Positions 1 to 64,000 of a DNA stretch of 64,000 nt are shown piece after piece. This DNA is from Zestosphaera sp. (GTDB lineage: Archaea > Thermoproteota > Thermoprotei_A > Sulfolobales > NBVN01), in NCBI GenBank assembly GCA_038727705.1, contig JAVYVJ010000002.1, forward strand, positions 176,012 to 240,011, given 5' to 3'. Made by a program: the position numbers and the translations under genes. Under the pieces are notes generated by a model that searched no databases, was not told the origin of the DNA, and saw nothing but the letters and a program-made list of their open reading frames with translations. The stretch's first letter is position 1. Each line of letters opens with the position of its first letter.

Positions 1-1
1 T

Positions 2-172
2 GGGGAGGTGATTGTCCGCGGTGACGGCATCTCCGTCTTCTACAGGGTGGATGCTAGGACTGAGGTGAGGAGGTTAAGGGATTATGTGCAGGCAGTGGCT
101 GAAGTGATAGGGGTGAGTGTCGGGGTTCTGAGGTATGTCGGCTACACTCTAATACCTGATGAGAGTCTTTAA
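2..172 (+). CDS. C-terminal fragment of a small protein, possibly KEOPS subunit Pcc1
   Basis: An open frame enters from the left edge and ends at TAA 170-172, giving 56 residues. It has a beta-strand-like start, then an R-x-L-R-x-Y-V-x-A helix (VRRLRDYVQAVAEVIG), which resembles the helix of Pcc1/CTAG-family proteins, small dimeric KEOPS subunits needed for t6A tRNA modification. The neighbouring tRNA and translation modification genes fit such a role. The N-terminus is outside the window, so the family call is a guess; that it is coding is more likely than its identity. dphB follows 31 bp downstream on the same strand and may be co-transcribed. Confidence 0.35.
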   Translation, partial: GEVIVRGDGISVFYRVDARTEVRRLRDYVQAVAEVIGVSVGVLRYVGYTLIPDESL

Positions 173-203
173 TTGACGCCACCCCAAGTAATTGGGGGTA
201 CTG

Positions 204-995
204 ATGCCTGGGAAGTTAGTTCTCGTTGGTTCAGGGCTGTCTGCAGGCCTGATCACCCTGAGAGGTGTTAGGGAGATTTCAGACGCTGACCTAGTGTATG
301 TGGATTCCTACACGAGCGTTTCGCTAGGGGGCTCTGCAGAACTCATAAAGTCGCTTACCGGCAGGGACTTGGTTCCTCTGAAACGCGGGGATGTGGAGGA
401 GAGGTACTTTGAGATCCTGCTGAGGCCGGCTCTAGAGGGGCTTAAGGTGGTTGTGGTGGTTCCAGGCAACCCCCTGGATGCCACCACGCACGCCGCACTG
501 CTTGTTGAGGCGGGGAAGAGGGGGGTTGACTTCGACGTGGTTCCAGCGCCCGGCATAATACCTAACGCGCTGACCATGTCAGGCCTTATGCTCTACAAGA
601 TGGGTAAGGTGGCAACCATCACATACCCGAGGTCAGGCGCCGTGTCGGAGTACGCGTACGACGTGCTGAAGGACAACGACTCAAGGAATCTCCACACGCC
701 CTTCCTCACCGAGATGGATCTTGAGAAGGGTTTAGTAATGCAGGTCAGGGAGGCCGTTGAGATACTCTACATGGTCGAGGCTACTAGGGGTGAGGAGGTG
801 GTGAGGGACTCCAGGATGGCTATCGCGGTCTCAGGGCTGACTGGGGAGAGTCAGAGGATATGCTTTAAGACCCTCGGAGAGCTTAGGGGTCTACCAGACC
901 ACGGAGGTCCACACACGCTGATCGTGACGTCCCCTAAGATGCACTTCATGGAGGAGGAGGCCGCCAGAATCATCTCCGGGAAGTACTGCCGGTGA
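204..995 (+). CDS. dphB: Diphthine synthase (diphthamide biosynthesis methyltransferase)
   Basis: SAM-dependent methyltransferase that methylates the modified histidine of elongation factor 2 in diphthamide synthesis. The 263-residue protein has the tetrapyrrole-methylase fold signature of the family: an N-terminal LVLVGSGLS strand-loop, the motif VVPGNPLDATTHAAL near residue 90, and the PAPGIIPNAL segment near residue 115 typical of DphB. Length matches the family (about 260). ATG 204 is chosen because it gives the usual short start MPGKLVLVG and has GGGGGT just upstream; an in-frame TTG at 192 is possible. dph2, an earlier step of the same pathway, lies 3.5 kb away on the other strand. The 3' end overlaps the convergent taw3 by 26 bp. 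Confidence 0.9.
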   Translation: MPGKLVLVGSGLSAGLITLRGVREISDADLVYVDSYTSVSLGGSAELIKSLTGRDLVPLKRGDVEERYFEILLRPALEGLKVVVVVPGNPLDATTHAALLVEAGKRGVDFDVVPAPGIIPNALTMSGLMLYKMGKVATITYPRSGAVSEYAYDVLKDNDSRNLHTPFLTEMDLEKGLVMQVREAVEILYMVEATRGEEVVRDSRMAIAVSGLTGESQRICFKTLGELRGLPDHGGPHTLIVTSPKMHFMEEEAARIISGKYCR

Positions 996-1599
996 GCCCG
1001 GTGCTTGAAGCTCTCTCCAAAGCCTTCCTAAGCCTCTCGAGCTTCTCCTTACCCTCAAGCAATGCCTCGTTAGCTACCCTCACAACCTCCTCAACCTTCT
1101 CAGCACCGATTAAAGTCTGATCCCTAATCTTAAGCAAGCTCGTTAACCTTACTCCAGTCCTCAGCTCCACTATAACCCCCTTCCCCCTACTTATTGAGAG
1201 TACTCCAGAGTGCTTCATGCCGGACTCTCGAGCGATCCTCAGGAGCTCGCCAGCCCACCCCAGGCTGACTGCGGAGGCATGTATTATGGGGCCCGTCACC
1301 ACCAGCCACAGCCTCCGCGAGACAGGGCCCTCCAGGTAACTCAGTAGCTCCTCAAGCGCTAGAGGCTGGTGCTTCTTGAAGATTATGGTTGATCCCTTCC
1401 TCCGCCATGGTAGATCCCCGTCGATCAGGGTCACCCTCCCACTGCAGGAGCTTATCGTGTACAGCCCGTCGAACTCGAAGAGCTTGAGGAGCACGTCAAC
1501 TATGTCCTTGTCCAGATACCCTATCTCAAGGTCCTCCCTAAGCCTACTGAGCATCCTCCCCTTCCTCTCACGCCACCTCACTACATCAACTAAGGGCAC
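970..1599 (-). CDS. taw3: tRNA(Phe) wyosine-derivative methyltransferase Taw3/TYW3-like
   Basis: Likely SAM-dependent N4-methyltransferase acting on the wyosine-type base at position 37 of tRNA-Phe. The protein shows the TYW3 signature ISSCSGR near residue 50, then IIFKKHQPL and the VVTGPIIHASA segment. About 210 residues is normal. Among several in-frame starts, GTG 1599 is preferred: it has a GGTGGC ribosome site about 5 nt upstream and sits just behind the expected start site of a TATA-like element near 1623-1640. The first GTG (1614) is less well placed. Trm5, which makes the m1G37 precursor of the same pathway, is encoded 1.3 kb away on the same strand. It ends inside the convergent dphB gene. 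Confidence 0.82.
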   Translation of the reverse strand: MPLVDVVRWRERKGRMLSRLREDLEIGYLDKDIVDVLLKLFEFDGLYTISSCSGRVTLIDGDLPWRRKGSTIIFKKHQPLALEELLSYLEGPVSRRLWLVVTGPIIHASAVSLGWAGELLRIARESGMKHSGVLSISRGKGVIVELRTGVRLTSLLKIRDQTLIGAEKVEEVVRVANEALLEGKEKLERLRKALERASSTGLTGSTSRR

Positions 1600-1662
1600 T
1601 GAGCGCCACCACACGAGAATCGTTTAAAAGACTTTAATATCAATACAACACTGGTGCTGAAG

Positions 1663-2856
1663 ATGCTTGATAGAGTGAACGCGCTGACGCCGGGGCAGGG
1701 GAGGCTTAAGGAGGCTCTTGAGGATGAATCCTACTCTATAGTGGGGGTCTTCGGGCCCACCGGGGTTGGTAAGTCCCTCTTCGCTCTGGCGTACGGTATA
1801 GGAGCGGTCAACTCAGGTAAGTACAAGAGGTTGGTGGTGATAAGGCCTGTGATCGACGTCACAACTGGGAGGGAGGTCAGCATGGCTGAGGCAGGTCCCC
1901 AGTTCATGGAGCTCTCGAAGCAGTACGTCACGGACGTCCTGAGCGGCTTGATGTCGTGGGATGAGGTTAAGAAGCTAGTCGACGAGGGGAGGCTAACGTT
2001 CGCTGACAGCCACTACCTAAGGGGAAGGACCTTCGACTCCTCCGTAATATTCGTGGATGACGCACAGTCCCTCAGGGTCGAGTCCCTCATAGAGGCTGTG
2101 GTTAGGGTCGGCAGAAACAGCAGGCTGATAGTTGCGGCGGACCCCATATTCCAGGCCCTCAGGGTCAGGAATCAGGATCCAACCTCAGTGATGAGGGAGA
2201 TACTGGCGGGCGAGGCCAGGGCCCTCGTCGTTGATCTGGGGGTTAAGGACATAGTTAGGGAGGGCGCTAAGATGGGCTTAAGGCTTGTCATGGAGTACCT
2301 CCTCAGAACCAGGAAGCTCACGGACCCCGAGCTGAAGACTCTGGAGACTGTAAGGCTTAAGTCACCAGATTCGGACGTCATAACAGTGCTTGACGTAGTT
2401 AGGGTTGCAAGCGGTCTCAACATATCCTTCGAACACCTCCCGAACTACGTGGTGGTTGTCAAGAAAGGCCACCTGGGGAGGCTGGTCGGCAAGGGTGGTG
2501 AGAGGATATCGGCAATTGAGAAGGAGCTTGGCGTCAGGGTGAGGGGGGTCGAGCTGGACGTCGACATAACGGACCTGATAAGGGCGGTCCACCCCGTCTC
2601 ATGGGTTTGGAAGAGGGTTCTGGACGTCGACTTCAAGGGTGCCTACGTCTCGATCGAGATAGAGGAGGGCGTCTTCGGAGCGTTCGTGGGTCAGAAGGGG
2701 ACCTACGTCAGGTTCCTCGACGCCCTGACCAGAGAGCTGTTCGGAATAGGTGTTAAGGTGATCCCCACAGACGCTAAGGCAAGACATAGGCCTGACGAGA
2801 AGCCTAGGAGGAAGGGGGGAGGCGGCGCTAAGGAATCCAGGGAGTCCGGAAAGTAG
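1663..2856 (+). CDS. PhoH-like ATPase with two C-terminal KH RNA-binding domains
   Basis: P-loop ATPase of the PhoH type: Walker A FGPTGVGKS near residue 33, an RPVIDVTTGRE segment matching the PhoH RP motif, a Walker B-like VIFVDDAQS near 130 and a VAADPIFQ sensor segment near 160. After residue 230 there are two KH-like repeats with GXXG loops, LVGKGGERI (about 285) and FVGQKGTYV (about 340), then a basic, low-complexity tail rich in Lys, Arg and Gly. Such a protein should bind single-stranded RNA and use ATP for remodelling; the target is unknown. ATG 1663 follows GGTGC; GTG 1654 is an alternative. It is divergent from taw3 across a short AT-rich promoter (1620-1650). Confidence 0.8.
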   Translation: MLDRVNALTPGQGRLKEALEDESYSIVGVFGPTGVGKSLFALAYGIGAVNSGKYKRLVVIRPVIDVTTGREVSMAEAGPQFMELSKQYVTDVLSGLMSWDEVKKLVDEGRLTFADSHYLRGRTFDSSVIFVDDAQSLRVESLIEAVVRVGRNSRLIVAADPIFQALRVRNQDPTSVMREILAGEARALVVDLGVKDIVREGAKMGLRLVMEYLLRTRKLTDPELKTLETVRLKSPDSDVITVLDVVRVASGLNISFEHLPNYVVVVKKGHLGRLVGKGGERISAIEKELGVRVRGVELDVDITDLIRAVHPVSWVWKRVLDVDFKGAYVSIEIEEGVFGAFVGQKGTYVRFLDALTRELFGIGVKVIPTDAKARHRPDEKPRRKGGGGAKESRESGK

Positions 2857-3711
2857 TCAGTGGCAGACATATATGTCCTCAACAACCTGGTAGTAGCGAG
2901 GCCCGACGCCCCTCACGACCCTACCGAAGGTGATCTCGTACCTTACCCCTAACTTACCCAATAACTCCTCAAACACTTTCCGACCCAGTGTGAGGGCCTC
3001 CTCCCTACTCCCAGCGCTGAGGAAGTCGTAGACGTGTATGAAGCCGCACCCCCTTAACGCCGAGATAGCGTAAGGAAGGTAGGTGCGTGAGTACTCAGGG
3101 AGGGGCATGAGCACTCTGTCGGCGCTACCGGCGTATTCCTTGATAACTTGGGCTGCGTCGCCGAGCCTGGCCTCAACTACTCCCTCCACACCGTTCAGCA
3201 CTATGTTCTCGCGCATTAGCTCGTAAGCGTTTGGGTTGATGTCTATCGAGACTACCTTGACGGGCCTGGCCTTCCTAGCTATGACTATGGAGAAAAGCCC
3301 CACACCGGCGAACATGTTTATCACGAATTCCCCAGGACTGACAAGCCCCGCCACCCTCCCGTGCTCGTAGTTCAGGACGGGAGATATGTAGACCGTGTTT
3401 ATGTCGACTTTGAAGACGCAGCCGTGTTCCCTGTAGGTCGTGACGCTCCTCTCCTCCCCAGCCAGGAAGACGTGCTCCCTAACCCTGTGGTGAGTCCTCA
3501 CAGGTGTGATGGCTAGCCAGACGGACTTAACGTAGGGCAGTGCCTTAATGATCTCCTCCCCTACAGGCTTGAAGACCTCGACGGCGAGGTCGGGGGGCTT
3601 CCTAATGATGGCTATGTCCCCTATGATCTCCACCCTACCCCACAGTCTATCCCGGTACTCCCTGCCCAACACCTTCTCCGCAATGTCCCTCAACAGTTTC
3701 CCCCTGCCCAT
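2857..3711 (-). CDS. trm5: tRNA (guanine37-N1)-methyltransferase, Trm5 family
   Basis: Class I SAM methyltransferase that methylates N1 of G37 and in archaea starts wyosine synthesis. The SAM site is visible as VINMFAGVGLFSIV followed by VVSIDINPNAYELM; upstream is the family segment FKVDINTVYISPVLNYEHGR, and the catalytic-motif region reads ADRVLMPLPEYS. At 284 residues it is somewhat shorter than long Trm5b forms. The open frame runs another 82 codons upstream, but that stretch has no family resemblance and overlaps the divergent gene at 3800, so ATG 3711 is used. The pair taw3-trm5 suggests a shared role at tRNA-Phe position 37. A Taw21/Taw22-type additional activity cannot be judged from the sequence. 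Confidence 0.85.
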   Translation of the reverse strand: MGRGKLLRDIAEKVLGREYRDRLWGRVEIIGDIAIIRKPPDLAVEVFKPVGEEIIKALPYVKSVWLAITPVRTHHRVREHVFLAGEERSVTTYREHGCVFKVDINTVYISPVLNYEHGRVAGLVSPGEFVINMFAGVGLFSIVIARKARPVKVVSIDINPNAYELMRENIVLNGVEGVVEARLGDAAQVIKEYAGSADRVLMPLPEYSRTYLPYAISALRGCGFIHVYDFLSAGSREEALTLGRKVFEELLGKLGVRYEITFGRVVRGVGPRYYQVVEDIYVCH

Positions 3712-3756
3712 TAATGTCCACACCGCCTCACGCGTCCTGCGTGCCCCATGTTTACA

Positions 3757-3767
3757 AATTTTATAAG
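3757..3767 (+). promoter_or_regulatory. TATA box of the DUF2258-like gene
   Basis: AATTTTATAAG lies about 30 bp before the expected start site; a GGTGGT ribosome site at 3789-3794 and ATG 3800 follow. Its position inside the upstream extension of the trm5 frame supports the shorter trm5 start. Confidence 0.6.
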
Positions 3768-3799
3768 TTTCGTTAATTATTAAGTTATTGGTGGTAATT

Positions 3800-4495
3800 A
3801 TGCCCACCATGAGATCAGGCTTAGTCATGGCTGGGGGGTTTGCCTCCAAGGTTAGGAAGGTAGTCTTCGCCCAGCTTGCTGAGGACCTTAAGGAGAAGAG
3901 GCTGGATAATAAGGCTGTAGCGTTCAGCGTGGCCCAGCTGAACAGGTTCCTCTTCACGTTGCTGGTCGACAGGTTGAAGGTGGATAAGAGGGATGTTGTT
4001 AGGATAAGTATAGACTACGAGGTTTCTGATGGGAGGGTTGTGTGGAAGTTCGACACGCTGAGGGTCGAGGTCTTCAGGAGGGTTCTTGAGGAGGAGGTCA
4101 GTAAGGTTCTGACGGAGCTCGTGCCGGAGGCCGAGAAAATCATGGCGGCCCCCCTCGAGTACATTCCTGAATATGTGGGAGAGACCAGCGACGGTGACAG
4201 AATATACGCACTCAAGATAGGGGAGCAGGAGGTCGGTCTAGTTGAGGTGCTACCGATCGACGAGGAATTCCTATACATTAAGGTCGGCGCGCTTACAGTG
4301 CCGGAGCCCACCAGGATTGAGAAGGTCAAGATACCCCTGGAGGGGAGGACCCCTGAGGATGCTTTAAGGGCTACGGCGGGTGAGCTGGTCGGCAGAGGCA
4401 GGCCGGTGTCGGCTGAGGAGGTTGACTCGATAGTGAGCTACATCAGAGGCAGGCTGGGTGAGGCAAGGCCTGAGGCTAAGGTAGAGTATGAGTAA
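3800..4495 (+). CDS. Conserved crenarchaeal protein, DUF2258 / ThermoDBP-related-like
   Basis: The N-terminus RSGLVMAGGFASKVRKVVFA resembles the opening motif of DUF2258 proteins, a crenarchaeal family that from memory is related to the single-stranded DNA-binding protein ThermoDBP. The rest is an alternating alpha/beta protein ending in an acidic-basic tail, 231 residues, without cysteine motifs or membrane segments. If the relation holds, single-stranded nucleic acid binding would be its job; this is inference. ATG 3800 has a GGTGGT ribosome site at 5 nt and a clear TATA box upstream. It is a monocistronic unit, convergent with dph2 (2 bp apart). Confidence 0.6.
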   Translation: MPTMRSGLVMAGGFASKVRKVVFAQLAEDLKEKRLDNKAVAFSVAQLNRFLFTLLVDRLKVDKRDVVRISIDYEVSDGRVVWKFDTLRVEVFRRVLEEEVSKVLTELVPEAEKIMAAPLEYIPEYVGETSDGDRIYALKIGEQEVGLVEVLPIDEEFLYIKVGALTVPEPTRIEKVKIPLEGRTPEDALRATAGELVGRGRPVSAEEVDSIVSYIRGRLGEARPEAKVEYE

Positions 4496-4497
4496 GT

Positions 4498-5517
4498 TCA
4501 CCAGGGGAAGAGATAGGGGTCTAGATTCTTTTTCAGAGCCATGAATCCCTCGCCAGGCGTCAGAACAGGCTTCACGTAGTCGTGGAAGTCCTCGAGCGCT
4601 AGTCTAGGGCAGGACGTTATGATTATCACATCAACGGACTCGGAGTCCAGGTCGGTCAGGAGGTCCCTAGTGAGGTGTGCTGAGGCGGCGATGTAGTATC
4701 TGCCTCCAGATTCCCTGATCAGCCTCGAGAGCTCCTCCACCAGCCAGGTCCTCTTCTGACCGGCCGCCCCAGTCACGAGGAGCCAGGATCTTGCGTCAAT
4801 GGATCTGGCGACCTTGCCGAGCCTGACTTTAAGGGTTTTGATGACGTACTCCTTGAGGAAGGCGTAGGTGTTCATGTATGGATCCACAGCAACCACTTCC
4901 TTACCACCGCCCAGCCTCAGGCCCACACCCAAGGCGTGAAACCTCCCGCCCGCCACTACAAGCACTGCATCAGCGAATTCCTTAACTGAGTCTAGGTCGG
5001 AGAACCAGCACCCCAGCACGAGCCTTGACCCCCTATTCACCACGTCGAATCCCCCCTCCCTAGCGACCGTTACCAGATCCTCGCTTAAGTCCTTATGCTG
5101 TGCTGTAGCGTAGATGGCCAGCCTCCTGAGCCCCGCCTCCCTTAACGAACTGAGGAGGTTGTTGATGACCTCCTCAGAGACTCTGGTTTTGGACTGGAGG
5201 TCTGCGAAGACCACGTTGTCGGGTGGTGTCCAGTAGGGGTACCTCTCATGCCCTAAATGGATCACGAGGTCGTAGTCCTTAGTGACATCCTGGTCTATGA
5301 GGCACGCCCCGAAGCAGGGGCCTGCATCAACATGTATCTCAACCCCTCCCCCTGCCGCCGAGGCCAGGTAGTCAACGAGACAGTAGGAACGGTTTTTAAA
5401 TCCTTCAGGGATCTGCAACAGAACCTTAGATGGTCTCCTTTCGTTGATGATCCTAATTATTTTGCTTAAGTCTATCTGGTAGTTCTCCAGGAGGCCACTA
5501 CCTGAGTTCAGATTCAT
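4498..5517 (-). CDS. dph2: Diphthamide synthesis protein Dph2 (3-amino-3-carboxypropyl transferase)
   Basis: Noncanonical radical-SAM enzyme that cleaves SAM to transfer a 3-amino-3-carboxypropyl group to the EF-2 histidine, the first step of diphthamide synthesis. The three cluster cysteines of the family are present in their own domains: GPCFGACLI near residue 87, LVLGCWFSD near 168 and IITSCPRLALED near 302. Length 339 is normal for archaeal Dph2. The start overlaps the stop of rpl10e as ATGA (5514-5517), so the two are translationally coupled: ribosome protein and elongation-factor modification in one transcript. dphB, the next step, is 3.5 kb away. Confidence is high because all three motifs are intact. 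Confidence 0.92.
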   Translation of the reverse strand: MNLNSGSGLLENYQIDLSKIIRIINERRPSKVLLQIPEGFKNRSYCLVDYLASAAGGGVEIHVDAGPCFGACLIDQDVTKDYDLVIHLGHERYPYWTPPDNVVFADLQSKTRVSEEVINNLLSSLREAGLRRLAIYATAQHKDLSEDLVTVAREGGFDVVNRGSRLVLGCWFSDLDSVKEFADAVLVVAGGRFHALGVGLRLGGGKEVVAVDPYMNTYAFLKEYVIKTLKVRLGKVARSIDARSWLLVTGAAGQKRTWLVEELSRLIRESGGRYYIAASAHLTRDLLTDLDSESVDVIIITSCPRLALEDFHDYVKPVLTPGEGFMALKKNLDPYLFPW

Positions 5518-6065
5518 TGCCGTGTCTCAGTAGCTTCTTCAGGGGGTTGGGTTTGAACGGGCTTCAGCCCCCTTATCTGAAGAGTGGTTCTGATGCCTAT
5601 CTTGTCTCTGAAACGCCTAAGAGCCTCCTTAGCCTGTGGAAGGAACTTTGCAGGGATCCTTACCTCAGCCACCACGCTACCGTAGAACACCCTCGCCCCC
5701 ACGCCGACGGGCTTGCCGAAGGCCTTCCGCATACCGTCCTGGAGTCTGTCCGCCCCTGCGAAAGCCATCATCTTATTCTCCCTCAGAACGTGATGAGGGT
5801 ACTGCCTGACTATGAGGAGGTACTTGTCGTCACCGACGTACTTGCTCAGATACTTGTGAGACATCACCCTAGCGGCCTCAAGGCCGTTATGCCTAACGAT
5901 GGCATTCTCCAGGGACACGAGCTCCACAGCCAGGTCGTAGTCCCCGCGCTGATTGCCCATCACGAACTTGCTTATCTTAGGTTGCGGTATGCCGTCTATG
6001 TAGTCCCTCCTAGTGTAGGGGGGCTTGTGCATGTCCTTGTAGCACCTTGCCGGCCTCAGAGGCAC
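5514..6065 (-). CDS. rpl10e: Large-subunit ribosomal protein uL16 (archaeal L10e)
   Basis: Archaeal/eukaryotic-type uL16, which sits near the A-site tRNA on the large subunit. It begins PLRPARCYKDMHKPPYTR and has the conserved GNQRGDYDLAVELVS and VLRENKMMAFAGADRLQDGM segments. About 183 residues, with a short polar C-terminal tail after the conserved core. GTG 6065 is preferred over GTG 6074 because AGGTGG precedes it by 5 nt and L10e proteins typically begin MPLRPARCY. It leads an operon with dph2 (4-bp overlap). Confidence 0.93.
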   Translation of the reverse strand: MPLRPARCYKDMHKPPYTRRDYIDGIPQPKISKFVMGNQRGDYDLAVELVSLENAIVRHNGLEAARVMSHKYLSKYVGDDKYLLIVRQYPHHVLRENKMMAFAGADRLQDGMRKAFGKPVGVGARVFYGSVVAEVRIPAKFLPQAKEALRRFRDKIGIRTTLQIRGLKPVQTQPPEEATETRQ

Positions 6066-6141
6066 CTCAACCACCTAAACATTACTGAGTGTTAAGGTAT
6101 TTAAGCGTGAGGGACCGGGCGTAACAACTGAAAGCACCCGC

Positions 6142-6855
6142 CTAAAGTGTTTGAGAGCTGGTCCTCCTAAGCTGAAACAATACCTTCTTAAGCAGCTTGT
6201 ACAGAGCACCGCACTCAGGGTTTCTCGGATTGGCTCTGAACACCAAGTTCTTAAGCGCCCTAACCCCCCTCTCCTCCCCAACCATGACCGCCAACTCCTC
6301 CATCTCCCTCCTCAAAGCCTTTAAGACGTCATCACCACACTCACCCCCTCCGTGCAGCTCCGCGAGAGGCTCTCTGAAGACTTCGTAGAGGTATATCGCG
6401 ACGGCATGCGATAGGTTAAGTATGTTGTAGTCCGTGCCCGTGTCAAGGGATGACACGAGGTCGCACTTCTCAAGCTCCTCCCTCCTGAGCCCAACGCTCT
6501 CCCTCCCAAAGACGAGGGCCACAGTACCTGACTTAGGGAGGACGTACTTGAGGAGATGCGGGGGGAGTGACTGCCTCAGGACGTCTGACTCGAGACCCCC
6601 TATTGAGGTGGTGCATATGGACAGCCTGACGCCGGAGAGGCACTCCTCAACACTGGACTTCACCATGATCGAGCCCAGCAGTTCAGCCCCCCTCGCGGCG
6701 AACTCCCTCACCTCAGGGTCGTCAACGCTGAACTGAGGGTCAGCGACGCACAAGTCACTGACGCCGAAGTTTCTCGCCAGCCTCAGTATGAAGCCCATGT
6801 TTATCCTGCCTTCAGGCCCCACCACCACCAACCTAACGCTACGCTGGCTCAACAC
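6142..6855 (-). CDS. trmJ: SpoU-class tRNA 2'-O-methyltransferase, TrmJ-like
   Basis: SPOUT-fold methyltransferase; archaeal TrmJ methylates the 2'-O of C32 in tRNA. Three SpoU motifs are visible: NMGFILRLARNFGV (motif 1), LVFGRESVGLRREEL (motif 2) and YNILNLSHAVAIYLYE (motif 3, with the SAM-binding knot). A C-terminal helical tail of about 70 residues matches the TrmJ type. GTG 6855 is favoured because a TATA-like TATTAAAG around 6885-6895 would put transcription start near 6862; a longer form from GTG 6879 would begin upstream of that. Convergence on tRNA modification with taw3 and trm5 nearby is notable. The exact target base is inferred from family only. Confidence 0.82.
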   Translation of the reverse strand: MLSQRSVRLVVVGPEGRINMGFILRLARNFGVSDLCVADPQFSVDDPEVREFAARGAELLGSIMVKSSVEECLSGVRLSICTTSIGGLESDVLRQSLPPHLLKYVLPKSGTVALVFGRESVGLRREELEKCDLVSSLDTGTDYNILNLSHAVAIYLYEVFREPLAELHGGGECGDDVLKALRREMEELAVMVGEERGVRALKNLVFRANPRNPECGALYKLLKKVLFQLRRTSSQTL

Positions 6856-6993
6856 AACAACCCAAGAGAACCGGTTCACTCAGGCTTTAATACCTTAAGC
6901 CACAGAGTTGCAGATGCTACGTGCAATCAGTTCCTGCATGGATTGAAAACTGCCGGTTGTAGTTGCGACCGTCCTAACGTCCGTCAGGCACTT

Positions 6994-7686
6994 CTACACA
7001 CTGATCTTCGTCTCCTCGCCCGGATTGAGTATTATGGGTTCGGACGTGGAGCCGAATTCGTGGAGGTATCTCCTGAATTCCGTGGGTGTCCCTCTTAACA
7101 TGGGAAAGGTTCCGTAGTGCATCGGTATAACGTACTTAGGTCTTATCAGGGTCGTTGCGTAGGCGGCCTCCCTAGGCCCCATCGTGAAGTGGCCTCCTAT
7201 CGGTAGGAGGGCTATGAGGGGTTTGTATAGCTCTCCAACCAACTTCATGTCGTACGTCAAGCCTGTGTCGCCAGCGTGGTATATCGTGTAGCCCATCTTG
7301 CCTACGACAACCCCTACAGGGGAGCCCTTACTGCTGGAGTGGTAGGCGGGGGTCAGCACTGCCTCGAACCCTGCTCCGAGATCCATGGGGCCACCCACAT
7401 TACCCCTTATCACCCTCTCAGCACTCCCTAACTCCTCAGTTATGTGGATGGCGAGCTCGTTTATCGCCACCGCCTTGGCGTCGGGGCAGTTCCTCATTAT
7501 CTCCAGCGCGTCCCCTATATGGTCCCAGTGGTCGTGAGTCACTATAACGTAGTCACTGCACACCCCCTTTACATCCTTCTGGGGGGACACCGGATTATTT
7601 ATCCATGGATCTATCAGGAACGTCCTGCCGAACATCTCGATCCTGAAGGCGGCGTGTCCGAACCACTTGATGCTGATATCGACCAT
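6994..7686 (-). CDS. UPF0173-type metallo-beta-lactamase-fold hydrolase
   Basis: MBL-fold hydrolase with the metal motif THDHWDH near residue 57, YHSSSKG near 114, an IYHAGDTG strand near 138 and MHYGTFP near 197; these are the marks of the UPF0173 group, whose physiological substrate is not established. Cytoplasmic, no signal peptide. ATG 7686 is chosen over an upstream frame start at 7761 because GGTGG lies 6 nt before it and the protein then begins MVDISIKWFGHAAF as its relatives do. A TATA-like run (7720-7735, minus strand) precedes it. A second, more distant MBL hydrolase is encoded at 27307. Confidence 0.8.
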   Translation of the reverse strand: MVDISIKWFGHAAFRIEMFGRTFLIDPWINNPVSPQKDVKGVCSDYVIVTHDHWDHIGDALEIMRNCPDAKAVAINELAIHITEELGSAERVIRGNVGGPMDLGAGFEAVLTPAYHSSSKGSPVGVVVGKMGYTIYHAGDTGLTYDMKLVGELYKPLIALLPIGGHFTMGPREAAYATTLIRPKYVIPMHYGTFPMLRGTPTEFRRYLHEFGSTSEPIILNPGEETKISV

Positions 7687-7818
7687 GTTATCCACCAAAT
7701 AATAAGTAACGCACTGCACCGTAATATACTTTAAACAAGCTTCACAGCCAGGGCTCATCACTCTTAACCCTTAATTTGGGATAGGTTAATTTTCATGGTG
7801 CGGTGGTGTGCTTCAGTG

Positions 7819-8745
7819 ATGGATGATGAGCCCCTTAAGGCTTACGTGAAGGCTGGAGAGATAGCCTACAGGGTTAAGCAGGCGGTTGCGTCACTTGTTA
7901 GGCCGGGGGTCAGCCTGCTTGAGATAGCTGGAGGTGTTGAGAGGATGATAAGGGATCTAGGTGGTGAGCCGGCCTTCCCCACTAACATATCGGTCGGGGA
8001 GGTCGCTGCCCACAGGACGCCCTACGCTGACGACGCCGAGTTAATTCCTGAAGGGGCTGTGGTGAAGGTCGATATAGGTGTCCACGTCAATGGCTACATA
8101 GCCGACACAGCGGTGACGCTGGCGTTCAACGATAGGGCGGTCAAGCTTGTTGAGGCGGCTAGGGAGGCGCTGGCTAAGGCTCTGAAGCTGGCGGCCCCTG
8201 GAACGCCTCTTAACTCGTTCGGGAGGGTTATTGAGGCAACGGCGAGGAGTTACGGCCTCAACGTGGTCAAGAATCTGTCAGGTCACTCGCTCGGCAGGTA
8301 CTTGATACACGCTGGTGAGGTTATACCTAATCATGCAACGATGGTTCCGACGGGTAGGATGGTTAGCGGCAGGGCCTACGCTGTGGAGCCATTCATCACG
8401 GAGGGTAAGGGTTACGTGGAGGAGATAAGGGGGTCTGTCCAGATATACGCGCTGACTACGAACGTCAAGAGCCTGAAGCGCTTGAGCGGTGAGGGGGTGA
8501 GGCTCGCTGAGGTCTTGGGCAGCAGGTTCAGGACGTTACCGTTCTGTGAGAGGTGGCTGAAGGACATATACCCTGACTTAACGCGGCTGAGGACTCTCCT
8601 CCAGGACATGGTCAGGAAGTCCGCGCTGGTCAGCTACCCAGTCCTGAGGGAGGTAAGTGGCAGGCCCGTGAGTCAGTTCGAGGAGACGGTCGTAGTGTGG
8701 GGAGGGGATGTAATAGTGACGACCAACCCTGGGTTAAGTATATAA
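7819..8745 (+). CDS. map: Methionine aminopeptidase, type II archaeal
   Basis: Removes initiator methionine from nascent proteins; dinuclear metalloenzyme of the pita-bread fold. Ligand and catalytic residues are visible: AHRTPY (His), VVKVDIGVHVNGYIADTA (two Asp), GHSLGRYLIHAGEVIPN (His), AVEPFIT (Glu) and QFEETVVV (final Glu). The insertion around residues 205-265 is typical of type II enzymes. ATG 7819 is preferred: GGTGGTG lies 10 nt upstream and the product starts MDDEPLKAYVKAGEIAY; ATG 7795 would add eight atypical residues. Length 308 fits archaeal MetAP. Confidence 0.93.
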   Translation: MDDEPLKAYVKAGEIAYRVKQAVASLVRPGVSLLEIAGGVERMIRDLGGEPAFPTNISVGEVAAHRTPYADDAELIPEGAVVKVDIGVHVNGYIADTAVTLAFNDRAVKLVEAAREALAKALKLAAPGTPLNSFGRVIEATARSYGLNVVKNLSGHSLGRYLIHAGEVIPNHATMVPTGRMVSGRAYAVEPFITEGKGYVEEIRGSVQIYALTTNVKSLKRLSGEGVRLAEVLGSRFRTLPFCERWLKDIYPDLTRLRTLLQDMVRKSALVSYPVLREVSGRPVSQFEETVVVWGGDVIVTTNPGLSI

Positions 8746-8805
8746 ATGTCTTTATAATGTCTTAAGGCTTAGGTTTAATGAGGAAGAGGTGGGTGTGGTA
8801 GGAAG

Positions 8806-9903
8806 ATGGACGGTGTTCAGGACTGGACCTCAATGTTGATAGCCATTCTAATTCTGTCTTCATTCGTACTCAACTTCACAGATATACCTCAGAAGATTCA
8901 GTTCACGCGCTACTCCTCAGTCGTTAGGAGGAAGCTGATGGAACTCATGGAGTTCGAGGAGGAGGGGAGGAGGAAGTCCATAAAGTTCCTGAAGGACATG
9001 AACCTTCAGAACCCGAAGGAACTCATAGACAACTACGTCGATAATTTCTTCCTGATATCTCCTGTGGAGAAGGAGCCTACGGACATCATAATGAGGCTGA
9101 AGCACTTACTGAGGACTCGCGACGAATCCGTCAAGAGGTACGTGATGGACAGAGTGCCTGAAGCGCCTGAGGTGACTAGGCAGAGGATCGAGGTCCTGCT
9201 GGAGATCAACTCGGTGCTGTCCTACATAAACAAAGTCGTCAAGCACTACTACAACCTAGGCGTGAAGTTCAACGACTGGATAATGATGATGCAGCTGGCG
9301 TTGCAGATAAACCAGATAGCCAGGCTGGCTAAGGCCTACAAGGACGCGATAGACTCGTTTGGCCTGGGTGCCCCCATAGGCGACGGGGCTGGCGCCCTCG
9401 CAGCGCGAATGCTTACAGGCAACGGCTCGAGCCCGGTCGAGGTAGCTACCGAGACCGTCCTCTACGAGACCTCACTAGAGGGGAGGAGGCTCTACGTGAT
9501 TAAAGCGAAAGGCCCCGGACCCACTGTCGGATGGCCGGGCGAGGCCCTCGAGAAACTTATTGAGAGCCAGGGATGCAGGGTTGCTAGAATAATAACCGTC
9601 GACGCCGCCCTGAAGTTGGAGAGTGAAAGGAGCGGTGAAGTGGCATACGGCGTGGGTGCGGCTATAGGAGATCTAGGCCCTGAAAAGATAGCCATGGAGA
9701 GGATTGCCTCCAAATGCTCTGTACCTCTAGACGCTGTGGTCGTTAAGATGAGTAACGAGGAGGCGATAAACACTATGACGAAGCAGGTGTACGACGGTGT
9801 GGTTAAGGCTGTCGAGGTGGTCAAGAACATAATACTCAGCAAGACGAGGGAGGGCGAGGCGGTCGTTGTGGTGGGCGTGGGCAACACGCTCGGTGTAGAG
9901 TGA
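8806..9903 (+). CDS. DUF1512 family protein with N-terminal membrane helix
   Basis: A 365-residue protein that I recognise as the archaeal DUF1512 family. Residues 10-25 form a single hydrophobic segment, then comes a charged helical region to about residue 190 and an alpha/beta C-terminal domain with glycine-rich turns (GAPIGDGAGALAARM, GPGPTVGWPGEA, YGVGAAIGDLGPEKIAM). That second half looks like a nucleotide- or sugar-phosphate-type fold, but no catalytic motif can be assigned. The next gene, a membrane-anchored zinc ribbon, starts 12 nt after the stop, so the two probably form one operon and act at the membrane. Confidence 0.72.
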   Translation: MDGVQDWTSMLIAILILSSFVLNFTDIPQKIQFTRYSSVVRRKLMELMEFEEEGRRKSIKFLKDMNLQNPKELIDNYVDNFFLISPVEKEPTDIIMRLKHLLRTRDESVKRYVMDRVPEAPEVTRQRIEVLLEINSVLSYINKVVKHYYNLGVKFNDWIMMMQLALQINQIARLAKAYKDAIDSFGLGAPIGDGAGALAARMLTGNGSSPVEVATETVLYETSLEGRRLYVIKAKGPGPTVGWPGEALEKLIESQGCRVARIITVDAALKLESERSGEVAYGVGAAIGDLGPEKIAMERIASKCSVPLDAVVVKMSNEEAINTMTKQVYDGVVKAVEVVKNIILSKTREGEAVVVVGVGNTLGVE

Positions 9904-9914
9904 GGTGGTCTGGC

Positions 9915-10202
9915 GTGCCGCTAGCTATAGACCCGATCTACATCCTCCTCATAGCTGTTGTCGTGTTCCTGGCCTCCTACCTGGCGATTACGTATCTGAG
10001 GGAGGCATCATCCCAGAAGAAGGAGGAGAGAGGCAGGGTGATCACAGTAAGCAAGTGTCTCAGCTGCGGCCACACAGTCTCAACAGACTACGGTAAGGAC
10101 GACTACGTGGGGAGGAAGAGCGGTAAGTGCCCCAAGTGCGGAGGGGACATGGGCGTCGTAGCCATATACATGGAGATGCCGGCGCAACCTCACGAGAAGT
10201 GA
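9915..10202 (+). CDS. Membrane-anchored small zinc-ribbon protein
   Basis: 95 residues: one membrane helix at about 6-26 (YILLIAVVVFLASYLAITYL), a basic linker, then a zinc ribbon with CLSCGH and CPKCGG pairs. The topology predicts a cytoplasmic ribbon. GTG 9915 is preferred, since GAGGTGGT at 9902-9909 gives a strong ribosome site at 5 nt; GTG 9900, overlapping the previous stop, is the alternative. Directly follows the DUF1512 gene and is probably its partner. No function can be assigned. Confidence 0.68.
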   Translation: MPLAIDPIYILLIAVVVFLASYLAITYLREASSQKKEERGRVITVSKCLSCGHTVSTDYGKDDYVGRKSGKCPKCGGDMGVVAIYMEMPAQPHEK

Positions 10203-10532
10203 TCACCTAACTGAACACGTCTTAAGCACGTGCTCACGAACAAGGGAGTAGACCCTCTCAGGGTCGTCACCACACCTAACCCCCCTGGCTTGAAATGATA
10301 TGGACGCCAGATCCCCCCCGACCGCCGCACTCTCAACCCGGACCTGAAGAACCCCGACCTCAAACCACTCGGACCAACACACCTTAGTGCTTCCAGCACC
10401 GACGCATTCCGAGTGTGTGAAGCAGTAGGGGAGGGCCGGCAGATCACCCAGAGCCTCGGCAGATCCATCGTCGTTGCAGAGATACACTACCTTCACGAAA
10501 TCTTTGACCACATACTCAAGGAGCTTCGGCAT
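10203..10532 (-). CDS. Conserved-looking hypothetical protein
   Basis: 109 residues, ATG start with GGTGC upstream. I do not recognise the family. The protein begins PKLLEYVVKDFVKVVYLCN, has five or more cysteines scattered without a CxxC pattern, and an alternating hydrophobic/charged middle. Codon use is like that of the neighbours (GGC, GTG, AGG rich), which supports coding. It abuts the zinc-ribbon gene tail to tail with no gap. Confidence 0.5.
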   Translation of the reverse strand: MPKLLEYVVKDFVKVVYLCNDDGSAEALGDLPALPYCFTHSECVGAGSTKVCWSEWFEVGVLQVRVESAAVGGDLASISFQARGVRCGDDPERVYSLVREHVLKTCSVR

Positions 10533-10581
10533 CAGCAGGGCACCAGGTGATGGTATTCCTCACCCAGCACTGCCATCAGGT

Positions 10582-10794
10582 CTAAAGAAATGGCACTAAC
10601 TCTGAGTGGCAGTAGGGGCACTTCCCGTTCAGCGACTTGTAGTCTCCGGAACAAATCACGACCTTGTCGCTCCCGCACTTGCTACACGTGTACATCACGT
10701 CCTTGCCAACCCTCAGTGACTTCCTGCATATGGTGCAGTTCTTGGTGACCCAGCCCAGATGTCCTGAGGCGGTCACGCCCTTAAGTATCCCCAT
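10582..10794 (-). CDS. Small zinc-ribbon protein
   Basis: 70 residues with three cysteine pairs: CTIC, CSKC and CPYC, plus a lone Cys between them. This suggests one or two zinc knuckles, as in small archaeal nucleic-acid-binding ribbons. ATG 10794 is preferred to ATG 10812: AAGGTGAG sits 5 nt upstream and a TATA-like TTATTAAC (10826-10836, minus strand) would place transcription start near 10805. Divergent from the metallophosphoesterase gene. Function unknown. Confidence 0.65.
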   Translation of the reverse strand: MGILKGVTASGHLGWVTKNCTICRKSLRVGKDVMYTCSKCGSDKVVICSGDYKSLNGKCPYCHSELVPFL

Positions 10795-10900
10795 CCAGCT
10801 CACCTTACACATATACTCGCGGCATGGTTAATAAGGATTTTTACTCTCATCAGCAACCAACATATAATATCACTTAAAACCTAGAGTAGGTGGTGTAGCG

Positions 10901-11644
10901 ATGTCGTCTGTTAGGATATGCGCTGTGGGGGACGTGCACGGCAAGAGGTACCTGCAGATCTTCCAGGCGTCGCTCAGGTCCATGGTTTCCTTTAGGCCGG
11001 ACGTCTGTGTCTTCGCTGGTGATATGGTCGATGACGGCAGGGCGGAGGAGCTCGACATCGTGGTCAATGAGGTCAAGACCAAGTTCCCGAACACCCCCAT
11101 AGTAGCGGTGTTCGGCAACGAGGAGTACCACGAGTATGAGGACATCTTCATGAGCAGGTACCCTGAGCTGATGTGGCTGAACGACTCCATGTCAATCCTG
11201 GATGTGAGGGGCGTTAAAATAGCGTTCATAGGGTCTAGGGGGTCGCTGGACAGGCTCACGTACTGGCAGAAAAGAAACAAGCCCGAGCTGAGACTCATCT
11301 ATGCGGAGAGACCGAAGATACTGAGGTCCCTCATAAATGAGGCGAGGAAGCACGCTGACATAGTGACTTTAGTTACCCACTACGCCCCAGCATTCCTGAC
11401 GGTCAGGGGGGAGCCCGAGAGAGTCTACCCCTTCATGGGCTCCCAGTTGATGGAGAGGATGATCAGGGAGTCGAAACCCGAGCTAGTCATTCACGCACAC
11501 GCGCACAACGCCAGGGTCCTCGAGGCAGTGTTAGGAAGCATCAGAATCTATAACGTCTCCCTGCCTGCACGGAGGAACGTCACCCAGATAGAGTTCCCCC
11601 TAAGGAAGATCCTCAGTGACTCCCGAACTTCGCCGCAGGCGTGA
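10901..11644 (+). CDS. Calcineurin-like metallophosphoesterase
   Basis: Two-metal phosphoesterase fold: GDVHG (residues 9-13), GDMVD (about 46), GNEE (about 74), VTHYAP (about 163) and HAHAH (about 203). The usual GNHD/E box reads GNEE, so the metal-ligand Asn is kept but the following His, often a general acid, is Glu; some subfamilies vary at this position. Substrate unknown. TATA at about 10860-10870 and GGTGGT 6 nt before the ATG support the start. Monocistronic. Confidence 0.8.
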   Translation: MSSVRICAVGDVHGKRYLQIFQASLRSMVSFRPDVCVFAGDMVDDGRAEELDIVVNEVKTKFPNTPIVAVFGNEEYHEYEDIFMSRYPELMWLNDSMSILDVRGVKIAFIGSRGSLDRLTYWQKRNKPELRLIYAERPKILRSLINEARKHADIVTLVTHYAPAFLTVRGEPERVYPFMGSQLMERMIRESKPELVIHAHAHNARVLEAVLGSIRIYNVSLPARRNVTQIEFPLRKILSDSRTSPQA

Positions 11645-11758
11645 GTAGATGAAGAATCTCCAATTAAATTAGCTATTCGAAGGTTTTAGTTGGTTAGGTT
11701 AAAATGTTTTAGCTACATTTAAATACTCGCCACGCCATATATGATATGGTGGGTGAAT

Positions 11759-13255
11759 TTGAGCACTAGGTCTAAAGATCTACCCAGCCTACTTCTAGGC
11801 ATGGTTCTGGCACTACTCGTAATCACCACCTCCGCAACGACCGTGGTTCTGGCAGCCAGGTCGGAAGGGAGTAGGGGTGCTGTTATCGTGGAGATGGTGT
11901 TCAGCAGACCAATAACTCAAGAGGATGTGAGCAGGATAACGAAGCTCGGTGGCAAAGTCATCTACCGCTTCGACGAGATAAACGGGCTGGCGGTAGCTGT
12001 AAGGCCTGAGAATGTTAGAGACCTAATGACCATTGAAGGGGTTAGTGAGGTAGGGCCTACCGACGTGGTTGAAGCTCTCTCAGAGGTGTTGCCAGGCTCT
12101 TGCGAATCCCACGGAACTGTTCTGACGTGGAACCTCGACATCATCAACGTGCCTACAGTGCATGAGATGTATGGATTAGATGGTAGCGGGGTCTACATAG
12201 CGGTTCTCGACACAGGACTGGAGCCTCAGTGGAGGAACTACTTCCTGGAGGACCGCATAGCTTCAGAATTCGGTGCGGCGTTCCTCGGAGCTATGGCCAC
12301 AGCCTACTGGACTACCGGTGAGGTGCTCAACAAAAACGCGTGGCAGGCGGACACGAACGGCCACGGCATGCATGTGGTCAGCACGATAATAGGATTCAGC
12401 GTATACGGGTTTTACACGGTGGACGGGGTGGCTCCAGGCGTTAGGATAATCCCGGTGAAGGTCTTAAGTAACAGTGGGTGGGGATTCTCCACAGACATAG
12501 CTGCTGGCATAATGTACGTGACGAGGCTTTACGTCATGGAGAAGGAGTCAGGCGGTAATGTGTTACCGCCAAACGGTGTTGTGAACCCGGTCATAATAAG
12601 TATGAGTTTAGGGGGGTCGAGACTCACGCCGATAGAGAAAAGGGCGATAGACTACGCTATCGAAAATGGGGTTTTCATAGTCGCCGCAGCAGGCAACGGC
12701 GGTGAGAAGGGCATGTCATACCCAGGGGCTTACGAGCCAGTGATATCCGTGGGGGCTGCCGGATGGACCGGCGAGTGGGGTGGTCAAGCATGGTGGAGGA
12801 CGTCCGACGTTCCCGAGGGTGAAGAGTTGAAGGGTAATGTGTACGTCACGGACTTCAGCAGCAGGGAAAAGGAAGGACAGGATCTTGACGTTCTAGCTCC
12901 AGGTAGCTGGATTGTAGGCCCCTACACAGCTTACGGTGCTGCACACCCGCCCTACTGGGCGAACGGTAAGCCGGGGCAGTACTACTACCTTGGTGGGACG
13001 TCGATGGCCACACCTCACGTCAGCGGCGTGCTGGCTTTAGTATTGCAGAAAGACCTGGAGGACGGAGATATATACCTAGACCAGAAGTCAGCGGAGGAAT
13101 TGCTTGAGTCATCAACGTTTAAGATCGATTGGTTTAGCGCTCAGGTCTTCGACCCAGTCAGTGGGACATTCGTTACGTATAGTTGGGATTCCACCGCTAT
13201 AGGCGAGGGTCTCGTACAAGCCGACCTAGTAGTGAATAACTTCCATGAACCATAA
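11759..13255 (+). CDS. Secreted subtilisin-like serine protease (S8)
   Basis: Exported protease: residues 1-35 are a basic-hydrophobic signal peptide (LLLGMVLALLVITT core), followed by a propeptide-like beta-alpha-beta domain to about residue 115. Catalytic triad: Asp 151 (VLDTG), His 202 (NGHGMHV) and Ser 415 (GGTSMATPH), with oxyanion Asn 313 (AAAGNGG). The protein ends about 80 residues after the serine with no sorting domain. TTG 11759 is preferred: GGTGGGTGA is just upstream, and the TATA run TTTAAATA (11718-11726) puts transcription start near 11748, after ATG 11741. Probable role is peptide scavenging with the C69 peptidase at 21278. Confidence 0.88.
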   Translation: MSTRSKDLPSLLLGMVLALLVITTSATTVVLAARSEGSRGAVIVEMVFSRPITQEDVSRITKLGGKVIYRFDEINGLAVAVRPENVRDLMTIEGVSEVGPTDVVEALSEVLPGSCESHGTVLTWNLDIINVPTVHEMYGLDGSGVYIAVLDTGLEPQWRNYFLEDRIASEFGAAFLGAMATAYWTTGEVLNKNAWQADTNGHGMHVVSTIIGFSVYGFYTVDGVAPGVRIIPVKVLSNSGWGFSTDIAAGIMYVTRLYVMEKESGGNVLPPNGVVNPVIISMSLGGSRLTPIEKRAIDYAIENGVFIVAAAGNGGEKGMSYPGAYEPVISVGAAGWTGEWGGQAWWRTSDVPEGEELKGNVYVTDFSSREKEGQDLDVLAPGSWIVGPYTAYGAAHPPYWANGKPGQYYYLGGTSMATPHVSGVLALVLQKDLEDGDIYLDQKSAEELLESSTFKIDWFSAQVFDPVSGTFVTYSWDSTAIGEGLVQADLVVNNFHEP

Positions 13256-13497
13256 GACAAAACCATTTTTGCGCCAATGCCCTGTTTCCTAGGTAATTTA
13301 GTGATTTTCGATGTGTTCACTGCCCGCGACGGTTAATCCTAGGTTCGTATGGAGTTGCTGTCAAGTAATACGTCACTCTTGATTCAGGTTCCGCGGTAAT
13401 ACGTTGGATTGGATTGCGCGGGCTTCCCCTCGGTCTTATTTACACTATTAATTAAATCTCTGAGTGATGTTGAAGTTACTGTATGGGGAGGGCTTTC
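13256..13497. other. 242-bp intergenic region with promoter only
   Basis: No gene or structured RNA was recognised. AT-rich ATTAATTAAAT at 13446-13456 is the probable TATA element of the downstream pair. Confidence 0.4.
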
Positions 13498-14016
13498 TTG
13501 TCTGAGTACTTGAGTAGTGGTTTCGAGGACTTTGTGGAGGGTTCAAGTAGCTCATGCGAGTTCCTGGCTGAGGATTTCACGCTATCGGTCTCCGTCTTAA
13601 CTGTTGTGAAGCGACTTGGTTATGAGGACTTGGCTGAGGAGTTGATGCCTCTCGTTAAGTCCCTCGTCGGGGAGATCGTGTTCAGGCTGAGCACGGGCAG
13701 GTATATCGAGGGGTTGGCTCACGAGCTGGGTCTCCATGCTAGGAGGTTGTGGGAATCGGACTACAGTGACGCGGAGTTAGCGGATGTCCTTAGGTCTGCC
13801 CTGGAGTTGAGGGAGAGGCTGGAGTCCGGTGAGGTTGATGAGGATGCAGTGCGTGAGGTGCTCGATAGGTTCCTCAAGATAGTGAGGGTTGATGTGAGCA
13901 GGACTAAGGTGATTAAGGGGGTGGTCGAGAACCCGGAGCCTGCTCTAGCTCTTCAGCTGATGGCTACAGCACTAGCTGTGTGTGTGGGTGGTTTAGGTGG
14001 GTCTCAACGTAACTAA
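13498..14016 (+). CDS. Helical hypothetical protein
   Basis: 172 residues, acidic, almost entirely predicted helix, with no cysteine motif or transmembrane segment. I do not recognise the family. TTG 13498 is preferred because GGGAGGGC precedes it by 4 nt; ATG 13483 is the alternative and lacks a ribosome site. The last 20 bp overlap the following zinc-finger gene, so the two are likely translated together and may form a complex. Confidence 0.6.
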   Translation: MSEYLSSGFEDFVEGSSSSCEFLAEDFTLSVSVLTVVKRLGYEDLAEELMPLVKSLVGEIVFRLSTGRYIEGLAHELGLHARRLWESDYSDAELADVLRSALELRERLESGEVDEDAVREVLDRFLKIVRVDVSRTKVIKGVVENPEPALALQLMATALAVCVGGLGGSQRN

Positions 14017-14323
14017 GCTGGACCCTCTGTCGGAGAGGCTTATAGACTTCCTGGCTAGGAAGGCTTCCAACAAGGTCGTGGACGGAAATAAGCTTAAGGT
14101 GGTGGCGGGCTCCTCCATGGCTAAGGTCTCCATGGAGGTGATAGAGTCTGTGGCTAAAGAGGTTACGAGGGTTGAGGGCGCATCACTCTACTGCAACCTC
14201 TGCGGGAAGGGCCCCTTCACTAAGAGGGGGATGTACCTCCACCTTACGAGACTCCATAAATACGAGCTCAAGGCGCTGTTGGTTCAGGAGCTTAGGGAGA
14301 AGATCATGAAGTCCGGCCAGTAG
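13997..14323 (+). CDS. Small protein with a single C2H2 zinc finger
   Basis: 108 residues. Residues 65-88 read C-x2-C-x12-H-x4-H (CNLCGKGPFT...YLHLTRLHKYE), a classical C2H2 finger with aromatic and leucine core positions in place. The N-terminal 60 residues form a separate helix-strand domain; the C-terminal 20 are basic helix. It may be a DNA- or RNA-binding adaptor. GTG 13997 has GGTGGT a few nt upstream, inside the previous gene. Convergent with the glmS-like gene. Confidence 0.7.
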   Translation: MGLNVTKLDPLSERLIDFLARKASNKVVDGNKLKVVAGSSMAKVSMEVIESVAKEVTRVEGASLYCNLCGKGPFTKRGMYLHLTRLHKYELKALLVQELREKIMKSGQ

Positions 14324-14355
14324 CCGGGATCAACTACCAGCAATACCGGCGGTGC

Positions 14356-16167
14356 TTAGGTCGTTAAAGCCTTCACAAGGCCCGGCGGTGTGTCTATAGG
14401 CATTCCCAACCTGCTCCCTAGTCTGTAGGCCAGTAGCTGAAGGGCTATGGAGGACGAGATCGGTGAGAGGACCTTGTCAGCGGGTGGAGTCTCGACCACG
14501 TGGCCGACGCCCACGCCATCGAATGCCAGCGTTATCACGGTCGCCTCCTTGGATAACGCCTCCTTAGCGACCTTAGTGTAGAGCTCTATCGCCGCCTCCT
14601 CGACGGGTTTGATAAGTATTATTGGGTAGCCCTCTCTCACCAACACCATGGGCCCATGCCTTACCTCACCTAGCTGGAGGCCCTCAGCATGAACTAGGGC
14701 GGTCTCCTTAATTTTGAGGGCGCCTTCGAGAGCTATCGGGTAGTTCACGCCGCTGCTTGCCACGTAGATGCTTCCCCAGTCAATCAGCCTGCCAGCCACG
14801 CCCTCCATGCTTGAGTCTAGGATAGGTAACTTCGCGCTTAAGGCCTTCGCGAACTCACGTATCCTGCCGTAGAGCTCGTTCAGCTCATCTACCCCCACAG
14901 CCGCTGTGTGGAGCCCCGTGTAAGCTGACAGTATAGCTAGGGTGACCAGCGTGGACGTAAAGGTCTTGGTGGCAGGAACCGCTACCTCAGGACCTGCACC
15001 GATCGGCAGATATATGTTGGACTCTATGGAGAGGCGTGAGCCAACCACGTTCGTAACCCCCAGTATGACGGCGCCCCTCTGCTTGGCTAGCCTGACGCTC
15101 TTCAAAACATCGCTCGTCTCACCACTCTGGCTTATCGCGATCACGACAGTTCCAGTGCTCACATTGTCCAGTGCGTAGTAGGGGAACTCTGCAGCGCTGA
15201 TCACGTTCACCGAGACCCCTGCTAAGTCCGAGAAGTAGTAGGCCGAGACCATCCCAGCGTGGAGGCTAGTGCCGGTTCCGACCACGTAGACGTTCCTAGC
15301 GCCGTAGATTATCATGGAAGCCAGTCGCAAGTACTTGTCCATGAGTGTGTAGGTAGTTTTCACAAGCGATTCAGGTACTTCATATATCTCCTTCAGCATG
15401 TAGTGGGGGTAACCGGCTTTCTCGACAGTCTCGGTCGGGTACTTGACCCTCTTCCTCATAACCTCCCTGACCTCGTTCAGGGTCTTTACGTCGAATATCC
15501 TTACACCATCTGCCCCGACCTCGGCAAGCATGTCGTCGCCAAGAATCAGCGCTTCCTCGGAGAAGCCGTAGAGGCTCGGCACGTCACTTGAGACGTAGAG
15601 GCATCCGCCACCCAAGCCTATGGCTACCGTCAGCTCGTTGCTGGTTACGTATATCTTACGCGAGCCCCTCACCACCATAGCTGCGGCGTAGACGCCGTTC
15701 AGCATCTTGGTCGCTTGAGCCACCGCCTGCAGCACGCTACTCCCACTCTTAATTAAGTCCTCCACCAAATGCGCGAAGACCTCCGTGTCCGTTCTTGAGG
15801 CGAACACGTGGCCCTTCCTTTCAAGCACCCCCTTAATCTCATCGAAGTTCTCAATCACTCCGTCACCGACCACGGCCACCTGATTGCCGCAGTCTGTGAG
15901 GGGGTGGGTGTTCTCGTAGACGGGCCTTCCCCTGCTGGCGTAGCGGACGTGTCCTAGAGCCACGCTCGATGGGATGTTGATCAGGTCTATGTGTTTGGAC
16001 GCCTCTGTGAGGGGTTTAGGGTGTTTACGGATGACTATCTCGCCGGAGTCGCTGATGTAGGCGAGCCCTGTCCCATCATATCCTCTGTAGGACAGCCTCC
16101 TTAACCCCTCGATGATCGCGCCCTCCGGGATCCTGGAGGTGCAGACCACGCCGAATATGCCGCCCAA
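14356..16167 (-). CDS. glmS: GlmS-like isomerase with a degenerate glutaminase domain
   Basis: Homologue of glutamine:fructose-6-phosphate aminotransferase (603 residues, full length). The two SIS domains are well kept: ISQSGETSDVL, AGPEVAVPATKTFTS, ALEGALKIKETALVHAEGL and a C-terminal lysine in PPGLVKALT. The N-terminal Ntn-hydrolase domain is odd. The chain starts MGGIFG, not MCGIFG, so the nucleophilic Cys is Gly; the HNGIIEN box is GDGVIEN, so the oxyanion Asn is Asp; Arg (HVRYASRG) and Asp (TDTEV) are kept. It may use free ammonia, or run as an isomerase/deaminase. TTG 16167 is the start; it gives the family N-terminus exactly. A YbaK-type gene follows upstream in the same direction. Confidence 0.85.
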   Translation of the reverse strand: MGGIFGVVCTSRIPEGAIIEGLRRLSYRGYDGTGLAYISDSGEIVIRKHPKPLTEASKHIDLINIPSSVALGHVRYASRGRPVYENTHPLTDCGNQVAVVGDGVIENFDEIKGVLERKGHVFASRTDTEVFAHLVEDLIKSGSSVLQAVAQATKMLNGVYAAAMVVRGSRKIYVTSNELTVAIGLGGGCLYVSSDVPSLYGFSEEALILGDDMLAEVGADGVRIFDVKTLNEVREVMRKRVKYPTETVEKAGYPHYMLKEIYEVPESLVKTTYTLMDKYLRLASMIIYGARNVYVVGTGTSLHAGMVSAYYFSDLAGVSVNVISAAEFPYYALDNVSTGTVVIAISQSGETSDVLKSVRLAKQRGAVILGVTNVVGSRLSIESNIYLPIGAGPEVAVPATKTFTSTLVTLAILSAYTGLHTAAVGVDELNELYGRIREFAKALSAKLPILDSSMEGVAGRLIDWGSIYVASSGVNYPIALEGALKIKETALVHAEGLQLGEVRHGPMVLVREGYPIILIKPVEEAAIELYTKVAKEALSKEATVITLAFDGVGVGHVVETPPADKVLSPISSSIALQLLAYRLGSRLGMPIDTPPGLVKALTT

Positions 16168-16206
16168 ATCTCAGCCCCTATTGACTTCGCCTCCGGAAGT
16201 TTTAAC

Positions 16207-16683
16207 TTATTCGCTTATATCACACAGCACAGCGTTAGTGAGTTTCACAACATCCTCAACCCTCATCTCAATAAGGGTGTGCGTAGTTCCGCCGCCCCCG
16301 ATCACCCTCTCATGGCTAGCGACGCACTTATCTACAAACGTTCTGAGACCGTGCCCCACCGGCGGCACGGCCCCGACCGGGTAGCCTGTGAACCTTTCCA
16401 CTTCCCTAGCCTTAGCCATCCTGACCCTACTACCGCACATCACCGCCACCTTACTAAGATCCACCTTCCTGTCACCGCACACTATAGCTATGACCGGCTC
16501 TCCCGCCTCACTTAAGAGGAGGAGTGTCTTTATTATCTTGTCAGGGGGCACGCCCAACTGTCTCGACGCGGCATCCACAGTCATGGTGTGTTCCGGTAGC
16601 TCAAAAAACCTGTGCCATACCTTCGCGCGCTCCAGGTAGTCCTTCAACTTCACTGCCACGTCTATGGTCCTGCCCGCACTCAT
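16207..16683 (-). CDS. YbaK/ProX-type aminoacyl-tRNA deacylase domain protein
   Basis: Single-domain trans-editing protein that probably hydrolyses a mischarged aminoacyl-tRNA. Family features: residues 25-45 FFELPEHTMTVDAASRQLGV, KIIKTLLLLSEAGEPVIAIV with the conserved Lys, a GDRKVDLSKVA strand, and GYPVGAVPPVGH near 118. Length 158 is typical. ATG 16683 is preferred: GGCAGGTG precedes it by 6 nt; the upstream ATG 16716 would add 11 residues without a ribosome site. Specificity (Cys-tRNA-Pro, Ala-tRNA-Pro or other) cannot be read from sequence. Lies 39 bp before the glmS-like gene on the same strand. Confidence 0.82.
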   Translation of the reverse strand: MSAGRTIDVAVKLKDYLERAKVWHRFFELPEHTMTVDAASRQLGVPPDKIIKTLLLLSEAGEPVIAIVCGDRKVDLSKVAVMCGSRVRMAKAREVERFTGYPVGAVPPVGHGLRTFVDKCVASHERVIGGGGTTHTLIEMRVEDVVKLTNAVLCDISE

Positions 16684-16841
16684 GAGGAACACCTGCCCAA
16701 ATACATTTACCGCCACCTTATTTTAATCCCTAAGCTTCTCGAAGGCCGAGCATCGAGTTTCTGGCTTAATAGCTGAAGGGCAGACTTATAAGGTTATGGC
16801 GATATTATATAGTATTTGTAGGTCACGTGAGGTGATGGGGG

Positions 16842-18257
16842 TTGGATCTCGAGAGCGTGCTCGAGTTTATAGCCTACGAGATTGTGTGGAATCCGCTGTT
16901 GCCAGTTATCTTCCTGCTTGCGGGGCTCTACCTAACTGTCGGCACGCGGTTCTTCCAGTTCAGGAAGTTTGGCACCATATTCAGGAACACGTTAGGGAGG
17001 GTGGCGGAGGCGCGTGGGGGGAAAGGGCCTGGGATAGTGTCCCAGTTCGCTGCCTGGGCTACAGCGACAGGGGCTACGATAGGCATGGGGAACATAGCTG
17101 GGGTCTCCAGCGCGGTGGCGCTAGGAGGGCCTGGTGCGGTATTCTGGATGTGGGTGGCCGCGCTCTTCGGCATGGGCACGAAGTTCGCCGAAGTCGTTCT
17201 CGGCGTCAAGTATAGGGAGGTCCTTCCAGACGGGAGGGCTTACGGCGGTCCTCCATACTACATGGAGAAAGGACTTGGTAAGGAGATGCGGTTGCCTGGC
17301 TGGGTTTGGAGGACTCTTGCAGCTTTGTTCACGCTCACTTTCTGCTCAACTGCCATAATATCGATGAGTAACTACACGATCATGGAGGGGGCGATGACGT
17401 GCTTTCAACTGTCCAGCGAGGTGTCAGCTGTAGTTGGTCTGATCTACGCCCTGCTGGTCACCGCGATATGCATAGGCTTCATACCTAGAGTAGCTAGAGT
17501 GGCCGAGCTACTCATGCCGCTGATGGTCGTGATATACATCGGCGGGTGTTTAGGGATTCTGACCACATATGTACAGAACTTACCCAACGCGTTTGCCCAA
17601 ATATTCACCTACGCATTCACGCCGGCGGCTGCTGTAGGAGGTTTCGCCGGCGTCGCCGTGACTAAAGCCATTCAGGTAGGTGTTGCCAGAAGCGTCTACA
17701 GTAATGAGGCTGGGTGGGGAAGCGCCCCTCACATCCACGCCACCGCTATGGTGGACCACCCCGTGAGGCAGGGCATGTGGGGGGTTATGGAGGTTTTCCT
17801 TGACACGATTGTAGTATGTTCAATGACAGCTCTCACAGTCATCACGACGGGGGTCTGGCAGACAGGCAGAGGCGGTGTAGGTGCGGTGCTTCAGGCTTTC
17901 GCATCAGTCTACGGCCCGCTGGCGCCAGCGATACTCTACTTAACGCTATTACTGTTCGTGCTGACGACGAGCACCGGCTGGTACAGCTACTACGAAGTTG
18001 AGGCTAGGTACTGGCTTGGGAGCAGGCCGAGACTCATGAATGCCGTTATAAGATTCTTCCAGATCGGGTCTCCATTCATCGTGTGGGCCGTAGGCGCTAC
18101 AGCGCTACTCTATGGGGTGGTGCCGGCAGTGTTCTGGGTTCTGGGGGACATCACGGCGGGTCTCCCCGTATACATAAACTTAGTGGTTTTGCTGGTGCTG
18201 TCGCCTGTCATATTTAGGGAGGTCAAGGATTTCGAGTCGAGGTTCAGCGCGAGGTGA
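16842..18257 (+). CDS. Sodium:alanine symporter family (AGCS) amino-acid transporter
   Basis: Integral membrane secondary transporter, 471 residues with about 10-11 hydrophobic helices. AGCS signatures are present: GTRFFQFRKF near residue 33, GATIGMGNIAGVSSAVALGGPGA near 76 and ARSVYSNEAGWGSAPHIHA near 285. It likely imports alanine or glycine with Na+. TTG 16842 follows a good GAGGTGAT ribosome site (16829-16836). The stop is 8 bp from the amidohydrolase start, so uptake and catabolism of an amide or amino-acid derivative may be coupled. Supply from the secreted peptidases of this region would fit. Confidence 0.9.
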   Translation: MDLESVLEFIAYEIVWNPLLPVIFLLAGLYLTVGTRFFQFRKFGTIFRNTLGRVAEARGGKGPGIVSQFAAWATATGATIGMGNIAGVSSAVALGGPGAVFWMWVAALFGMGTKFAEVVLGVKYREVLPDGRAYGGPPYYMEKGLGKEMRLPGWVWRTLAALFTLTFCSTAIISMSNYTIMEGAMTCFQLSSEVSAVVGLIYALLVTAICIGFIPRVARVAELLMPLMVVIYIGGCLGILTTYVQNLPNAFAQIFTYAFTPAAAVGGFAGVAVTKAIQVGVARSVYSNEAGWGSAPHIHATAMVDHPVRQGMWGVMEVFLDTIVVCSMTALTVITTGVWQTGRGGVGAVLQAFASVYGPLAPAILYLTLLLFVLTTSTGWYSYYEVEARYWLGSRPRLMNAVIRFFQIGSPFIVWAVGATALLYGVVPAVFWVLGDITAGLPVYINLVVLLVLSPVIFREVKDFESRFSAR

Positions 18258-18265
18258 GCGGTCGA

Positions 18266-19849
18266 ATGTTGATCGGGTTTGTAAATGGTAACATATACGT
18301 TTCATTCAAGCCTTTCAGGAAGGCGGAGGCCATGGCCGTCGCGGGTGGAAGGGTTGTCTACGCGGGTAAGAGGGAGGTTGTAGAAGTTGCTGTCAAGGCG
18401 CTTGGTGGTGATCTAGTAGATTTAGGGGGTAGGACCGTCCTCCCAGGATTTATAGACGCTCACTTACACCTCGACGAGCTTGGTATGTATCTAAACATGC
18501 TGGACCTACGTGGTGTGGGGAGCGTGGCGGAGTTGAAGGAGAGGGTGAGGGAGTATGCTAGGGGTGTAGGGACTACGTGGGTGCTTGGTCATGGGTGGGA
18601 TCAGGAGCTCTTTAAAGAGGGCAGGTGGCCGACAAGACACGACCTAGACGAGGTTGTCAGCGACAGGCCCGTCATGCTCTCAAGGGTCTGTATGCACGCG
18701 GCAGTTCTGAACACGAAGGCTATGGAGATCACGGGGTTAATGCGGCTAGAGTCGCCTGGGCTAATGCGAGATGAGCGCGGGATCCCCACAGGGGTTGTGA
18801 AGGAGGAAGCGTTCGACGTGGCTAGGAGGAAGTTTGAGGAGTCGCTAACGGACGAGGACTACGTTAGGCTTCTGGAGGACGCGGCGCGTTTCGCCACGTC
18901 GCACGGCGTTACCACAGTTGGATTCGTGAGTTGCGATGTGAGGTCTTTGAAGGCGCTTACCAGATTGAAGGATAAGGGAAGACTTACGACCAGGGTTAGG
19001 GTGTACTTAAATCCTGGGGAGGAGTGGGAGGTCTTAAGGATCCTCGAGAAGCTGGGCATGACGAGAGGATTTGGCGACGACTTCCTCAAGATAATGGGGG
19101 TCAAGATCCTTGCTGACGGGAGTTTGGGGGCAAGAACCGCGTGGCTCTCGGAACCCTACTCCGACGATCCGACTACCAGCGGCTACCCCAACATAGATGA
19201 GGAGAGCCTTAAGAAGCTCGTTAAAGAGGTTCACAAAGCTGGACTGCAGTTAGCGGTCCACGGCATCGGTGATAAGACCATAGACTTGATTCTCGACGCT
19301 TACGAGGAGCTTGACGGGGTTAAGGGCAGGAGACACAGGATAGAACACGCCTCAGTCCTGAGGGAGGATCAGGTTGAGAGGATGGCTAGGTTAGGTGTGG
19401 TTGCCTCAGTACAGCCTCACTTCGTAATAACTGACTGGTGGGTCAAGAACAGGGTCGGTGAGGGAAGAGTGCGGTGGGTCTATCCCTTCAAGACTATGAC
19501 TGAAAGGGGGATTAAGCTGGGGTTCTCTACCGACAGCCCTGTGGAGGTCCTGAACCCATGGGAGACTGTGTACGCGGCCGTGACTAGAGGTAGACATGAG
19601 AAAATCCCACTCTACGAGGATACAGAGAGGGAGCGCCTCACTGTGAGGGAGGCACTCCACGCATACACTTGGGGCTCCGCATACATAATGTTTGAGGAGG
19701 ACAGCCTGGGAAGTCTCGAGGAGGGTAAACTAGCAGACTTCATAGTGGTTGATAAAGACCCCTTAACAGTCGATGAGATAGAGTTAAGGAATTTGAAGGT
19801 ACTTGAGACTTATGTCGGAGGTAGAAAGCAGGATTTCAAATCTCATTAG
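18266..19849 (+). CDS. Amidohydrolase family 3 (YtcJ-like) metal-dependent hydrolase
   Basis: TIM-barrel amidohydrolase, 527 residues. The metal HxH motif is PGFIDAHLHLDE near residue 70, the second-site segment is MGVKILADGSLGARTAW near 285 with the usual Lys, then LAVHGIGDKT (His), HRIEHASVL (His) and LGFSTDSPVEVLNPW (Asp). The C-terminal segment LEEGKLADFIVVDKDP closes the beta-sandwich. This group hydrolyses N-acyl or cyclic amide bonds; the substrate is unknown. ATG 18266 is preferred, since GAGGTGAG lies 7 nt before it; GTG 18254 would overlap the transporter stop. Operon with the AGCS transporter. Confidence 0.85.
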   Translation: MLIGFVNGNIYVSFKPFRKAEAMAVAGGRVVYAGKREVVEVAVKALGGDLVDLGGRTVLPGFIDAHLHLDELGMYLNMLDLRGVGSVAELKERVREYARGVGTTWVLGHGWDQELFKEGRWPTRHDLDEVVSDRPVMLSRVCMHAAVLNTKAMEITGLMRLESPGLMRDERGIPTGVVKEEAFDVARRKFEESLTDEDYVRLLEDAARFATSHGVTTVGFVSCDVRSLKALTRLKDKGRLTTRVRVYLNPGEEWEVLRILEKLGMTRGFGDDFLKIMGVKILADGSLGARTAWLSEPYSDDPTTSGYPNIDEESLKKLVKEVHKAGLQLAVHGIGDKTIDLILDAYEELDGVKGRRHRIEHASVLREDQVERMARLGVVASVQPHFVITDWWVKNRVGEGRVRWVYPFKTMTERGIKLGFSTDSPVEVLNPWETVYAAVTRGRHEKIPLYEDTERERLTVREALHAYTWGSAYIMFEEDSLGSLEEGKLADFIVVDKDPLTVDEIELRNLKVLETYVGGRKQDFKSH

Positions 19850-20149
19850 CTGATATAGGTCGCTCCGACCTCCTCCCAGTCCTAAAGGGAACTCACTGCC
19901 CCGTGTAGTCCATTGGTTCGCGATTTACCGCTTAACCTTCATAGCTTCGTCGCTGGTGGGTGCTGTATGCACTCATACTGTTCCACCCGTACGCGGGGGA
20001 TCGGGGACTGAAGACTCAAACTCATCATCACTACCCCTCGATGTAGAGAGCCCACATTCACACCTCATTAGAGATACTGCTCCGTTTGGATCTACATAAG
20101 TGACCATCTACGTGAAGGGGGCTTGTTAACAACCATAGCAGCCTCGGCT
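19850..20149. other. 300-bp intergenic region without recognised features
   Basis: Lies between the amidohydrolase stop and the end of the convergent dehydrogenase. No credible coding frame, tRNA or hairpin was found. The minus strand has one exact C-box (GTGATGA) but no D-box within 60 nt. Confidence 0.4.
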
Positions 20150-21163
20150 TCAACAGGCAAAGCCAGGCGGCCTCACTTCAACTACCTCCCTGTTCACGAG
20201 GGTGGGTGGTGTCCTCCCTTCGTAGAAGGCAAGGAGGTTCTCAGCAACTACTTCCGCCATGCCGTGCCTCGCGTCGTATGTGGCGCTGGCTGCGTGCGGT
20301 GCTAGCACGACGTTCTTAAAGGCCGTTAGTGGGTGGTTTGGTGGTAGTGGTTCTTCTTCGTATACGTCTAGTCCTGCTCCTGCTATCCATCCTTCGTTTA
20401 GTGCTTTGATTAGTGCTTGGGTGTCTATGACTCCTCCCCTGGATGTGTTGATGAGCACGGCACTCCTCTTCATAAGCCTAAGCCTCCCCTCACCAATCAA
20501 ATACCTAGTCTGAGGAGTGAGGGGGACGTGAAGCGTAACAACATCCGACTCCCTCAACAACGTGTCCAGATCAGTGTATGTAACACCCAACTCCTGCTCA
20601 GCGTCCATGTTTCTCGTCAAGTCATAGTAGATAACCCTCATGCCGAAACCTCTCACACCTATCTCAGCAACTCTTCTACCTATCCTTCCCAGCCCCACTA
20701 CACCGAGTGTCTTGCCCCTCAATTCGATCCCTAAAAGCATCTTCGGATGCCAGCCTGTCCTGATCCTCCACCACTCGCCAAACCTGACTAAGAGATCGCC
20801 TTCAACAACCCTCCGGACCGTGGCCAGTATGAGCGCCCACGTGAACTCTGCAGTGGCCTCGGTCAGGACTCTGGGCGTGTTGGTCACGTACACGCCAAGC
20901 CTGGTCGCGCACTCAACGTCTATGTTGTCAAAGCCCACGGCAAGCTGAGCCACTAGGCGGAGCCTTGGAGCGCTCCTCAATAAGTTGCAGTCAACCCTAT
21001 CACTGAGCAACGACACAAGTGCGTCAACGTTCCTAACCTTCTCGAGCAATATCTCGTATGGTGGTGCCTGATACCTGTCCCATACCTCGACGTCATAGTA
21101 CTGACTTATCTTAGCCATGACATCGTCGAACAGCTCCCTAGTTATGAAGACCCTTGGTCTCAC
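20150..21163 (-). CDS. D-2-hydroxyacid dehydrogenase (glyoxylate/hydroxypyruvate reductase-like)
   Basis: NAD(P)-dependent reductase of the D-isomer 2-hydroxyacid dehydrogenase family, about 337 residues. Rossmann motif LGVVGLGRIGRRV, catalytic Arg in INTSRGGV, Glu in DVYEEEPLP and His in LAPHAASAT are all visible. Substrate could be glyoxylate or hydroxypyruvate. GTG 21163 is preferred, giving MRPRVFITRELFDD; upstream codons to 21223 precede the family homology. A 275-bp stretch (20325-20599) is identical in DNA to serA at 47259-47533, so the C-terminal third has been overwritten by, or has overwritten, its paralogue; the flanks are only similar. Confidence 0.85.
   Translation of the reverse strand: MRPRVFITRELFDDVMAKISQYYDVEVWDRYQAPPYEILLEKVRNVDALVSLLSDRVDCNLLRSAPRLRLVAQLAVGFDNIDVECATRLGVYVTNTPRVLTEATAEFTWALILATVRRVVEGDLLVRFGEWWRIRTGWHPKMLLGIELRGKTLGVVGLGRIGRRVAEIGVRGFGMRVIYYDLTRNMDAEQELGVTYTDLDTLLRESDVVTLHVPLTPQTRYLIGEGRLRLMKRSAVLINTSRGGVIDTQALIKALNEGWIAGAGLDVYEEEPLPPNHPLTAFKNVVLAPHAASATYDARHGMAEVVAENLLAFYEGRTPPTLVNREVVEVRPPGFAC
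20325..20599. repeat. 275-bp direct repeat shared with serA (copy A)
   Basis: Base-by-base reading shows identity with 47259-47533, including all third codon positions. Both copies are in the same reading frame and orientation. Flanking sequence drops at once to ordinary paralogue similarity. A second shared tract of 38 bp is at 20676-20713 (other copy 47613-47650). Recent gene conversion is the simplest cause. Confidence 0.93.
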
Positions 21164-21277
21164 ACACCACACCGAAAATATTTTGTACGTTAGTCTAAAT
21201 AAGCTATAAATTAAGGTTTGCAATTCTAGTTCAATTTTTATTAGCTCTGAAACGCTTCTCTACCGCGAGGTAATATA

Positions 21278-22882
21278 ATGAATAATAACATGAAGTTATG
21301 CGTAATACTATTAATGGCACTCATAACGATAGTCTACGTCCTGCCCGTTGCGTCAATCCTCCCGACTGAAACGCAGACCACGTCCTTGCAAAACAGGATT
21401 ACCGCAGGGAGTTCCACGAACTACCTTAGTGAGGCAGGGTTTGAGGAGGGTGTTTATGAGGAGAGTGATTCGCAATGCACTGCGATCCTCGTGGGGAAGG
21501 GTGCGTCGGCAGACGGATCGGTGATGGTGGCACACAACGAGGATGACTCAGGAAAGGTTGTTGATCTGCTGCTAGTCAACCCTCGGAACACGCCGCTCAG
21601 AGTGCTTGGTTACCTCGCAACTAGACTGACCAACGGCACGTGGGTATATAGGGAGCTCGACACTCCATTGATGGTCCCAGTGCCTAAGGAGACTTACGCG
21701 TTCTGGGGGGCTATAATGCCCGGCATAGCGTTCAGCGGCAGATACGTCAACGAGCACGGCGTCGTGATATTCAGTAATAGCGGGACAGCTTCACGTGAGG
21801 ATAAACCAGAGCTCGTCAACGGCGGTATCAGGGAGTTGCTCAGACTCCTCGTGATACAGCAAGCCAAGACCTCCAGGGAGGCTGCCGAGCTCATCGGTCG
21901 GTACGTCGAGACATACGGCTACGGCGCTCCAGCGAGGAACTACATCATAGCAGACCCGAACGAGATATGGGTGGTGAACGTGGTCTACGGCAAGCATTGG
22001 GTTGCGCAGAGGGTCCCAGACGACTCGGTGGTGGTGATACCCAACTACCTCGTGATACATGAGGTAAACTTGTCGGACACTAAGAACTTCATGGGATCTA
22101 AGGACCTCATTGAGTACGCTATTAAGAGGGGCTGGTATGACCCATCGCGCGACGGAGTCTTCGACTTCGCTAAAGCGTACGGCGACCCGGCGAACCAGGC
22201 GTCTGTAGGTAATATCTACAGACATCAGACAGCGCTCTACCACCTCACAGGCAAGGTTTACCCAACGACCAGCATGCCATTCGCCGTCAAGCCTAAGAGT
22301 AAGGTCACCCCGCAGGACCTCATGAACATCTTGAGGCAGGTGAATCACGTGGCCGTCGATCAGATCAAATACGCCGCATCACAGCCCGGAAGTTTCCACC
22401 GAAACCTGCCGATAAGAGCCATAGCCCCGTGGCACAATCAGGACGCATGGGTTGTGCAGTTGAGGGCTTGGTTACCACCCATTGTCGGGGTTGTGACATG
22501 GAGGGCCGCCAACATGGTCGATGAGAACGTGTTCGTCCCAATATACTTGGGGATCATATACTCGGACTTCCCCGCCCCCTACAAGTTCGCCGACCCCAAC
22601 AAAATAGACTTCAACTCAGCGTACTGGACATTCAGGGTCTTCAGCAATCTAGTGGATCTCGACTACCAGAACAGGATGACGACCGTAAGTAGCTATCAGA
22701 AGAGCGTTGAGGCGGAGTTCTTCAAGATGCAGCCATACATCGAGGATCAGGCCCTCAAAATATATAATGAGCTGGGCCCGGAGTACGCCGGGAAGTACTT
22801 AGCAACATACACCTCAGGGGCCTTGATGAAAGTATATTCAGATACCCTTGAAATGATACGTGCATGGCAAAGCGGAGGATAG
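21278..22882 (+). CDS. Secreted C69-family dipeptidase
   Basis: Ntn-hydrolase peptidase of family C69 (PepD type), 534 residues. A signal peptide covers residues 1-25 (LLMALITIVYVLPVAS), and a short linker leads to the presumed nucleophile Cys67 in DSQCTAILVGKGASADGSVM, with HNEDD just after; the family matures by cleavage before this Cys. It should cleave dipeptides outside the cell. Later segments YIIADPNEIWVVNVVYGKHW and VPIYLGI fit the family. ATG 21278 is preceded by GAGGTAAT. With the S8 protease and the AGCS symporter it suggests growth on peptides. Confidence 0.86.
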   Translation: MNNNMKLCVILLMALITIVYVLPVASILPTETQTTSLQNRITAGSSTNYLSEAGFEEGVYEESDSQCTAILVGKGASADGSVMVAHNEDDSGKVVDLLLVNPRNTPLRVLGYLATRLTNGTWVYRELDTPLMVPVPKETYAFWGAIMPGIAFSGRYVNEHGVVIFSNSGTASREDKPELVNGGIRELLRLLVIQQAKTSREAAELIGRYVETYGYGAPARNYIIADPNEIWVVNVVYGKHWVAQRVPDDSVVVIPNYLVIHEVNLSDTKNFMGSKDLIEYAIKRGWYDPSRDGVFDFAKAYGDPANQASVGNIYRHQTALYHLTGKVYPTTSMPFAVKPKSKVTPQDLMNILRQVNHVAVDQIKYAASQPGSFHRNLPIRAIAPWHNQDAWVVQLRAWLPPIVGVVTWRAANMVDENVFVPIYLGIIYSDFPAPYKFADPNKIDFNSAYWTFRVFSNLVDLDYQNRMTTVSSYQKSVEAEFFKMQPYIEDQALKIYNELGPEYAGKYLATYTSGALMKVYSDTLEMIRAWQSGG

Positions 22883-23017
22883 CAAATCATTTTTCAATAT
22901 TTAAAGCTTCGGCACCCGCCCGTTAAGGTGGGGGTGTCATCCTTCAGCTTCATAGCAAAGGTTATAATCTTCAGCGTCGCTCTTTAATTGAGTGATGAGG
23001 CGGAACGGATGAGTTAG

Positions 23018-24004
23018 ATGATTGATAGCAAACCGTCTGAGTGTAGAGGCTTTTTAGACCATGACTTAGTAGTTGACGTGGAGGATAACATCTACGTCGT
23101 CGTCGGTAATAGACATCCTCCGGGACTCATTACCGCGTACGTCAAGTACGCCCCTACAAGTAACCCGACCCTCTGGAGGGGGAGGTTCACGTACTATGAG
23201 AGGGTGCTTAGGGAGTATGACGTTAGTGAATTGGTTAAGGTCATGTGCAGGTTCGGGATTCAGGTTTACGACCCGACACTCAACGTGCTCGTGCCCGCGG
23301 TGCCCGAGTCCGCGGTTAGGAAGTGGCTTAAGCCCGAGTTGAAGATGGAGGAGCTCAGGAGAAGGGCCAGCGACGCAGTGGAGTTAACGGCGGTCGAGGT
23401 TTCAGAGCTTATGTCGGCGTCCGGCGTCAACCCCAGGAACGTGGGGGTCACAGGCTCGGTGCTGGCAGGGATTCACGGCAGACACTCCGACGTGGATCTA
23501 GTCATATACGGCTGCAGGGACGTGCTGGAGTTCGTTGAAGCACCGCACCCCTACCTCTCTAGGATGCCTGCTAACTGGATTGAAGGTAAGATCATGAATA
23601 ACTCGAGGACCTTGGGGTTGAGTCCCAACATCTATAGGAGGATAATACCTCACTACAAATTCCTCAGCTACAAAGGGGTGCCGGTGACGTTCACCTTCGT
23701 GAGCAGAGATAGGATAAGATATGGGGAGCTAGTTCTAAAGCCTGTCAAGCCAACGGACGCAGTGATTGAAGTGGAGGGTGGGGATTGTAGAGCGCTCTTC
23801 TACCCATCACATGTCCTAGCCACTGGACGTGTTGAAGGTGTTAAGGTGAAGGGATTAATCAGCTATGAGGCCGAGTACGGGTACGTGTTATATAGGGGAG
23901 GTAGGCTAAGGGTATCAGGCATGTTGGAGATGTCGATGCCTGAGGAGGAGTTTTACCTCCTGGTGGGTGGGAGGGAGCACAGGGGGTATGTGGTTCCCGC
24001 GTGA
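23018..24004 (+). CDS. Predicted nucleotidyltransferase-superfamily protein (COG1665-like), paralogue 1
   Basis: 328 residues. The motif GVTGSVLAGIHGRHSDVDLVIYG near residue 145 is the G-S...D-x-D signature of the pol-beta nucleotidyltransferase fold. The N-terminal segment with IYVVVGNRHPPG and the all-beta C-terminal region are shared with the protein at 41374-42306, marking an archaeal family of unknown function. A third acidic residue expected further on is not obvious, so activity is uncertain. ATG 23018 has only a weak ribosome site. Followed by a perfect hairpin at 24034-24056. Confidence 0.68.
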   Translation: MIDSKPSECRGFLDHDLVVDVEDNIYVVVGNRHPPGLITAYVKYAPTSNPTLWRGRFTYYERVLREYDVSELVKVMCRFGIQVYDPTLNVLVPAVPESAVRKWLKPELKMEELRRRASDAVELTAVEVSELMSASGVNPRNVGVTGSVLAGIHGRHSDVDLVIYGCRDVLEFVEAPHPYLSRMPANWIEGKIMNNSRTLGLSPNIYRRIIPHYKFLSYKGVPVTFTFVSRDRIRYGELVLKPVKPTDAVIEVEGGDCRALFYPSHVLATGRVEGVKVKGLISYEAEYGYVLYRGGRLRVSGMLEMSMPEEEFYLLVGGREHRGYVVPA

Positions 24005-24033
24005 CTAAATGGTTAAAGTCCGACCCCCAGCAC

Positions 24034-24056
24034 CGTGAGGGTCAGCCTGCCTCACG
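24034..24056 (+). terminator. Hairpin after the nucleotidyltransferase-like gene
   Basis: CGTGAGG (24034-24040) and CCTCACG (24050-24056) form a perfect 7-bp stem with a 9-nt loop, 30 bp after the stop. It may end or stabilise the transcript; there is no strong T-tract. Confidence 0.35.
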
Positions 24057-24117
24057 TGTTCGAGGCTGGTTAAGGGTGCTGTCTAAGTGATGGTAGGTTT
24101 TTATTGCCGGTTTCCTT

Positions 24118-24972
24118 ATGTTTAGGGGTGTGGGTGTTCGGTTGGCTAGACTCGCTTCAGTCATTCTTTTCACGCTGGTCGTTCTCGAAGCGATGCTCTC
24201 CGGGCCGACTTTAACGGTGCTTGCCCAGTCTCAGGGACTCGATAAGTTGCTTGAGGTTGTTGGTAATGACCTAGTACTCACCTATGAAGTTGTCAGATCC
24301 GTCTACATATCCAACCTGAGTGGGAGGCTAGTGGTCTACAAGGTTGGGCAGGAGTACATGGTTAGGGTTAGGACGAAGGACGCTTCGTCCGTGGTTGTGG
24401 AGGCCTACAGGTTTCCCGGGTCTACTGTAGAGGTCTCTGTGCTCAGCAGCGATTGGGTTGGTGTTGGTGGCTTCATGTACTGGGTGGTCAGCAACTACAC
24501 GAACTTCCTGCTGAAGCACATTCTAATTGATTATAACCAGACGGTGAGCAGGGATTTAGCAATCGACGTGATTAACTCCCTGATGGTGGTGCCTTTAATA
24601 CGTGGGGGAGTCGCCCACAACTGCCTGAACATCCCGGTGTATGATGCATACATCAGCGGCTTCGAAGTCTCTGTGACGACTGATGCAGGTAGCGGCGTGG
24701 CGTACTACGACTGCATGTATGGTATTCTCATTAAGGCAAACATGTCTAAGCCAACGCAACAGGTAGTTGACAACACTGTCTACACGATGAAGGACTCGAT
24801 ATACCTGGAGATACGCAGAGCCAATACTGAGATACTCAACAGGATAGTGTTTAAGGAGCAACCGCCAGGGAGCTACGACCTCTGGGTTCTAGCGGTTCCT
24901 GTAGCGGCAGCGTGCTTTGCCTCCGCGTTGATGCTCTACTACATCATTCGGTTGAGAGGCCGAACCCGGTGA
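24118..24972 (+). CDS. Exported protein with C-terminal membrane anchor
   Basis: 284 residues: signal peptide at about 10-37 (VILFTLVVLEAMLSG), a beta-rich ectodomain of about 225 residues containing NxS/T sequons (NLS, NYT, NQT, NMS) and two or three cysteines, and a membrane helix at about 257-278 followed by a basic tail. This is the layout of an S-layer- or pilus-associated archaeal surface protein. The family is not recognised. The DNA-repair gene follows 5 bp after the stop. Confidence 0.65.
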   Translation: MFRGVGVRLARLASVILFTLVVLEAMLSGPTLTVLAQSQGLDKLLEVVGNDLVLTYEVVRSVYISNLSGRLVVYKVGQEYMVRVRTKDASSVVVEAYRFPGSTVEVSVLSSDWVGVGGFMYWVVSNYTNFLLKHILIDYNQTVSRDLAIDVINSLMVVPLIRGGVAHNCLNIPVYDAYISGFEVSVTTDAGSGVAYYDCMYGILIKANMSKPTQQVVDNTVYTMKDSIYLEIRRANTEILNRIVFKEQPPGSYDLWVLAVPVAAACFASALMLYYIIRLRGRTR

Positions 24973-24977
24973 GGGTT

Positions 24978-25655
24978 GTGAGAACCGACTTGAACATGAT
25001 CATCGAAGTCCTGATCGAGCACTATCACCGTAGTTTGGGTTACGACTTCCTAATCCCTCTTAAGGCGAGGGACCAGGCACTAACCCCTCTTGAAGTGCTG
25101 ATCGGGGTGGTTTTGTCCCAAAACTCTACAGACAGAAATGCGTGGAGGGCTCTGGAAAGCCTTCTAAGGCACTACGGCGGGCGCGTGACCATAGAAAGGC
25201 TAAGGGAAACCGACGTGAATACGATAGAGGCTTTAATAAGGCCTGCCGGCATGTACAGGCTGAAGGCAAGAACCATCAAGAACACAGCGTTAAGGTTGAG
25301 GGAGGAGGATGAACTGGTGAGGCTGGACCCAGATGCGTTGAGGGAGGTGTTGCTCTCCATACATGGTGTAGGACTTAAGACCGTTGATGTGTTCCTAGCG
25401 AGCGTGCGTAACTTCCCCACATTCCCCATAGACACGCACATCAGGAGGATCCTCTACAGGCTCGGTGTGGTGGAGAGGGCTTCCGAGAAGTATGAGAGGA
25501 TTAAGGCTGAAGTCATGAGGCAGTTGACACCTAACAAGTTACTTATCGCTCACTATGTGCTCATACTACATGGGAGGAGAGTATGCAGGGCGAGGAACCC
25601 CAGATGCGCCCTATGCCCTGTGAGGGACACGTGCGTGAGGAATGGCCTGAGCTAG
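24978..25655 (+). CDS. nth: Endonuclease III-like DNA glycosylase
   Basis: HhH-GPD base-excision repair enzyme, 225 residues, with a C-terminal [4Fe-4S] site C-x6-C-x2-C-x5-C (CRARNPRCALCPVRDTC). The helix-hairpin-helix reads SIHGVGLKTVDVFL with the catalytic Lys, and FPIDTHIRRILYRLG carries the catalytic Asp, so it should be a bifunctional glycosylase/AP lyase. GTG 24978 is chosen because GGTGA lies 5 nt upstream; ATG 24996 and GTG 24969 are alternatives. It is 5 bp behind a surface-protein gene, probably a chance co-transcription. Confidence 0.88.
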   Translation: MRTDLNMIIEVLIEHYHRSLGYDFLIPLKARDQALTPLEVLIGVVLSQNSTDRNAWRALESLLRHYGGRVTIERLRETDVNTIEALIRPAGMYRLKARTIKNTALRLREEDELVRLDPDALREVLLSIHGVGLKTVDVFLASVRNFPTFPIDTHIRRILYRLGVVERASEKYERIKAEVMRQLTPNKLLIAHYVLILHGRRVCRARNPRCALCPVRDTCVRNGLS

Positions 25656-25786
25656 AGCAGGCTTATAGGAGATCCAATTTATTACGTGGTAGGTGATGAT
25701 CAACGGAGAGTGGCGAGGGGGGACGTGCTAGAGCGTCCGCTGCGGCTCGGAACAATGAGTCCGCGGGCATCAGGGGCATAACCACC

Positions 25787-27223
25787 ATGTTGAACGTGGT
25801 GTGTAGGATAGTGAGTATAGCTAGCTTGACCATGCTGGCACCCGCCCTCGTAGGACTTGTCTACGGAGAGGTTAGCGAAGTGCTACCCTTTCTAATCGTC
25901 AGCTCAGCGTCCTTCGCCATCACGTTCACGTTGAGCCTGCTTCTACCGGCACCGTCAACGATAGCACTGACTGAGGCAGCCTTCATTTCAAGCATCAGCT
26001 GGATTGCTGTGGCCCTGCTTGGAGCGGTGCCCTACGTTCTAACAATAGGTATGAGCTGGATCGACGCCTTCTTCGAGAGCATGTCAGGGTTCTCAACCAC
26101 TGGGATGACTCTCATCAAGGTGATTGAGGCGGTGCCTAAATCAGTACTCTTCTGGAGAGCCTTAACTCAATGGCTGGGTGGAACCGGCATAATAATGCTG
26201 TTCCTGATATTCGTGATAGGACCTACGGAGAGCGTTAGCCTGTGGAGGCTCTACGTGGCTGAGGCTAGGGAGCTTAGGATAAAGCCCTCCACATGGGCTA
26301 CTGTGAGGTCGATATGGATCATATACTTAGGCTACACTATTGCATGTACGCTCACACTCATGCTCTTAGGTCTGGATTGGTTTGACGCTGTAACACACTC
26401 GTTCACGGCCCTGGCCACGGGAGGTTTCTCAACACGAACCGATAGTGTAGCGGCGTTTCACAACCCGTCTGTGGAGATGGCCCTAGCCTTCTTCACGTTC
26501 GTAGGGGGCACTAACTTCCTAGCCCACTACATCCTCTTCGTCCACGGCCCTAAGCAGTTCTTTAAACACTATGAGGTTAAGGCAACGATAGCCATGATCG
26601 CCACCTCAACGCTAATCATGACGTTCGACTTGACGCGCTGGCTGGGCGTCAACATGCTGGAGGCGCTTAGACTCGCGATCTTCCAGACTATATCGATAAT
26701 GACTACGACCGGCTACACTACGTCGAACATAGACTTATGGCCTCCCCTATCAAAAACGGTGCTTCTACTACTAATGTTCGTCGGTGGTAGTTTATGCTCC
26801 ACGGGCGGCGCCATTAAGGTCGGTAGGGTAGTTGCTGCGCTTAAGGTCATGGTCAACCAGGTTCAGCTACTCTTCCTCCCCGCCGGAGCTCTCAAACCGG
26901 TTAAGCTGGGCAATCAAGTCCTGAGACACGAGGATATCCTGAGGCTCTTCATGTTCATCTCAGCGTATTTGGTGGCTATAGTGGCGGGCACATTGATGCT
27001 AACAGCGTTCGGCTACGATCCATTCCAGGCGTTCTCCGCCGTCGTGTCAGCCCAAGGTAATGTGGGTCCATGCTATATGGACCTATTCAAGCTAAATGAC
27101 GTGTGTAGAGTGGTGCTGGCTCTGTTCATGTGGTTAGGCAGGCTCGAGTTAGTGCCGGTTATGGCGTTATTGTTACCTAGTCAGTGGGACGCGGTCCTCA
27201 GGAGGAGGGTTGCTAAACACTAG
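25787..27223 (+). CDS. trkH: TrkH-type potassium uptake channel protein
   Basis: Membrane protein of the Trk/Ktr superfamily, 478 residues with four P-loop repeats: SMSGFSTTGMTL (about 97), HSFTALATGGFSTRT (about 208), QTISIMTTTGYTTSN (about 300) and VVSAQGNVGP (about 417). The first three keep the pore Gly; the fourth ends GNVGP. The loop LWRALTQWLGGTGII is also typical. It needs a TrkA/KtrA gating partner, which is not encoded in this window. ATG 25787 has only a weak upstream site. Confidence 0.87.
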   Translation: MLNVVCRIVSIASLTMLAPALVGLVYGEVSEVLPFLIVSSASFAITFTLSLLLPAPSTIALTEAAFISSISWIAVALLGAVPYVLTIGMSWIDAFFESMSGFSTTGMTLIKVIEAVPKSVLFWRALTQWLGGTGIIMLFLIFVIGPTESVSLWRLYVAEARELRIKPSTWATVRSIWIIYLGYTIACTLTLMLLGLDWFDAVTHSFTALATGGFSTRTDSVAAFHNPSVEMALAFFTFVGGTNFLAHYILFVHGPKQFFKHYEVKATIAMIATSTLIMTFDLTRWLGVNMLEALRLAIFQTISIMTTTGYTTSNIDLWPPLSKTVLLLLMFVGGSLCSTGGAIKVGRVVAALKVMVNQVQLLFLPAGALKPVKLGNQVLRHEDILRLFMFISAYLVAIVAGTLMLTAFGYDPFQAFSAVVSAQGNVGPCYMDLFKLNDVCRVVLALFMWLGRLELVPVMALLLPSQWDAVLRRRVAKH

Positions 27224-27306
27224 TAGTACTAACACCTCAGCTTGAAGAACTGGTAATACATGCATTTATATCTTGCGAGAGAAGACTATCTAGGAAGTGT
27301 TACTCG

Positions 27307-27963
27307 ATGGTTTTAATCAGGTGGCACGGTCACGCGTGCTTCGAGCTGATCGATAGCGACGGCTTCTCCATAGTCATTGATCCCCACGACGGGGCCAGCC
27401 TAGGACTGCCTGCCCCCAAGGCTAGGGCTGACGCCGTCTTAGTGACTCACGAGCACTTCGACCACAACGCATACCAACTGGTTAGGAAGGATGAGGGAAG
27501 AGTGTATTCCATGCAGAAAGGGGAATTCAAAGTGGGAAAACACAGGGCCCTCGGGGTCGAGGCCTACCATGACAGGTTTAAGGGGAGGAGAAGGGGGAGA
27601 GTGATTATGTATCTAGTTGAGGTGGAGGGTCTCAGACTCCTTCACGTGGGCGATCTAGGGGACATGCCTGAGCCGGCGGTGTTGAACGCCTTGAGAGAAC
27701 CACACATACTCTTCGTGCCGGTTGGCGGGACCTTCACTCTAGAGCCGGAAGAGGCGGTTGAGTTCGTTAAGGTCGTGGCACCTAAGGCGGTGGTTCCCAT
27801 GCATTACTGGTTGGAGGGGGTCACACTCCCCCTGAAGCCCTTGGACCATTTCCTCAGTCTAGCGGGCCACGAGGTCGTTAGGGTCGGTAGAGAGTGGAGC
27901 GTCTCACCGGGCAAGCTAGTTGAGTGGCCCTCCGCTAGGGTTGTAGTCTTCTCGATTAAATGA
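27307..27963 (+). CDS. Metallo-beta-lactamase-fold hydrolase
   Basis: 218 residues, MBL fold: IRWHGHACFEL at the N-terminus, metal motif THEHFDHNA (about 48), LLHVGDLGD (about 112) and VPMHYW (about 160). It belongs near UlaG/UPF0173-type enzymes but is more compact than the protein at 6994. Substrate unknown. A TATA-like TTTATATC near 27264 fits transcription from just upstream of ATG 27307. Convergent with a small ribbon-helix-helix gene. Confidence 0.78.
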   Translation: MVLIRWHGHACFELIDSDGFSIVIDPHDGASLGLPAPKARADAVLVTHEHFDHNAYQLVRKDEGRVYSMQKGEFKVGKHRALGVEAYHDRFKGRRRGRVIMYLVEVEGLRLLHVGDLGDMPEPAVLNALREPHILFVPVGGTFTLEPEEAVEFVKVVAPKAVVPMHYWLEGVTLPLKPLDHFLSLAGHEVVRVGREWSVSPGKLVEWPSARVVVFSIK

Positions 27964-27987
27964 GACTACATACCTCCTGTATTCCCT

Positions 27988-28167
27988 TCATGTAAGGACA
28001 ACATGTTTTACCTTAACTCCTTGCTTTTTAGGGTTTATATTCTCCCTTGAGATGTAGTTCATTAGAGCTAATCTAATGATCTCAGACCTGGAGAGGCCGA
28101 GCTTAGTAGCTAACTCGTCCAGTCTTCTTAAAGTGATCTCATCTAGTTTGAAGGTTACTATCCTCAT
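27988..28167 (-). CDS. Ribbon-helix-helix (CopG/Arc) DNA-binding protein
   Basis: 59 residues: RIVTFKLDEITLRRLDELA then GLSRSEIIRLALMNYI, a textbook RHH domain, followed by a short basic tail. Such proteins bind DNA as dimers. ATG 28167 is preferred (GGTGGC 4 nt upstream); the frame stays open another 40 codons but that stretch is AT-rich promoter DNA. It shares a divergent promoter with another RHH-like gene, which suggests auto- or cross-regulation. Confidence 0.78.
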   Translation of the reverse strand: MRIVTFKLDEITLRRLDELATKLGLSRSEIIRLALMNYISRENINPKKQGVKVKHVVLT

Positions 28168-28266
28168 CGTGCCACCATAAAACAATACTAGACAGGAGTA
28201 TTCAATACACAGCAGATCATCATTAAATGGATTCCTCTTTAAATAGGAAGACATAGTGAAGGATAA

Positions 28267-28278
28267 CTTTATATACTT
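28267..28278 (+). promoter_or_regulatory. TATA box of the RHH-coiled-coil gene
   Basis: CTTTATATACTT lies about 27 bp before ATG 28302, predicting a nearly leaderless mRNA. Confidence 0.6.
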
Positions 28279-28301
28279 CTCTTCCAATATTACTCTTGAG
28301 G

Positions 28302-28649
28302 ATGACTACTATACCGACAGTACACCTTTCACTGCCTGATAAGCTGTATGATGAGTTACGCCAGCTAGCTAATAGCATGGGTATTCAAGTGACAGACCTC
28401 ATTAAGATATTCATAAAGCAGGGGCTTTATGGGAATCTGCAGGTGGAGAACCCGACGATTCAGAAGTTGAACAGCTATGACGGTGAACTCACCTACGTTA
28501 AGGGGAAGATGTACCTACTGGAGAAGCTCATGAACGACATGATGGACAAGCTTGACAATCTTGAAAGAAGGCTTGAAGAGCTGGAGTCTCCGAACCTCCT
28601 AGCCAGGGCCAGGAGACCGCCGCTTAAGAGTCAGCAGGTTAAAGCTTAA
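28302..28649 (+). CDS. RHH-like protein with C-terminal coiled coil
   Basis: 115 residues. Residues 5-50 look like a ribbon-helix-helix (TVHLSLPDKLYDELRQLA, then VTDLIKIFIKQGL), and residues 65-98 form a heptad coiled coil (LLEKLMNDMMDKLDNLERRL), ending in a basic tail. It may be a tetrameric DNA-binding protein. ATG 28302 sits 27 bp after a TATA box, so the message is almost leaderless; TTG 28296 is an alternative. Divergent from the other RHH gene (134 bp apart). Confidence 0.68.
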   Translation: MTTIPTVHLSLPDKLYDELRQLANSMGIQVTDLIKIFIKQGLYGNLQVENPTIQKLNSYDGELTYVKGKMYLLEKLMNDMMDKLDNLERRLEELESPNLLARARRPPLKSQQVKA

Positions 28650-28669
28650 TAGTCCCCAAGACGTGTTTA

Positions 28670-28735
28670 CAGTGGCCCCACTGAAGTTCCCCGTGTACGG
28701 GGTATCATGAGGTGGGGAGGGCCACCCCCGGCCCT
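28670..28735. terminator. Three consecutive hairpins between convergent genes
   Basis: CAGTGG/CCACTG (28670-28683), CCCCG-TGTA-CGGGG (28689-28702) and AGGGCC/GGCCCT (28718-28735) follow one another in the 90 bp between the RHH gene and tyrS, which converge here. GC-rich stems without T-tracts; perhaps a bidirectional 3'-end structure. Confidence 0.4.
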
Positions 28736-28739
28736 TCTG

Positions 28740-29828
28740 CTACCTGCTCACAGCATTCATTATCACGCGAATTGCCTTACTGTACTCCTTGTTGCTCAGC
28801 AGTCTCTCACGGATTGGTCTAATCAGCTCGATCAGGTAGTTAGCGACGGCGTTCTTGAGGTCTAGTGGGTGTATAGAGCCGTCTGCGTACAGCCTAACCA
28901 ACTCCTCCTGACTCCACACGTCGATGCTGCCACCGAACTTCTGTGGCCTCTCGATAGTGAACCTCTTTTCCTCACCGCGGAATATTAGATGCTTAGCTAT
29001 GTCCAGAATGGGGTTGCCTTCAACGACTTTCAGGGGGCAGTAGGCCTTGAGCACCTTATCTCTGATGACCTCGTCAGCGTCGGTGACGAAGATCGCTGAC
29101 TCGGGCTTTGACTTGCTCATCTTGTACTCCATGGCGAGCTCTTCGAGCACTTCCTCGCCGACGCCACCCATATCCATCCTGCTGAAGCCCTGGAGGGACG
29201 GTATCAGAGGGGTGTGTATAGCCACCACCTTACGCCTCCTCAGCTTCTCAGCAACGTCTCTCTGAAGCATGTGCGCTCTCCTCTGGTCAGTACCTCCGAG
29301 GGCGACGTCAATCCCTAACTCGAATATGTCTGTGACCTGCATAAGAGGGTATATGAGTTTCGAGAAGTCTGACTCGCCTTCATCGGCCTTCCTACCCAAT
29401 ATGGTTAAGGCCCTCTTAATCCTGGCTAAGCTAGTAGACTTAGCGACTCTAAGTAGTGTGGCCCAGTAGTTAGGGTTGTTCATCAAGTCCTCTGCATATA
29501 CAAGCCTATACCGGCCCTCAATACCCAACGTATCCAGCACAGTAGCTACATGCCTCGCGGCAACCCTGATTAGATCCATATCACCGCCCAACTTGTCGTT
29601 AACCCAAGCATGCCAAGTAGCGGCGAGGAGGTTCATCTTTAAGCCAGCCTCAACGAGGTCCTTAAACTTGAGAGCCCACACGAACCAGCCAACGTGGAAG
29701 ACCCCGCTGGGCTCGAAACCCAGATATCCTGAGCCGCCACCGGTCTCGAACAACTCCCTAAGCTCATCCATAGTCACCACTTCAGAAGCCCCTCTCGTAG
29801 CGAGCTTGATGCACGTCTCTACGTCCAC
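28740..29828 (-). CDS. tyrS: Tyrosyl-tRNA synthetase
   Basis: Class I synthetase of the archaeal/eukaryotic TyrRS type, 363 residues. HIGH-like motif SGVFHVGW near residue 46, tyrosine-pocket segment SDFSKLIYPLMQVTDIFELGIDVALGGTDQRR, and KMSKS motif EYKMSKSKPESAIF near 240. No C-terminal EMAP-like domain. GTG 29828 is preferred: GGTGG lies 5 nt upstream, and the palindrome/TATA at 29864-29880 predicts transcription start near 29845. GTG 29840 is the alternative. Confidence 0.92.
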   Translation of the reverse strand: MDVETCIKLATRGASEVVTMDELRELFETGGGSGYLGFEPSGVFHVGWFVWALKFKDLVEAGLKMNLLAATWHAWVNDKLGGDMDLIRVAARHVATVLDTLGIEGRYRLVYAEDLMNNPNYWATLLRVAKSTSLARIKRALTILGRKADEGESDFSKLIYPLMQVTDIFELGIDVALGGTDQRRAHMLQRDVAEKLRRRKVVAIHTPLIPSLQGFSRMDMGGVGEEVLEELAMEYKMSKSKPESAIFVTDADEVIRDKVLKAYCPLKVVEGNPILDIAKHLIFRGEEKRFTIERPQKFGGSIDVWSQEELVRLYADGSIHPLDLKNAVANYLIELIRPIRERLLSNKEYSKAIRVIMNAVSR

Positions 29829-29863
29829 ATCGCCCACCACTTAAGTAGTGATTCACGGTCCAA

Positions 29864-29880
29864 CTAATAAGTTTTATTAG
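29864..29880 (-). promoter_or_regulatory. AT-rich palindrome at the tyrS promoter
   Basis: CTAATAA-GTT-TTATTAG is a perfect 7-bp inverted repeat with a 3-nt spacer, 36 bp before the tyrS start. It contains the likely TATA box and could also be an operator. Confidence 0.5.
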
Positions 29881-29916
29881 GGAGGGCAGGCGTAAAAAGC
29901 AGAGCGTTGAGGAACC

Positions 29917-30294
29917 TCACTTAAGCCTTGAGAGGAACTTCTCCCTATCCACTACCACCCTCTCATGTACGCCGTACCCTATCAGGCTGTCTGAGCTCCA
30001 CGCCTCAACCCAGAAGATCAGTCTCCTGCCATCAGCCTGCAGCAACGTGGAACGTATCTCCACCTCACTGCCGACCAGCGCGGGCTTCACGTGATACACG
30101 TCGACATGAGTGCCCACGGTCGTCTGACCCTCGGGCAGGCCCTCCCCAGCGAATATGCAGCATGTCTCCTCCATAAAAGATATCATGGATGGTGTGGAGA
30201 GCACCTCAAGGGTTCCGGAACCCACATGCTTGGCTGTGTGTTGCGGCGTTATCGAATACTTCCGCACGTACCTCGCGCCAGGGGCTAATGACAT
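29917..30294 (-). CDS. Hotdog-fold thioesterase, FlK-like
   Basis: 125-residue hotdog protein, similar in layout to fluoroacetyl-CoA thioesterase-like proteins: TAKHVGSGTLEVLSTPSMISFMEETC holds the long hotdog helix, then EGQTTVGTHVDVYHVKPALVG. The conserved Thr, Glu and His positions (T in STPS, E in EETC, H in GTHVDV) match the usual triad. It probably hydrolyses a small acyl-CoA; the substrate is unknown. ATG start. It lies between tyrS and the ECF transporter genes with its own spacing, so is probably a separate unit. Confidence 0.75.
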   Translation of the reverse strand: MSLAPGARYVRKYSITPQHTAKHVGSGTLEVLSTPSMISFMEETCCIFAGEGLPEGQTTVGTHVDVYHVKPALVGSEVEIRSTLLQADGRRLIFWVEAWSSDSLIGYGVHERVVVDREKFLSRLK

Positions 30295-30356
30295 CGTTGA
30301 CCACTAAATAGTACCGTGTCCGGAGATATTTAAGGTTCCTGAACGAGTTCCCATCG

Positions 30357-31055
30357 CTAGAGGGTGATGAGAACGTTGGCAGCGATTAGGACGGCCAGCA
30401 AAGCTAGGGTTATGGCCGTGTGTCTCGGGTTGTAGGTAAATGAGGGGTTGTAGGCTGGTTTAGTGTGTATGCCCTCCTCATACAACGACACATACTCCTC
30501 CGTCGTCACTATCGAGATAGCGAGGCTCCTCCAAGTCTCAACCCCCTTCATACTGCCGACGAGCAACGCTGTTTCGGCGTCACGCATTATATGTGGGACC
30601 ACCCTCCACGTGAGGGCAGGGTAGAGCGAGGCACTCCTCAAGCCCAAGACCTTCAGCAGAGTGGATACCTCCACGGGATTCAGGAAGTAGAAAAAGCATA
30701 GGAACGAGAGGCTGACGGTGAGAACACGCAGGGATATGAGCGCCGAGGATTGAATGCTCATCGTGAAGGGCAGGGACATTATGAGATACCATGCGGCCGG
30801 GATTGAGGCCAGGACTGCAGCGTATTTAATCGCTCTGGTGGAGCCGCGCATCACGTAGGTCAAAACAGCTGAGGCGAGTGCGATTAGTGTGTGGAGAACA
30901 CCTCCCCTGACAGCCAGTATCTGGGCAGCCAGTAGGGTGAGGTTCAACAGTAGAGGGACATGCCTCCCCTCAATATCACCATATATGAAGACAGCCCTGA
31001 ATAACAGTGAGCTGAAAACCCTCACTAACTCCGGCACCTTCCTAACGACGCTCAA
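30357..31055 (-). CDS. ecfT: ECF transporter transmembrane component (EcfT)
   Basis: Membrane scaffold of an energy-coupling-factor transporter, 232 residues. Five or so hydrophobic helices in the first 130 residues and two amphipathic helices that would touch the ATPases (SSALISLRVLTVSL and LLVGSMKGVETWRS, in the place of the CbiQ Ala-Arg-Gly boxes). One more helix closes the C-terminus. Its start overlaps the ATPase gene end by 14 bp. S, A-A and T genes run in this order on the minus strand. Confidence 0.82.
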   Translation of the reverse strand: MSVVRKVPELVRVFSSLLFRAVFIYGDIEGRHVPLLLNLTLLAAQILAVRGGVLHTLIALASAVLTYVMRGSTRAIKYAAVLASIPAAWYLIMSLPFTMSIQSSALISLRVLTVSLSFLCFFYFLNPVEVSTLLKVLGLRSASLYPALTWRVVPHIMRDAETALLVGSMKGVETWRSLAISIVTTEEYVSLYEEGIHTKPAYNPSFTYNPRHTAITLALLAVLIAANVLITL

Positions 31056-32307
31056 TACTCACCACCTTATTAGCGATCATCTCGACGAAGGGGTCGTGCG
31101 ACGCAATGACGAAGCCCGTGCCCATCGTGGAGGCTCTTACTATCGTCTCCAGAACGTAATGCTTGTTGATGGGGTCAAGGCCTGCCGTCGGCTCGTCCAT
31201 AAGAATGAATTCATACCCCCTAGCTAACGCTGAGGCTATGGCCAGCCTCCTCCTCTCGCCACTGCTTAGTCTCATGATGGGGGTCTCAATCTTGCTTGAG
31301 AGTCCGAAAAACTCAAGGAACTTCAAGCCCTCCCGACCCACCTCCTCAGCCGGCGTGGGCGAACTTAAGAAGAGTAGAGGGTTATCCGGCACCAACACCA
31401 GTTTTCGACGGACTCCATTAAACCTAACTACCCTACCACCTCTCACATACTCCCCGGCCACAAGCTTAAGCAGTGTAGTCTTCCCGGAACCTGATACCCC
31501 CTTAACAACCACTACCTCCCCCCTACACACATCGAAATCCACGTCCTTCAGCAAAGGCTCCCCGGAGTCAGGGAATTTGAAGCTGTCAACAATTATTCTC
31601 ATACAACCACCGCTATTCACATCAGGGGGTCTTAGGCTTCTCATCATACGTTCGAGAACCTCCCCAAACGGGTTTGCCGGCGAGTCTGTTAGGAGTCCTT
31701 CATGCATGTAGAAAGTCCTGCTGACCACGTTACTCCAGAGGGACATGTCGTGATCCACTATTACCAACGTCTTACCGTACTCCTTCAAAATCTTCTCAGC
31801 ATACCTGACCAGCGTCTCCGAGTTCCTTCTGTCCAAGTAGGAGGAGGGCTCGTCTAGCAGGAGCACGTCCTTACTTGAGCCCGCAGCTATGAGGAACGCC
31901 AACCTCTGTATCTCGCCGGAGCTCATGGTGTACGTTGTTCTGGCAGCGTATCCACCTAAGCCGAATTCCCCCAACACGTTGTCGACGTTGGACATGCCGT
32001 CGCTTAATCTGGACTCAGCGTAGCCGAGGACTTCAGACCACACATACGGTGTTGATATGAAGAACCACGGTTCCTGGTGGACGTACATAGCCCTACCCCG
32101 CAGTACTCCTAGGGAGGGGCTGCAGTAACCCTTCACAACACCACTAACGACCGAGGGTATCACGCCGCTCAACGCTTTAAGAAGCGTTGACTTTCCGGAG
32201 CCGGAGGGACCTACCAGGAGCACTGCCTCACCCTCACCGACTTCGAGGGAGGCGTCCCTCACTATCTGCTGTCCACCCACCCATACACTGAGGTTCTTAA
32301 CGATCAA
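31042..32307 (-). CDS. ecfA: ECF transporter ATPase, two fused ABC domains (EcfA1-A2)
   Basis: 421 residues containing two ABC cassettes in one chain. First: Walker A GPSGSGKST, signature MSSGEIQR, Walker B VLLLDEPSS, H-loop IVDHD. Second: GVSGSGKTT, LSSGERRR, FILMDEPTAGLD, IASHD. A linker of about 30 residues joins them. Both halves look competent for ATP hydrolysis. Coupled to the T component by a 14-bp overlap and to the S component by 7 bp. Confidence 0.9.
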   Translation of the reverse strand: MIVKNLSVWVGGQQIVRDASLEVGEGEAVLLVGPSGSGKSTLLKALSGVIPSVVSGVVKGYCSPSLGVLRGRAMYVHQEPWFFISTPYVWSEVLGYAESRLSDGMSNVDNVLGEFGLGGYAARTTYTMSSGEIQRLAFLIAAGSSKDVLLLDEPSSYLDRRNSETLVRYAEKILKEYGKTLVIVDHDMSLWSNVVSRTFYMHEGLLTDSPANPFGEVLERMMRSLRPPDVNSGGCMRIIVDSFKFPDSGEPLLKDVDFDVCRGEVVVVKGVSGSGKTTLLKLVAGEYVRGGRVVRFNGVRRKLVLVPDNPLLFLSSPTPAEEVGREGLKFLEFFGLSSKIETPIMRLSSGERRRLAIASALARGYEFILMDEPTAGLDPINKHYVLETIVRASTMGTGFVIASHDPFVEMIANKVVSIERR

Positions 32308-32314
32308 CCTAGAA

Positions 32315-33052
32315 CTACCTTCTAGCCCGAGTGACGAAGGATATCACTGGTGAGGAGAGCGTCAGGCCCGCTAGAGCCTGGCCGAAGTTGACTGGAACTT
32401 CAAGGAAAGCCTCCCCAGACGGCACTCCCTGGAGTGGGTTAGAGATAAAGTACTCGTACAGGAAGTACCCGAGGACCATGAGGGAGCCGCCGGCCAGTAT
32501 CGGAACCACGTGACTCAGCGCCTCACCACCTCTCACCACCACATAAGCCACGGAGCCCGCGATCAGCGCGCCCACCAAGATCCAGAACCAAGAGCCTAGC
32601 GTGAACGACGCTGAAACCACGTTCACGTTGAGTCCCGCTATGCTTAGCGGTATCGAGGTAAGCTCGACCTCCCCAGTGAAGAGAAGCACTCCCAGACCCG
32701 CTATAGTGGCTCCGAGCACCAGGCCCGTCATTATGGAGATTAGGCGAAGTCTCCGTGGATCGCCGACCCTCCCCCTGAAGCTCCTGATTAGTAGTGAGAC
32801 AACGAAGCCTTCAACGAACTTAATGAGTAAGGTGCCTGGCGCGAAGATTCCGTAGCCTGTCACCAGGTCAGCCAGGGCCGATCCCATTCCTGAGGCAAGG
32901 CCGGCCAACGTGGGGGTGGTGAGCGCCGCCACCGTGTATATGGCGACCTCCCCCAGGTTGAAGTACCCCCTCGTCGCTGGAGTATAGATCTGAAGTATTA
33001 TGGTAGCTATTAGGACCAACGCCGTGTAAAGGGAAGCCCTGACTAAGCTCAT
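32315..33052 (-). CDS. ECF transporter substrate-binding S component
   Basis: Membrane protein of 245 residues with about six helices. The segment YFNLGEVAIYTVAAL and ASGMGSALADLVTGYGIFAP resemble the riboflavin-type ECF S family (PF07155-like), though that family covers more than riboflavin. No riboswitch was seen upstream; a TATA-like GCTTATATAG (33113-33124) is the promoter. ATG 33052 follows GGGTGGTGAGG. Leads the S-AA-T operon. Confidence 0.75.
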   Translation of the reverse strand: MSLVRASLYTALVLIATIILQIYTPATRGYFNLGEVAIYTVAALTTPTLAGLASGMGSALADLVTGYGIFAPGTLLIKFVEGFVVSLLIRSFRGRVGDPRRLRLISIMTGLVLGATIAGLGVLLFTGEVELTSIPLSIAGLNVNVVSASFTLGSWFWILVGALIAGSVAYVVVRGGEALSHVVPILAGGSLMVLGYFLYEYFISNPLQGVPSGEAFLEVPVNFGQALAGLTLSSPVISFVTRARR

Positions 33053-33159
33053 CCTCACCACCCACTCAGACTAGCGGGTTGGAGTTTTTAGGTAATGGAT
33101 ACACTATTGGGTTCACTATATAAGCTTACGAGCGGAATCGCTTAGGACAACAGGCAGGC

Positions 33160-34485
33160 CTATCTGAGGTACTTCAAGCCTTGCTCAGTCACAGTGACCA
33201 ACTTCCTCAGCCTGCCGCCGACCCTTCTGAAGTCAATTATCTCAAGGAGGCCTGCCTCAACGAGCTCGTTGACGTGCTTATACACGCTCCTCCTACTGAG
33301 GGAGAGTCCGTACCTACTACGTAATTCCTTCCATATCATGTATGGGTGCATGGGCTTTCCGTAGGCAATCATCTCCAAAATCTTTGATTTGGTGAATCCT
33401 AGATTCAGGAACTCTTCTCTACTGCCGGTAGTCCTCTCCAGCAATGCCTTCATGACGTAAGGGTCATGTAGGGGGTCGCCAGTCAGTAAAGCCACAGTCG
33501 CCCCATTACCTCTGACTCTAGCCTCCGCCTTCTGAAGCGCCGCGACGCAGGACGCACTGATAGGCCCTATTAAAAAGCCTTCCCTCCTAATAACCAGTTC
33601 GCTTGCCTCAAGCGCCTCGTCATCACACACGTCAACCATCTCCAGGAACCCCGACGACGTGAGGTCCTCCAAGTATCTGTGAAGCATGGGTTTAGCCACG
33701 TATATCTCCCTCAGCAGTGGTGACTCCCTGCACGCCCTAACCCCTAAGAATCTGAACCTGAGGTTCAGGTCCTTGAGGGCTCGGTAGATGCTCATAGTCA
33801 AGACCCCGTCCCCGATGGGGATGACAATGCTTAGAGGTGTCTTCCTACCAAGCTCGTGAAGCACCTCGAATACTAGGGTCCTATATCCGTCCATAAGGTA
33901 TGGATGCGAGGGAGGTACAGCGACGCCGTAGACTTCAGCACTCTTCAGCGCCCTGCTCAAAGCTTCCTCATAACTATCAACAAACCTCACCCTACTACCG
34001 ATCAGTAGCGTCTTGTATGCCTTACTCGGCGTCACGCTTGAGGGCACGTAGACACTAGTGGTGATGCCCACCCTCCTCAGGTAGGTTGATAGGGAGATTC
34101 CTAAATCACCTGTGGAGGCGATGGAGACGGACTTTACTCTGAAATGCTTGAGGGCTGTGGTGAGGGTGGCGGCGCCCCTGTCTATGAAGGATCCCGTTGG
34201 GTTCTTCGACTCGTCCTTGAAGTATAGGTCAAGCCCTAGGCTTCTGCCGATCCTGACCGACTTGAGTAGGGGGGTATTACCCTCACCCAATGTGATCCTA
34301 GGTCTCATGAAGGATGTGTAAAGGGCTCTACTCCACACCCACACACCAGAACCCCTGACCCTAGTCAGGGGACCCCTGAACGCCGGGATTAGAAGGCCGC
34401 CGCAATAAGGACACTTATCAACGTACGCAGTCCCCCTTGACACAAAGCCGCAACTAGCGCATTCTAATCCGCTCCCAGCATGCAT
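33160..34485 (-). CDS. Threonine-synthase-like protein without PLP lysine, fused to a winged helix
   Basis: 441 residues. Order: zinc ribbon (CASCGF, CPYCGG; residues 9-30), a fold-type II PLP-enzyme domain like threonine synthase (70-350), and a winged helix-turn-helix (365-441: RRSVYKHVNELVEAGLLEII). The PLP site is degraded. NPTGSFIDRG has Ile (ATA) where the Schiff-base Lys belongs. ASTGDLG has Asp for the Asn of the SGN loop. The phosphate loop is IPIGDGVL, not GNGG. Loss at three sites argues against a sequencing slip. It probably senses an amino acid or phosphorylated ligand and binds DNA. ATG start; next to the ECF operon and divergent from Nudix. Confidence 0.82.
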   Translation of the reverse strand: MHAGSGLECASCGFVSRGTAYVDKCPYCGGLLIPAFRGPLTRVRGSGVWVWSRALYTSFMRPRITLGEGNTPLLKSVRIGRSLGLDLYFKDESKNPTGSFIDRGAATLTTALKHFRVKSVSIASTGDLGISLSTYLRRVGITTSVYVPSSVTPSKAYKTLLIGSRVRFVDSYEEALSRALKSAEVYGVAVPPSHPYLMDGYRTLVFEVLHELGRKTPLSIVIPIGDGVLTMSIYRALKDLNLRFRFLGVRACRESPLLREIYVAKPMLHRYLEDLTSSGFLEMVDVCDDEALEASELVIRREGFLIGPISASCVAALQKAEARVRGNGATVALLTGDPLHDPYVMKALLERTTGSREEFLNLGFTKSKILEMIAYGKPMHPYMIWKELRSRYGLSLSRRSVYKHVNELVEAGLLEIIDFRRVGGRLRKLVTVTEQGLKYLR

Positions 34486-34557
34486 GGCCTCAGTCCTAAG
34501 ATAACTTCTGCATTAAAGCATTAATTCGCGAGCATATCACTATCGTAGGTGGATCTG

Positions 34558-35013
34558 TTGGGCGAGTGGCCCAGAGTGGCTGTGGGTGCCGTAGTGCTCA
34601 GAGACGGTAATGAGATCCTCTTGATTAAGAGGAGGTATCCTCCATCACCTAACTTGTGGTCAATACCTGGAGGACACATAGAAGCTGGTGAGCCCATCAT
34701 GACCGCATTATTCAGGGAGCTAGAGGAGGAGACATCCCTTAAAGCCAGCAAGGCAGAGCTCTTCGCCATCACTGAGTACATGCGTCTCAGAAGGGACTAC
34801 AGCATCAAATATCATTACGTGATACTCGACTACTTGATCAAGGACGCTGAAGGGGTGCCTAAATACAATGAGGAATCACTGGGGATAGGATTCTTCAAGT
34901 TCGACACGGCTTTGAAGCTGGAGCTGACAGACACGACTAAGGAGTTGATACGTTTAATCATCACTGAAGGACTCAGCGGCGTGAAACACATAATTAATGT
35001 AGTCTACGAATAG
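34558..35013 (+). CDS. Nudix hydrolase
   Basis: 151 residues with a complete Nudix box: GGHIEAGEP, then RELEEETSL (G-x5-E-x7-R-E-x2-E-E). It hydrolyses some nucleoside diphosphate derivative; the substrate is unknown. TTG 34558 is preferred since AGGTGGATC precedes it by 2-5 nt; GTG 34549 lies inside that site. The frame stays open for 57 codons after the TAG stop (see findings). Confidence 0.82.
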   Translation: MGEWPRVAVGAVVLRDGNEILLIKRRYPPSPNLWSIPGGHIEAGEPIMTALFRELEEETSLKASKAELFAITEYMRLRRDYSIKYHYVILDYLIKDAEGVPKYNEESLGIGFFKFDTALKLELTDTTKELIRLIITEGLSGVKHIINVVYE

Positions 35014-35252
35014 AAGAGATCCCCGATTACGATTGTCAGGATTTTCCGTGGGTTAGCCACCAACTCCCCCCATCCTGAAGAGGTGAAAGACTTCCTCCAA
35101 GTGATTCGGCAGTTCGTGACCTACTGCCGGTTGATGCATGTAGACGATGAACTTACGGACTTTCCATTGGAAGCAGAAGACATATAGCAAGGGCATTAAA
35201 GGCCATGTGGCATACGTCGGCTAAAAAGAGAATGTATTCACATCACACTCTC
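35014..35252. other. 239-bp region after the Nudix gene, open in the Nudix frame
   Basis: Holds no confirmed gene. In frame with the Nudix gene, 35014-35187 is open after its TAG stop and would encode EEVKDFLQVIRQFVTYCRL-like sequence with no ATG early on. A remnant gene tail or chance. Confidence 0.25.
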
Positions 35253-36554
35253 TTACGGATATATCCTTTCCCTCCATCTTGGGAAGGGTATCGCATCCCT
35301 TATGTGCTCTATGCCTGCCAGCCACATGACCAGCCTCTCAACGCCCAGTCCAAAGCCTGAGTGCGGTACACTTCCATATTTCCTCAGGTCTAGGTACCAT
35401 TCGTAGTCCTGATAGTTCAGACCCTCCGCGATTATCCTATTGTACAGCTTCTCATAATCGTCCTCCCTCTGAGACCCCCCTATGATCTCGCCGTAGCCCT
35501 CAGGGGCCAGCAGGTCGAAGCCAAGAACTACTTCAGGTCTCCTGGGGTCCTCCTTCATGTAGAATGCCTTTATGTGGCGCGGGAAGTGGGTTACGAAGAA
35601 CGGTCTGTCGAACTCCTCGGTCAAGGCCTTCTCCTCATCAGCGCCGTAGTCATCACCCCATTCAACGCTGAAGCCTCTACTTCTCAACCTCTCTATCGCC
35701 TCGTCATACGTTATCTTAGGATAGGGAGGGTGTAGGGCTGCCTCAAGTTTTGACGTGTCCCTGTTAAGTAGCTTCAACTCCTCCCTACGCTCCTCTAAAA
35801 TCCTTGACGTTGCGTAGCTCACTATCTCCTCGGCCACCCTCATCATGTCCTCCATATCATACCAGGCAGCCTCCACCTCCAAGTGCCAGTACTCACTCAG
35901 GTGTCTCCTGGTTCTGGACTTCTCCGCTCTGAAGGAGGGCGTTAACGCCCACACTTTATTCAGCGGGAATATCAATACCTCCAAGTAGAGTTGTGCCGAC
36001 TGCGATAGGTAGGCCGCCTTATCGAAGTACTTGACCTCGAACAGTGTGGCCCCACCCTCCACGGCAGAGCCCGTGAGTATCGGGGGTGTGGTCTCCCACC
36101 ACCCGTCCTTAACCAGCCAGTCCCTCAACGCTTGAATTACCGTGTGCTTAATCTTAAGCAGGGCGATCATCTGCCTGGACCTAAGCCATAGGTGTCTGAT
36201 GTTGAGCAGGTACTCGACATCCTCACCCCCCTTTATGGGGAAGGGCGGGGAGTACCCATACACGACCAGCCCTATGGCCACTATCTCCTTGCCTCCCGGA
36301 GCCCGCTCATCAACCCTCACACACCCCCTAACCTCCACGCTGGACTCCCTCGTCAGCTTCTCCACAGACTCCCAGTCGTCGCTTAAGTTACTCTTGTCGA
36401 AGACTACCTGAATGAAGCCCGAATGATCTCTAACCCACGCGAAGACCTTGCCGCCGACCTTGAAGATCCTGTGAACCCAGCCGCGAATAACTACCTCGGA
36501 CCCGTCGCCAGCCCTCTCAAGCACCTCGGACACGTCTGGAGTCCTCTCGAACAT
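35253..36554 (-). CDS. asnS: Asparaginyl-tRNA synthetase
   Basis: Class IIb synthetase, 433 residues. N-terminal OB fold (VVIRGWVHRIFKVGGKVFAWV), motif 2 FRAEKSRTRRHLSEYWHLEVE and motif 3 GFGLGVERLVMWLAG with the AsnRS ending RDAIPFPR. The motif-2 loop and RDAIPFPR distinguish it from AspRS. Contains an archaeal middle insertion around 240-290. ATG 36554 is preferred over TTG 36563. Presence of AsnRS means direct charging of tRNA-Asn is possible. Confidence 0.9.
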   Translation of the reverse strand: MFERTPDVSEVLERAGDGSEVVIRGWVHRIFKVGGKVFAWVRDHSGFIQVVFDKSNLSDDWESVEKLTRESSVEVRGCVRVDERAPGGKEIVAIGLVVYGYSPPFPIKGGEDVEYLLNIRHLWLRSRQMIALLKIKHTVIQALRDWLVKDGWWETTPPILTGSAVEGGATLFEVKYFDKAAYLSQSAQLYLEVLIFPLNKVWALTPSFRAEKSRTRRHLSEYWHLEVEAAWYDMEDMMRVAEEIVSYATSRILEERREELKLLNRDTSKLEAALHPPYPKITYDEAIERLRSRGFSVEWGDDYGADEEKALTEEFDRPFFVTHFPRHIKAFYMKEDPRRPEVVLGFDLLAPEGYGEIIGGSQREDDYEKLYNRIIAEGLNYQDYEWYLDLRKYGSVPHSGFGLGVERLVMWLAGIEHIRDAIPFPRWRERIYP

Positions 36555-36670
36555 AGTGCCCAACCTAACAACAAAATAGAGCTCGTAAATTAAATAGTTA
36601 ACGAGAGTCCCGGTAAAAACGTTACGCAGGCTGAGTGACGTTATTGGGGTTAAGTGTAAAAGAGGTTATG

Positions 36671-38248
36671 TCAAACTGGTATTAACCCGTGCTTCCTAGG
36701 CGGTGTCCTAACTCTAACTTCCCTCTTACCCAGCAGGTACTCGAGAGCCCTCACTAGTGTGGGGCGCGTCTCGGCGGGCTCTATAACGGAGTCTATATAC
36801 CCTCTAGCGGCCGCTATGTATGGATGGAGGAATTTATTCTTGTACTCCAGACTCAGCTTATTTAGGAGTTGCTGCCTCTCCTCAGGCGTTTTAGCCTTAG
36901 CTAGTTCAGACCTCCATATAATCTCTGCAGCCCCCTCAGCACCCATGACCGCTATCTCGGCCGTCGGCCACGCGGTTACGAAGTCCGCCCCCAAATGTCT
37001 GGAACTCATGGCTATGTAGGCGCCACCGTACGCTTTCCTAACTATGACTGTTAGCTTGGGCACGGTCGCCTCACTGTATGCGTAGAGCACCTTAGCCCCA
37101 TGCCTTATTATGCCGTTGTGTTCCTGATACGTGCCGGGTATGTAGCCGGGGACGTCGACGAACGTGATTATGGGTATGTTGAAGGCATTGAGTATCCTGA
37201 CGAACCTGGCTATCTTGTCGGAGGCGTTTATGTCCAGCGCACCGGTCAGGAACATCGGTTGATTGGCTATCACACCCACCACCCAGCCGTTGAGTCGAGC
37301 GAAGCCCGTTATCGCGTTTCTCGCATAGTCCCTGGACACTTCGAAGAATGTCCCCCTATCAAAAACGGCGTCGATGACATCATACATGTTGTAAGCTTTA
37401 AGTGGGTCTTCAGGAACTATCGTGTTCAACCTACCCTCAGCCCTACTGGGCGGGTCGTTGGTGACGATTCTTGGAGGCATCTCCATGTTGTTCGAGGGCA
37501 GGTAGCTGAGTAATCTCTTAATCAATTCTATGGCCTCCTTATCGTCCCTTGCTATGAAGTGTGCAACCCCGCTCTTAGTTACGTGGATGCGAGGTCCTCC
37601 TAACTCCTCCTCAGTAACCTCCTCACCTATGGCGGCCTTCACAACCCTGGGTCCCGTTATGAACATGTATGAGGTCTTGTCAACCATTATGACGAAATCC
37701 ATTAGGGCCGGCGAATATACTGCCCCCCCAGCGCAGGGCCCCATTATCACAGCTATCTGAGGGACCACGCCGGATGCCATGACGTTCATGTAAAATATAT
37801 CGCCGTAGCCCCTCAGGGAGTCCACACCCTCCTGGATTCTAGCACCCCCGGAGTCGTTGAGGAACACTATCGGCATGCCTGCCGACATGGCGTACTGCAT
37901 GGCCTTAACTATCTTGGACGCGTGCATCTCCCCTAAGGATCCGCCCATGAAGGTGAAGTCCTGAGCTATACCTACGGCAGGTCTTCCGCCGACTCTGCCT
38001 AAGGCCGTGACCACGCCATCACCGTACGCCTTCCTATCAGCCATGCCGAACTCGGTTGCTCTGTGTGTCACGAACATGTCGAACTCCAGCATAGTGTCCG
38101 GGTCGAATAGTAGCTCAAGCCTCTCCCTGGCAGTGAGTTTTCCCTTAGCGTGCTGGGCCTCAATAGCCTTCAGGCCTCCGCCTAAGCTCGCCTCCTCCCT
38201 CAGCTTCCTCAACTCAGCTATGTTAGGTGGTACAGACCCTCCTTCCAA
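36671..38248 (-). CDS. pccB: Acyl-CoA carboxyltransferase subunit (acetyl/propionyl-CoA carboxylase beta or methylmalonyl-CoA decarboxylase alpha)
   Basis: 525-residue carboxyltransferase with the two crotonase-like halves. Marks: GKLTARERLELLFDP, DFTFMGGSLGEMHASKI, LNDSGGARIQEGVDSL, ITFVDVPGYIPGTYQEHNGI and IVRKAYGGAYIAMSSRHLGAD. It transfers carboxyl groups between carboxybiotin and acyl-CoA. The biotin carrier gene is divergent 93 bp away, but no biotin carboxylase is in the window, so carboxylase and decarboxylase roles are both open. ATG start with GGAGGG nearby. Confidence 0.88.
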   Translation of the reverse strand: MEGGSVPPNIAELRKLREEASLGGGLKAIEAQHAKGKLTARERLELLFDPDTMLEFDMFVTHRATEFGMADRKAYGDGVVTALGRVGGRPAVGIAQDFTFMGGSLGEMHASKIVKAMQYAMSAGMPIVFLNDSGGARIQEGVDSLRGYGDIFYMNVMASGVVPQIAVIMGPCAGGAVYSPALMDFVIMVDKTSYMFITGPRVVKAAIGEEVTEEELGGPRIHVTKSGVAHFIARDDKEAIELIKRLLSYLPSNNMEMPPRIVTNDPPSRAEGRLNTIVPEDPLKAYNMYDVIDAVFDRGTFFEVSRDYARNAITGFARLNGWVVGVIANQPMFLTGALDINASDKIARFVRILNAFNIPIITFVDVPGYIPGTYQEHNGIIRHGAKVLYAYSEATVPKLTVIVRKAYGGAYIAMSSRHLGADFVTAWPTAEIAVMGAEGAAEIIWRSELAKAKTPEERQQLLNKLSLEYKNKFLHPYIAAARGYIDSVIEPAETRPTLVRALEYLLGKREVRVRTPPRKHGLIPV

Positions 38249-38341
38249 CTCAGACTCCCAAAGATAATATAGAAGGCATTAAAAAACTAGTTATCGCCTT
38301 TTTAAAGTTTGCCGATTCTTAACTATGGTGGTGTGGCGCGA

Positions 38342-38809
38342 TTGAGTAAGGCAATGTATGTGGTTGAGATCGGCGGCAGGAGGTACAGTGTTGAAGTCAA
38401 GGAGGGAGGGAATGGCGTCTACCATGTGAGGGTTAATGACAAGGACATAGTGGTTCGGGTCAGTGGAGAAGTTGAGGTCGCTCAGGAGGCTCATGAGGTA
38501 GTGCAGCCAGCAGCGGTCACCCCCGCGCCAGCAGTGCAGGAAAGCACCATGCCCATCCAGGTAGCTGAGGCCAGAGCGCCTGAAGTCCCTTCAGGAGCGG
38601 CTGTAGTTACCTCGGAGATCCCCGGCAAGATACTTAAGGTTCTCGCAAACGAAGGCTCGAGAGTGAGTCTAGGCGAGACTATAGTGACTATAGAGTCGAT
38701 GAAGATGGAGCTCGAGATTAAAGCCTCCAAGAGCGGCGTCGTCGAGAAGATTTTCGTGAAGCCCGGGGACACCGTTAATGTGGGAGATAAAATAGCGTTG
38801 ATTAAGTAG
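38342..38809 (+). CDS. Biotin carboxyl carrier protein
   Basis: 155 residues: N-terminal beta domain (YVVEIGGRRYSVEV), a Pro/Ala/Val-rich flexible linker (about 55-90), and a biotinyl domain with the biotin-site lysine in TIESMKMELEIKA. Partner of the carboxyltransferase encoded divergently. TTG 38342 fits the TATA-like TTTTTAAAG (38299-38307) and GGTGGT (38327-38332); ATG 38354 is also possible. The upstream ATG 38309 precedes the expected transcription start. Confidence 0.86.
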   Translation: MSKAMYVVEIGGRRYSVEVKEGGNGVYHVRVNDKDIVVRVSGEVEVAQEAHEVVQPAAVTPAPAVQESTMPIQVAEARAPEVPSGAAVVTSEIPGKILKVLANEGSRVSLGETIVTIESMKMELEIKASKSGVVEKIFVKPGDTVNVGDKIALIK

Positions 38810-38847
38810 GGGTCGCCACGCAAGTTCCACGCCTTAAGGAGTGAGCA

Positions 38848-38862
38848 CCTCCAGCATGGAGG
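38848..38862 (+). terminator. Hairpin after the biotin carrier gene
   Basis: CCTCCA-GCA-TGGAGG forms a 6-bp stem 38 bp after the stop, between convergent genes. Confidence 0.35.
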
Positions 38863-38902
38863 ATCTGTGTCCTCAGCTTGTGTTTTAAGCTTTAGTTGAA
38901 TG

Positions 38903-40051
38903 CTAAACCTCGTAGGAGTTGGAGAGCAACCACTCATTGCCGACGTAGACCTCCTTCAGGCCGGCTTCACGAGCAGCTTTAACGGCTTTGACGGCGTGGC
39001 TGTAGCTGGTTGTGGGCAGATCCCTCATCAGGTGGGTTGGGTGGAATGCCAACAGGACGTACGGTATCTCAGGATCCACCCCTGCCAGGTACTCTGCTAT
39101 GCCACTTACTTCGGTAATGTCTACGTAACCGGGCACTAGCAACGTACTCACCGTCAGGAGCGGAGGATCCCTCCGCGAACTCAACCCGCTGACCAGCCTG
39201 ACGTTGTTCTTGAGTCTCTCCACAGCCTTAACACCGTTGACCCCTGTCAACGCCTCATATACTTGAGGTGTCCACGCCTTCCAGTCTATCTTAACTATCC
39301 CGCCCGACTCCAGACTTAGGTTAGCGATCGTCTCCATTACCTTCGGATGCTGAAGCCCATTAGTCTCCCAGCAGATCCTCTTGACCTGACCCTCAGCCCT
39401 CCTCAGGATCTCCCTAGACGCCGCTATCGCGTAAGGTATGTGCGGCCCTGGGTCACCTCCAAAATAGCATATGCAGGATACGCGGTTGCTCAACGCCTCC
39501 TTCACTAGACCCTCCCTCGTGAACACCCTCCTAGACCTACCCCTTGAAGCTTCAGCCGCAAGTTCCTTATGCTCGTAGTTCTGGCAGAAGAGGCAGTCAA
39601 GCGAACAACCGCCGAAGAACACAGCCAGATTATAAAGACCTACCTCCACACCCCTAACTCTAGTATATCTCGGATAGCCCCTGCCAGTGTTCGCTGGGCA
39701 TACCGGAGCTGCTACGCAGTTGGTTGGATGCGGGTCGAGATACCAGAAGCCTAACGCGTTGCTGAGCCCAACTCTGAACTTTATGGAGTTGCCCTCATTA
39801 ACCCACAGACCGCAGAAACCCGCCTCACCATCCCTCAACACACATTCGTTCACGCAGAGCTGACACCTCACATAGGGGCCGTCACGGGTGCCGGGCACCG
39901 TGGGAGGCAAACCCAAACCAATCCTATACTTTTCATGCTTCGACCTAGCTACTTGAGGAACCTCCTCCTGAGTCCTGAGGCAATCAGCACAGACGGATAT
40001 GGAGGAACTTATGAGCGAGGAGTGCCTACCGCATACACTGCACCTACCCAT
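38903..40051 (-). CDS. Radical SAM protein, pyruvate formate-lyase-activase-like (AmmeMemoRadiSam type)
   Basis: 382 residues. A zinc knuckle starts the chain (CSVCG, CADC), then a second cysteine set (CQLCVNEC, FCGLW), and the radical SAM cluster motif GGCSLDCLFCQN (C-x3-C-x2-C) near residue 155. ICYFGGDPGPHIPYA and CWETNG follow as in activase-like enzymes. The layout resembles the archaeal AmrS group whose substrate is unsettled. ATG start. Monocistronic, with a 157-bp gap upstream. Confidence 0.82.
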   Translation of the reverse strand: MGRCSVCGRHSSLISSSISVCADCLRTQEEVPQVARSKHEKYRIGLGLPPTVPGTRDGPYVRCQLCVNECVLRDGEAGFCGLWVNEGNSIKFRVGLSNALGFWYLDPHPTNCVAAPVCPANTGRGYPRYTRVRGVEVGLYNLAVFFGGCSLDCLFCQNYEHKELAAEASRGRSRRVFTREGLVKEALSNRVSCICYFGGDPGPHIPYAIAASREILRRAEGQVKRICWETNGLQHPKVMETIANLSLESGGIVKIDWKAWTPQVYEALTGVNGVKAVERLKNNVRLVSGLSSRRDPPLLTVSTLLVPGYVDITEVSGIAEYLAGVDPEIPYVLLAFHPTHLMRDLPTTSYSHAVKAVKAAREAGLKEVYVGNEWLLSNSYEV

Positions 40052-40144
40052 AGCAAAGAGCCACCGGATTGCCCGTTCTTAACTGATCTTCAGAGATAAT
40101 AATTTTACGCCCGAAGGCTTCATCACCTACGGGAAAGGCGGGCC

Positions 40145-40160
40145 TCCATGTCCTCATGGA
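40145..40160. other. Perfect 6-bp hairpin with tetraloop
   Basis: TCCATG-TCCT-CATGGA lies between the radical SAM gene and the downstream end of the 90-residue gene at 40209. Could be a 3'-end structure of that gene (minus strand). Confidence 0.3.
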
Positions 40161-40208
40161 CGTTCTAACAGCAGATGCAGGTCGGTTAAAACCTGGGTAA
40201 TTTAACCT

Positions 40209-40481
40209 TCATCTATAGACTTCCGAGACAGCCTTCCTGATCTCAGGCGGGAGTGTGGCGTAGTCAACCTCGGCCTCCTTAACCCCCTCGAAGCCGCCTA
40301 ACCCAAGCAAGTCCCACTCCTTCTCCTCCTCACCGACTCTATAGGAACCCTTTAAAGTCTTGTGAACTACTACGAAGCTCTTACCGTCAGGAGCTCTGAA
40401 GTGCTCCACAACTACTTTCTCCCCGCCCTTCCTAACCAGGTATATCGACTGCCTCTGAGCCCTCAGCACCCTCCACACCAA
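40209..40481 (-). CDS. Small conserved-looking hypothetical protein
   Basis: 90 residues, mostly beta-strand then a short helix; begins VWRVLRAQRQSIYLVRKGGE. The family is not recognised. A TATA-like CTTAAATAC at about 40500-40508 (minus strand) predicts transcription start near the first codons, so a leaderless TTG 40481 or GTG 40478 is likely. Coding is supported by codon use. Confidence 0.5.
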   Translation of the reverse strand: MVWRVLRAQRQSIYLVRKGGEKVVVEHFRAPDGKSFVVVHKTLKGSYRVGEEEKEWDLLGLGGFEGVKEAEVDYATLPPEIRKAVSEVYR

Positions 40482-40545
40482 ACATTAACAGTGGAGCAAG
40501 GTATTTAAGTTTAGTCGTTGCGGTCGACAGTATTTAGGTAGCGAC

Positions 40546-41280
40546 TCACTGCTGTTTAGTCTCATCCAGCCTGCCGACTTGGACTTGCTCGAATATCTTC
40601 GACAAGACGGCGTCGTTTATTTCGTAAACCACTTTAGCGACTTTCACGACGTAGTCGTCCGGCGGTGTTGATTTAGGTATCCCTATCTCGAGGGAGAGGA
40701 GTTGCTTCCTGATTTCCTTTTCGACCTTATTCTTTATGATGCCGTGGGAGATCTCATCAGCCATCTTAACAGAGATGACGAATTTGGTGAACCTCCTTAT
40801 GGCGTCACCGTGTTCTGGAAATGCTTGATATGTCTTATTCAGGACCTTCACAACGTTTTCGAACGGTTCGAAGTCTAGGTAATATAGGGTTAGCGCATAC
40901 CTCAGAACTCTTGTCAGGTATGACTCGTCAACGTTGCCGGCGACGAGCTGAACCTCCTCACGCGTAGATTCGACCGGAGCATTACTGGAGAGTAGCAGGT
41001 ACGTATCCTCATACGACAGCTCTTTATGGAAGACCTTACCCACCAACTCTCTGAACTCGCTGTTCATCCCTAAACCCCTAGTAGCTACGACATAGAGGCT
41101 TATCATCTCCTTCTCGTATATGTCCTCAGGTTTTGAAGCCCCTCTGAAGGGTTCCACCCCAACACTCTCTAAGTACTTCTTAACCAGCTGAATAGCTAGC
41201 TCCCTACTTGGGTTCTCACTGCCTATCAGGTCGCTCAAGGTGTTGACATACGCCTTAACCCTCCTCCTCTTCGCGATCAA
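40546..41280 (-). CDS. Crenarchaeal conserved protein, DUF2192-like
   Basis: 244 residues, highly helical, starting AKRRRVKAYVNTLSDLI. It resembles DUF2192, a crenarchaeal family without known function. No cysteine motif or membrane segment. ATG start after a stretch of GTG-rich leader (GGGTGATTTAATTG). Confidence 0.6.
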   Translation of the reverse strand: MIAKRRRVKAYVNTLSDLIGSENPSRELAIQLVKKYLESVGVEPFRGASKPEDIYEKEMISLYVVATRGLGMNSEFRELVGKVFHKELSYEDTYLLLSSNAPVESTREEVQLVAGNVDESYLTRVLRYALTLYYLDFEPFENVVKVLNKTYQAFPEHGDAIRRFTKFVISVKMADEISHGIIKNKVEKEIRKQLLSLEIGIPKSTPPDDYVVKVAKVVYEINDAVLSKIFEQVQVGRLDETKQQ

Positions 41281-41373
41281 TTAAATCACCCACTCAACCA
41301 GCACCTGATAACTATATCAAGACGGTCAATTAAAGCTAAGAGTCACGGCTTGGAACCCGTTCATCTAGGCAGA

Positions 41374-42306
41374 CTAAGCCCTATTCAAGGGCCTGCACGT
41401 CGTCAGAGATTCTATCACCGACTCAGGATCGTCTAGACTGACCAGCACGAACCGCCTCTCGAGATCCAGATGCAGCAGTCCATCAGCCTTAATCACCGTT
41501 CCTGAGGGGAGTTCCGTCAGCCTAGCACGGTACGTGAGCAGATACGCTTTCAAGCCCTCATGTAGGTGGGGTCTTAACAACTCCACATCATATACTGCGG
41601 GAGTTTTGTACGTGGTGTTGAGGAGTTTCACCAACACATGCTCCCTGCGGGTGTGGTGGTACGGGCCGAGCACTCCCTCCTCACTACTGCAGTCAACAAC
41701 TCTTAACGTATACTTGACTTCTTTAAAGGTTCCTTGCGTTAATTTATTCATCAACAATTCCTCATGCATTACGCCGGGAAGTAACTCGCCGACCGCGGCG
41801 CTCTCCTCCACCGCTTCAGCCGCTGTAATGTTCTTAATCAGTCCCAACTCCCTCAGGGATTTGAGGCAGTCGTAGCTACTGAGACCGGTCTCAACACACA
41901 CTAGATCTATGTCTGAAGTCGCTGTGTGGTAACCTCCTAACAGACTGCCGCTCAATCCGCATTTAAGACCGCACTCACTGAGGAGTTCGGCCAGCTCAAG
42001 AGCTACATCGTAGAGTCGACTGGACCCCTTAACGATTTTTTCAAAGGCGGTGAGGGCCGTCAGGTACTCGAGAATTGCATTATGCGGAACCACGGGCACT
42101 GCTCTCCCAAACTCCGGCAGGAACCTCTCATAATGCCTGTAGTATCTCGATATGATTTCACGGGCCTCGTGCAACCTCTTCAGCTTCCTGCCCTCGAAGA
42201 TCCTTGGGACGGCCACCACACCATCAAGCGGATGGTGACAGCCCTTAACCACCCACAAACTGCCGTCAACAAGCCGGAGCTGATCCCCTTCCAGAGCAAC
42301 ACTCAT
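41374..42306 (-). CDS. Predicted nucleotidyltransferase-superfamily protein (COG1665-like), paralogue 2
   Basis: 310 residues. N-terminal beta segment SLWVVKGCHHPLDGVVAVPR parallels the IYVVVGNRHPP segment of the protein at 23018. The core GLSGSLLGGYHTATSDIDLVC is the G-S...D-x-D nucleotidyltransferase motif; the C-terminal part is beta-rich. Both copies lack an obvious third acidic ligand. ATG 42306 is preferred. It starts 12 bp after the stop of a winged-helix gene in the same direction, so regulator and enzyme are probably co-transcribed. Confidence 0.7.
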   Translation of the reverse strand: MSVALEGDQLRLVDGSLWVVKGCHHPLDGVVAVPRIFEGRKLKRLHEAREIISRYYRHYERFLPEFGRAVPVVPHNAILEYLTALTAFEKIVKGSSRLYDVALELAELLSECGLKCGLSGSLLGGYHTATSDIDLVCVETGLSSYDCLKSLRELGLIKNITAAEAVEESAAVGELLPGVMHEELLMNKLTQGTFKEVKYTLRVVDCSSEEGVLGPYHHTRREHVLVKLLNTTYKTPAVYDVELLRPHLHEGLKAYLLTYRARLTELPSGTVIKADGLLHLDLERRFVLVSLDDPESVIESLTTCRPLNRA

Positions 42307-42318
42307 TATTACGACCAA

Positions 42319-42585
42319 CTACTCTGACTTGACGGCCCCAACGGTGATGCCGGGACTCAACGTTTCGTTGTTGAGTCTGTTCCTGTTGATCTTGTAGATG
42401 TTGAATCTGCCTCTCCTCCTCCTGTAGAGGTTTATGTAACCTCTGTCGTTAAGTTGTTTCAGTAAGTGGGCAGCGACCTTACTGTTCACGTTGAACTTCC
42501 TTGAGAGCTTTCTGGCGTTCACGAAGGAGCCGCTGTATCTCCTTAACCACTCAACAACCTCATCTACATGGATCAAGACCACCAC
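42319..42585 (-). CDS. Winged-helix DNA-binding protein
   Basis: 88 residues: helix-turn-helix SFVNARKLSRKFNVNSKVAAHLLKQL followed by a beta wing (GYINLYRRRRGRFNIYKI) that is very basic. A transcription factor or replication-type winged helix. It forms an operon with the nucleotidyltransferase-like gene. Start uncertain within GTG-GTG-GTC-TTG at 42576-42585. Confidence 0.7.
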   Translation of the reverse strand: MVVLIHVDEVVEWLRRYSGSFVNARKLSRKFNVNSKVAAHLLKQLNDRGYINLYRRRRGRFNIYKINRNRLNNETLSPGITVGAVKSE

Positions 42586-42775
42586 ACCCTATTTTTGTCT
42601 AAGTCCTATTAAAGCATTAGACTAATTTAAATTTAACGTAGAACCCGCTACATACCTATGGACCTCATTCCCCAGCCCTAAAGGTAAAGCTTGCCTCAAT
42701 CATCAGGCCGGCCGCACTTTGCATTACTTTACATTAATAAGCGAGAGCCCTTAATTTAGTTTAGTGTGGAGTGCG

Positions 42776-44224
42776 ATGGACAACGTCATACTGGTCGAGG
42801 CGCTTAGAGCCTTGATCTACGTGTTGCTCATAGCTCCCGGAGTTGTGATTATGTTCATCCATAGCATCATTTTCTTCACGGGCCGGAGCCCCCGCGCTGC
42901 GGACCCGGCGCCTGCAACACATGTCGGGGGCTCTGGACATGGCGTCAGCATAGTGATTCCCGTCAAGAACGAGCCTGAACACATAATCGTGGAACTAGTG
43001 GAGAACCTTGGCGAGGGCCTTAAGGAATCGAGTCTGGACTACGAGATCATTATAATAAGCGACGACCCGCCCGACAGCGTAGCAGGCGTTAAGAGGAGGT
43101 GTGAGGACCTCGCCTTGAGGCTGGGGCTCAAGGACTTCCGCTTCATAGTTAGGACTGAAGGACCTAAGGGCAGGGCTGGGGCATTAAATTATGGAGTCCT
43201 CAACTCCGCCTACGACTTACTGCTCTTCCTAGACGCTGACTCGAGGCTTGAGAGGACGACGATACCGGAGCTCATTTCATGTGTTGAGTCGGGTTACGAT
43301 GCGTGTGTTGGCAGGTGGGCCGGCTACACTTACAGAAACACTAAGTTGGGTCTGGCTCTACTGCTCAGCATGAAGTACGTCGTGGACACACTGTATAGGG
43401 GGAGGTTCAACGCAGGGCTGATGATATTCCCTCTCGGGACAGGCACCATCTACAGGAAGGACGCGTTGTTGAAGGCTGGTTTGTGGGAGCCCGACGTCAT
43501 TCAGGATGACATGTACATGGGGGCTAAACTCCACAGCATGGGCTACACTATAGGCTTCACGGAGAAAGCCGTAGTGAGGGTCTCGGTCCCCTCAAGTCTC
43601 AAGGCATTCATAGTGCAGCAGTGTAGGTGGTCCTACGGCGCCATAGAAACGCTGAGGAAGGGTTATGTCAGGCATACACTACGGAGGGTTGCAGTGAAGG
43701 ACTTGCTGAAGGCCGTTGAGGGCCTGGTCTTCTTCCTTCAGTACCTGCCCTTGGCCGGGTTAGCCCTCTCCCTCTTGCTGATACCGGCGCTCTCACTGAT
43801 TCTTCGAGACGACATAATGAACTTGAATCCATACCCGCTGGTAATCTTCGGACTGACGCTATTCGCCTACGGCTTAAGCATCTATAAATCGATCAGGGAG
43901 CTGAGCCTGCCTAGAATAAGGATACTGAGGAGCATGGGCTCCATAGCCGCCTTCTCAACGTCCATCTCACCGTACATACTGCATCACTCCCTTAAAGCCC
44001 TGCTCAACAACAAGATCGTGTATGTAGTCACCCCTAAAGGAAGCAGGGAGTACAACATAGGGGGGCCGTCTGGGATGGTGTTGTTTTCCGCATACCTAAC
44101 TTTTATGGTCGTAGCTAACCTGCTCCTAAGCAACTACTACACATCCCTGTGGTTGCTCACATTCATAGTAGCAACGGCATACACGTTGCTGAACGCTGAG
44201 AAAGCCCCCACACTAACCCCCTAG
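42776..44224 (+). CDS. Family 2 membrane glycosyltransferase
   Basis: 482 residues. An N-terminal membrane helix (8-33), a cytoplasmic GT-A domain with VSIVIPVKNE, the DXD motif LFLDADSR (about 150), IQDDMYMG (about 240) and QQCRW (about 283), then four or more C-terminal helices. The D, DXD, D and Q-x-x-R-W pattern marks a processive-type beta-glycosyltransferase such as those making polysaccharide or glycolipid. ATG 42776 follows GGAG; a TATA-like CATTAATAAG (42731-42740) fits. Substrate unknown. Confidence 0.83.
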   Translation: MDNVILVEALRALIYVLLIAPGVVIMFIHSIIFFTGRSPRAADPAPATHVGGSGHGVSIVIPVKNEPEHIIVELVENLGEGLKESSLDYEIIIISDDPPDSVAGVKRRCEDLALRLGLKDFRFIVRTEGPKGRAGALNYGVLNSAYDLLLFLDADSRLERTTIPELISCVESGYDACVGRWAGYTYRNTKLGLALLLSMKYVVDTLYRGRFNAGLMIFPLGTGTIYRKDALLKAGLWEPDVIQDDMYMGAKLHSMGYTIGFTEKAVVRVSVPSSLKAFIVQQCRWSYGAIETLRKGYVRHTLRRVAVKDLLKAVEGLVFFLQYLPLAGLALSLLLIPALSLILRDDIMNLNPYPLVIFGLTLFAYGLSIYKSIRELSLPRIRILRSMGSIAAFSTSISPYILHHSLKALLNNKIVYVVTPKGSREYNIGGPSGMVLFSAYLTFMVVANLLLSNYYTSLWLLTFIVATAYTLLNAEKAPTLTP

Positions 44225-44511
44225 GGCCTCTCACTTCCGAGGACTCCCCCCACGAGCGCAACACCTTTCATTCAGCCACGTCGGTTAACTGCTCAAGGAC
44301 TCAAACCACCTGTTAGGATGGTTTAAACCGACCCGTAAAATGCTGTGGGATTAAAGACTTGCAAGCGTTGTTACCGTCACGCGCGCATTTTAATGCTGGC
44401 ACTCTGCAACTATCGTTAATCCCATAGACCTTCAGGAGTTTCTGATTTTACATCGATGACGCTAGTGGGCGTGAAGCAGAAATATATCACCATGATGGCT
44501 AATTGTATTGG
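44225..44511. other. 287-bp intergenic region with the HD gene promoter
   Basis: No gene recognised. AAATATATC near 44481-44489 is the likely TATA box. A 9-bp inverted repeat TGGGATTAA/TTAATCCCA (44346-44354, 44416-44424) is too far apart to be judged. Confidence 0.4.
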
Positions 44512-45312
44512 GTGTTGGAAGTGGTGACGGTAGGGCCTACGTTGGTGCTTGAGCATGTCGGGTCTTCCGAGTTGTTGCGGAGGGCGTACGAGTTCCTTGA
44601 GCAGGATGAGGAAGTTCAAACCATGATAAAGATGTCCAACATTATGGCTGTCAGCCGCCTGAAGTACAACGACCACGGGGTAGTGCATTCGAGGATAGTG
44701 TCGGGCTCTGCACTGGAACTCCTTAAGATATTGCTTGATGTTGGTTTGAAGCCTTCGACGCTTACATACGGCACCGTAAAGACTGTGGAGGAGGCTAAGC
44801 TAGTGGTTCTTACGGCTGCGTATCTTCACGATATAGGGAACTCAGTACACAGGTCGGGGCATGAGTACGTTGGGGCGTTGTTGGCTAAGGATATAATTGA
44901 TAGGATGCTACGTGAGGTAGCGGGCGGATTAAGCCTGAGCTCTAGATGTATGTTGAGGCATGAGATTATGCACGCGATCTACACCACTGAAACTAGTACT
45001 AGAGCGCTTACGGTCGAGGCCGGCATAGTTAAAGTGGCCGACGGGACTGACATGGCTGAGGGGAGGGCTAGGATACCCTACAGGATGGGTAAGCTGGACA
45101 TGCACTCAGTCTCGGCGACAAGCGTGAAGAAGGTCGAGTTGAGTAGGGGATCTCAAGCGACTGCCAGAATAGATGTGTACATGACTGACTCGGCAGGACT
45201 TTTCCAGATAGAGGCTGTGTTGAAACCCAAGATACTTACAAGCGGTTTCGAGAAGTATTTGGAGGTCTTCATCAACGTCAACGGCAAGGAGATCAGAGTG
45301 TACCCGGACTGA
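44512..45312 (+). CDS. HD-domain phosphohydrolase
   Basis: 266 residues. Metal ligands of the HD superfamily: NDHGVVHSR (His), AAYLHDIGNSVHR (His-Asp), RHEIMHAIY and KVADGTDM (Asp). A beta-rich C-terminal domain follows from about 190. It may act on nucleotides. The N-terminus is uncertain: TATA-based transcription start near 44511 favours a leaderless GTG 44512; TTG 44503 or GTG 44521 are alternatives. HtpX follows 46 bp downstream. Confidence 0.78.
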   Translation: MLEVVTVGPTLVLEHVGSSELLRRAYEFLEQDEEVQTMIKMSNIMAVSRLKYNDHGVVHSRIVSGSALELLKILLDVGLKPSTLTYGTVKTVEEAKLVVLTAAYLHDIGNSVHRSGHEYVGALLAKDIIDRMLREVAGGLSLSSRCMLRHEIMHAIYTTETSTRALTVEAGIVKVADGTDMAEGRARIPYRMGKLDMHSVSATSVKKVELSRGSQATARIDVYMTDSAGLFQIEAVLKPKILTSGFEKYLEVFINVNGKEIRVYPD

Positions 45313-45358
45313 AGATTGCTTAAAAACTTGTTAGGGACTAATGTAGTGGGTGGGTGAA

Positions 45359-46369
45359 ATGATATCCTTAACTAAGTTAAGGGTCTCTATGATCGGCTCC
45401 ATAGCGCTGGTCATAGGTATCTCGACGCTGATCCTGACCGTCGTCTTATCGTTGCTCACGTACGACTACGACGTGAGCGCGTCGTCCGTGCTGATGCTAT
45501 CCCTCGGGTTCGTAGTCGGTATTCACTTCATCCAGTGGTTGGTGAGTCCCTGGATCATCGAGTCACTCTATAAAGTCAAGCCAGTCAGCTCCGCGGGCGA
45601 GGCATGGGTCTCCGAAGTCGTTGAGAGGGTTGCTAAGGCGTCAGGCCTTAGGAGCGTGCCGAAGGCGATGATCTCCGAGATAGGGGTACCTAACGCCTTC
45701 GCGTACGGCAACGTCTTAAGCGGCCATAAAGTTGCCGTGACGCGCGGCTTGATAGAGAACCTACCTCGCGATGAAGTTGAGGCGGTCATAGCGCATGAAG
45801 TGGGTCACATTAAGCATAGGGACGTTGAGATAATGATGATCATAAGCATATTGCCGGCCCTGATCTACTGGCTTGGAAGACTGCTTCTTTACTCAGGCTT
45901 CTTCACGTCAGGGCGCAGTAGGGACAGAGGCTCAGCACCTATCCTGGCAGTGCTTGCAGGAATGGCCCTCGTGGCCGTATCGTTTCTGACGAATCTCGCT
46001 GTCTTATACATAAGTAGGCTTAGAGAGCACTATGCGGACACCAACGCAGTGCTCACGGTCCCTGAGGGCGGGAGGAGGTTGCAGAGGGCTCTGGCTAGGA
46101 TCTTAGTGGCTTCAGGGAGTATAAAGAGATTCAGTCCGGCTGCAGTCAAGGACGCCACTAAGCTTAAGGCTCTGCTAATCTCGGATCCAGAGGTTGGGCT
46201 AGGCTCCTTAAGGACGTACAACATAGATGAGATTGTTGAGTGGATTAAATCGCAGCGGAGCTTATCTCCAGCAGAGGTGTTTTCAACGCACCCGGACCCC
46301 GCTAAGAGGCTGAGGTTCATAGAGAGTTTGGAGAGGGAAGTCGCTAGACGCACATTAATTCGAGTTTGA
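45359..46369 (+). CDS. htpX: HtpX-like membrane zinc protease (M48)
   Basis: 336 residues. Membrane helices at about 12-35 and 42-65 precede the metalloprotease motif AVIAHEVGHIKHRD (HExxH near residue 143), two further helices, and the third zinc ligand Glu in RLREHYADTNA. HtpX degrades misfolded membrane proteins. The last 26 bp overlap the convergent serK gene. ATG 45359 follows GGTGGGTG. Confidence 0.9.
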   Translation: MISLTKLRVSMIGSIALVIGISTLILTVVLSLLTYDYDVSASSVLMLSLGFVVGIHFIQWLVSPWIIESLYKVKPVSSAGEAWVSEVVERVAKASGLRSVPKAMISEIGVPNAFAYGNVLSGHKVAVTRGLIENLPRDEVEAVIAHEVGHIKHRDVEIMMIISILPALIYWLGRLLLYSGFFTSGRSRDRGSAPILAVLAGMALVAVSFLTNLAVLYISRLREHYADTNAVLTVPEGGRRLQRALARILVASGSIKRFSPAAVKDATKLKALLISDPEVGLGSLRTYNIDEIVEWIKSQRSLSPAEVFSTHPDPAKRLRFIESLEREVARRTLIRV

Positions 46370-47105
46370 CATAGTCTTTAGCGGGTATGAAAGGCAACAC
46401 GTGTCTCGTCGTTTTAGGCGGATAGACGTTACCCTCTCTCACGTAGCTTATAACTTCCGCCTTAGTGTAGGGTTTTCTGAGTAAGATGTAATCTATCTCG
46501 CCTTTAGCGAGGTCTTCTGCGGCATCGGATACTAGACCATACCACACTAGCTTTATTAAGTTCTTCACAGCCAGGACGTCAAGCACCCTTAGAACCCTCC
46601 TTTGAGCCTCCACATCGCCCTCAACGTACATGCACTCCTCAAGTTTGCTGAGGATGACGAAGGCTTTCCCGATAAGGTCCTCATCACTTAATGAGTATAT
46701 CTTCAAGTCGCAGTCACTTATGGTTAGGCCGGACCTTCGTAGCTCACTAATGAGCGGCTCGCTGCTTCCTGAGAATGCTGGGTACCACGTGTAAACCCTG
46801 ACTCTCGGGTCGAAGTAGTCTATGACGACGGATGGGATCTTCCTGCAGCCTAGCTTCTTGAGTGCCGCCCACCTATGATGCCCGTCAACTATCAAGTACT
46901 TGGTGCTACCCGGTATCGGAGCCACCACTATGGGCATGTCCAGCGCTCTAAGCTCCTCTATCTTCCTCGCTATATCGTTTAACCTCTCAGTGACTATCTC
47001 CTCATGAGGTAGGAGTAGGTCGACATCCAGTAACAAGTACTTAACTCGAAGAACCGGGATATCGTACTTAGGTATCCTCACCCTCACTTTCTCTTCTGAT
47101 GACAA
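46344..47105 (-). CDS. serK: ADP-dependent serine kinase SerK (ParB/Srx fold)
   Basis: 253 residues. Makes O-phosphoserine from free serine in the archaeal SerK family (first shown in Thermococcus). Shared features: PKYDIPVLRVKY at the N-terminus, PHEEIVTERL with the catalytic Glu, LIVDGHHRWAALKKLG (ParB box), VYTWYPAF, and the C-terminal TRHVLPFIP. Lies 32 bp behind serA in the same direction, so the three genes link serine, phosphoserine, phosphohydroxypyruvate and 3-phosphoglycerate. Tail overlaps htpX. Confidence 0.88.
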   Translation of the reverse strand: MSSEEKVRVRIPKYDIPVLRVKYLLLDVDLLLPHEEIVTERLNDIARKIEELRALDMPIVVAPIPGSTKYLIVDGHHRWAALKKLGCRKIPSVVIDYFDPRVRVYTWYPAFSGSSEPLISELRRSGLTISDCDLKIYSLSDEDLIGKAFVILSKLEECMYVEGDVEAQRRVLRVLDVLAVKNLIKLVWYGLVSDAAEDLAKGEIDYILLRKPYTKAEVISYVREGNVYPPKTTRHVLPFIPAKDYVKLELMCV

Positions 47106-47137
47106 TAAGCAACCACCTTTACCGGTCAGCCGCTACA

Positions 47138-48067
47138 TCACTGCTTCATCGTCTTAAGTAACTCTAGAACCTTCCTAACAGCCTCGATGCCCGCCCTCTC
47201 CTGAGCCTCATCGGTAGAGGCCCCTATGTGGGGGGTTAGAACTACGTTCTCAAGCTTTGTTAGTGGGTGGTTTGGTGGTAGTGGTTCTTCTTCGTATACG
47301 TCTAGTCCTGCTCCTGCTATCCATCCTTCGTTTAGTGCTTTGATTAGTGCTTGGGTGTCTATGACTCCTCCCCTGGATGTGTTGATGAGCACGGCACTCC
47401 TCTTCATAAGCCTAAGCCTCCCCTCACCAATCAAATACCTAGTCTGAGGAGTGAGGGGGACGTGAAGCGTAACAACATCCGACTCCCTCAACAACGTGTC
47501 CAGATCAGTGTATGTAACACCCAACTCCTGCTCTGCCTGAGGGTCCAGTCTATAGGGGTCATAGTAGATAACCCTCATTCCAAAACCCTTAGTTGCTATC
47601 AATGCCACCTCCCTACCTATCCTTCCCAGCCCCACTACACCGAGTGTCTTCCCCTTGAGCTCGAAGCCCTCTGCCTCCTTCTTAACCCATTTGCCTTCCC
47701 TCATCTTTCTGTCGGAGTATGATATCCTCCTGGCCAGCGCGAGCGTTAAACCGAAAACAAGCTCTGCCACGCTTCTCGTTGGGGCTTCAGGAGTGTTAAT
47801 TACTTTAATCCCTCTTGCCTCGGCCGTCCTTACGTCTATGTTGTCTAACCCTACCCCTGCCCTAGCGATTATCTTGAGTTTCTTCGCACTGTTGATTACT
47901 TCTGCAGTAACTAGAGGCTTACTCCTCACGAACAGGACGTCGACGTCCTCCACCAGCTTAACCAACTCACTCTCGGAGGGGTACTCCCTGTATAGTATCT
48001 GGAACCCCGAGTCCTCGAGCATTCTGACTGCTTCCTTATGGATTGGAGCGGTGAGGAGTGCTTTCAT
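47138..48067 (-). CDS. serA: D-3-phosphoglycerate dehydrogenase
   Basis: 309 residues, short form without ACT domain. Rossmann LGVVGLGRIGREV, catalytic Arg in INTSRGGV, Glu in DVYEEEPLP and His in TPHIGAST. N-terminal AGVGLDNIDVRTAEARGI is typical of PGDH. Overlaps the start of the aminotransferase end by 4 bp (48064-48067). A 275-bp block is identical to the dehydrogenase at 20150-21163. ATG start. Confidence 0.88.
   Translation of the reverse strand: MKALLTAPIHKEAVRMLEDSGFQILYREYPSESELVKLVEDVDVLFVRSKPLVTAEVINSAKKLKIIARAGVGLDNIDVRTAEARGIKVINTPEAPTRSVAELVFGLTLALARRISYSDRKMREGKWVKKEAEGFELKGKTLGVVGLGRIGREVALIATKGFGMRVIYYDPYRLDPQAEQELGVTYTDLDTLLRESDVVTLHVPLTPQTRYLIGEGRLRLMKRSAVLINTSRGGVIDTQALIKALNEGWIAGAGLDVYEEEPLPPNHPLTKLENVVLTPHIGASTDEAQERAGIEAVRKVLELLKTMKQ
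47259..47533. repeat. 275-bp direct repeat shared with the dehydrogenase at 20150 (copy B)
   Basis: Identical to 20325-20599 (offset 26934). Covers the catalytic half of serA. A second 38-bp identical tract is at 47613-47650. Confidence 0.93.
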
Positions 48068-49230
48068 AACTTACTCACCCAGCCAAGCTCGGCCAGTACC
48101 TCCTTAATGACCCTCAGCAACTCCTCAATATACTCCATCGGCATGTATCCCATATGCCCTATCCTGAATGAGGTCTTCTTGAACTTCCCGTAGCCCGCAG
48201 CTATCTCGTAGCCTTTCTCACGAACTCTGCTGTAGACCTCGTACCCATCCACCCCTTCAGGGGCTTTGACTGACGTTATTGTGGGCGACTCGAAGCCCCT
48301 CCGAGCGAAGAGCTCAAGCCCTAGCTTGCGGACGCCCTCCCTGATGGCGTTGGCTCTCTCGGAATACAGTGAGAGCCAAGCGTGTTTCCCTCCGATCTCG
48401 TCGACTATTCGAAGCATGACGTTGAGTCCTATTATTTGAGGTATCGGAGGTGTTGAGGGGGTTGACCACTCCTTCTCCTGGTACTGCAGGTACTTAAGGA
48501 CGTCGAAGTACCAGCCCCTGTTGGAGATGGACTCCGCTCTCTTCAGGGCTTCCTTACTGAAAATACCGACCGCCAGGCCGGGCGGCACGCCGAAGGCCTT
48601 CTGGCTACTCGTAAAAGCAACGTCCAGGCCCCATTCATCGAATTTGATGTCCGCGGCACCCATGGCGGACACCGCGTCGACGAAGACCAGCTTCCCGTGA
48701 TCCTTAACAACCTTAGCCAACTCCCTTAACGGGTTTAGGACGCCGGTGCTGGTCTCGTTGTAGGTTATCGTCACAGCCTCGACCTCGGGGTGTCTCCTTA
48801 AAGCCTCGTCCAACTCTTCGGGTAGGACGGGTTCGCCGGCATTCTTCTCCAGAACGACAGCCCTCCTGCCGTTACTTTCGACAGCCTCTCTATATCTAGA
48901 GCCGAACTCCCCTATGATGGTGGTTAACACGCTGCCCTCAGCGGTTACGAAGTTCCTCACGCTGGCTTCCATGATTCCCGTTCCACTGCTGGGGAAGAGC
49001 AACACAACACTTTCCCCAGCCTCCACAAACTTTGCGAGCCTCTCGACCGTGTCTTTGTGAAGCGCCCTATACTCCTTAGACCTGTGGCTAAACATCTGAA
49101 GCTTCATGACCTCAAGAACTTCTGGGAAACACGCTACAGGCCCTGCAGTAAATAGCTTAAGAGGTTTGGGCCAGACAAGCTTGAACACCTCCTCAATCAC
49201 TCTCGTGTTGAGCGAACTCAAGGATTCCAC
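48064..49230 (-). CDS. Class V aminotransferase, phosphoserine/serine-type
   Basis: 388 residues, fold-type I PLP enzyme of the serine-pyruvate aminotransferase group. PLP lysine in TSSQKAFGVPPG, PLP-Asp in LVFVDAVSAMG, N-terminal FTAGPVACFPEVL and a C-terminal FRIGHMGYM arginine. In archaea without SerC such enzymes convert phosphohydroxypyruvate to phosphoserine. Operon order aminotransferase, serA, serK supports that role. ATG start. Confidence 0.85.
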   Translation of the reverse strand: MESLSSLNTRVIEEVFKLVWPKPLKLFTAGPVACFPEVLEVMKLQMFSHRSKEYRALHKDTVERLAKFVEAGESVVLLFPSSGTGIMEASVRNFVTAEGSVLTTIIGEFGSRYREAVESNGRRAVVLEKNAGEPVLPEELDEALRRHPEVEAVTITYNETSTGVLNPLRELAKVVKDHGKLVFVDAVSAMGAADIKFDEWGLDVAFTSSQKAFGVPPGLAVGIFSKEALKRAESISNRGWYFDVLKYLQYQEKEWSTPSTPPIPQIIGLNVMLRIVDEIGGKHAWLSLYSERANAIREGVRKLGLELFARRGFESPTITSVKAPEGVDGYEVYSRVREKGYEIAAGYGKFKKTSFRIGHMGYMPMEYIEELLRVIKEVLAELGWVSKL

Positions 49231-49333
49231 CGAAAGTAATATGATTGTAACTTAATAACTTTAGCACCTTGAGGTGAAGAAGCTTAGACCGTTTCAGATG
49301 GTTTGCCGATGAGGGGCTTTCGCTGTGAGACAG

Positions 49334-50680
49334 CTAACCTCTATACTTCCGTATGATTTTATTGAATATTTCAAGCCTTCTCCTAAGGATCTCATCCATC
49401 TTAGTGCTCAAACTTATTGGTTGCCCACCACCAAGAAGACATCCCCCAGGGCAGACCTCAAAGACTACCTTGTCACTCACCTCCTGATCACTTAGGGTTA
49501 GCTTCTTCAGTTCCTCCAACCCTACGACCTTACGCATCACGCTATGGTGAAGTGAAACTCCGTCAGGTTCCTCCCGATCTAGAACTCCATGATCTAAGCC
49601 TCCCATGAGTGCCTGTAGCTCTCTGGCAGTAATGACGTTTAGAGAAGTCCTCTTCCAGGATAGGCACTGAGTCACGTACACGACATCCGGAGGGAGTTTA
49701 GGAGGTGTTAAATCCATGTCCGCATTTGGAAGTAGCTTACTAAGCAGGACCTTCTCAGCCGGAGATCTGGGCAGTATTTTGGCTTTGCCGGACATACCTG
49801 ATTCATGCAGGCTCGAGTATATGACGACTCTCGAGAGTCCGAGGATCTTCATGGCCGAGATAACTTGCTCAGGCTCCAGGCACTCGGATTCCGCGAGCGC
49901 TGCAAGCGCTTCAGGCTCTATGTACGCGGTCGTTACAACGCCTTCCGTAATTCCGGTTAAGAAATTCTCTAAATCTAGTTTGAAGTTTATAGCACCTACG
50001 GGGCAGTAGGCAACGCACAGCCCGCAGTAGATGCAACCAACCTTCTCGAACGGCTCCTGATAAGGTGTGGATATGATTGAGTGTATACCTCTGTTCACGT
50101 AATTGAGGACCTTAGCGCCGGCTCTAGAGCATGCCTCCACACACCTACCGCAAACCACGCATTTAGAGCTGTCTACCTTAAGCAGAGGATCCTCAATCCT
50201 GAACGCAGTCCTCTCGACGTAGTTGAATCTCCCCCCTCCAACCCTAGTTAACCTCCCACCAAGCAACCCCTCTAGGAGGCTGACGACCTCGTTAGCGGAG
50301 ACCGGACAGCCGCGTACATAGTAATCGATTTTAACGTAATGTCCTACAGGCTTGGACGTGCTGAGTCGGAGTCTTGGATGCCTGTCAACCTCACTCACGC
50401 CGGCTTGAACCCCGCCAAGTAGCGCGCACGCGCCCACAGCCACGAGTATCTTCGATTTCCTTCTGGCCTCCGCCAACAGCTCTAAATCCCTGTCCGATAT
50501 TACTGAACCCTCGATTAGGGCCACATCGAATGATTGAACATCTCCTCTCACTCCGACTAGTGGCCAGTGGGCGATCTCGACCCTGTTCCTCTCCAGGAAG
50601 CTTAGGAAGGACTCGTCCACGAGGTTGTACTGACAACCGTCGCAACTTGAGAGGGGCACCACCGCTAACTTAACGCTCAA
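49334..50680 (-). CDS. Chimeric hydrogenase subunit: [NiFe] small-subunit N-half, two [4Fe-4S], degenerate [FeFe] H-domain
   Basis: 448 residues. (1) Residues 1-150: NuoB/[NiFe]-small fold with proximal-cluster Cys 13 and 16 (SSCDGCQ), 85 (GACALLGG) and 125 (RGCPVS). (2) Residues 165-230: bacterial ferredoxin with Cys 174/177/180/184 and 216/219/222/226. (3) Residues 250-430: homologous to the [FeFe]-hydrogenase H-domain. It keeps the MPCTAKK-like box as VTQCLSWK (Cys 339), ITARELQALM, and the last motif FEVCPGGCLLGGGQP (Cys 410, 414). The first H-cluster box (TSCCP) is missing; the segment before SPAEK is shortened. TTG 50680 follows a perfect GGAGGTGA. It would carry electrons between the NiFe site and the diaphorase; H-cluster binding is doubtful. 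Confidence 0.88.
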   Translation of the reverse strand: MSVKLAVVPLSSCDGCQYNLVDESFLSFLERNRVEIAHWPLVGVRGDVQSFDVALIEGSVISDRDLELLAEARRKSKILVAVGACALLGGVQAGVSEVDRHPRLRLSTSKPVGHYVKIDYYVRGCPVSANEVVSLLEGLLGGRLTRVGGGRFNYVERTAFRIEDPLLKVDSSKCVVCGRCVEACSRAGAKVLNYVNRGIHSIISTPYQEPFEKVGCIYCGLCVAYCPVGAINFKLDLENFLTGITEGVVTTAYIEPEALAALAESECLEPEQVISAMKILGLSRVVIYSSLHESGMSGKAKILPRSPAEKVLLSKLLPNADMDLTPPKLPPDVVYVTQCLSWKRTSLNVITARELQALMGGLDHGVLDREEPDGVSLHHSVMRKVVGLEELKKLTLSDQEVSDKVVFEVCPGGCLLGGGQPISLSTKMDEILRRRLEIFNKIIRKYRG

Positions 50681-50687
50681 CCAAGCT

Positions 50688-50695
50688 TCACCTCC
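50688..50695 (-). promoter_or_regulatory. Strong ribosome binding site of the chimeric small subunit
   Basis: GGAGGTGA, 7 nt before TTG 50680, overlapping the stop of the large-subunit gene. It decides the start and makes ATG 50704 (17 bp overlap) unlikely. Confidence 0.8.
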
Positions 50696-51968
50696 TGATA
50701 ACATGTACCGCGCAGGGTATGCATGGGTCGTAAGCCCTAACTAACGCCTCGACCACACCCCTGATTGACTTGTCAGCCATGCCACCCCTGCTGATGAGTT
50801 CCCCGACCAGAGCCTCGGCAGCTACCTCTATGTGTCTCGAGAACATGACGGTGGGAGTTATTATGTCGGCGCTGACTACCCTTAGGTTTTGATCTATCTC
50901 GTAATGATGTATTAAGAGTCCTCTCGGCGCCTCTACGATGCCGACACCGTGCCCTCCTTTAGGAGTCCCCCTAATGGACACTGGTTTGGGCTCCCTACCT
51001 AAGTGCTCATCGAGAACGTCCACCACGTTCTTCAGAATAATTATGGACTCCAACGCTTTAGCATATATGTTGGAGAATGGGTTAACGGTCAGGACATCCT
51101 CGTACCTACGTAGTTGACGCCTCAGGTCTTCCTCCACGGCGCTGCTATCGTGTCTGACAAGGTTAAGTAGCCTAGCCCTAGCTCCGACGTAGAAGGCCTT
51201 GTCACCCAGCAAGCACTTCTTACTGGTCGAGCCGCCGTGACTCTGTTCCCTGAATATGTCGCGGTAGTTCTCATACACTGTGAGTGAGTCCCTGCTGGTA
51301 TCCAGGGAGTACGGTCCCCCCTCAGGCACTGTTTTAAAGGGTGAGCCACATAGGGCTACGTACTCTGGGGACGGATCCTTAAGATCCGGGATTTCGACAC
51401 TCAAGATCGCTTCGACAAACCCCTCCAGCTCGACTGTCAAGTCCTTAAGTAACGCTAATGCCCTCCCTACGTGACCGCTCCTCACGCCAGTCGTGAAGCC
51501 CCCGGGTAGGTAGACGTTGGGGTTGGTCAGCCTCCCGCCGAGTAGTTGAAGAACATTGTTAAGTGCGTTGTTGAACCTCATCAGCCTGGCTAGGTAGCTC
51601 TTCGCCAGGTCCCCGGTATCGTAGTCGGGCAATGCGAGGAAGGCTAGATGTATCAGGTGGTTCTGAACCACTTGAACCTTGTTACAGGCATCCCTTAGCG
51701 CGGCGGTAACGTCGTCCACACTTATATTCAGGGCTGATTCAACCGCTAGGTTTGAAGCCCAGAAGTGTGCGTGACTGCATATGCCGCATATCCTGGAGAC
51801 AACGTAGGGTACTTCCTCATACTTGCGTCCCTTAACCAGGGTTTCAAAGGATCTGGGGCTAGCCACGCTGCTGTATTCCACCCTCACGCTCCCGTCCCCT
51901 ATAGACACCACTAACTCCGACTCACCGGCAACCCTATCCACTTCTGATGTAACTTTCGAGACGCTCAT
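50688..51968 (-). CDS. [NiFe] hydrogenase large (catalytic) subunit, group 3-like
   Basis: 426 residues. Ni ligands in both motifs: SRICGICSHAH (L1, near residue 60) and DPCIPCAVH (L2, at the C-terminus). GGHGVGIVEAPRGLLIHHY is the conserved family loop. After the L2 His only VIRR remains, so the usual cleavable C-terminal extension is all but absent. Length and the absence of membrane-binding marks suit soluble group 3 enzymes. Overlaps the upstream chimeric HoxU-like gene by 4 bp (ATGA). H2 oxidation or production would take place here. Confidence 0.92.
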   Translation of the reverse strand: MSVSKVTSEVDRVAGESELVVSIGDGSVRVEYSSVASPRSFETLVKGRKYEEVPYVVSRICGICSHAHFWASNLAVESALNISVDDVTAALRDACNKVQVVQNHLIHLAFLALPDYDTGDLAKSYLARLMRFNNALNNVLQLLGGRLTNPNVYLPGGFTTGVRSGHVGRALALLKDLTVELEGFVEAILSVEIPDLKDPSPEYVALCGSPFKTVPEGGPYSLDTSRDSLTVYENYRDIFREQSHGGSTSKKCLLGDKAFYVGARARLLNLVRHDSSAVEEDLRRQLRRYEDVLTVNPFSNIYAKALESIIILKNVVDVLDEHLGREPKPVSIRGTPKGGHGVGIVEAPRGLLIHHYEIDQNLRVVSADIITPTVMFSRHIEVAAEALVGELISRGGMADKSIRGVVEALVRAYDPCIPCAVHVIRR

Positions 51969-52612
51969 CTCGGCTCGACCTCAAGAAACCTGCGTAGGTT
52001 GCGGGGTAGGTAGTTCCAGAAGAATCTAGTCATCGACGACAGCTCTCCCGTGTTAAAGCCATGCTTCTTATAATGACCCTCAATGGCGTCCCTCCAGACA
52101 CCCTCGCTCTCAACGTAACCCCTGCATCCGATGCATGGGGAGCCTTTCCTAACGCACTCAGCGTTGCATCCAGCCACAGTTAAAGCTCCAAGACATAGGA
52201 TCCCCTTACTCAGGAGGCAGTTTGGCCCATGTAGTGGGCATTCAGCGCACACCGGTATGCCCTCTACACCCATATCCTTAGCTAGACCTAGCAACTCACA
52301 CCTGCCCTTCCTGACACAACTCCAGCATTCGATCCTGTGCGTCGACAAGAGTAGCTCGAAGTTAACTCTCCTGATCCTCCTGAGTTCATCGTCCTCAACA
52401 ATAACCTTAGAGCCTTCAGCGACCGGGAACCTGCACGCCGGCACCACCCTGCCGTTGACCTTCACCACGCAGATCCTGCACGTGGCTTCGTTGAATAACC
52501 CCTGAAGATAGCACAGCGTCGGGACTCTAAACCCCGCTTTCTCCACAGCGTCGATGATCGGGGAGTTCGGCAGCACTTCCACCTCAACACCGCTTACATA
52601 AACCTTAACCAT
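51965..52612 (-). CDS. Chimeric hydrogenase subunit: NuoG/HoxU-like module plus [NiFe] small-subunit C-terminal segment
   Basis: 215 residues. Residues 1-65: plant-type [2Fe-2S] with Cys 34, 45, 48, 60. Residues 85-108: His-Cys [4Fe-4S] with His 92 and Cys 96, 99, 105. Residues 120-166: VCAECPLHGPNC, ILCLGALTVAGCNAEC and SPCIGCRG match the C-terminal cluster region of group 3 [NiFe] small subunits, such as the CLGPVTRAGCGA...C.GCRG block. The small subunit encoded downstream lacks this block, so its second half appears to have moved here. ATG 52612. Followed by the large subunit with 4-bp overlap. Confidence 0.87.
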   Translation of the reverse strand: MVKVYVSGVEVEVLPNSPIIDAVEKAGFRVPTLCYLQGLFNEATCRICVVKVNGRVVPACRFPVAEGSKVIVEDDELRRIRRVNFELLLSTHRIECWSCVRKGRCELLGLAKDMGVEGIPVCAECPLHGPNCLLSKGILCLGALTVAGCNAECVRKGSPCIGCRGYVESEGVWRDAIEGHYKKHGFNTGELSSMTRFFWNYLPRNLRRFLEVEPR

Positions 52613-52616
52613 CTCA

Positions 52617-54440
52617 CTACACCTTCCTCACAGCCCCGAAGGGACACGCAACCAAGCATTGCCCGCACTTAATACAAAGCCCAGGATCTATCCTGTAGGC
52701 CTTCCCAGGCATTCCTGAGATGGCTTTCGTGGGGCAGTTTCTCGCGCATTGGCCACACCCTCTGCACGACGCAACGTCTATAGAGTAGGACACTAATTTA
52801 CTGCAGACCTTGGCAGGGCATTTCTTGTTGGTAATGTGCTCCAAGTATTCGTCCTTAAAGTACCTGAGGGTTGATATGACTGGGTTCGGTGCCGTCCCGC
52901 CTAACGCGCATAAGCTACTTCTGGACGTTGCTTCCCCAAGTTCCTGTATGGTCTCTAAATCCTCTAGGACCCCCTCACCAGATGTGATTCTCTCGAGCAT
53001 GTTGCTGAGTACCTTCATCCCGACTCTGCAAGGCAAGCACTTACCACACGACTCAGCCAGGGTGAAGTTCGTGAAGAACTTAGCGACATCAACCATGCAG
53101 TTGGAGTCGTCAATAACTACAAGCCCTCCGGAGCCCATTATAGCTCCGTAAGCCTGGAGGCTCTCATAATCTAACTCAAGATCAACCAAGTCTGCAGGTA
53201 TGCATCCGCCGCTGGGACCCCCTATCTGCACGGCCTTGACCTTCCTTCCTTCAGGAGGCCCCCCCGCTAGGTCGTAGATAAGCGTCCTTATCTTCGTGCC
53301 TATAGGTATCTCGTACACACCCGTCCTCTTGACGGAACCCGTCACGCAGAACATCTTGGTTCCCTTGGACCTCTCAGTCCCGTAGGCAGTGAACTCCTCC
53401 ACCCCAACCTGGAATATGGTGGCGACGTGAGCAAGTGTCTCAACGTTGTTTATCACGGTTGGTTTCCCCCACAGCCCGCTGGTCGCTGGGTAGGGTGGTC
53501 TCTGCCTAGGCCTAGACCTACCCTCTATCGCGGATATGAGCGCCGTCTCCTCGCCGCACACGAAGGCTCCAGCGCTTCTATATACCTCGACGTCGAATCT
53601 GAAGCCGCTTCCAAGGATGTTCTCGCCTAGGAAACTCCGTTCTCTGGCCTGCTGCACCGCGCTTTCGAGCCTGTCTGCCATCAGCGGCTTCTCAGCCCTA
53701 ACGAATATATATCCTTTGGAGGCACCTACGGCGTAGCCGGCTATTATGAGGCCCTCTAGAACCCTATGCGGATCCGACTCAGCTAAGAGTCTATTCATGA
53801 ATGCGCCAGGATCCCCCTCATCCCCGTTACATATGACGTACTTCACGTCGCTCTTCTGGTCGTAAGCGATCTTCCACTTCTGCCAGGTCGGGAATCCAGC
53901 GCCGCCGCGGCCCCTTAGTCCTGAGACCCTTATAGCGTCGATGACCCCTTCCCTGCTTAAGCTAAGCGCCTTCTTCAGTCCCGAATAGCCTCCTGTGGCG
54001 ATGTAGTCGTCTATGGATTCCGGATCCACCAGACCGCAATTCCTGGAAACAAACCTGACCTGATGTCTCCATGCGGGCAGGGAGTCTAACGTAGGGACAT
54101 TGACGAATCCATCAACCCTGAATCTAATGGCTAGAGCACCGCCGAGGTCGCCGTCAACGTATCTGCTTATTAAATCCTCAACGGCCTCTGCCTTGACGTT
54201 CGCATAGATAGCTGGTGGCAACCCCTCCTTTGCCAATTCTATCCATGGGTCAAGGTAACAGGCGCCCATACACCCGACTCTATGGATCTCAGCGTCGACT
54301 CCCAGGGTCTTCAGAGCCTCAACCACGGCGTTGTAGACATTCTCAGCACCTGCGGCTAGCGTGCAGCTGGATATAGGAACTCTGATTCTGAATCCTCTGG
54401 AGCCGTAGATGATCTCCCTCAACCGCTTGAAATCATGCAT
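52617..54440 (-). CDS. NuoF/HydB-type diaphorase subunit (FMN, Fe-S)
   Basis: 607 residues: N-terminal thioredoxin-like [2Fe-2S] region (VGCMGACYLDP), the FMN/NADH module with GLRGRGGAGFPTWQKW, CNGDEGDPGAFM and AFVCGEETALI, the N3-type cluster SCGKCLPCRVG, and two C-terminal ferredoxin clusters (CRGCGQCARNCP, CIKCGQCLVACP). This is the layout of HydB/HndC-type subunits of bifurcating and NAD-linked hydrogenases. It likely reduces NAD(P) or splits electrons with ferredoxin. Overlaps the NuoE gene by 8 bp. Confidence 0.92.
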   Translation of the reverse strand: MHDFKRLREIIYGSRGFRIRVPISSCTLAAGAENVYNAVVEALKTLGVDAEIHRVGCMGACYLDPWIELAKEGLPPAIYANVKAEAVEDLISRYVDGDLGGALAIRFRVDGFVNVPTLDSLPAWRHQVRFVSRNCGLVDPESIDDYIATGGYSGLKKALSLSREGVIDAIRVSGLRGRGGAGFPTWQKWKIAYDQKSDVKYVICNGDEGDPGAFMNRLLAESDPHRVLEGLIIAGYAVGASKGYIFVRAEKPLMADRLESAVQQARERSFLGENILGSGFRFDVEVYRSAGAFVCGEETALISAIEGRSRPRQRPPYPATSGLWGKPTVINNVETLAHVATIFQVGVEEFTAYGTERSKGTKMFCVTGSVKRTGVYEIPIGTKIRTLIYDLAGGPPEGRKVKAVQIGGPSGGCIPADLVDLELDYESLQAYGAIMGSGGLVVIDDSNCMVDVAKFFTNFTLAESCGKCLPCRVGMKVLSNMLERITSGEGVLEDLETIQELGEATSRSSLCALGGTAPNPVISTLRYFKDEYLEHITNKKCPAKVCSKLVSYSIDVASCRGCGQCARNCPTKAISGMPGKAYRIDPGLCIKCGQCLVACPFGAVRKV

Positions 54441-55038
54441 TCTCGTGCCCCTTCATCCTCTCCAGCGCCTTAGACCTATAACTAAGAACCACCTTCCTAC
54501 CTTCCGAAGGGGTCAGCCTGCCGTGGACGTATCTCTCACTACCGTCGGAAGACATGACCATGACCACAGGCGCTAAGCTACAGCAACCGAAACACCTGGC
54601 CTTCTCTACAGACACGGCCACCGTTACGGCCCCGTCGCTGGTGGTAGTCCTGCCGCCGTCGAGCCCGACAGCCTTCCTCATGGCCTCGTAGACTTCTGAG
54701 GACCCCCTCAGATAGCAGGCGGTGCCGAAGCACACGTAAACAACGTACTTACCAACGGGTTCCAGCCTGAATTGATGATAGAATGTTGCGACGTTAAGAA
54801 CCTCCGAGAGGGGGATGCCTAATCTAGCCGAGAGCCTCTCAAGAGCTTCTCTGGGCAGATAGAGAAACCTCTTCTGAATCTCTTGAAGCATGCCCACCAA
54901 CCTACCCCTATCATATCCGTACCTACTGACGATCTCATCAACCATACTGTACTGATCCGCACGCGGCGCACCTAAGGTAGCAGCGCCCAAAGTGCGAGTT
55001 AACTCCCGTTTCTGCGGGCTCGTCAGGCACACCCTCAT
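54433..55038 (-). CDS. NuoE/HydC-type [2Fe-2S] subunit
   Basis: 201 residues; thioredoxin-like [2Fe-2S] domain with CFGTACYLRG and CFGCCSLAP supplying four cysteines, preceded by a helical region (YDRGRLVGMLQEIQKRF) and ATFYHQFRLEPVGKY. First gene of the hydrogenase operon. A TATA-like TTATACTT (55066-55073, minus strand) puts transcription start a few nt before ATG 55038; a start at the Met near residue 32 would give the usual NuoE length. Confidence 0.9.
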   Translation of the reverse strand: MRVCLTSPQKRELTRTLGAATLGAPRADQYSMVDEIVSRYGYDRGRLVGMLQEIQKRFLYLPREALERLSARLGIPLSEVLNVATFYHQFRLEPVGKYVVYVCFGTACYLRGSSEVYEAMRKAVGLDGGRTTTSDGAVTVAVSVEKARCFGCCSLAPVVMVMSSDGSERYVHGRLTPSEGRKVVLSYRSKALERMKGHENA

Positions 55039-55065
55039 TCCTAGCGTCGTCTACCATATTAAGAA

Positions 55066-55104
55066 AAGTATAAGTTACCTTACTTAAGTATAAGTAAGTA
55101 TAAT
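55066..55104 (-). promoter_or_regulatory. Three AAGTATAA repeats at the hydrogenase promoter
   Basis: AAGTATAA (TTATACTT on the coding strand) starts at 55066, 55086 and 55096: spacings of 20 and 10 bp, two and one helical turns. The most downstream copy is probably the TATA box; the others could be operator sites. Confidence 0.55.
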
Positions 55105-55147
55105 TATCTTATGTGGAATACGCTGACATCGCATACTCGCAGCCGAA

Positions 55148-55163
55148 AGCCCTCTTCAGGGCT
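55148..55163 (-). terminator. Hairpin after the AbrB-PhoU regulator gene
   Basis: AGCCCT-CTTC-AGGGCT is a perfect 6-bp stem with tetraloop starting 6 bp after the stop; separates this gene from the hydrogenase promoter. Confidence 0.45.
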
Positions 55164-55168
55164 GGGGA

Positions 55169-56062
55169 TCAGACCCTCGGATAGAAGTGTTTGCACCTGC
55201 AGGCCTTGTTCCTGATGCATCGCCCTAAAACAATCTCTGAGATCTTCGTCAGCAGATGCCTACACCTATCGCATAACCCTTGAGCCGCGTTTATCGTGGC
55301 GAGGGCTTTGAGCACGTTGCCGGCTGTATTCACAGCGGAGTCTATGTCCTGACTGAACAGAGCGCGTGTGGACGCTTCAGTCAGTTCTAAGAGATTACCT
55401 ACGCATTTATCGCTACGAGCCTCTTGAGGGTTCATGCTCATCAGGACGTCAAGCAACTCCTTAACGTACTCCACAGCTAGAACCAAATCTATCGCTTCAT
55501 AAGGTTCTATAGACTCCTCCGCCAGATGCAATTTCAGGTTTCTGAGGAAATAGAGGTACATCCGCATGACCTCTTTATATGCTAGTGATGCCCTCTCGAG
55601 GGCGCCCTCCTCTAGAGCCTCTAAGACCTCGTATATTGTTGACTCCATGAGTTTGGCGATGGAGTCCAACTCCGCCTTAACGTCGTTGAAGACGAATTCA
55701 TGGACGTCCGAGCTCGGGTCGGCTTTTAATATGAACATAGTCACGTTGCTCTTGAGCTTCTCGGCTAACTCTATAACATCTACATAGCTTGACTTGACCT
55801 TGACCTTAGTGACGCCCTCCAAGTATGCTGACACAAGCTTTCTCAAGGCCAGGTCTTGACTCTCAACTTCGACAAGTATGTTCATGCCCTCATCGCTTTC
55901 TCTCTGGGTACGCGGTAACATCGTAATTCTACTCCCATCGAACACTAGGTTGACATCGTCGCCGGGCTTTATCCCAATTGACTCCGCCCACTTTTTAGGT
56001 ATGATTACAGATAGCGAGCCCTTGCCAACCACGCTCACCTTCTTAACTACCTTCTCGGACAT
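55169..56062 (-). CDS. AbrB-PhoU domain regulator with cysteine-rich tail
   Basis: 297 residues. Residues 5-45 are an AbrB/SpoVT swapped-hairpin DNA-binding domain (KVSVVGKGSLSVIIPKKWAES), then a PhoU-like all-helical region, and a tail with CDRC, C, C and CRC cysteines (residues about 258-291). AbrB-PhoU proteins in archaea are linked to phosphate transport, but no phosphate genes are here. ATG 56062 follows two TATA-like elements (56080-56100). Located directly upstream of the hydrogenase operon; regulating it is only a guess. Confidence 0.78.
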   Translation of the reverse strand: MSEKVVKKVSVVGKGSLSVIIPKKWAESIGIKPGDDVNLVFDGSRITMLPRTQRESDEGMNILVEVESQDLALRKLVSAYLEGVTKVKVKSSYVDVIELAEKLKSNVTMFILKADPSSDVHEFVFNDVKAELDSIAKLMESTIYEVLEALEEGALERASLAYKEVMRMYLYFLRNLKLHLAEESIEPYEAIDLVLAVEYVKELLDVLMSMNPQEARSDKCVGNLLELTEASTRALFSQDIDSAVNTAGNVLKALATINAAQGLCDRCRHLLTKISEIVLGRCIRNKACRCKHFYPRV

Positions 56063-56330
56063 GTCCAGTCCAAGTCTTATATTTAAAGACACTTAAATAC
56101 TGTTTTCAGGCCTCAAGACAGCTCAGGCCTGGAATGGGATTGCTTGCTCAATGCCGATTTATTTATGCGTGCTCAAACAGTACGCCAAAGTGTGTGAATG
56201 CCCGGGATGGACAGGCTTCTTCGATAATAAGCGGTTATAGTTAGGGACGCAATCTGAACGTGGTACTAACGCACTTCATAAGTTACGGGAGGGAAGGTAG
56301 TCAGCCATCCCTCCTACGTTGAAAACGAGG
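56063..56330. other. Gene-free region with a GC-rich hairpin
   Basis: Promoter elements of the regulator at its left edge; GGAGGGA/TCCCTCC (56288-56294, 56108-equivalent arm at 56308-56314) forms a 7-bp stem with a 13-nt loop. Nothing else recognised. Confidence 0.35.
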
Positions 56331-56400
56331 GAGTTTATCAGCCGGGGGTTCTCTCCGCATCGGATTTCAGTAGCACCTAGCTTTCCTCATCCAAGAACTC
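56331..56400 (-). ncRNA. Candidate C/D box guide RNA
   Basis: On the minus strand: GAGTT, C-box-like TGGATGA, 16 nt, D' box CTGA, 4 nt, C'-like CGATGCG, 14 nt, D box CTGA, then AACTC. The GAGTT/AACTC pair flanks the C and D boxes exactly as the terminal stem of a K-turn RNA, and 56 nt from C to D is the archaeal size. Both D boxes are exact; the C boxes are imperfect. Guides upstream of D' and D are AGCTAGGTGCTA and AGAACCCCCGG. Targets not identified. Confidence 0.45.
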
Positions 56401-56422
56401 AGGGACTTCGGCCCATTTAAGT

Positions 56423-56914
56423 TTACAGGTCAGTCTCCTCAGCGACTTTAGAAGTGACCACCGTCCCATCGCAATCAACTACGTAAAGCCATAGACCGTT
56501 CGAGTCTACAGCCTTGGTCAACTTCCTCAGCAGTTCGTTAAGGTCTTCAGGCATGAGTTGCTCAAGCAACTCACGTTCCTCGCAGAGGCTGGTCAGATAT
56601 TCCTTCTGCAGGAGATACCTACATCCCAGTGTGACGCCATCCTCGTCAATGACGCACTGAGCCGGAGTGAAGGACGGCAACGGGGGTAGGAAACCCCTAT
56701 ATGCCTCAACGTAAGTCCCTCGCTCCCCGGCAGGCGTCCTGCCGCGAAGCACGACCCCGCTAATAGGCTCGCATCCCAAGCTGATGTATATTTCCTTAAG
56801 AATCTTCAGCCCTCCAAGCAGGCTAGACACTTCTTCAGGCAATCTCTCAAGCACTTCGTCAACGCAGTTTGAGGGTAACACACATCCTATATGGTACTTC
56901 TCGAAGACGCTCAT
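56423..56914 (-). CDS. Hypothetical protein
   Basis: 163 residues; family not recognised. Contains several cysteines (IGCVLPSNC, LGCEPIS, LGCRYL), a helical C-terminal third, and a closing beta hairpin. ATG 56914 with AAGGTCG upstream is preferred; ATG 56968 would overlap pyrH by 26 bp. Same direction as pyrH and perhaps co-transcribed. Confidence 0.55.
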   Translation of the reverse strand: MSVFEKYHIGCVLPSNCVDEVLERLPEEVSSLLGGLKILKEIYISLGCEPISGVVLRGRTPAGERGTYVEAYRGFLPPLPSFTPAQCVIDEDGVTLGCRYLLQKEYLTSLCEERELLEQLMPEDLNELLRKLTKAVDSNGLWLYVVDCDGTVVTSKVAEETDL

Positions 56915-56942
56915 AACGACCTTATACCGATTTCCCGACCCC

Positions 56943-57623
56943 CTACTCAGGCCTGACCCAAGATCCATAGACTCTCTCTCCAGAAAGCACTGATTTGAGC
57001 ATGTATGGTTTAAACGCGTTTATGAAGACTACCTGAAGCCGGGCTCTCTCGATTATGGAGAGGGCTACAGGATCTAGCAATTCATATCTTCCAGGCACGT
57101 AGGACTGCGTCAACACCTTCCTTAAATCACGTATCGTCAGCTCCCTCAGGACGCTGGCGTTAGGCTCTATCTTGGGGTCTTTGTCGTAGACGCCATCTAC
57201 TGTGGTGGCGTTTATCAGCAGCTCTACGTTCAAGAGTTCAGCGAGGGATGCAGCTACAGCGTTCGTGGACTGACCTGGTTGCAATCCTCCCCCCACGGCG
57301 ATTTTATCCAAGTTCCACGCGTGTATGAAGTCCTCTATCCTAGTCGGCACTGGGTAGTAGGCGTGGTCACCCAACATGGCTGAGAGCAGCATAGCGTTAA
57401 GTCTCGACGCACCTATCCCTAGGATGTCCTGCCATCCAAGCGAGACCCCCGCCTCAGAGGCCATGCTTATGTACTTCCTGGCAGTTTCGCCGCCACCCAC
57501 AACCACCGCGATCTTAACCCCGCTCCCTCTATACTTCAGAATCACGTCCGCCAGCTCTGCGAGCGTCTTAACGTTCTCGACGCTGAAGACCTTACCCGTC
57601 AGCTTAATCACTACACGCTCCAT
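56943..57623 (-). CDS. pyrH: Uridylate (UMP) kinase, archaeal type
   Basis: 226 residues of the amino-acid-kinase fold: VVIKLTGKVFS, VVVGGGETARKYI, GGLQPGQSTNAVAA and NATTVDGVYDKDP are the archaeal UMP kinase segments. Phosphorylates UMP to UDP in pyrimidine synthesis. ATG start. Length normal. Confidence 0.92.
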   Translation of the reverse strand: MERVVIKLTGKVFSVENVKTLAELADVILKYRGSGVKIAVVVGGGETARKYISMASEAGVSLGWQDILGIGASRLNAMLLSAMLGDHAYYPVPTRIEDFIHAWNLDKIAVGGGLQPGQSTNAVAASLAELLNVELLINATTVDGVYDKDPKIEPNASVLRELTIRDLRKVLTQSYVPGRYELLDPVALSIIERARLQVVFINAFKPYMLKSVLSGERVYGSWVRPE

Positions 57624-57757
57624 CTAAGGCCCTCTAAGAATTAGTTTTACTTGTTAAAAGGATTGCATCTGAAGGCCTTACCCTGAAGTGTTGGGGGGAT
57701 GGACGTGGTTAAAGTGGAGCGTCCGGAGAATGAGTGTCTAGGTGGTGGGCTGGCATG

Positions 57758-58720
57758 CTAGCCTGTGATCTCGTGCTGTATGCCAAGAGATTTCAACACA
57801 TCAAGGATTGAGCTCCGTGGGATAGCTCCCATCTTAGCTATCACCGCCTTAACCGCTGGCGGGTTACTCCTCAACACAGCCAGCCTAGAGACCTCCCTCA
57901 ACTCACCCTCGCTGGTTGAGAGCTCTTTAATCGCGTACCTAGATATTATGTGACCGTAGCACTCGCCGAGGCTAAGCGCCCTCTTGGTGAATCCCTCTGC
58001 GTAGTGCGGTCCTCCGAAGCCTACGGTCGGCGTGCAGTTAGGCGGCAGTTTAACGTTTATTAAAGCGTCAGCAACTGCATCACCCACCACCGCATGAGCT
58101 CTCTTCAGGCGCCACTCACTCTCTGAAGAACCTATCTCAACAAAAGTCAGCGGTTTTTCGAGGTTCGTGGGGCCGTGGTGAGTTACCTCATAGACAACCT
58201 CAAACCCTGGGAGACCCTCTGAAGCCAGTCTGCTGAGGTTACTTAGAATTGAGTATGTCAGGGATGGATTAGCTATCGAGAGCTCCCTAGGTCTACCGCC
58301 CGCTTCAGCGGCTGCCGTGGGGTTACCTGTGTGGTGAACTGTCAAGGACTTGATGCCCGAGCTTGCCCTATGGAGTGAGAGAACTACGTAGGAATTCGCC
58401 TCAGGCAAGACATCGTCCAGAAAGTCGAAATATATGACATCCTCCCTGAAACCCACTAAGACAGCGTCAACCTCCTCAATAACCCATGATGCGATGCTAC
58501 CTGACCTGCGGGTCTCCCTACACCTGAACACCCTTCTCAAATGGTCTGCAACCCCCTTCCCCGCAGGGTCGTCGACGTTATACACGACTCCAATGACGCC
58601 CGCACTTGCTTGTAAGCCTAGTGTGTGGCGTCCTTCAATGTCGCGGCCGTAGCCACTAACGGGTAAGCCTACGCGGTCTGCAGTTTGAGGAAAGCCTGGC
58701 CGAAACACTCCCAGCCTCAC
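57758..58720 (-). CDS. dtd2: D-aminoacyl-tRNA deacylase type 2 (DTD2/GEK1)
   Basis: Removes D-amino acids from tRNA. Motifs VHHTGNPT, VTHHGPT, FVEIGSSE and FGGPHYAEGF are diagnostic. Homology begins at VIGVVYNVDDPAG, but the frame has no ATG, GTG or TTG close before it. GTG 58720 is used: TATA-like CTTAATAAAG (58741-58750, minus) puts transcription start there. It gives about 41 extra N-terminal residues; GTG 58708 with GGTGA upstream is possible, as is a rare ATT start. Confidence 0.85.
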   Translation of the reverse strand: MRLGVFRPGFPQTADRVGLPVSGYGRDIEGRHTLGLQASAGVIGVVYNVDDPAGKGVADHLRRVFRCRETRRSGSIASWVIEEVDAVLVGFREDVIYFDFLDDVLPEANSYVVLSLHRASSGIKSLTVHHTGNPTAAAEAGGRPRELSIANPSLTYSILSNLSRLASEGLPGFEVVYEVTHHGPTNLEKPLTFVEIGSSESEWRLKRAHAVVGDAVADALINVKLPPNCTPTVGFGGPHYAEGFTKRALSLGECYGHIISRYAIKELSTSEGELREVSRLAVLRSNPPAVKAVIAKMGAIPRSSILDVLKSLGIQHEITG

Positions 58721-58822
58721 CCGTAGAAATAAAGGGATGTCTTTATTAAGCAAGCGCCCCCGAGCGTAGTCGTTTAGCGAGTGCCAGGAAGTCTCCAGGG
58801 AGGAGACCGATTACTTCCCACA

Positions 58823-59854
58823 CTACGTTGAAATCACCGGTATTGTACCGAATCTGGATATCGTCACCTCCCTCCCATTAAACACTGGGATGACTCTAAC
58901 TCCTACCGTTTTCCTCTTGACTTCGTAAGCCGCCAAGACATCCTCGAACACGTGCTTAATCAAGTTCTTGTCTCCCGGCAACGCGACCATATCAACGCCT
59001 ACCAGGCAGTAGGCAGTCAGGAATGTCAGATGCGAGAGCCTTAATGTACCATCCCTAACCAACCTCATTAGGTTGTTGTCTTCGCCGACCGGGAGCATGA
59101 CTTCATTGAATCCAAGCGTCCTTATACCGTGCATCTCAGCGATGTTGCCAAGCAGACTGTTTAAAGCCTTAACGCCCCACGCGCTCCCGGCATTGGGAAA
59201 TGCGGCCCCACTCACGTGTTCTATGAGAGGCACTACCGACTCCTCCATCCATGGGGAGAGTGAAAGGTCTATCCCTAGATAGGGAATCTCCAGATTCTTG
59301 AACGTCGAGTTTAAGATAGTTTCTAACTCTCTGAGGATCCCCCCTAACTTTCCGGACGCTTCCTCGAGATTGCTCGAACTCTTCAACACCTGAAGCGCTG
59401 TGTCGACGTATCTTAAAGCTATTGAAGCACCATACCTCCTTGAAGTTGAGAGTGGGTAGTAGGGTGTCTCGACGTAGTCACCTACTGAGAACCCCAGCCT
59501 GGTGGACGCATCGTATCCCAGATCCTTCACCAGATTGATGAGTAGTTCAGAGGCTTCAGATGCTTCCTCCCACTCAGACATTAGGATCGTTGCGAAGGCG
59601 TTCCTGCACGTCATAAGGTTCCGCAACTCCTCGTACCGCACTTCATTAATGCTTCTGTGATACGCCGAGAACAGGTACTTACTATTGCACAGTAATTGAG
59701 TCAGTTCCTTGGGGACCCCTTCAGGGAGGGTGACTCTGACGGTCCATGGCGGGTATCCAACACCCGTCAGAGCCTTTGAGGCCTTCTCCAAATCATTCAA
59801 GACTTCTCCCACGTTATCAACTTGAGCGTAGGTCAACGTTAACGCACGAACCAT
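58823..59854 (-). CDS. DUF711 / UPF0210 family protein
   Basis: 343 residues resembling DUF711, a family related to glycyl-radical-type folds but of unsettled function. Features: VRALTLTYAQ start, LGFSVGDYVETPYYPLSTS, YLGIDLSLSPW, GFNEVMLPVGEDN and VDMVALPGD. ATG 59854 (or 59857) after GGTGATATG. The tRNA-Leu gene lies immediately upstream on the same strand. Confidence 0.78.
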   Translation of the reverse strand: MVRALTLTYAQVDNVGEVLNDLEKASKALTGVGYPPWTVRVTLPEGVPKELTQLLCNSKYLFSAYHRSINEVRYEELRNLMTCRNAFATILMSEWEEASEASELLINLVKDLGYDASTRLGFSVGDYVETPYYPLSTSRRYGASIALRYVDTALQVLKSSSNLEEASGKLGGILRELETILNSTFKNLEIPYLGIDLSLSPWMEESVVPLIEHVSGAAFPNAGSAWGVKALNSLLGNIAEMHGIRTLGFNEVMLPVGEDNNLMRLVRDGTLRLSHLTFLTAYCLVGVDMVALPGDKNLIKHVFEDVLAAYEVKRKTVGVRVIPVFNGREVTISRFGTIPVIST

Positions 59855-59880
59855 CATATCATATCACCCCACCACACCGA

Positions 59881-59990
59881 TGGTGCGGGGGGTGGGATTC
59901 GAACCCACGCAGGCCTGCGCCAGCGGGTCTCCCTGACTGATGCCGGAGGACTTGAGCCCGCCCCCTTTGACCTGGCTCGGGCACCCCCGC
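59881..59990 (-). tRNA. tRNA-Leu(CAA) with a 22-nt intron
   Basis: Acceptor GCGGGGG/CCCCCGC, T-arm GTGGG-TTCGAAT-CCCAC, long variable arm GCAGGCCTGC and encoded CCA. Anticodon stem GCGGG/CCCGC encloses a loop CTCAAG-A once an intron is removed at 59929-59950, after position 37, the canonical archaeal site. CTCC/GGAG pairing near the ends fits a bulge-helix-bulge. Anticodon CAA. Confidence 0.9.
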
Positions 59991-60011
59991 ACCAAGAGAT
60001 ATTAACAAGAG

Positions 60012-60024
60012 CATAAATAAACTT
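60012..60024 (-). promoter_or_regulatory. TATA box of tRNA-Leu
   Basis: TTTATTTA on the minus strand, centred about 27 bp before the tRNA 5' end at 59990. Confidence 0.6.
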
Positions 60025-60154
60025 ATAATGGGGTAAGCCACGCGGTGACCTCACACATATTGTGGCGATACTTTCGGCCACCTCTCAGTATGTACTGAAA
60101 GTACCTAAGAGCTTATCTATTAGCTGAGGGGCTATCTACGTGGATGGATCTTGC

Positions 60155-60334
60155 ATGAAAACGATCTCGGTGAGACTGCCTGAAGAGCTAATTGAATGCC
60201 TAAACACCTGCTCGTTCAGAAGTGGTAGGAACCGTTCCGATGTAATAAGAGACGCCCTCAAAACCTACCTGACCAACACTCCGGGCAAACTCAAGTCCGG
60301 TGAAACACGCATTAGGAGAGTGCTCGTCTACTAG
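60155..60334 (+). CDS. Ribbon-helix-helix (CopG) DNA-binding protein
   Basis: 59 residues: KTISVRLPEELIECLN then GRNRSDVIRDALKTYL, a complete RHH domain with a short basic tail. ATG 60155; upstream starts lack family sequence. Alone between tRNA-Leu and the lipid genes; targets unknown. Confidence 0.75.
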   Translation: MKTISVRLPEELIECLNTCSFRSGRNRSDVIRDALKTYLTNTPGKLKSGETRIRRVLVY

Positions 60335-60450
60335 ACTCTTCACTGACTGCGGGAACTCATACCGACTGCCTATTTCCGAGAAGGACTGTGTGAAGAGGTA
60401 AGATAAACAGGTTATTGACTTAAGGTCCTTTAATATAGGTGGTGAAGTCG

Positions 60451-60864
60451 ATGTGCAGACGGGTGAGCAATACCCTGAGGAAATTGCCTTTGCTCTTAGC
60501 ACTTTCCATATTTTACATTTACGGTTTTCTATGGTCTTTAAAGCCTAGGAGAGTGAGCTCTGCTGAGGACGTGCTGGAGTTGTTCTACTATGGATTTCTC
60601 CGTCTGAGGAGGGGGGACGTTGAGGTAGTTAAGCTTGATAAGAGGGAGCTCGTCACGGTGTCCAGGAATCCCTGTCCAGTATTGAAGCTCACCCTACTCT
60701 TAGGGATGGACACTAGGTACACATGCAGGCTAGTGTCGGAGACTGTGTGTAGGTACGTGCTCAAGCGGATGGATCCCAGGTTACTCTTTGAGAGGGATTA
60801 TAGCCACATTAGGCCCTACGCGGACGGCTGTATAGAGAGGGTGTATTTCAGGGAGGACCGGTAG
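60451..60864 (+). CDS. Membrane-anchored protein with conserved cysteine domain, unknown
   Basis: 137 residues: membrane helix at about 12-29 (PLLLALSIFYIYGFLW), then a soluble domain with SRNPCPVLKL, TRYTCRLV, YVLKRMDPRLLFERDYSHIRP and DGCIERV. It resembles small archaeal conserved proteins of unknown function. ATG 60451 follows GGTGGTGAAG. Directly upstream of the geranylgeranyl reductase. Confidence 0.6.
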   Translation: MCRRVSNTLRKLPLLLALSIFYIYGFLWSLKPRRVSSAEDVLELFYYGFLRLRRGDVEVVKLDKRELVTVSRNPCPVLKLTLLLGMDTRYTCRLVSETVCRYVLKRMDPRLLFERDYSHIRPYADGCIERVYFREDR

Positions 60865-60909
60865 TAAACAATATATTGGCGTGGTCTCTACTATTCTAGG
60901 TATGTGACT

Positions 60910-62262
60910 ATGGATTCGTATGATATCGTTGTGGTGGGTGCTGGTGTTGCCGGCGCCTCGCTTGCCTACTTCCTAGGAGGTAAGGGCTTCAAGACTTTAG
61001 TCATTGATGTTAGACCTTACGAGAGGATAGGTGATAAGCCCTGTGCCGACGCTATAGGGAAGCATCATTTCGATGAAGTTGGGATGGAACCCCCGGGTGG
61101 GGATCTGCTTGAGGGGCATGTTAGAGGTATCGATGTGTACTCACCCTCTGAGCTAGTCAAGTACAGGGTTCTGGGGGAAGGCTACGAGGTGGACAGAGTG
61201 AAGTTCACTAAAACGCTGTTAAGCGAGGCGATAGACCGTGGTGTGGAATTTCGGAGTGAGACTCAAGGGGTTGAGCCGATAGTCAAGGACAGTTATGTAG
61301 TGGGGCTCATCACGTGGAGCAGGGCTGAGGGCAGGCGTGAGATACGCTCTAAAGTAGTTGTTGATGCTTCGGGTATGGCTAGGGCTGTAGTCAGAAGGCT
61401 TGACCCTAACCACTGGCCTGTGCACGACGATATCGTGCCCGTGGACTATAACATAGCCTACAGGGAGGTCAGAGCGTTGAAGGACTATGTCGAGGAGCCG
61501 GATATTCTGAGGATATATGTGAGTAAGAAGGTAGCTCCTGGAGGATACTGGTGGGTTTTCCCATACTCCAGGGATGGCAACGTGGTTAACGTGGGTCTAG
61601 GCGTTCAGGGCGGCATGAACTACCCCAACCCTAAGGACCTCCTCTACAAGTATGTGTTGAGCAGACCCGAATACAGGGAGAGTAAGGTGATAGAAGCGGG
61701 GGGCGCTGCTGTGCCGACTAGGAGGCCTGCACAGACGTTGGTATGGAACGGTTTAGCGATGACAGGGGATGCGGCATATACTGTGAATCCCGTACACGGT
61801 GGGGGGAAGGGTTCAGCCATCCTTGCCTCCTGGTGTGTGTCGAATGCAGTAGCCCACGCCCTAGAGTTGGGGGATCCCTCCGCCGGGAATCTGTGGAATG
61901 CTAACATGTGCTTTAACAGGAGATACGGTGCTAAGCAAGCAGCTCTGGACGTGTTTAGACTGTTCCTTCAGAAGTTAAGTGACGAGGACCTCGAGTATGG
62001 CATGAGCAGGAAGATAATAAAGGAGGAAGACCTAAACACGGTCTCCCTTAAGGGGGACCTTGAGTTAAGCGTGGTTGAGAAGGCGATGAGGTTGTTGGCA
62101 GGTCTATCTAGACCATCATTACTCCTCAAACTTAGGAGGGTAGCTCACTACATGAGTGAGGTGAAGCGACTCTACATGAATTACCCGGAGACTCCTGACG
62201 GACTGAGCAAGTGGCGTGCAGAGGTTGAGGGGCTCTACAGCAGATTCGTGGGGGAGTTGTAA
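60910..62262 (+). CDS. Geranylgeranyl reductase family protein
   Basis: 450 residues, FAD-dependent flavoprotein that saturates isoprenoid chains of archaeal ether lipids. FAD motif VVVGAGVAGASLAYFLG, DKPCADAIGKHHF with the conserved Cys, the family box PGGYWWVFP (PxxYxWxFP) and the second FAD motif TGDAAYTVNPVHGGG. ATG 60910 after AGGT; TATA-like AACAATATATT (60868-60878). Convergent with the Tes-like gene. Confidence 0.87.
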   Translation: MDSYDIVVVGAGVAGASLAYFLGGKGFKTLVIDVRPYERIGDKPCADAIGKHHFDEVGMEPPGGDLLEGHVRGIDVYSPSELVKYRVLGEGYEVDRVKFTKTLLSEAIDRGVEFRSETQGVEPIVKDSYVVGLITWSRAEGRREIRSKVVVDASGMARAVVRRLDPNHWPVHDDIVPVDYNIAYREVRALKDYVEEPDILRIYVSKKVAPGGYWWVFPYSRDGNVVNVGLGVQGGMNYPNPKDLLYKYVLSRPEYRESKVIEAGGAAVPTRRPAQTLVWNGLAMTGDAAYTVNPVHGGGKGSAILASWCVSNAVAHALELGDPSAGNLWNANMCFNRRYGAKQAALDVFRLFLQKLSDEDLEYGMSRKIIKEEDLNTVSLKGDLELSVVEKAMRLLAGLSRPSLLLKLRRVAHYMSEVKRLYMNYPETPDGLSKWRAEVEGLYSRFVGEL

Positions 62263-62315
62263 ACACACAGCCTTAAACGTGTCAGGGTGTTATGCAAAAC
62301 TTGGTGAGTTTGGGG

Positions 62316-64000
62316 TTACTTACTGTGGGCTGACTCCTTAAGCCACGGATACATGTCGATCCATCTATGAATGAACTCATTATAGGTCTGCATGTAGAGT
62401 GGGTGTGAGGTCATCCTCTTTATTAGGTCAAGATTCCTCCTATACTTGACGGCCTCCCCTATGCTGTTAGACCCTCTTAGCTTGACCCACTCGTCCAGAG
62501 TAAACATGTACCTCTTCTGAACGTAATCCCTGTAGACATCATTTAGGACGTTAAACGTACAGAAAGGAACCACGCGCCCGTCCGGCATCAGGTAGTGGAC
62601 GTTGCACCGCATAACCCTTTCCACGTCGTAGTTGTAGAGATCCATGAAGTGCATCATGCCGATGAACGTGAACTTATAGTGCCACTCGCCCAGCGATTCG
62701 TAGGTGTGCTTTATGAGCACCTCGCCGAGCAGCTTGCGTAGGACGCCCTTTATCTCTGAAGGGACTTCATCCCATTTAATGTACTTAAAGAGGACGGAGA
62801 GAAGGAGTTTGGAGCCTATCAAATACTTGCTTCCGCCACCCGTCATCTCCCGCGACTTCTCCCGTAGGTAGTCGAGGAAGCCGTGGACGTCGATCATCCT
62901 AGTTATCGGTGTGTAGTTCACTTCACCATCCTCCCTTGACGCGTATATGTAGGTGCCGACGCCGCACTCCGGATGGTTGGCCATCTCGAACTTGAACTCG
63001 CCGCTGAATCCCTCCACGAATGTTGATATGGGTACGGAGGCTGGGACAGGGAACCAATCACCGACCCTTATTTGACCCCTCGTCTGCTCCTCAACCAACT
63101 TAGCTACATCGTATATAGTGATCCTCAGCTCGTCCCTCTCGGCTTTCTTAATCATTCCGGTGAGGGATACCGGTTGGAAGTTCACCGACCTTACGATGTC
63201 CTTGTTCAGAATGGCAAACTTTATTATGTCCCCTAACTCGTGAGTGTTCACCCCCCTAATCACCGTAGGCACCAGTACAACGCTGGTCATCCCTGACTTC
63301 CTGAAGGTGTCTAACGCGAACGGCACTTCCCAATGATTCTTCGGATTCGCTTGAGGCGATACGCCGTCGAAGCTCATGTATATGGTGTTCACCCCCGCAT
63401 CCCTGAGAGCTCTCGAAAACTTAACCGCCGCCTCCTCACCGTCGAGGAGGTACAGCTTAGCGATCTTAGTTATGCTCGTGTTCAGCTGGACGTGCCTGAC
63501 GCCCATCTCCCTAAGTAGCTTAACTATCTCAACTATGTCCTCCCTCAGGAGGGGCTCACCGCCAGTCAGCTGTATGGCTGGCGTGACCCCCTGCTTAAGT
63601 AGTTGCTGAACCATGAACTTAATTTGATCCATCGTTGGCTCGTAAACAAAGCCGGATTTCTCGGCAAAAAAGAAGCAGTACCAACAGTCTAGATCACACC
63701 TGTTTGTCAAGACTAGGTTTGCTAGTGCTGTGTGATTCTTGTGTATCGGGCATAGACCGCAACTGTAGGGACACGGTGCGGTGAGGTTCGTGTACACGTG
63801 CCTGGGACCCCTCCCCTCAACAAAGAACCTCTCTATCCGTTTAGCGAATTCGGATGAGCCTTGATACAACTCCTCTATCTCTCCGTGCTCAGGACATTCC
63901 TTCCTTATGTAGAGCTTGCCCTCCCTCTCAATTATCACTGCCGGGAGTAACGCATAGCAGTAGGGACATATTGACTGAGTGATTCTAAGAAGTTTCTCGC
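62316..64000 (-). CDS. tes: Tetraether synthase-like radical SAM protein (Tes/GDGT-MAS type), partial
   Basis: At least 561 residues; the 5' end is beyond the window, since the frame continues through 64000 without a start. Cysteine sets: SICPYCYALLPA at the edge, CPEHG, CPYSCGLCPIH, the radical SAM motif CDLDCWYC, then QLTGGEPLLREDI. Late Cys in RCNVHYLMPDGRVVPFC form a SPASM-like region. The pattern is that of Tes, which joins two archaeol lipids into tetraethers. GTG 63938 is internal, not the true start. Confidence 0.85.
   Translation of the reverse strand, partial: EKLLRITQSICPYCYALLPAVIIEREGKLYIRKECPEHGEIEELYQGSSEFAKRIERFFVEGRGPRHVYTNLTAPCPYSCGLCPIHKNHTALANLVLTNRCDLDCWYCFFFAEKSGFVYEPTMDQIKFMVQQLLKQGVTPAIQLTGGEPLLREDIVEIVKLLREMGVRHVQLNTSITKIAKLYLLDGEEAAVKFSRALRDAGVNTIYMSFDGVSPQANPKNHWEVPFALDTFRKSGMTSVVLVPTVIRGVNTHELGDIIKFAILNKDIVRSVNFQPVSLTGMIKKAERDELRITIYDVAKLVEEQTRGQIRVGDWFPVPASVPISTFVEGFSGEFKFEMANHPECGVGTYIYASREDGEVNYTPITRMIDVHGFLDYLREKSREMTGGGSKYLIGSKLLLSVLFKYIKWDEVPSEIKGVLRKLLGEVLIKHTYESLGEWHYKFTFIGMMHFMDLYNYDVERVMRCNVHYLMPDGRVVPFCTFNVLNDVYRDYVQKRYMFTLDEWVKLRGSNSIGEAVKYRRNLDLIKRMTSHPLYMQTYNEFIHRWIDMYPWLKESAHSK

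Follow-up and report, generated by a model that had tools for sequence, protein, structure and literature searches.

The 441-residue protein encoded on the minus strand at positions 33160-34485 of the analysed DNA (64,000 nucleotides from Zestosphaera sp., hereafter the window) is probably a one-component transcription regulator that controls the supply of vitamin B6 and would bind PLP or another B6 vitamer non-covalently. Its gene is the first of an apparent same-strand cluster and is followed by the genes for an ECF transporter S component, a fused double ATPase, and a probable EcfT. With somewhat less confidence, we regard the protein as a member of a widespread archaeal family of PLP-sensing transcription factors, in which a threonine synthase was joined to a winged helix and the cofactor lysine was replaced by aliphatic residues, arginine, or aromatic residues depending on the clade. 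A covalent site would thereby have become a reversible sensor, and the family would be an archaeal equivalent of the bacterial PdxR/MocR regulators that is filed under the name of threonine synthase. The features of the locus are as follows.

29917-30294, minus strand: FlK-like thioesterase, a conserved neighbour
30357-31055, minus strand: probable EcfT, a membrane protein assigned by position and conservation; no Pfam match
31042-32307, minus strand: fused double ABC ATPase (EcfA-A')
32315-33061, minus strand: ECF transporter S component, predicted vitamin B6 importer (PF07155; PDB match 4hzu_S, which is HmpT)
33100-33119, minus strand: candidate operator ATAGTGAACCCAATAGTGTA, a direct repeat with a 12-bp period upstream of the TATA-like CCTAAAAAC; in most close homologues, it is conserved ahead of the S gene
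33160-34485, minus strand: putative B6-sensing regulator (zinc ribbon, dead threonine-synthase-fold domain, PadR-like winged helix)
34183-34185 in plus-strand numbering, minus strand: ATA codon (Ile101) at the Schiff-base lysine position of threonine synthases, placed by alignment
34549-35013, plus strand: divergently oriented NUDIX hydrolase; its place beside the regulator is conserved in 17 loci

Elsewhere in the window, two D-3-phosphoglycerate-dehydrogenase-like genes (20150-21223 and 47138-48067) lie 26 kb apart. Over a stretch of 430 bp, the two are 90% identical, and beyond it their similarity is much lower, a pattern as after gene conversion.

Lysine loss in a fused protein family

The open reading frame starts with ATG, and a fold-type-II PLP fold was identified by two approaches. 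The Pfam PALP domain covers residues 64-336 (168.7 bits), and the best PDB matches of an AlphaFold model (59-sequence alignment, mean pLDDT of 91.6) in Foldseek were threonine synthases, for example 6nmx and 1v7c. The C-terminal winged helix (residues 369-440) passed the PadR model PF03551 marginally, with 28.7 bits at a gathering cut-off of 27. At the N-terminus, a CxxC...CxxC zinc ribbon (C9, C12, C25, C28) was found, which also occurs in most unfused archaeal threonine synthases of the alignment. When aligned with the Thermus threonine synthase, the PLP-binding Lys61 corresponded to Ile101 and Asn87 to Asp127. In the phosphate loop, GDGVL stands in place of the GNAGN of threonine synthase, with the loop glycines kept, and Thr335, the counterpart of the Thr317 that pairs with N1 of the PLP ring, is kept as well. 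In the clade of the window protein, DGYRT has taken the place of the substrate-side motif EGQKT. An earlier note, made from the window alone, had described the exchanges of lysine for isoleucine and of asparagine for aspartate, the altered phosphate loop, and the added winged helix, and the Thermus alignment and Pfam bear all of this out. It had also considered that the ATA codon might stem from a sequencing error, which is ruled out because Ile101 is present in four further genomes of the genus. Besides the regulator, seven PALP genes were found in the window genome. The second, intact threonine synthase for which the note had proposed to search is present (L004, with the motif NPTATFKDRP and 202 bits against the thrC model at a cut-off of 167), and thus the dead copy is not required as an enzyme.

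Orthologues of the window protein occurred in all four other searched genomes of the genus and across the family and order. In wider searches, proteins with this fusion turned up in Thermoproteota, Nitrososphaeria, Bathyarchaeia, Aigarchaeota, Asgard archaea, Thermococci, and Methanomicrobia. For a comparison, 111 fused proteins and 26 unfused relatives were taken from among the matches listed. The Schiff-base lysine was present in all 26 unfused relatives and absent in 108 of the 111 fused proteins, where it was replaced by arginine (46), isoleucine (35), leucine (9), methionine (7), valine (5), tyrosine (3), threonine (2), or phenylalanine (1); all close homologues carry isoleucine, leucine, or methionine. 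The co-occurrence of lysine change and fusion, which the earlier note had put forward for testing, hence held for these 108 proteins, but L104, L177, and L178 are fused with the lysine intact. These are related Bathyarchaeia-type sequences that form a single clade inside the arginine group, and a rule by which fusion always means lysine loss is false. The lysine of L104, the gene of which adjoins the same transporter S gene, was either kept from an ancestral state or regained by reversion. In the phylogenetic tree, the deep branches of which are weakly supported, the aliphatic fused proteins were placed apart from the group with arginine, tyrosine, or phenylalanine, which sits beside the unfused enzymes. 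Because of this separation, the lysine was probably lost more than once.

The PLP-pocket residues K90, N95, D102, R103, and T203, the loop glycines, and Thr/Ser335 were found in nearly all fused proteins, and the change from asparagine to aspartate was seen only in 33 of the 58 proteins of the aliphatic group. Purifying selection acts on the regulator gene, with a dN of about 0.2 and a dS of about 1.8 against the nearest orthologue (dN/dS near 0.1), and the reading frame is intact in dozens of genomes. The family-wide lysine loss, the conserved fusion, the purifying selection, and the synteny described below lend good support to the suggestion of the earlier note that a dead threonine synthase gave rise to a metabolite-sensing transcription factor. 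Lacking the lysine, the threonine-synthase-derived domain would form no covalent internal aldimine, and as most of the PLP pocket is kept, reversible and non-covalent binding of PLP or another B6 vitamer is probable. With the loss of the lysine, a cofactor once held tightly and covalently would have become a ligand that binds reversibly. The old cofactor, PLP, or a related vitamer would be the signal, and the state of the ligand would be passed on to the C-terminal PadR-like winged helix.

Transporter, phyletic pattern, and candidate operators

The S component of the window scored 76.6 bits against PF07155 (gathering score of 26.7), and its sole significant PDB match was 4hzu_S (HmpT; E-values of 8e-07 and 1.5e-09). 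PdxU and PdxU2/HmpT both belong to PF07155 (PMC9997740), and pyridoxamine is the preferred substrate of HmpT (PMC4860826). The archaeal S proteins share this Pfam family with ECF-HmpT/PdxU and the conserved Glu41 of HmpT, but are longer (about 250 aa) and carry a lysine instead of His84. Judged by the HmpT/PdxU family and the complementarity with PdxS, the S component is a predicted importer of vitamin B6.

In a clustering of neighbouring genes, S was the commonest neighbour of the fused gene in many phyla, in either same-strand or divergent orientation. With equal flank rules for both groups, S was located within 1.3 kb in 54 of the 83 fused loci with enough flank, compared with none of the 16 unfused loci; the other 29 fused loci had no S inside this distance. 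When the search was started from the S side, an intact fused regulator was adjacent in 23 of the best 30 S loci, and only a fragment in one more. A ribose-5-phosphate isomerase A-like gene was observed near the regulator in Thermococcus (L093, L106) and beside the transporter in Zestosphaera (L042). Ribose 5-phosphate is a substrate of PdxS.

The phyletic survey comprised 229 genomes of the class, with S in 100, PdxS in 111, and ThiC in 72 of them. Both S and PdxS were found in 23 genomes, S only in 77, PdxS only in 88, and neither in 41, which amounts to an odds ratio of 0.14 (p 6e-12, not corrected for kinship). Among the ThiC-negative genomes, the avoidance was of similar extent (odds ratio of 0.12, p 2e-8, likewise uncorrected), and no association of S with ThiC was found when PdxS was fixed (odds ratios of 1.13 and 0.49, not significant). 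Resolved by family, f5 and f8 showed strong avoidance, and f1 and f7 a weaker one in the same direction. In f9 and f2 there was none, and S was present in genomes with PdxS as well as in genomes without it. PdxS is missing from the window genome, as it is from the genus.

Conservation was the basis for assigning the operator. In the close homologues, the repeats upstream of S have the consensus ATAkTGAAnnnnATAkTGwA and are followed by a TATA-like element. When up to two mismatches are allowed, 0.05 matches to the repeat are expected per 64 kb, and with one mismatch allowed, the site at 33100-33119 is the sole operator match in the whole window genome. Further promoters were scored with a matrix trained solely on S promoters, and the training sites were masked in the background. 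In Zestosphaera (G005), where both the regulator and PdxS are present, two copies of the half-site stand about 54 bp ahead of pdxS-pdxT and form a perfect inverted repeat, CTTCAATAT-N7-ATATTGAAG (empirical p of 0.003). A weaker match was found upstream of pdxS in G150 (p of 0.014). In that genome, the regulator gene (C2:38824-40113) lies directly upstream of pdxS (PdxS domain at C2:37918-38535) on the same strand, and S was not detected. The motif gave no score in L025 or L136.

In Ignisphaera (L238, L240, L241, L242, L244, L249), TTCGATTA repeats with a 13-bp spacing were located upstream of the B6-type S and, in two species, upstream of pdxS too. Exact matches of this pattern in seven genomes fell into three S promoters and one pdxS promoter, a count that is descriptive only, as the pattern was drawn from those promoters. 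The Ignisphaera regulator gene is not adjacent, and PdxT was not found beside the Ignisphaera homologues. Palindromes were observed at other loci. The second type of archaeal pdxS (with a KLVDSY N-terminus) is preceded in L219 (G059), L225 (G156), L235 (G133), and L236 (G107) by one around GAACGTTC, which reads TTGAACGTTCAA in two of the four; it is possibly another B6 operator. The palindrome TTAAAGTTTAAACTTTAA lies between an arginine-type fused regulator and the S gene in L089 and L099, and is perfect in L099.

With regards to the proposed mechanism, we infer that the winged helix would bind the tandem ATAkTGAA repeats that immediately precede the TATA-like element of the importer gene and, in some relatives, also the repeats upstream of pdxST. 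Repression at plentiful PLP would be the simplest guess for the sign of the regulation.

Alternative readings

A regulator of the same kind might instead serve HMP and thiamine, with S importing HMP and the protein sensing a compound of the thiamine pathway. HmpT-like S components were indeed initially predicted as HMP carriers (PMC4860826), and ThiC is absent in the window genome and in each of the 20 genomes in which close homologues (type 1) occur. The window genome, in which ThiD-ThiN and Thi4 are encoded side by side (L250, G000:C1:718309-719043), is likely an HMP auxotroph and may also need to import HMP. As it has ThiD-ThiN and Thi4 but neither PdxS nor ThiC, the import of a thiamine precursor is still a rival in this particular genome. 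However, S is not tied to ThiC for a given state of PdxS, it anticorrelates with PdxS where ThiC is absent, and 17 genomes of f5 with PdxS and without ThiC have no S. This conditional comparison weakened HMP or thiamine as the substrate. Moreover, neither the pdxS synteny in G150 nor the repeats shared in G150 and G005 fit a thiamine regulator, and a fold-type-II PLP pocket offers no reason for binding HMP. Altogether, we consider this reading unlikely. We give slightly less weight to a sensor of an amino acid or of a PLP-amino-acid adduct (threonine, homoserine phosphate, or an external aldimine) with an indirect link to the transporter. Its fold is that of threonine synthase, PLP proteins without the lysine can hold an external aldimine, and the substrate-side residues resembling EGQKT are partly kept. 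Yet this motif reads DGYRT in the window clade, and the recurrent neighbour is a transporter of the B6 family, or pdxS in G150. Genes for threonine or homoserine were not recurrent among the neighbourhood clusters that were identified, and homoserine phosphate and threonine are not supported as ligands on this ground. The earlier note had favoured these or a related compound; the genomic context, the phyletic distribution, and the motif in the promoters speak for vitamin B6 or PLP, the former cofactor rather than the former substrate.

It appears very improbable that the protein has remained an enzyme, with a changed PLP chemistry, or acts as a catalytic partner, and that its winged helix serves protein interaction and not DNA binding. 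The purifying selection on the PALP domain, the name of threonine synthase given to the family by NCBI, and the lysine kept in three fused relatives would agree with it. On the other hand, the wide mix of residues at the lysine site (I, L, M, V, R, Y, F, T) fits a loss of function rather than a new catalytic residue, an intact threonine synthase is encoded elsewhere in the genome, and the PadR-like winged helix is conserved, as are the adjacent repeats. A decaying pseudogene or an error at the ATA codon, for which the lost lysine and nothing more could be brought forward, deserves practically no credence and was refuted by the isoleucine, leucine, or methionine in all close homologues, the dN/dS near 0.1, and the frames intact in dozens of genomes.

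Comparison with known systems

The window protein resembles threonine synthase (ThrC) in its fold, zinc ribbon, and most pocket residues, whereas the catalytic lysine of NPTGSFKDRG is lost and a winged helix is added. It stays below the curated ThrC cut-offs, with 85.9 versus 167.1 bits for TIGR00260, 124 versus 303 for PRK08197, and 104 versus 301 for PRK06450. The NCBIfam equivalog PRK05638 / NF004170 (442 aa), named threonine synthase, has the same architecture including the winged helix, but the window protein does not reach its cut-off of 421 (160.9 bits). This cut-off is exceeded by L099 and by the Thermococcus protein L093 (712 bits), while L080 is level with it. Since the lysine of L093 is replaced by arginine, members of PRK05638 are probably annotated as an enzyme that they cannot be. 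The enzyme name is very likely wrong for the members without the lysine, which indicates a probable misannotation at the level of the family. Thermococcus contributes L093, L098, and L106 to the fused family, and its members without the lysine are strong matches to PRK05638/NF004170.

If our reading is correct, a family annotated as threonine synthase would be corrected, and many archaeal genomes would be supplied with a regulator and a B6 importer. It would further provide a clear example of how an enzyme can become the sensor of its own cofactor, and the relatives would represent several stages of this change (lysine, arginine, aliphatic, and aromatic). A description of such a regulator was not found in the literature searched, which does not prove that it is unpublished. 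PLP sensing in archaea likewise seems undescribed there, and the B6 transporters of archaea are unassigned.

Among archaeal vitamin regulators, those of the ThiR type combine a thiamine-phosphate-synthase domain with an HTH. They would share with the window protein the origin from an enzyme domain and an HTH, but differ in enzyme fold and vitamin. The bacterial MocR/PdxR regulators also consist of a PLP-enzyme fold and a winged helix, control pdxST, pdxK, and the PdxU importer, and are associated with repeated-box motifs (PMC5320631). The synteny of the fused regulator with S or pdxS and the shared repeats suggest that it may likewise control genes for the synthesis or uptake of PLP. However, MocR proteins combine a GntR-type winged helix with an aminotransferase-like sensor of fold type I and are reported not to be present in Archaea (PMC5320631), whereas the window protein has a PALP domain of fold type II, a C-terminal PadR-like winged helix, and no lysine, and lacks the defining features of MocR. 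On the predicted role, its likeness to PdxR/MocR is functional and the descent unrelated, an analogy and not a membership.
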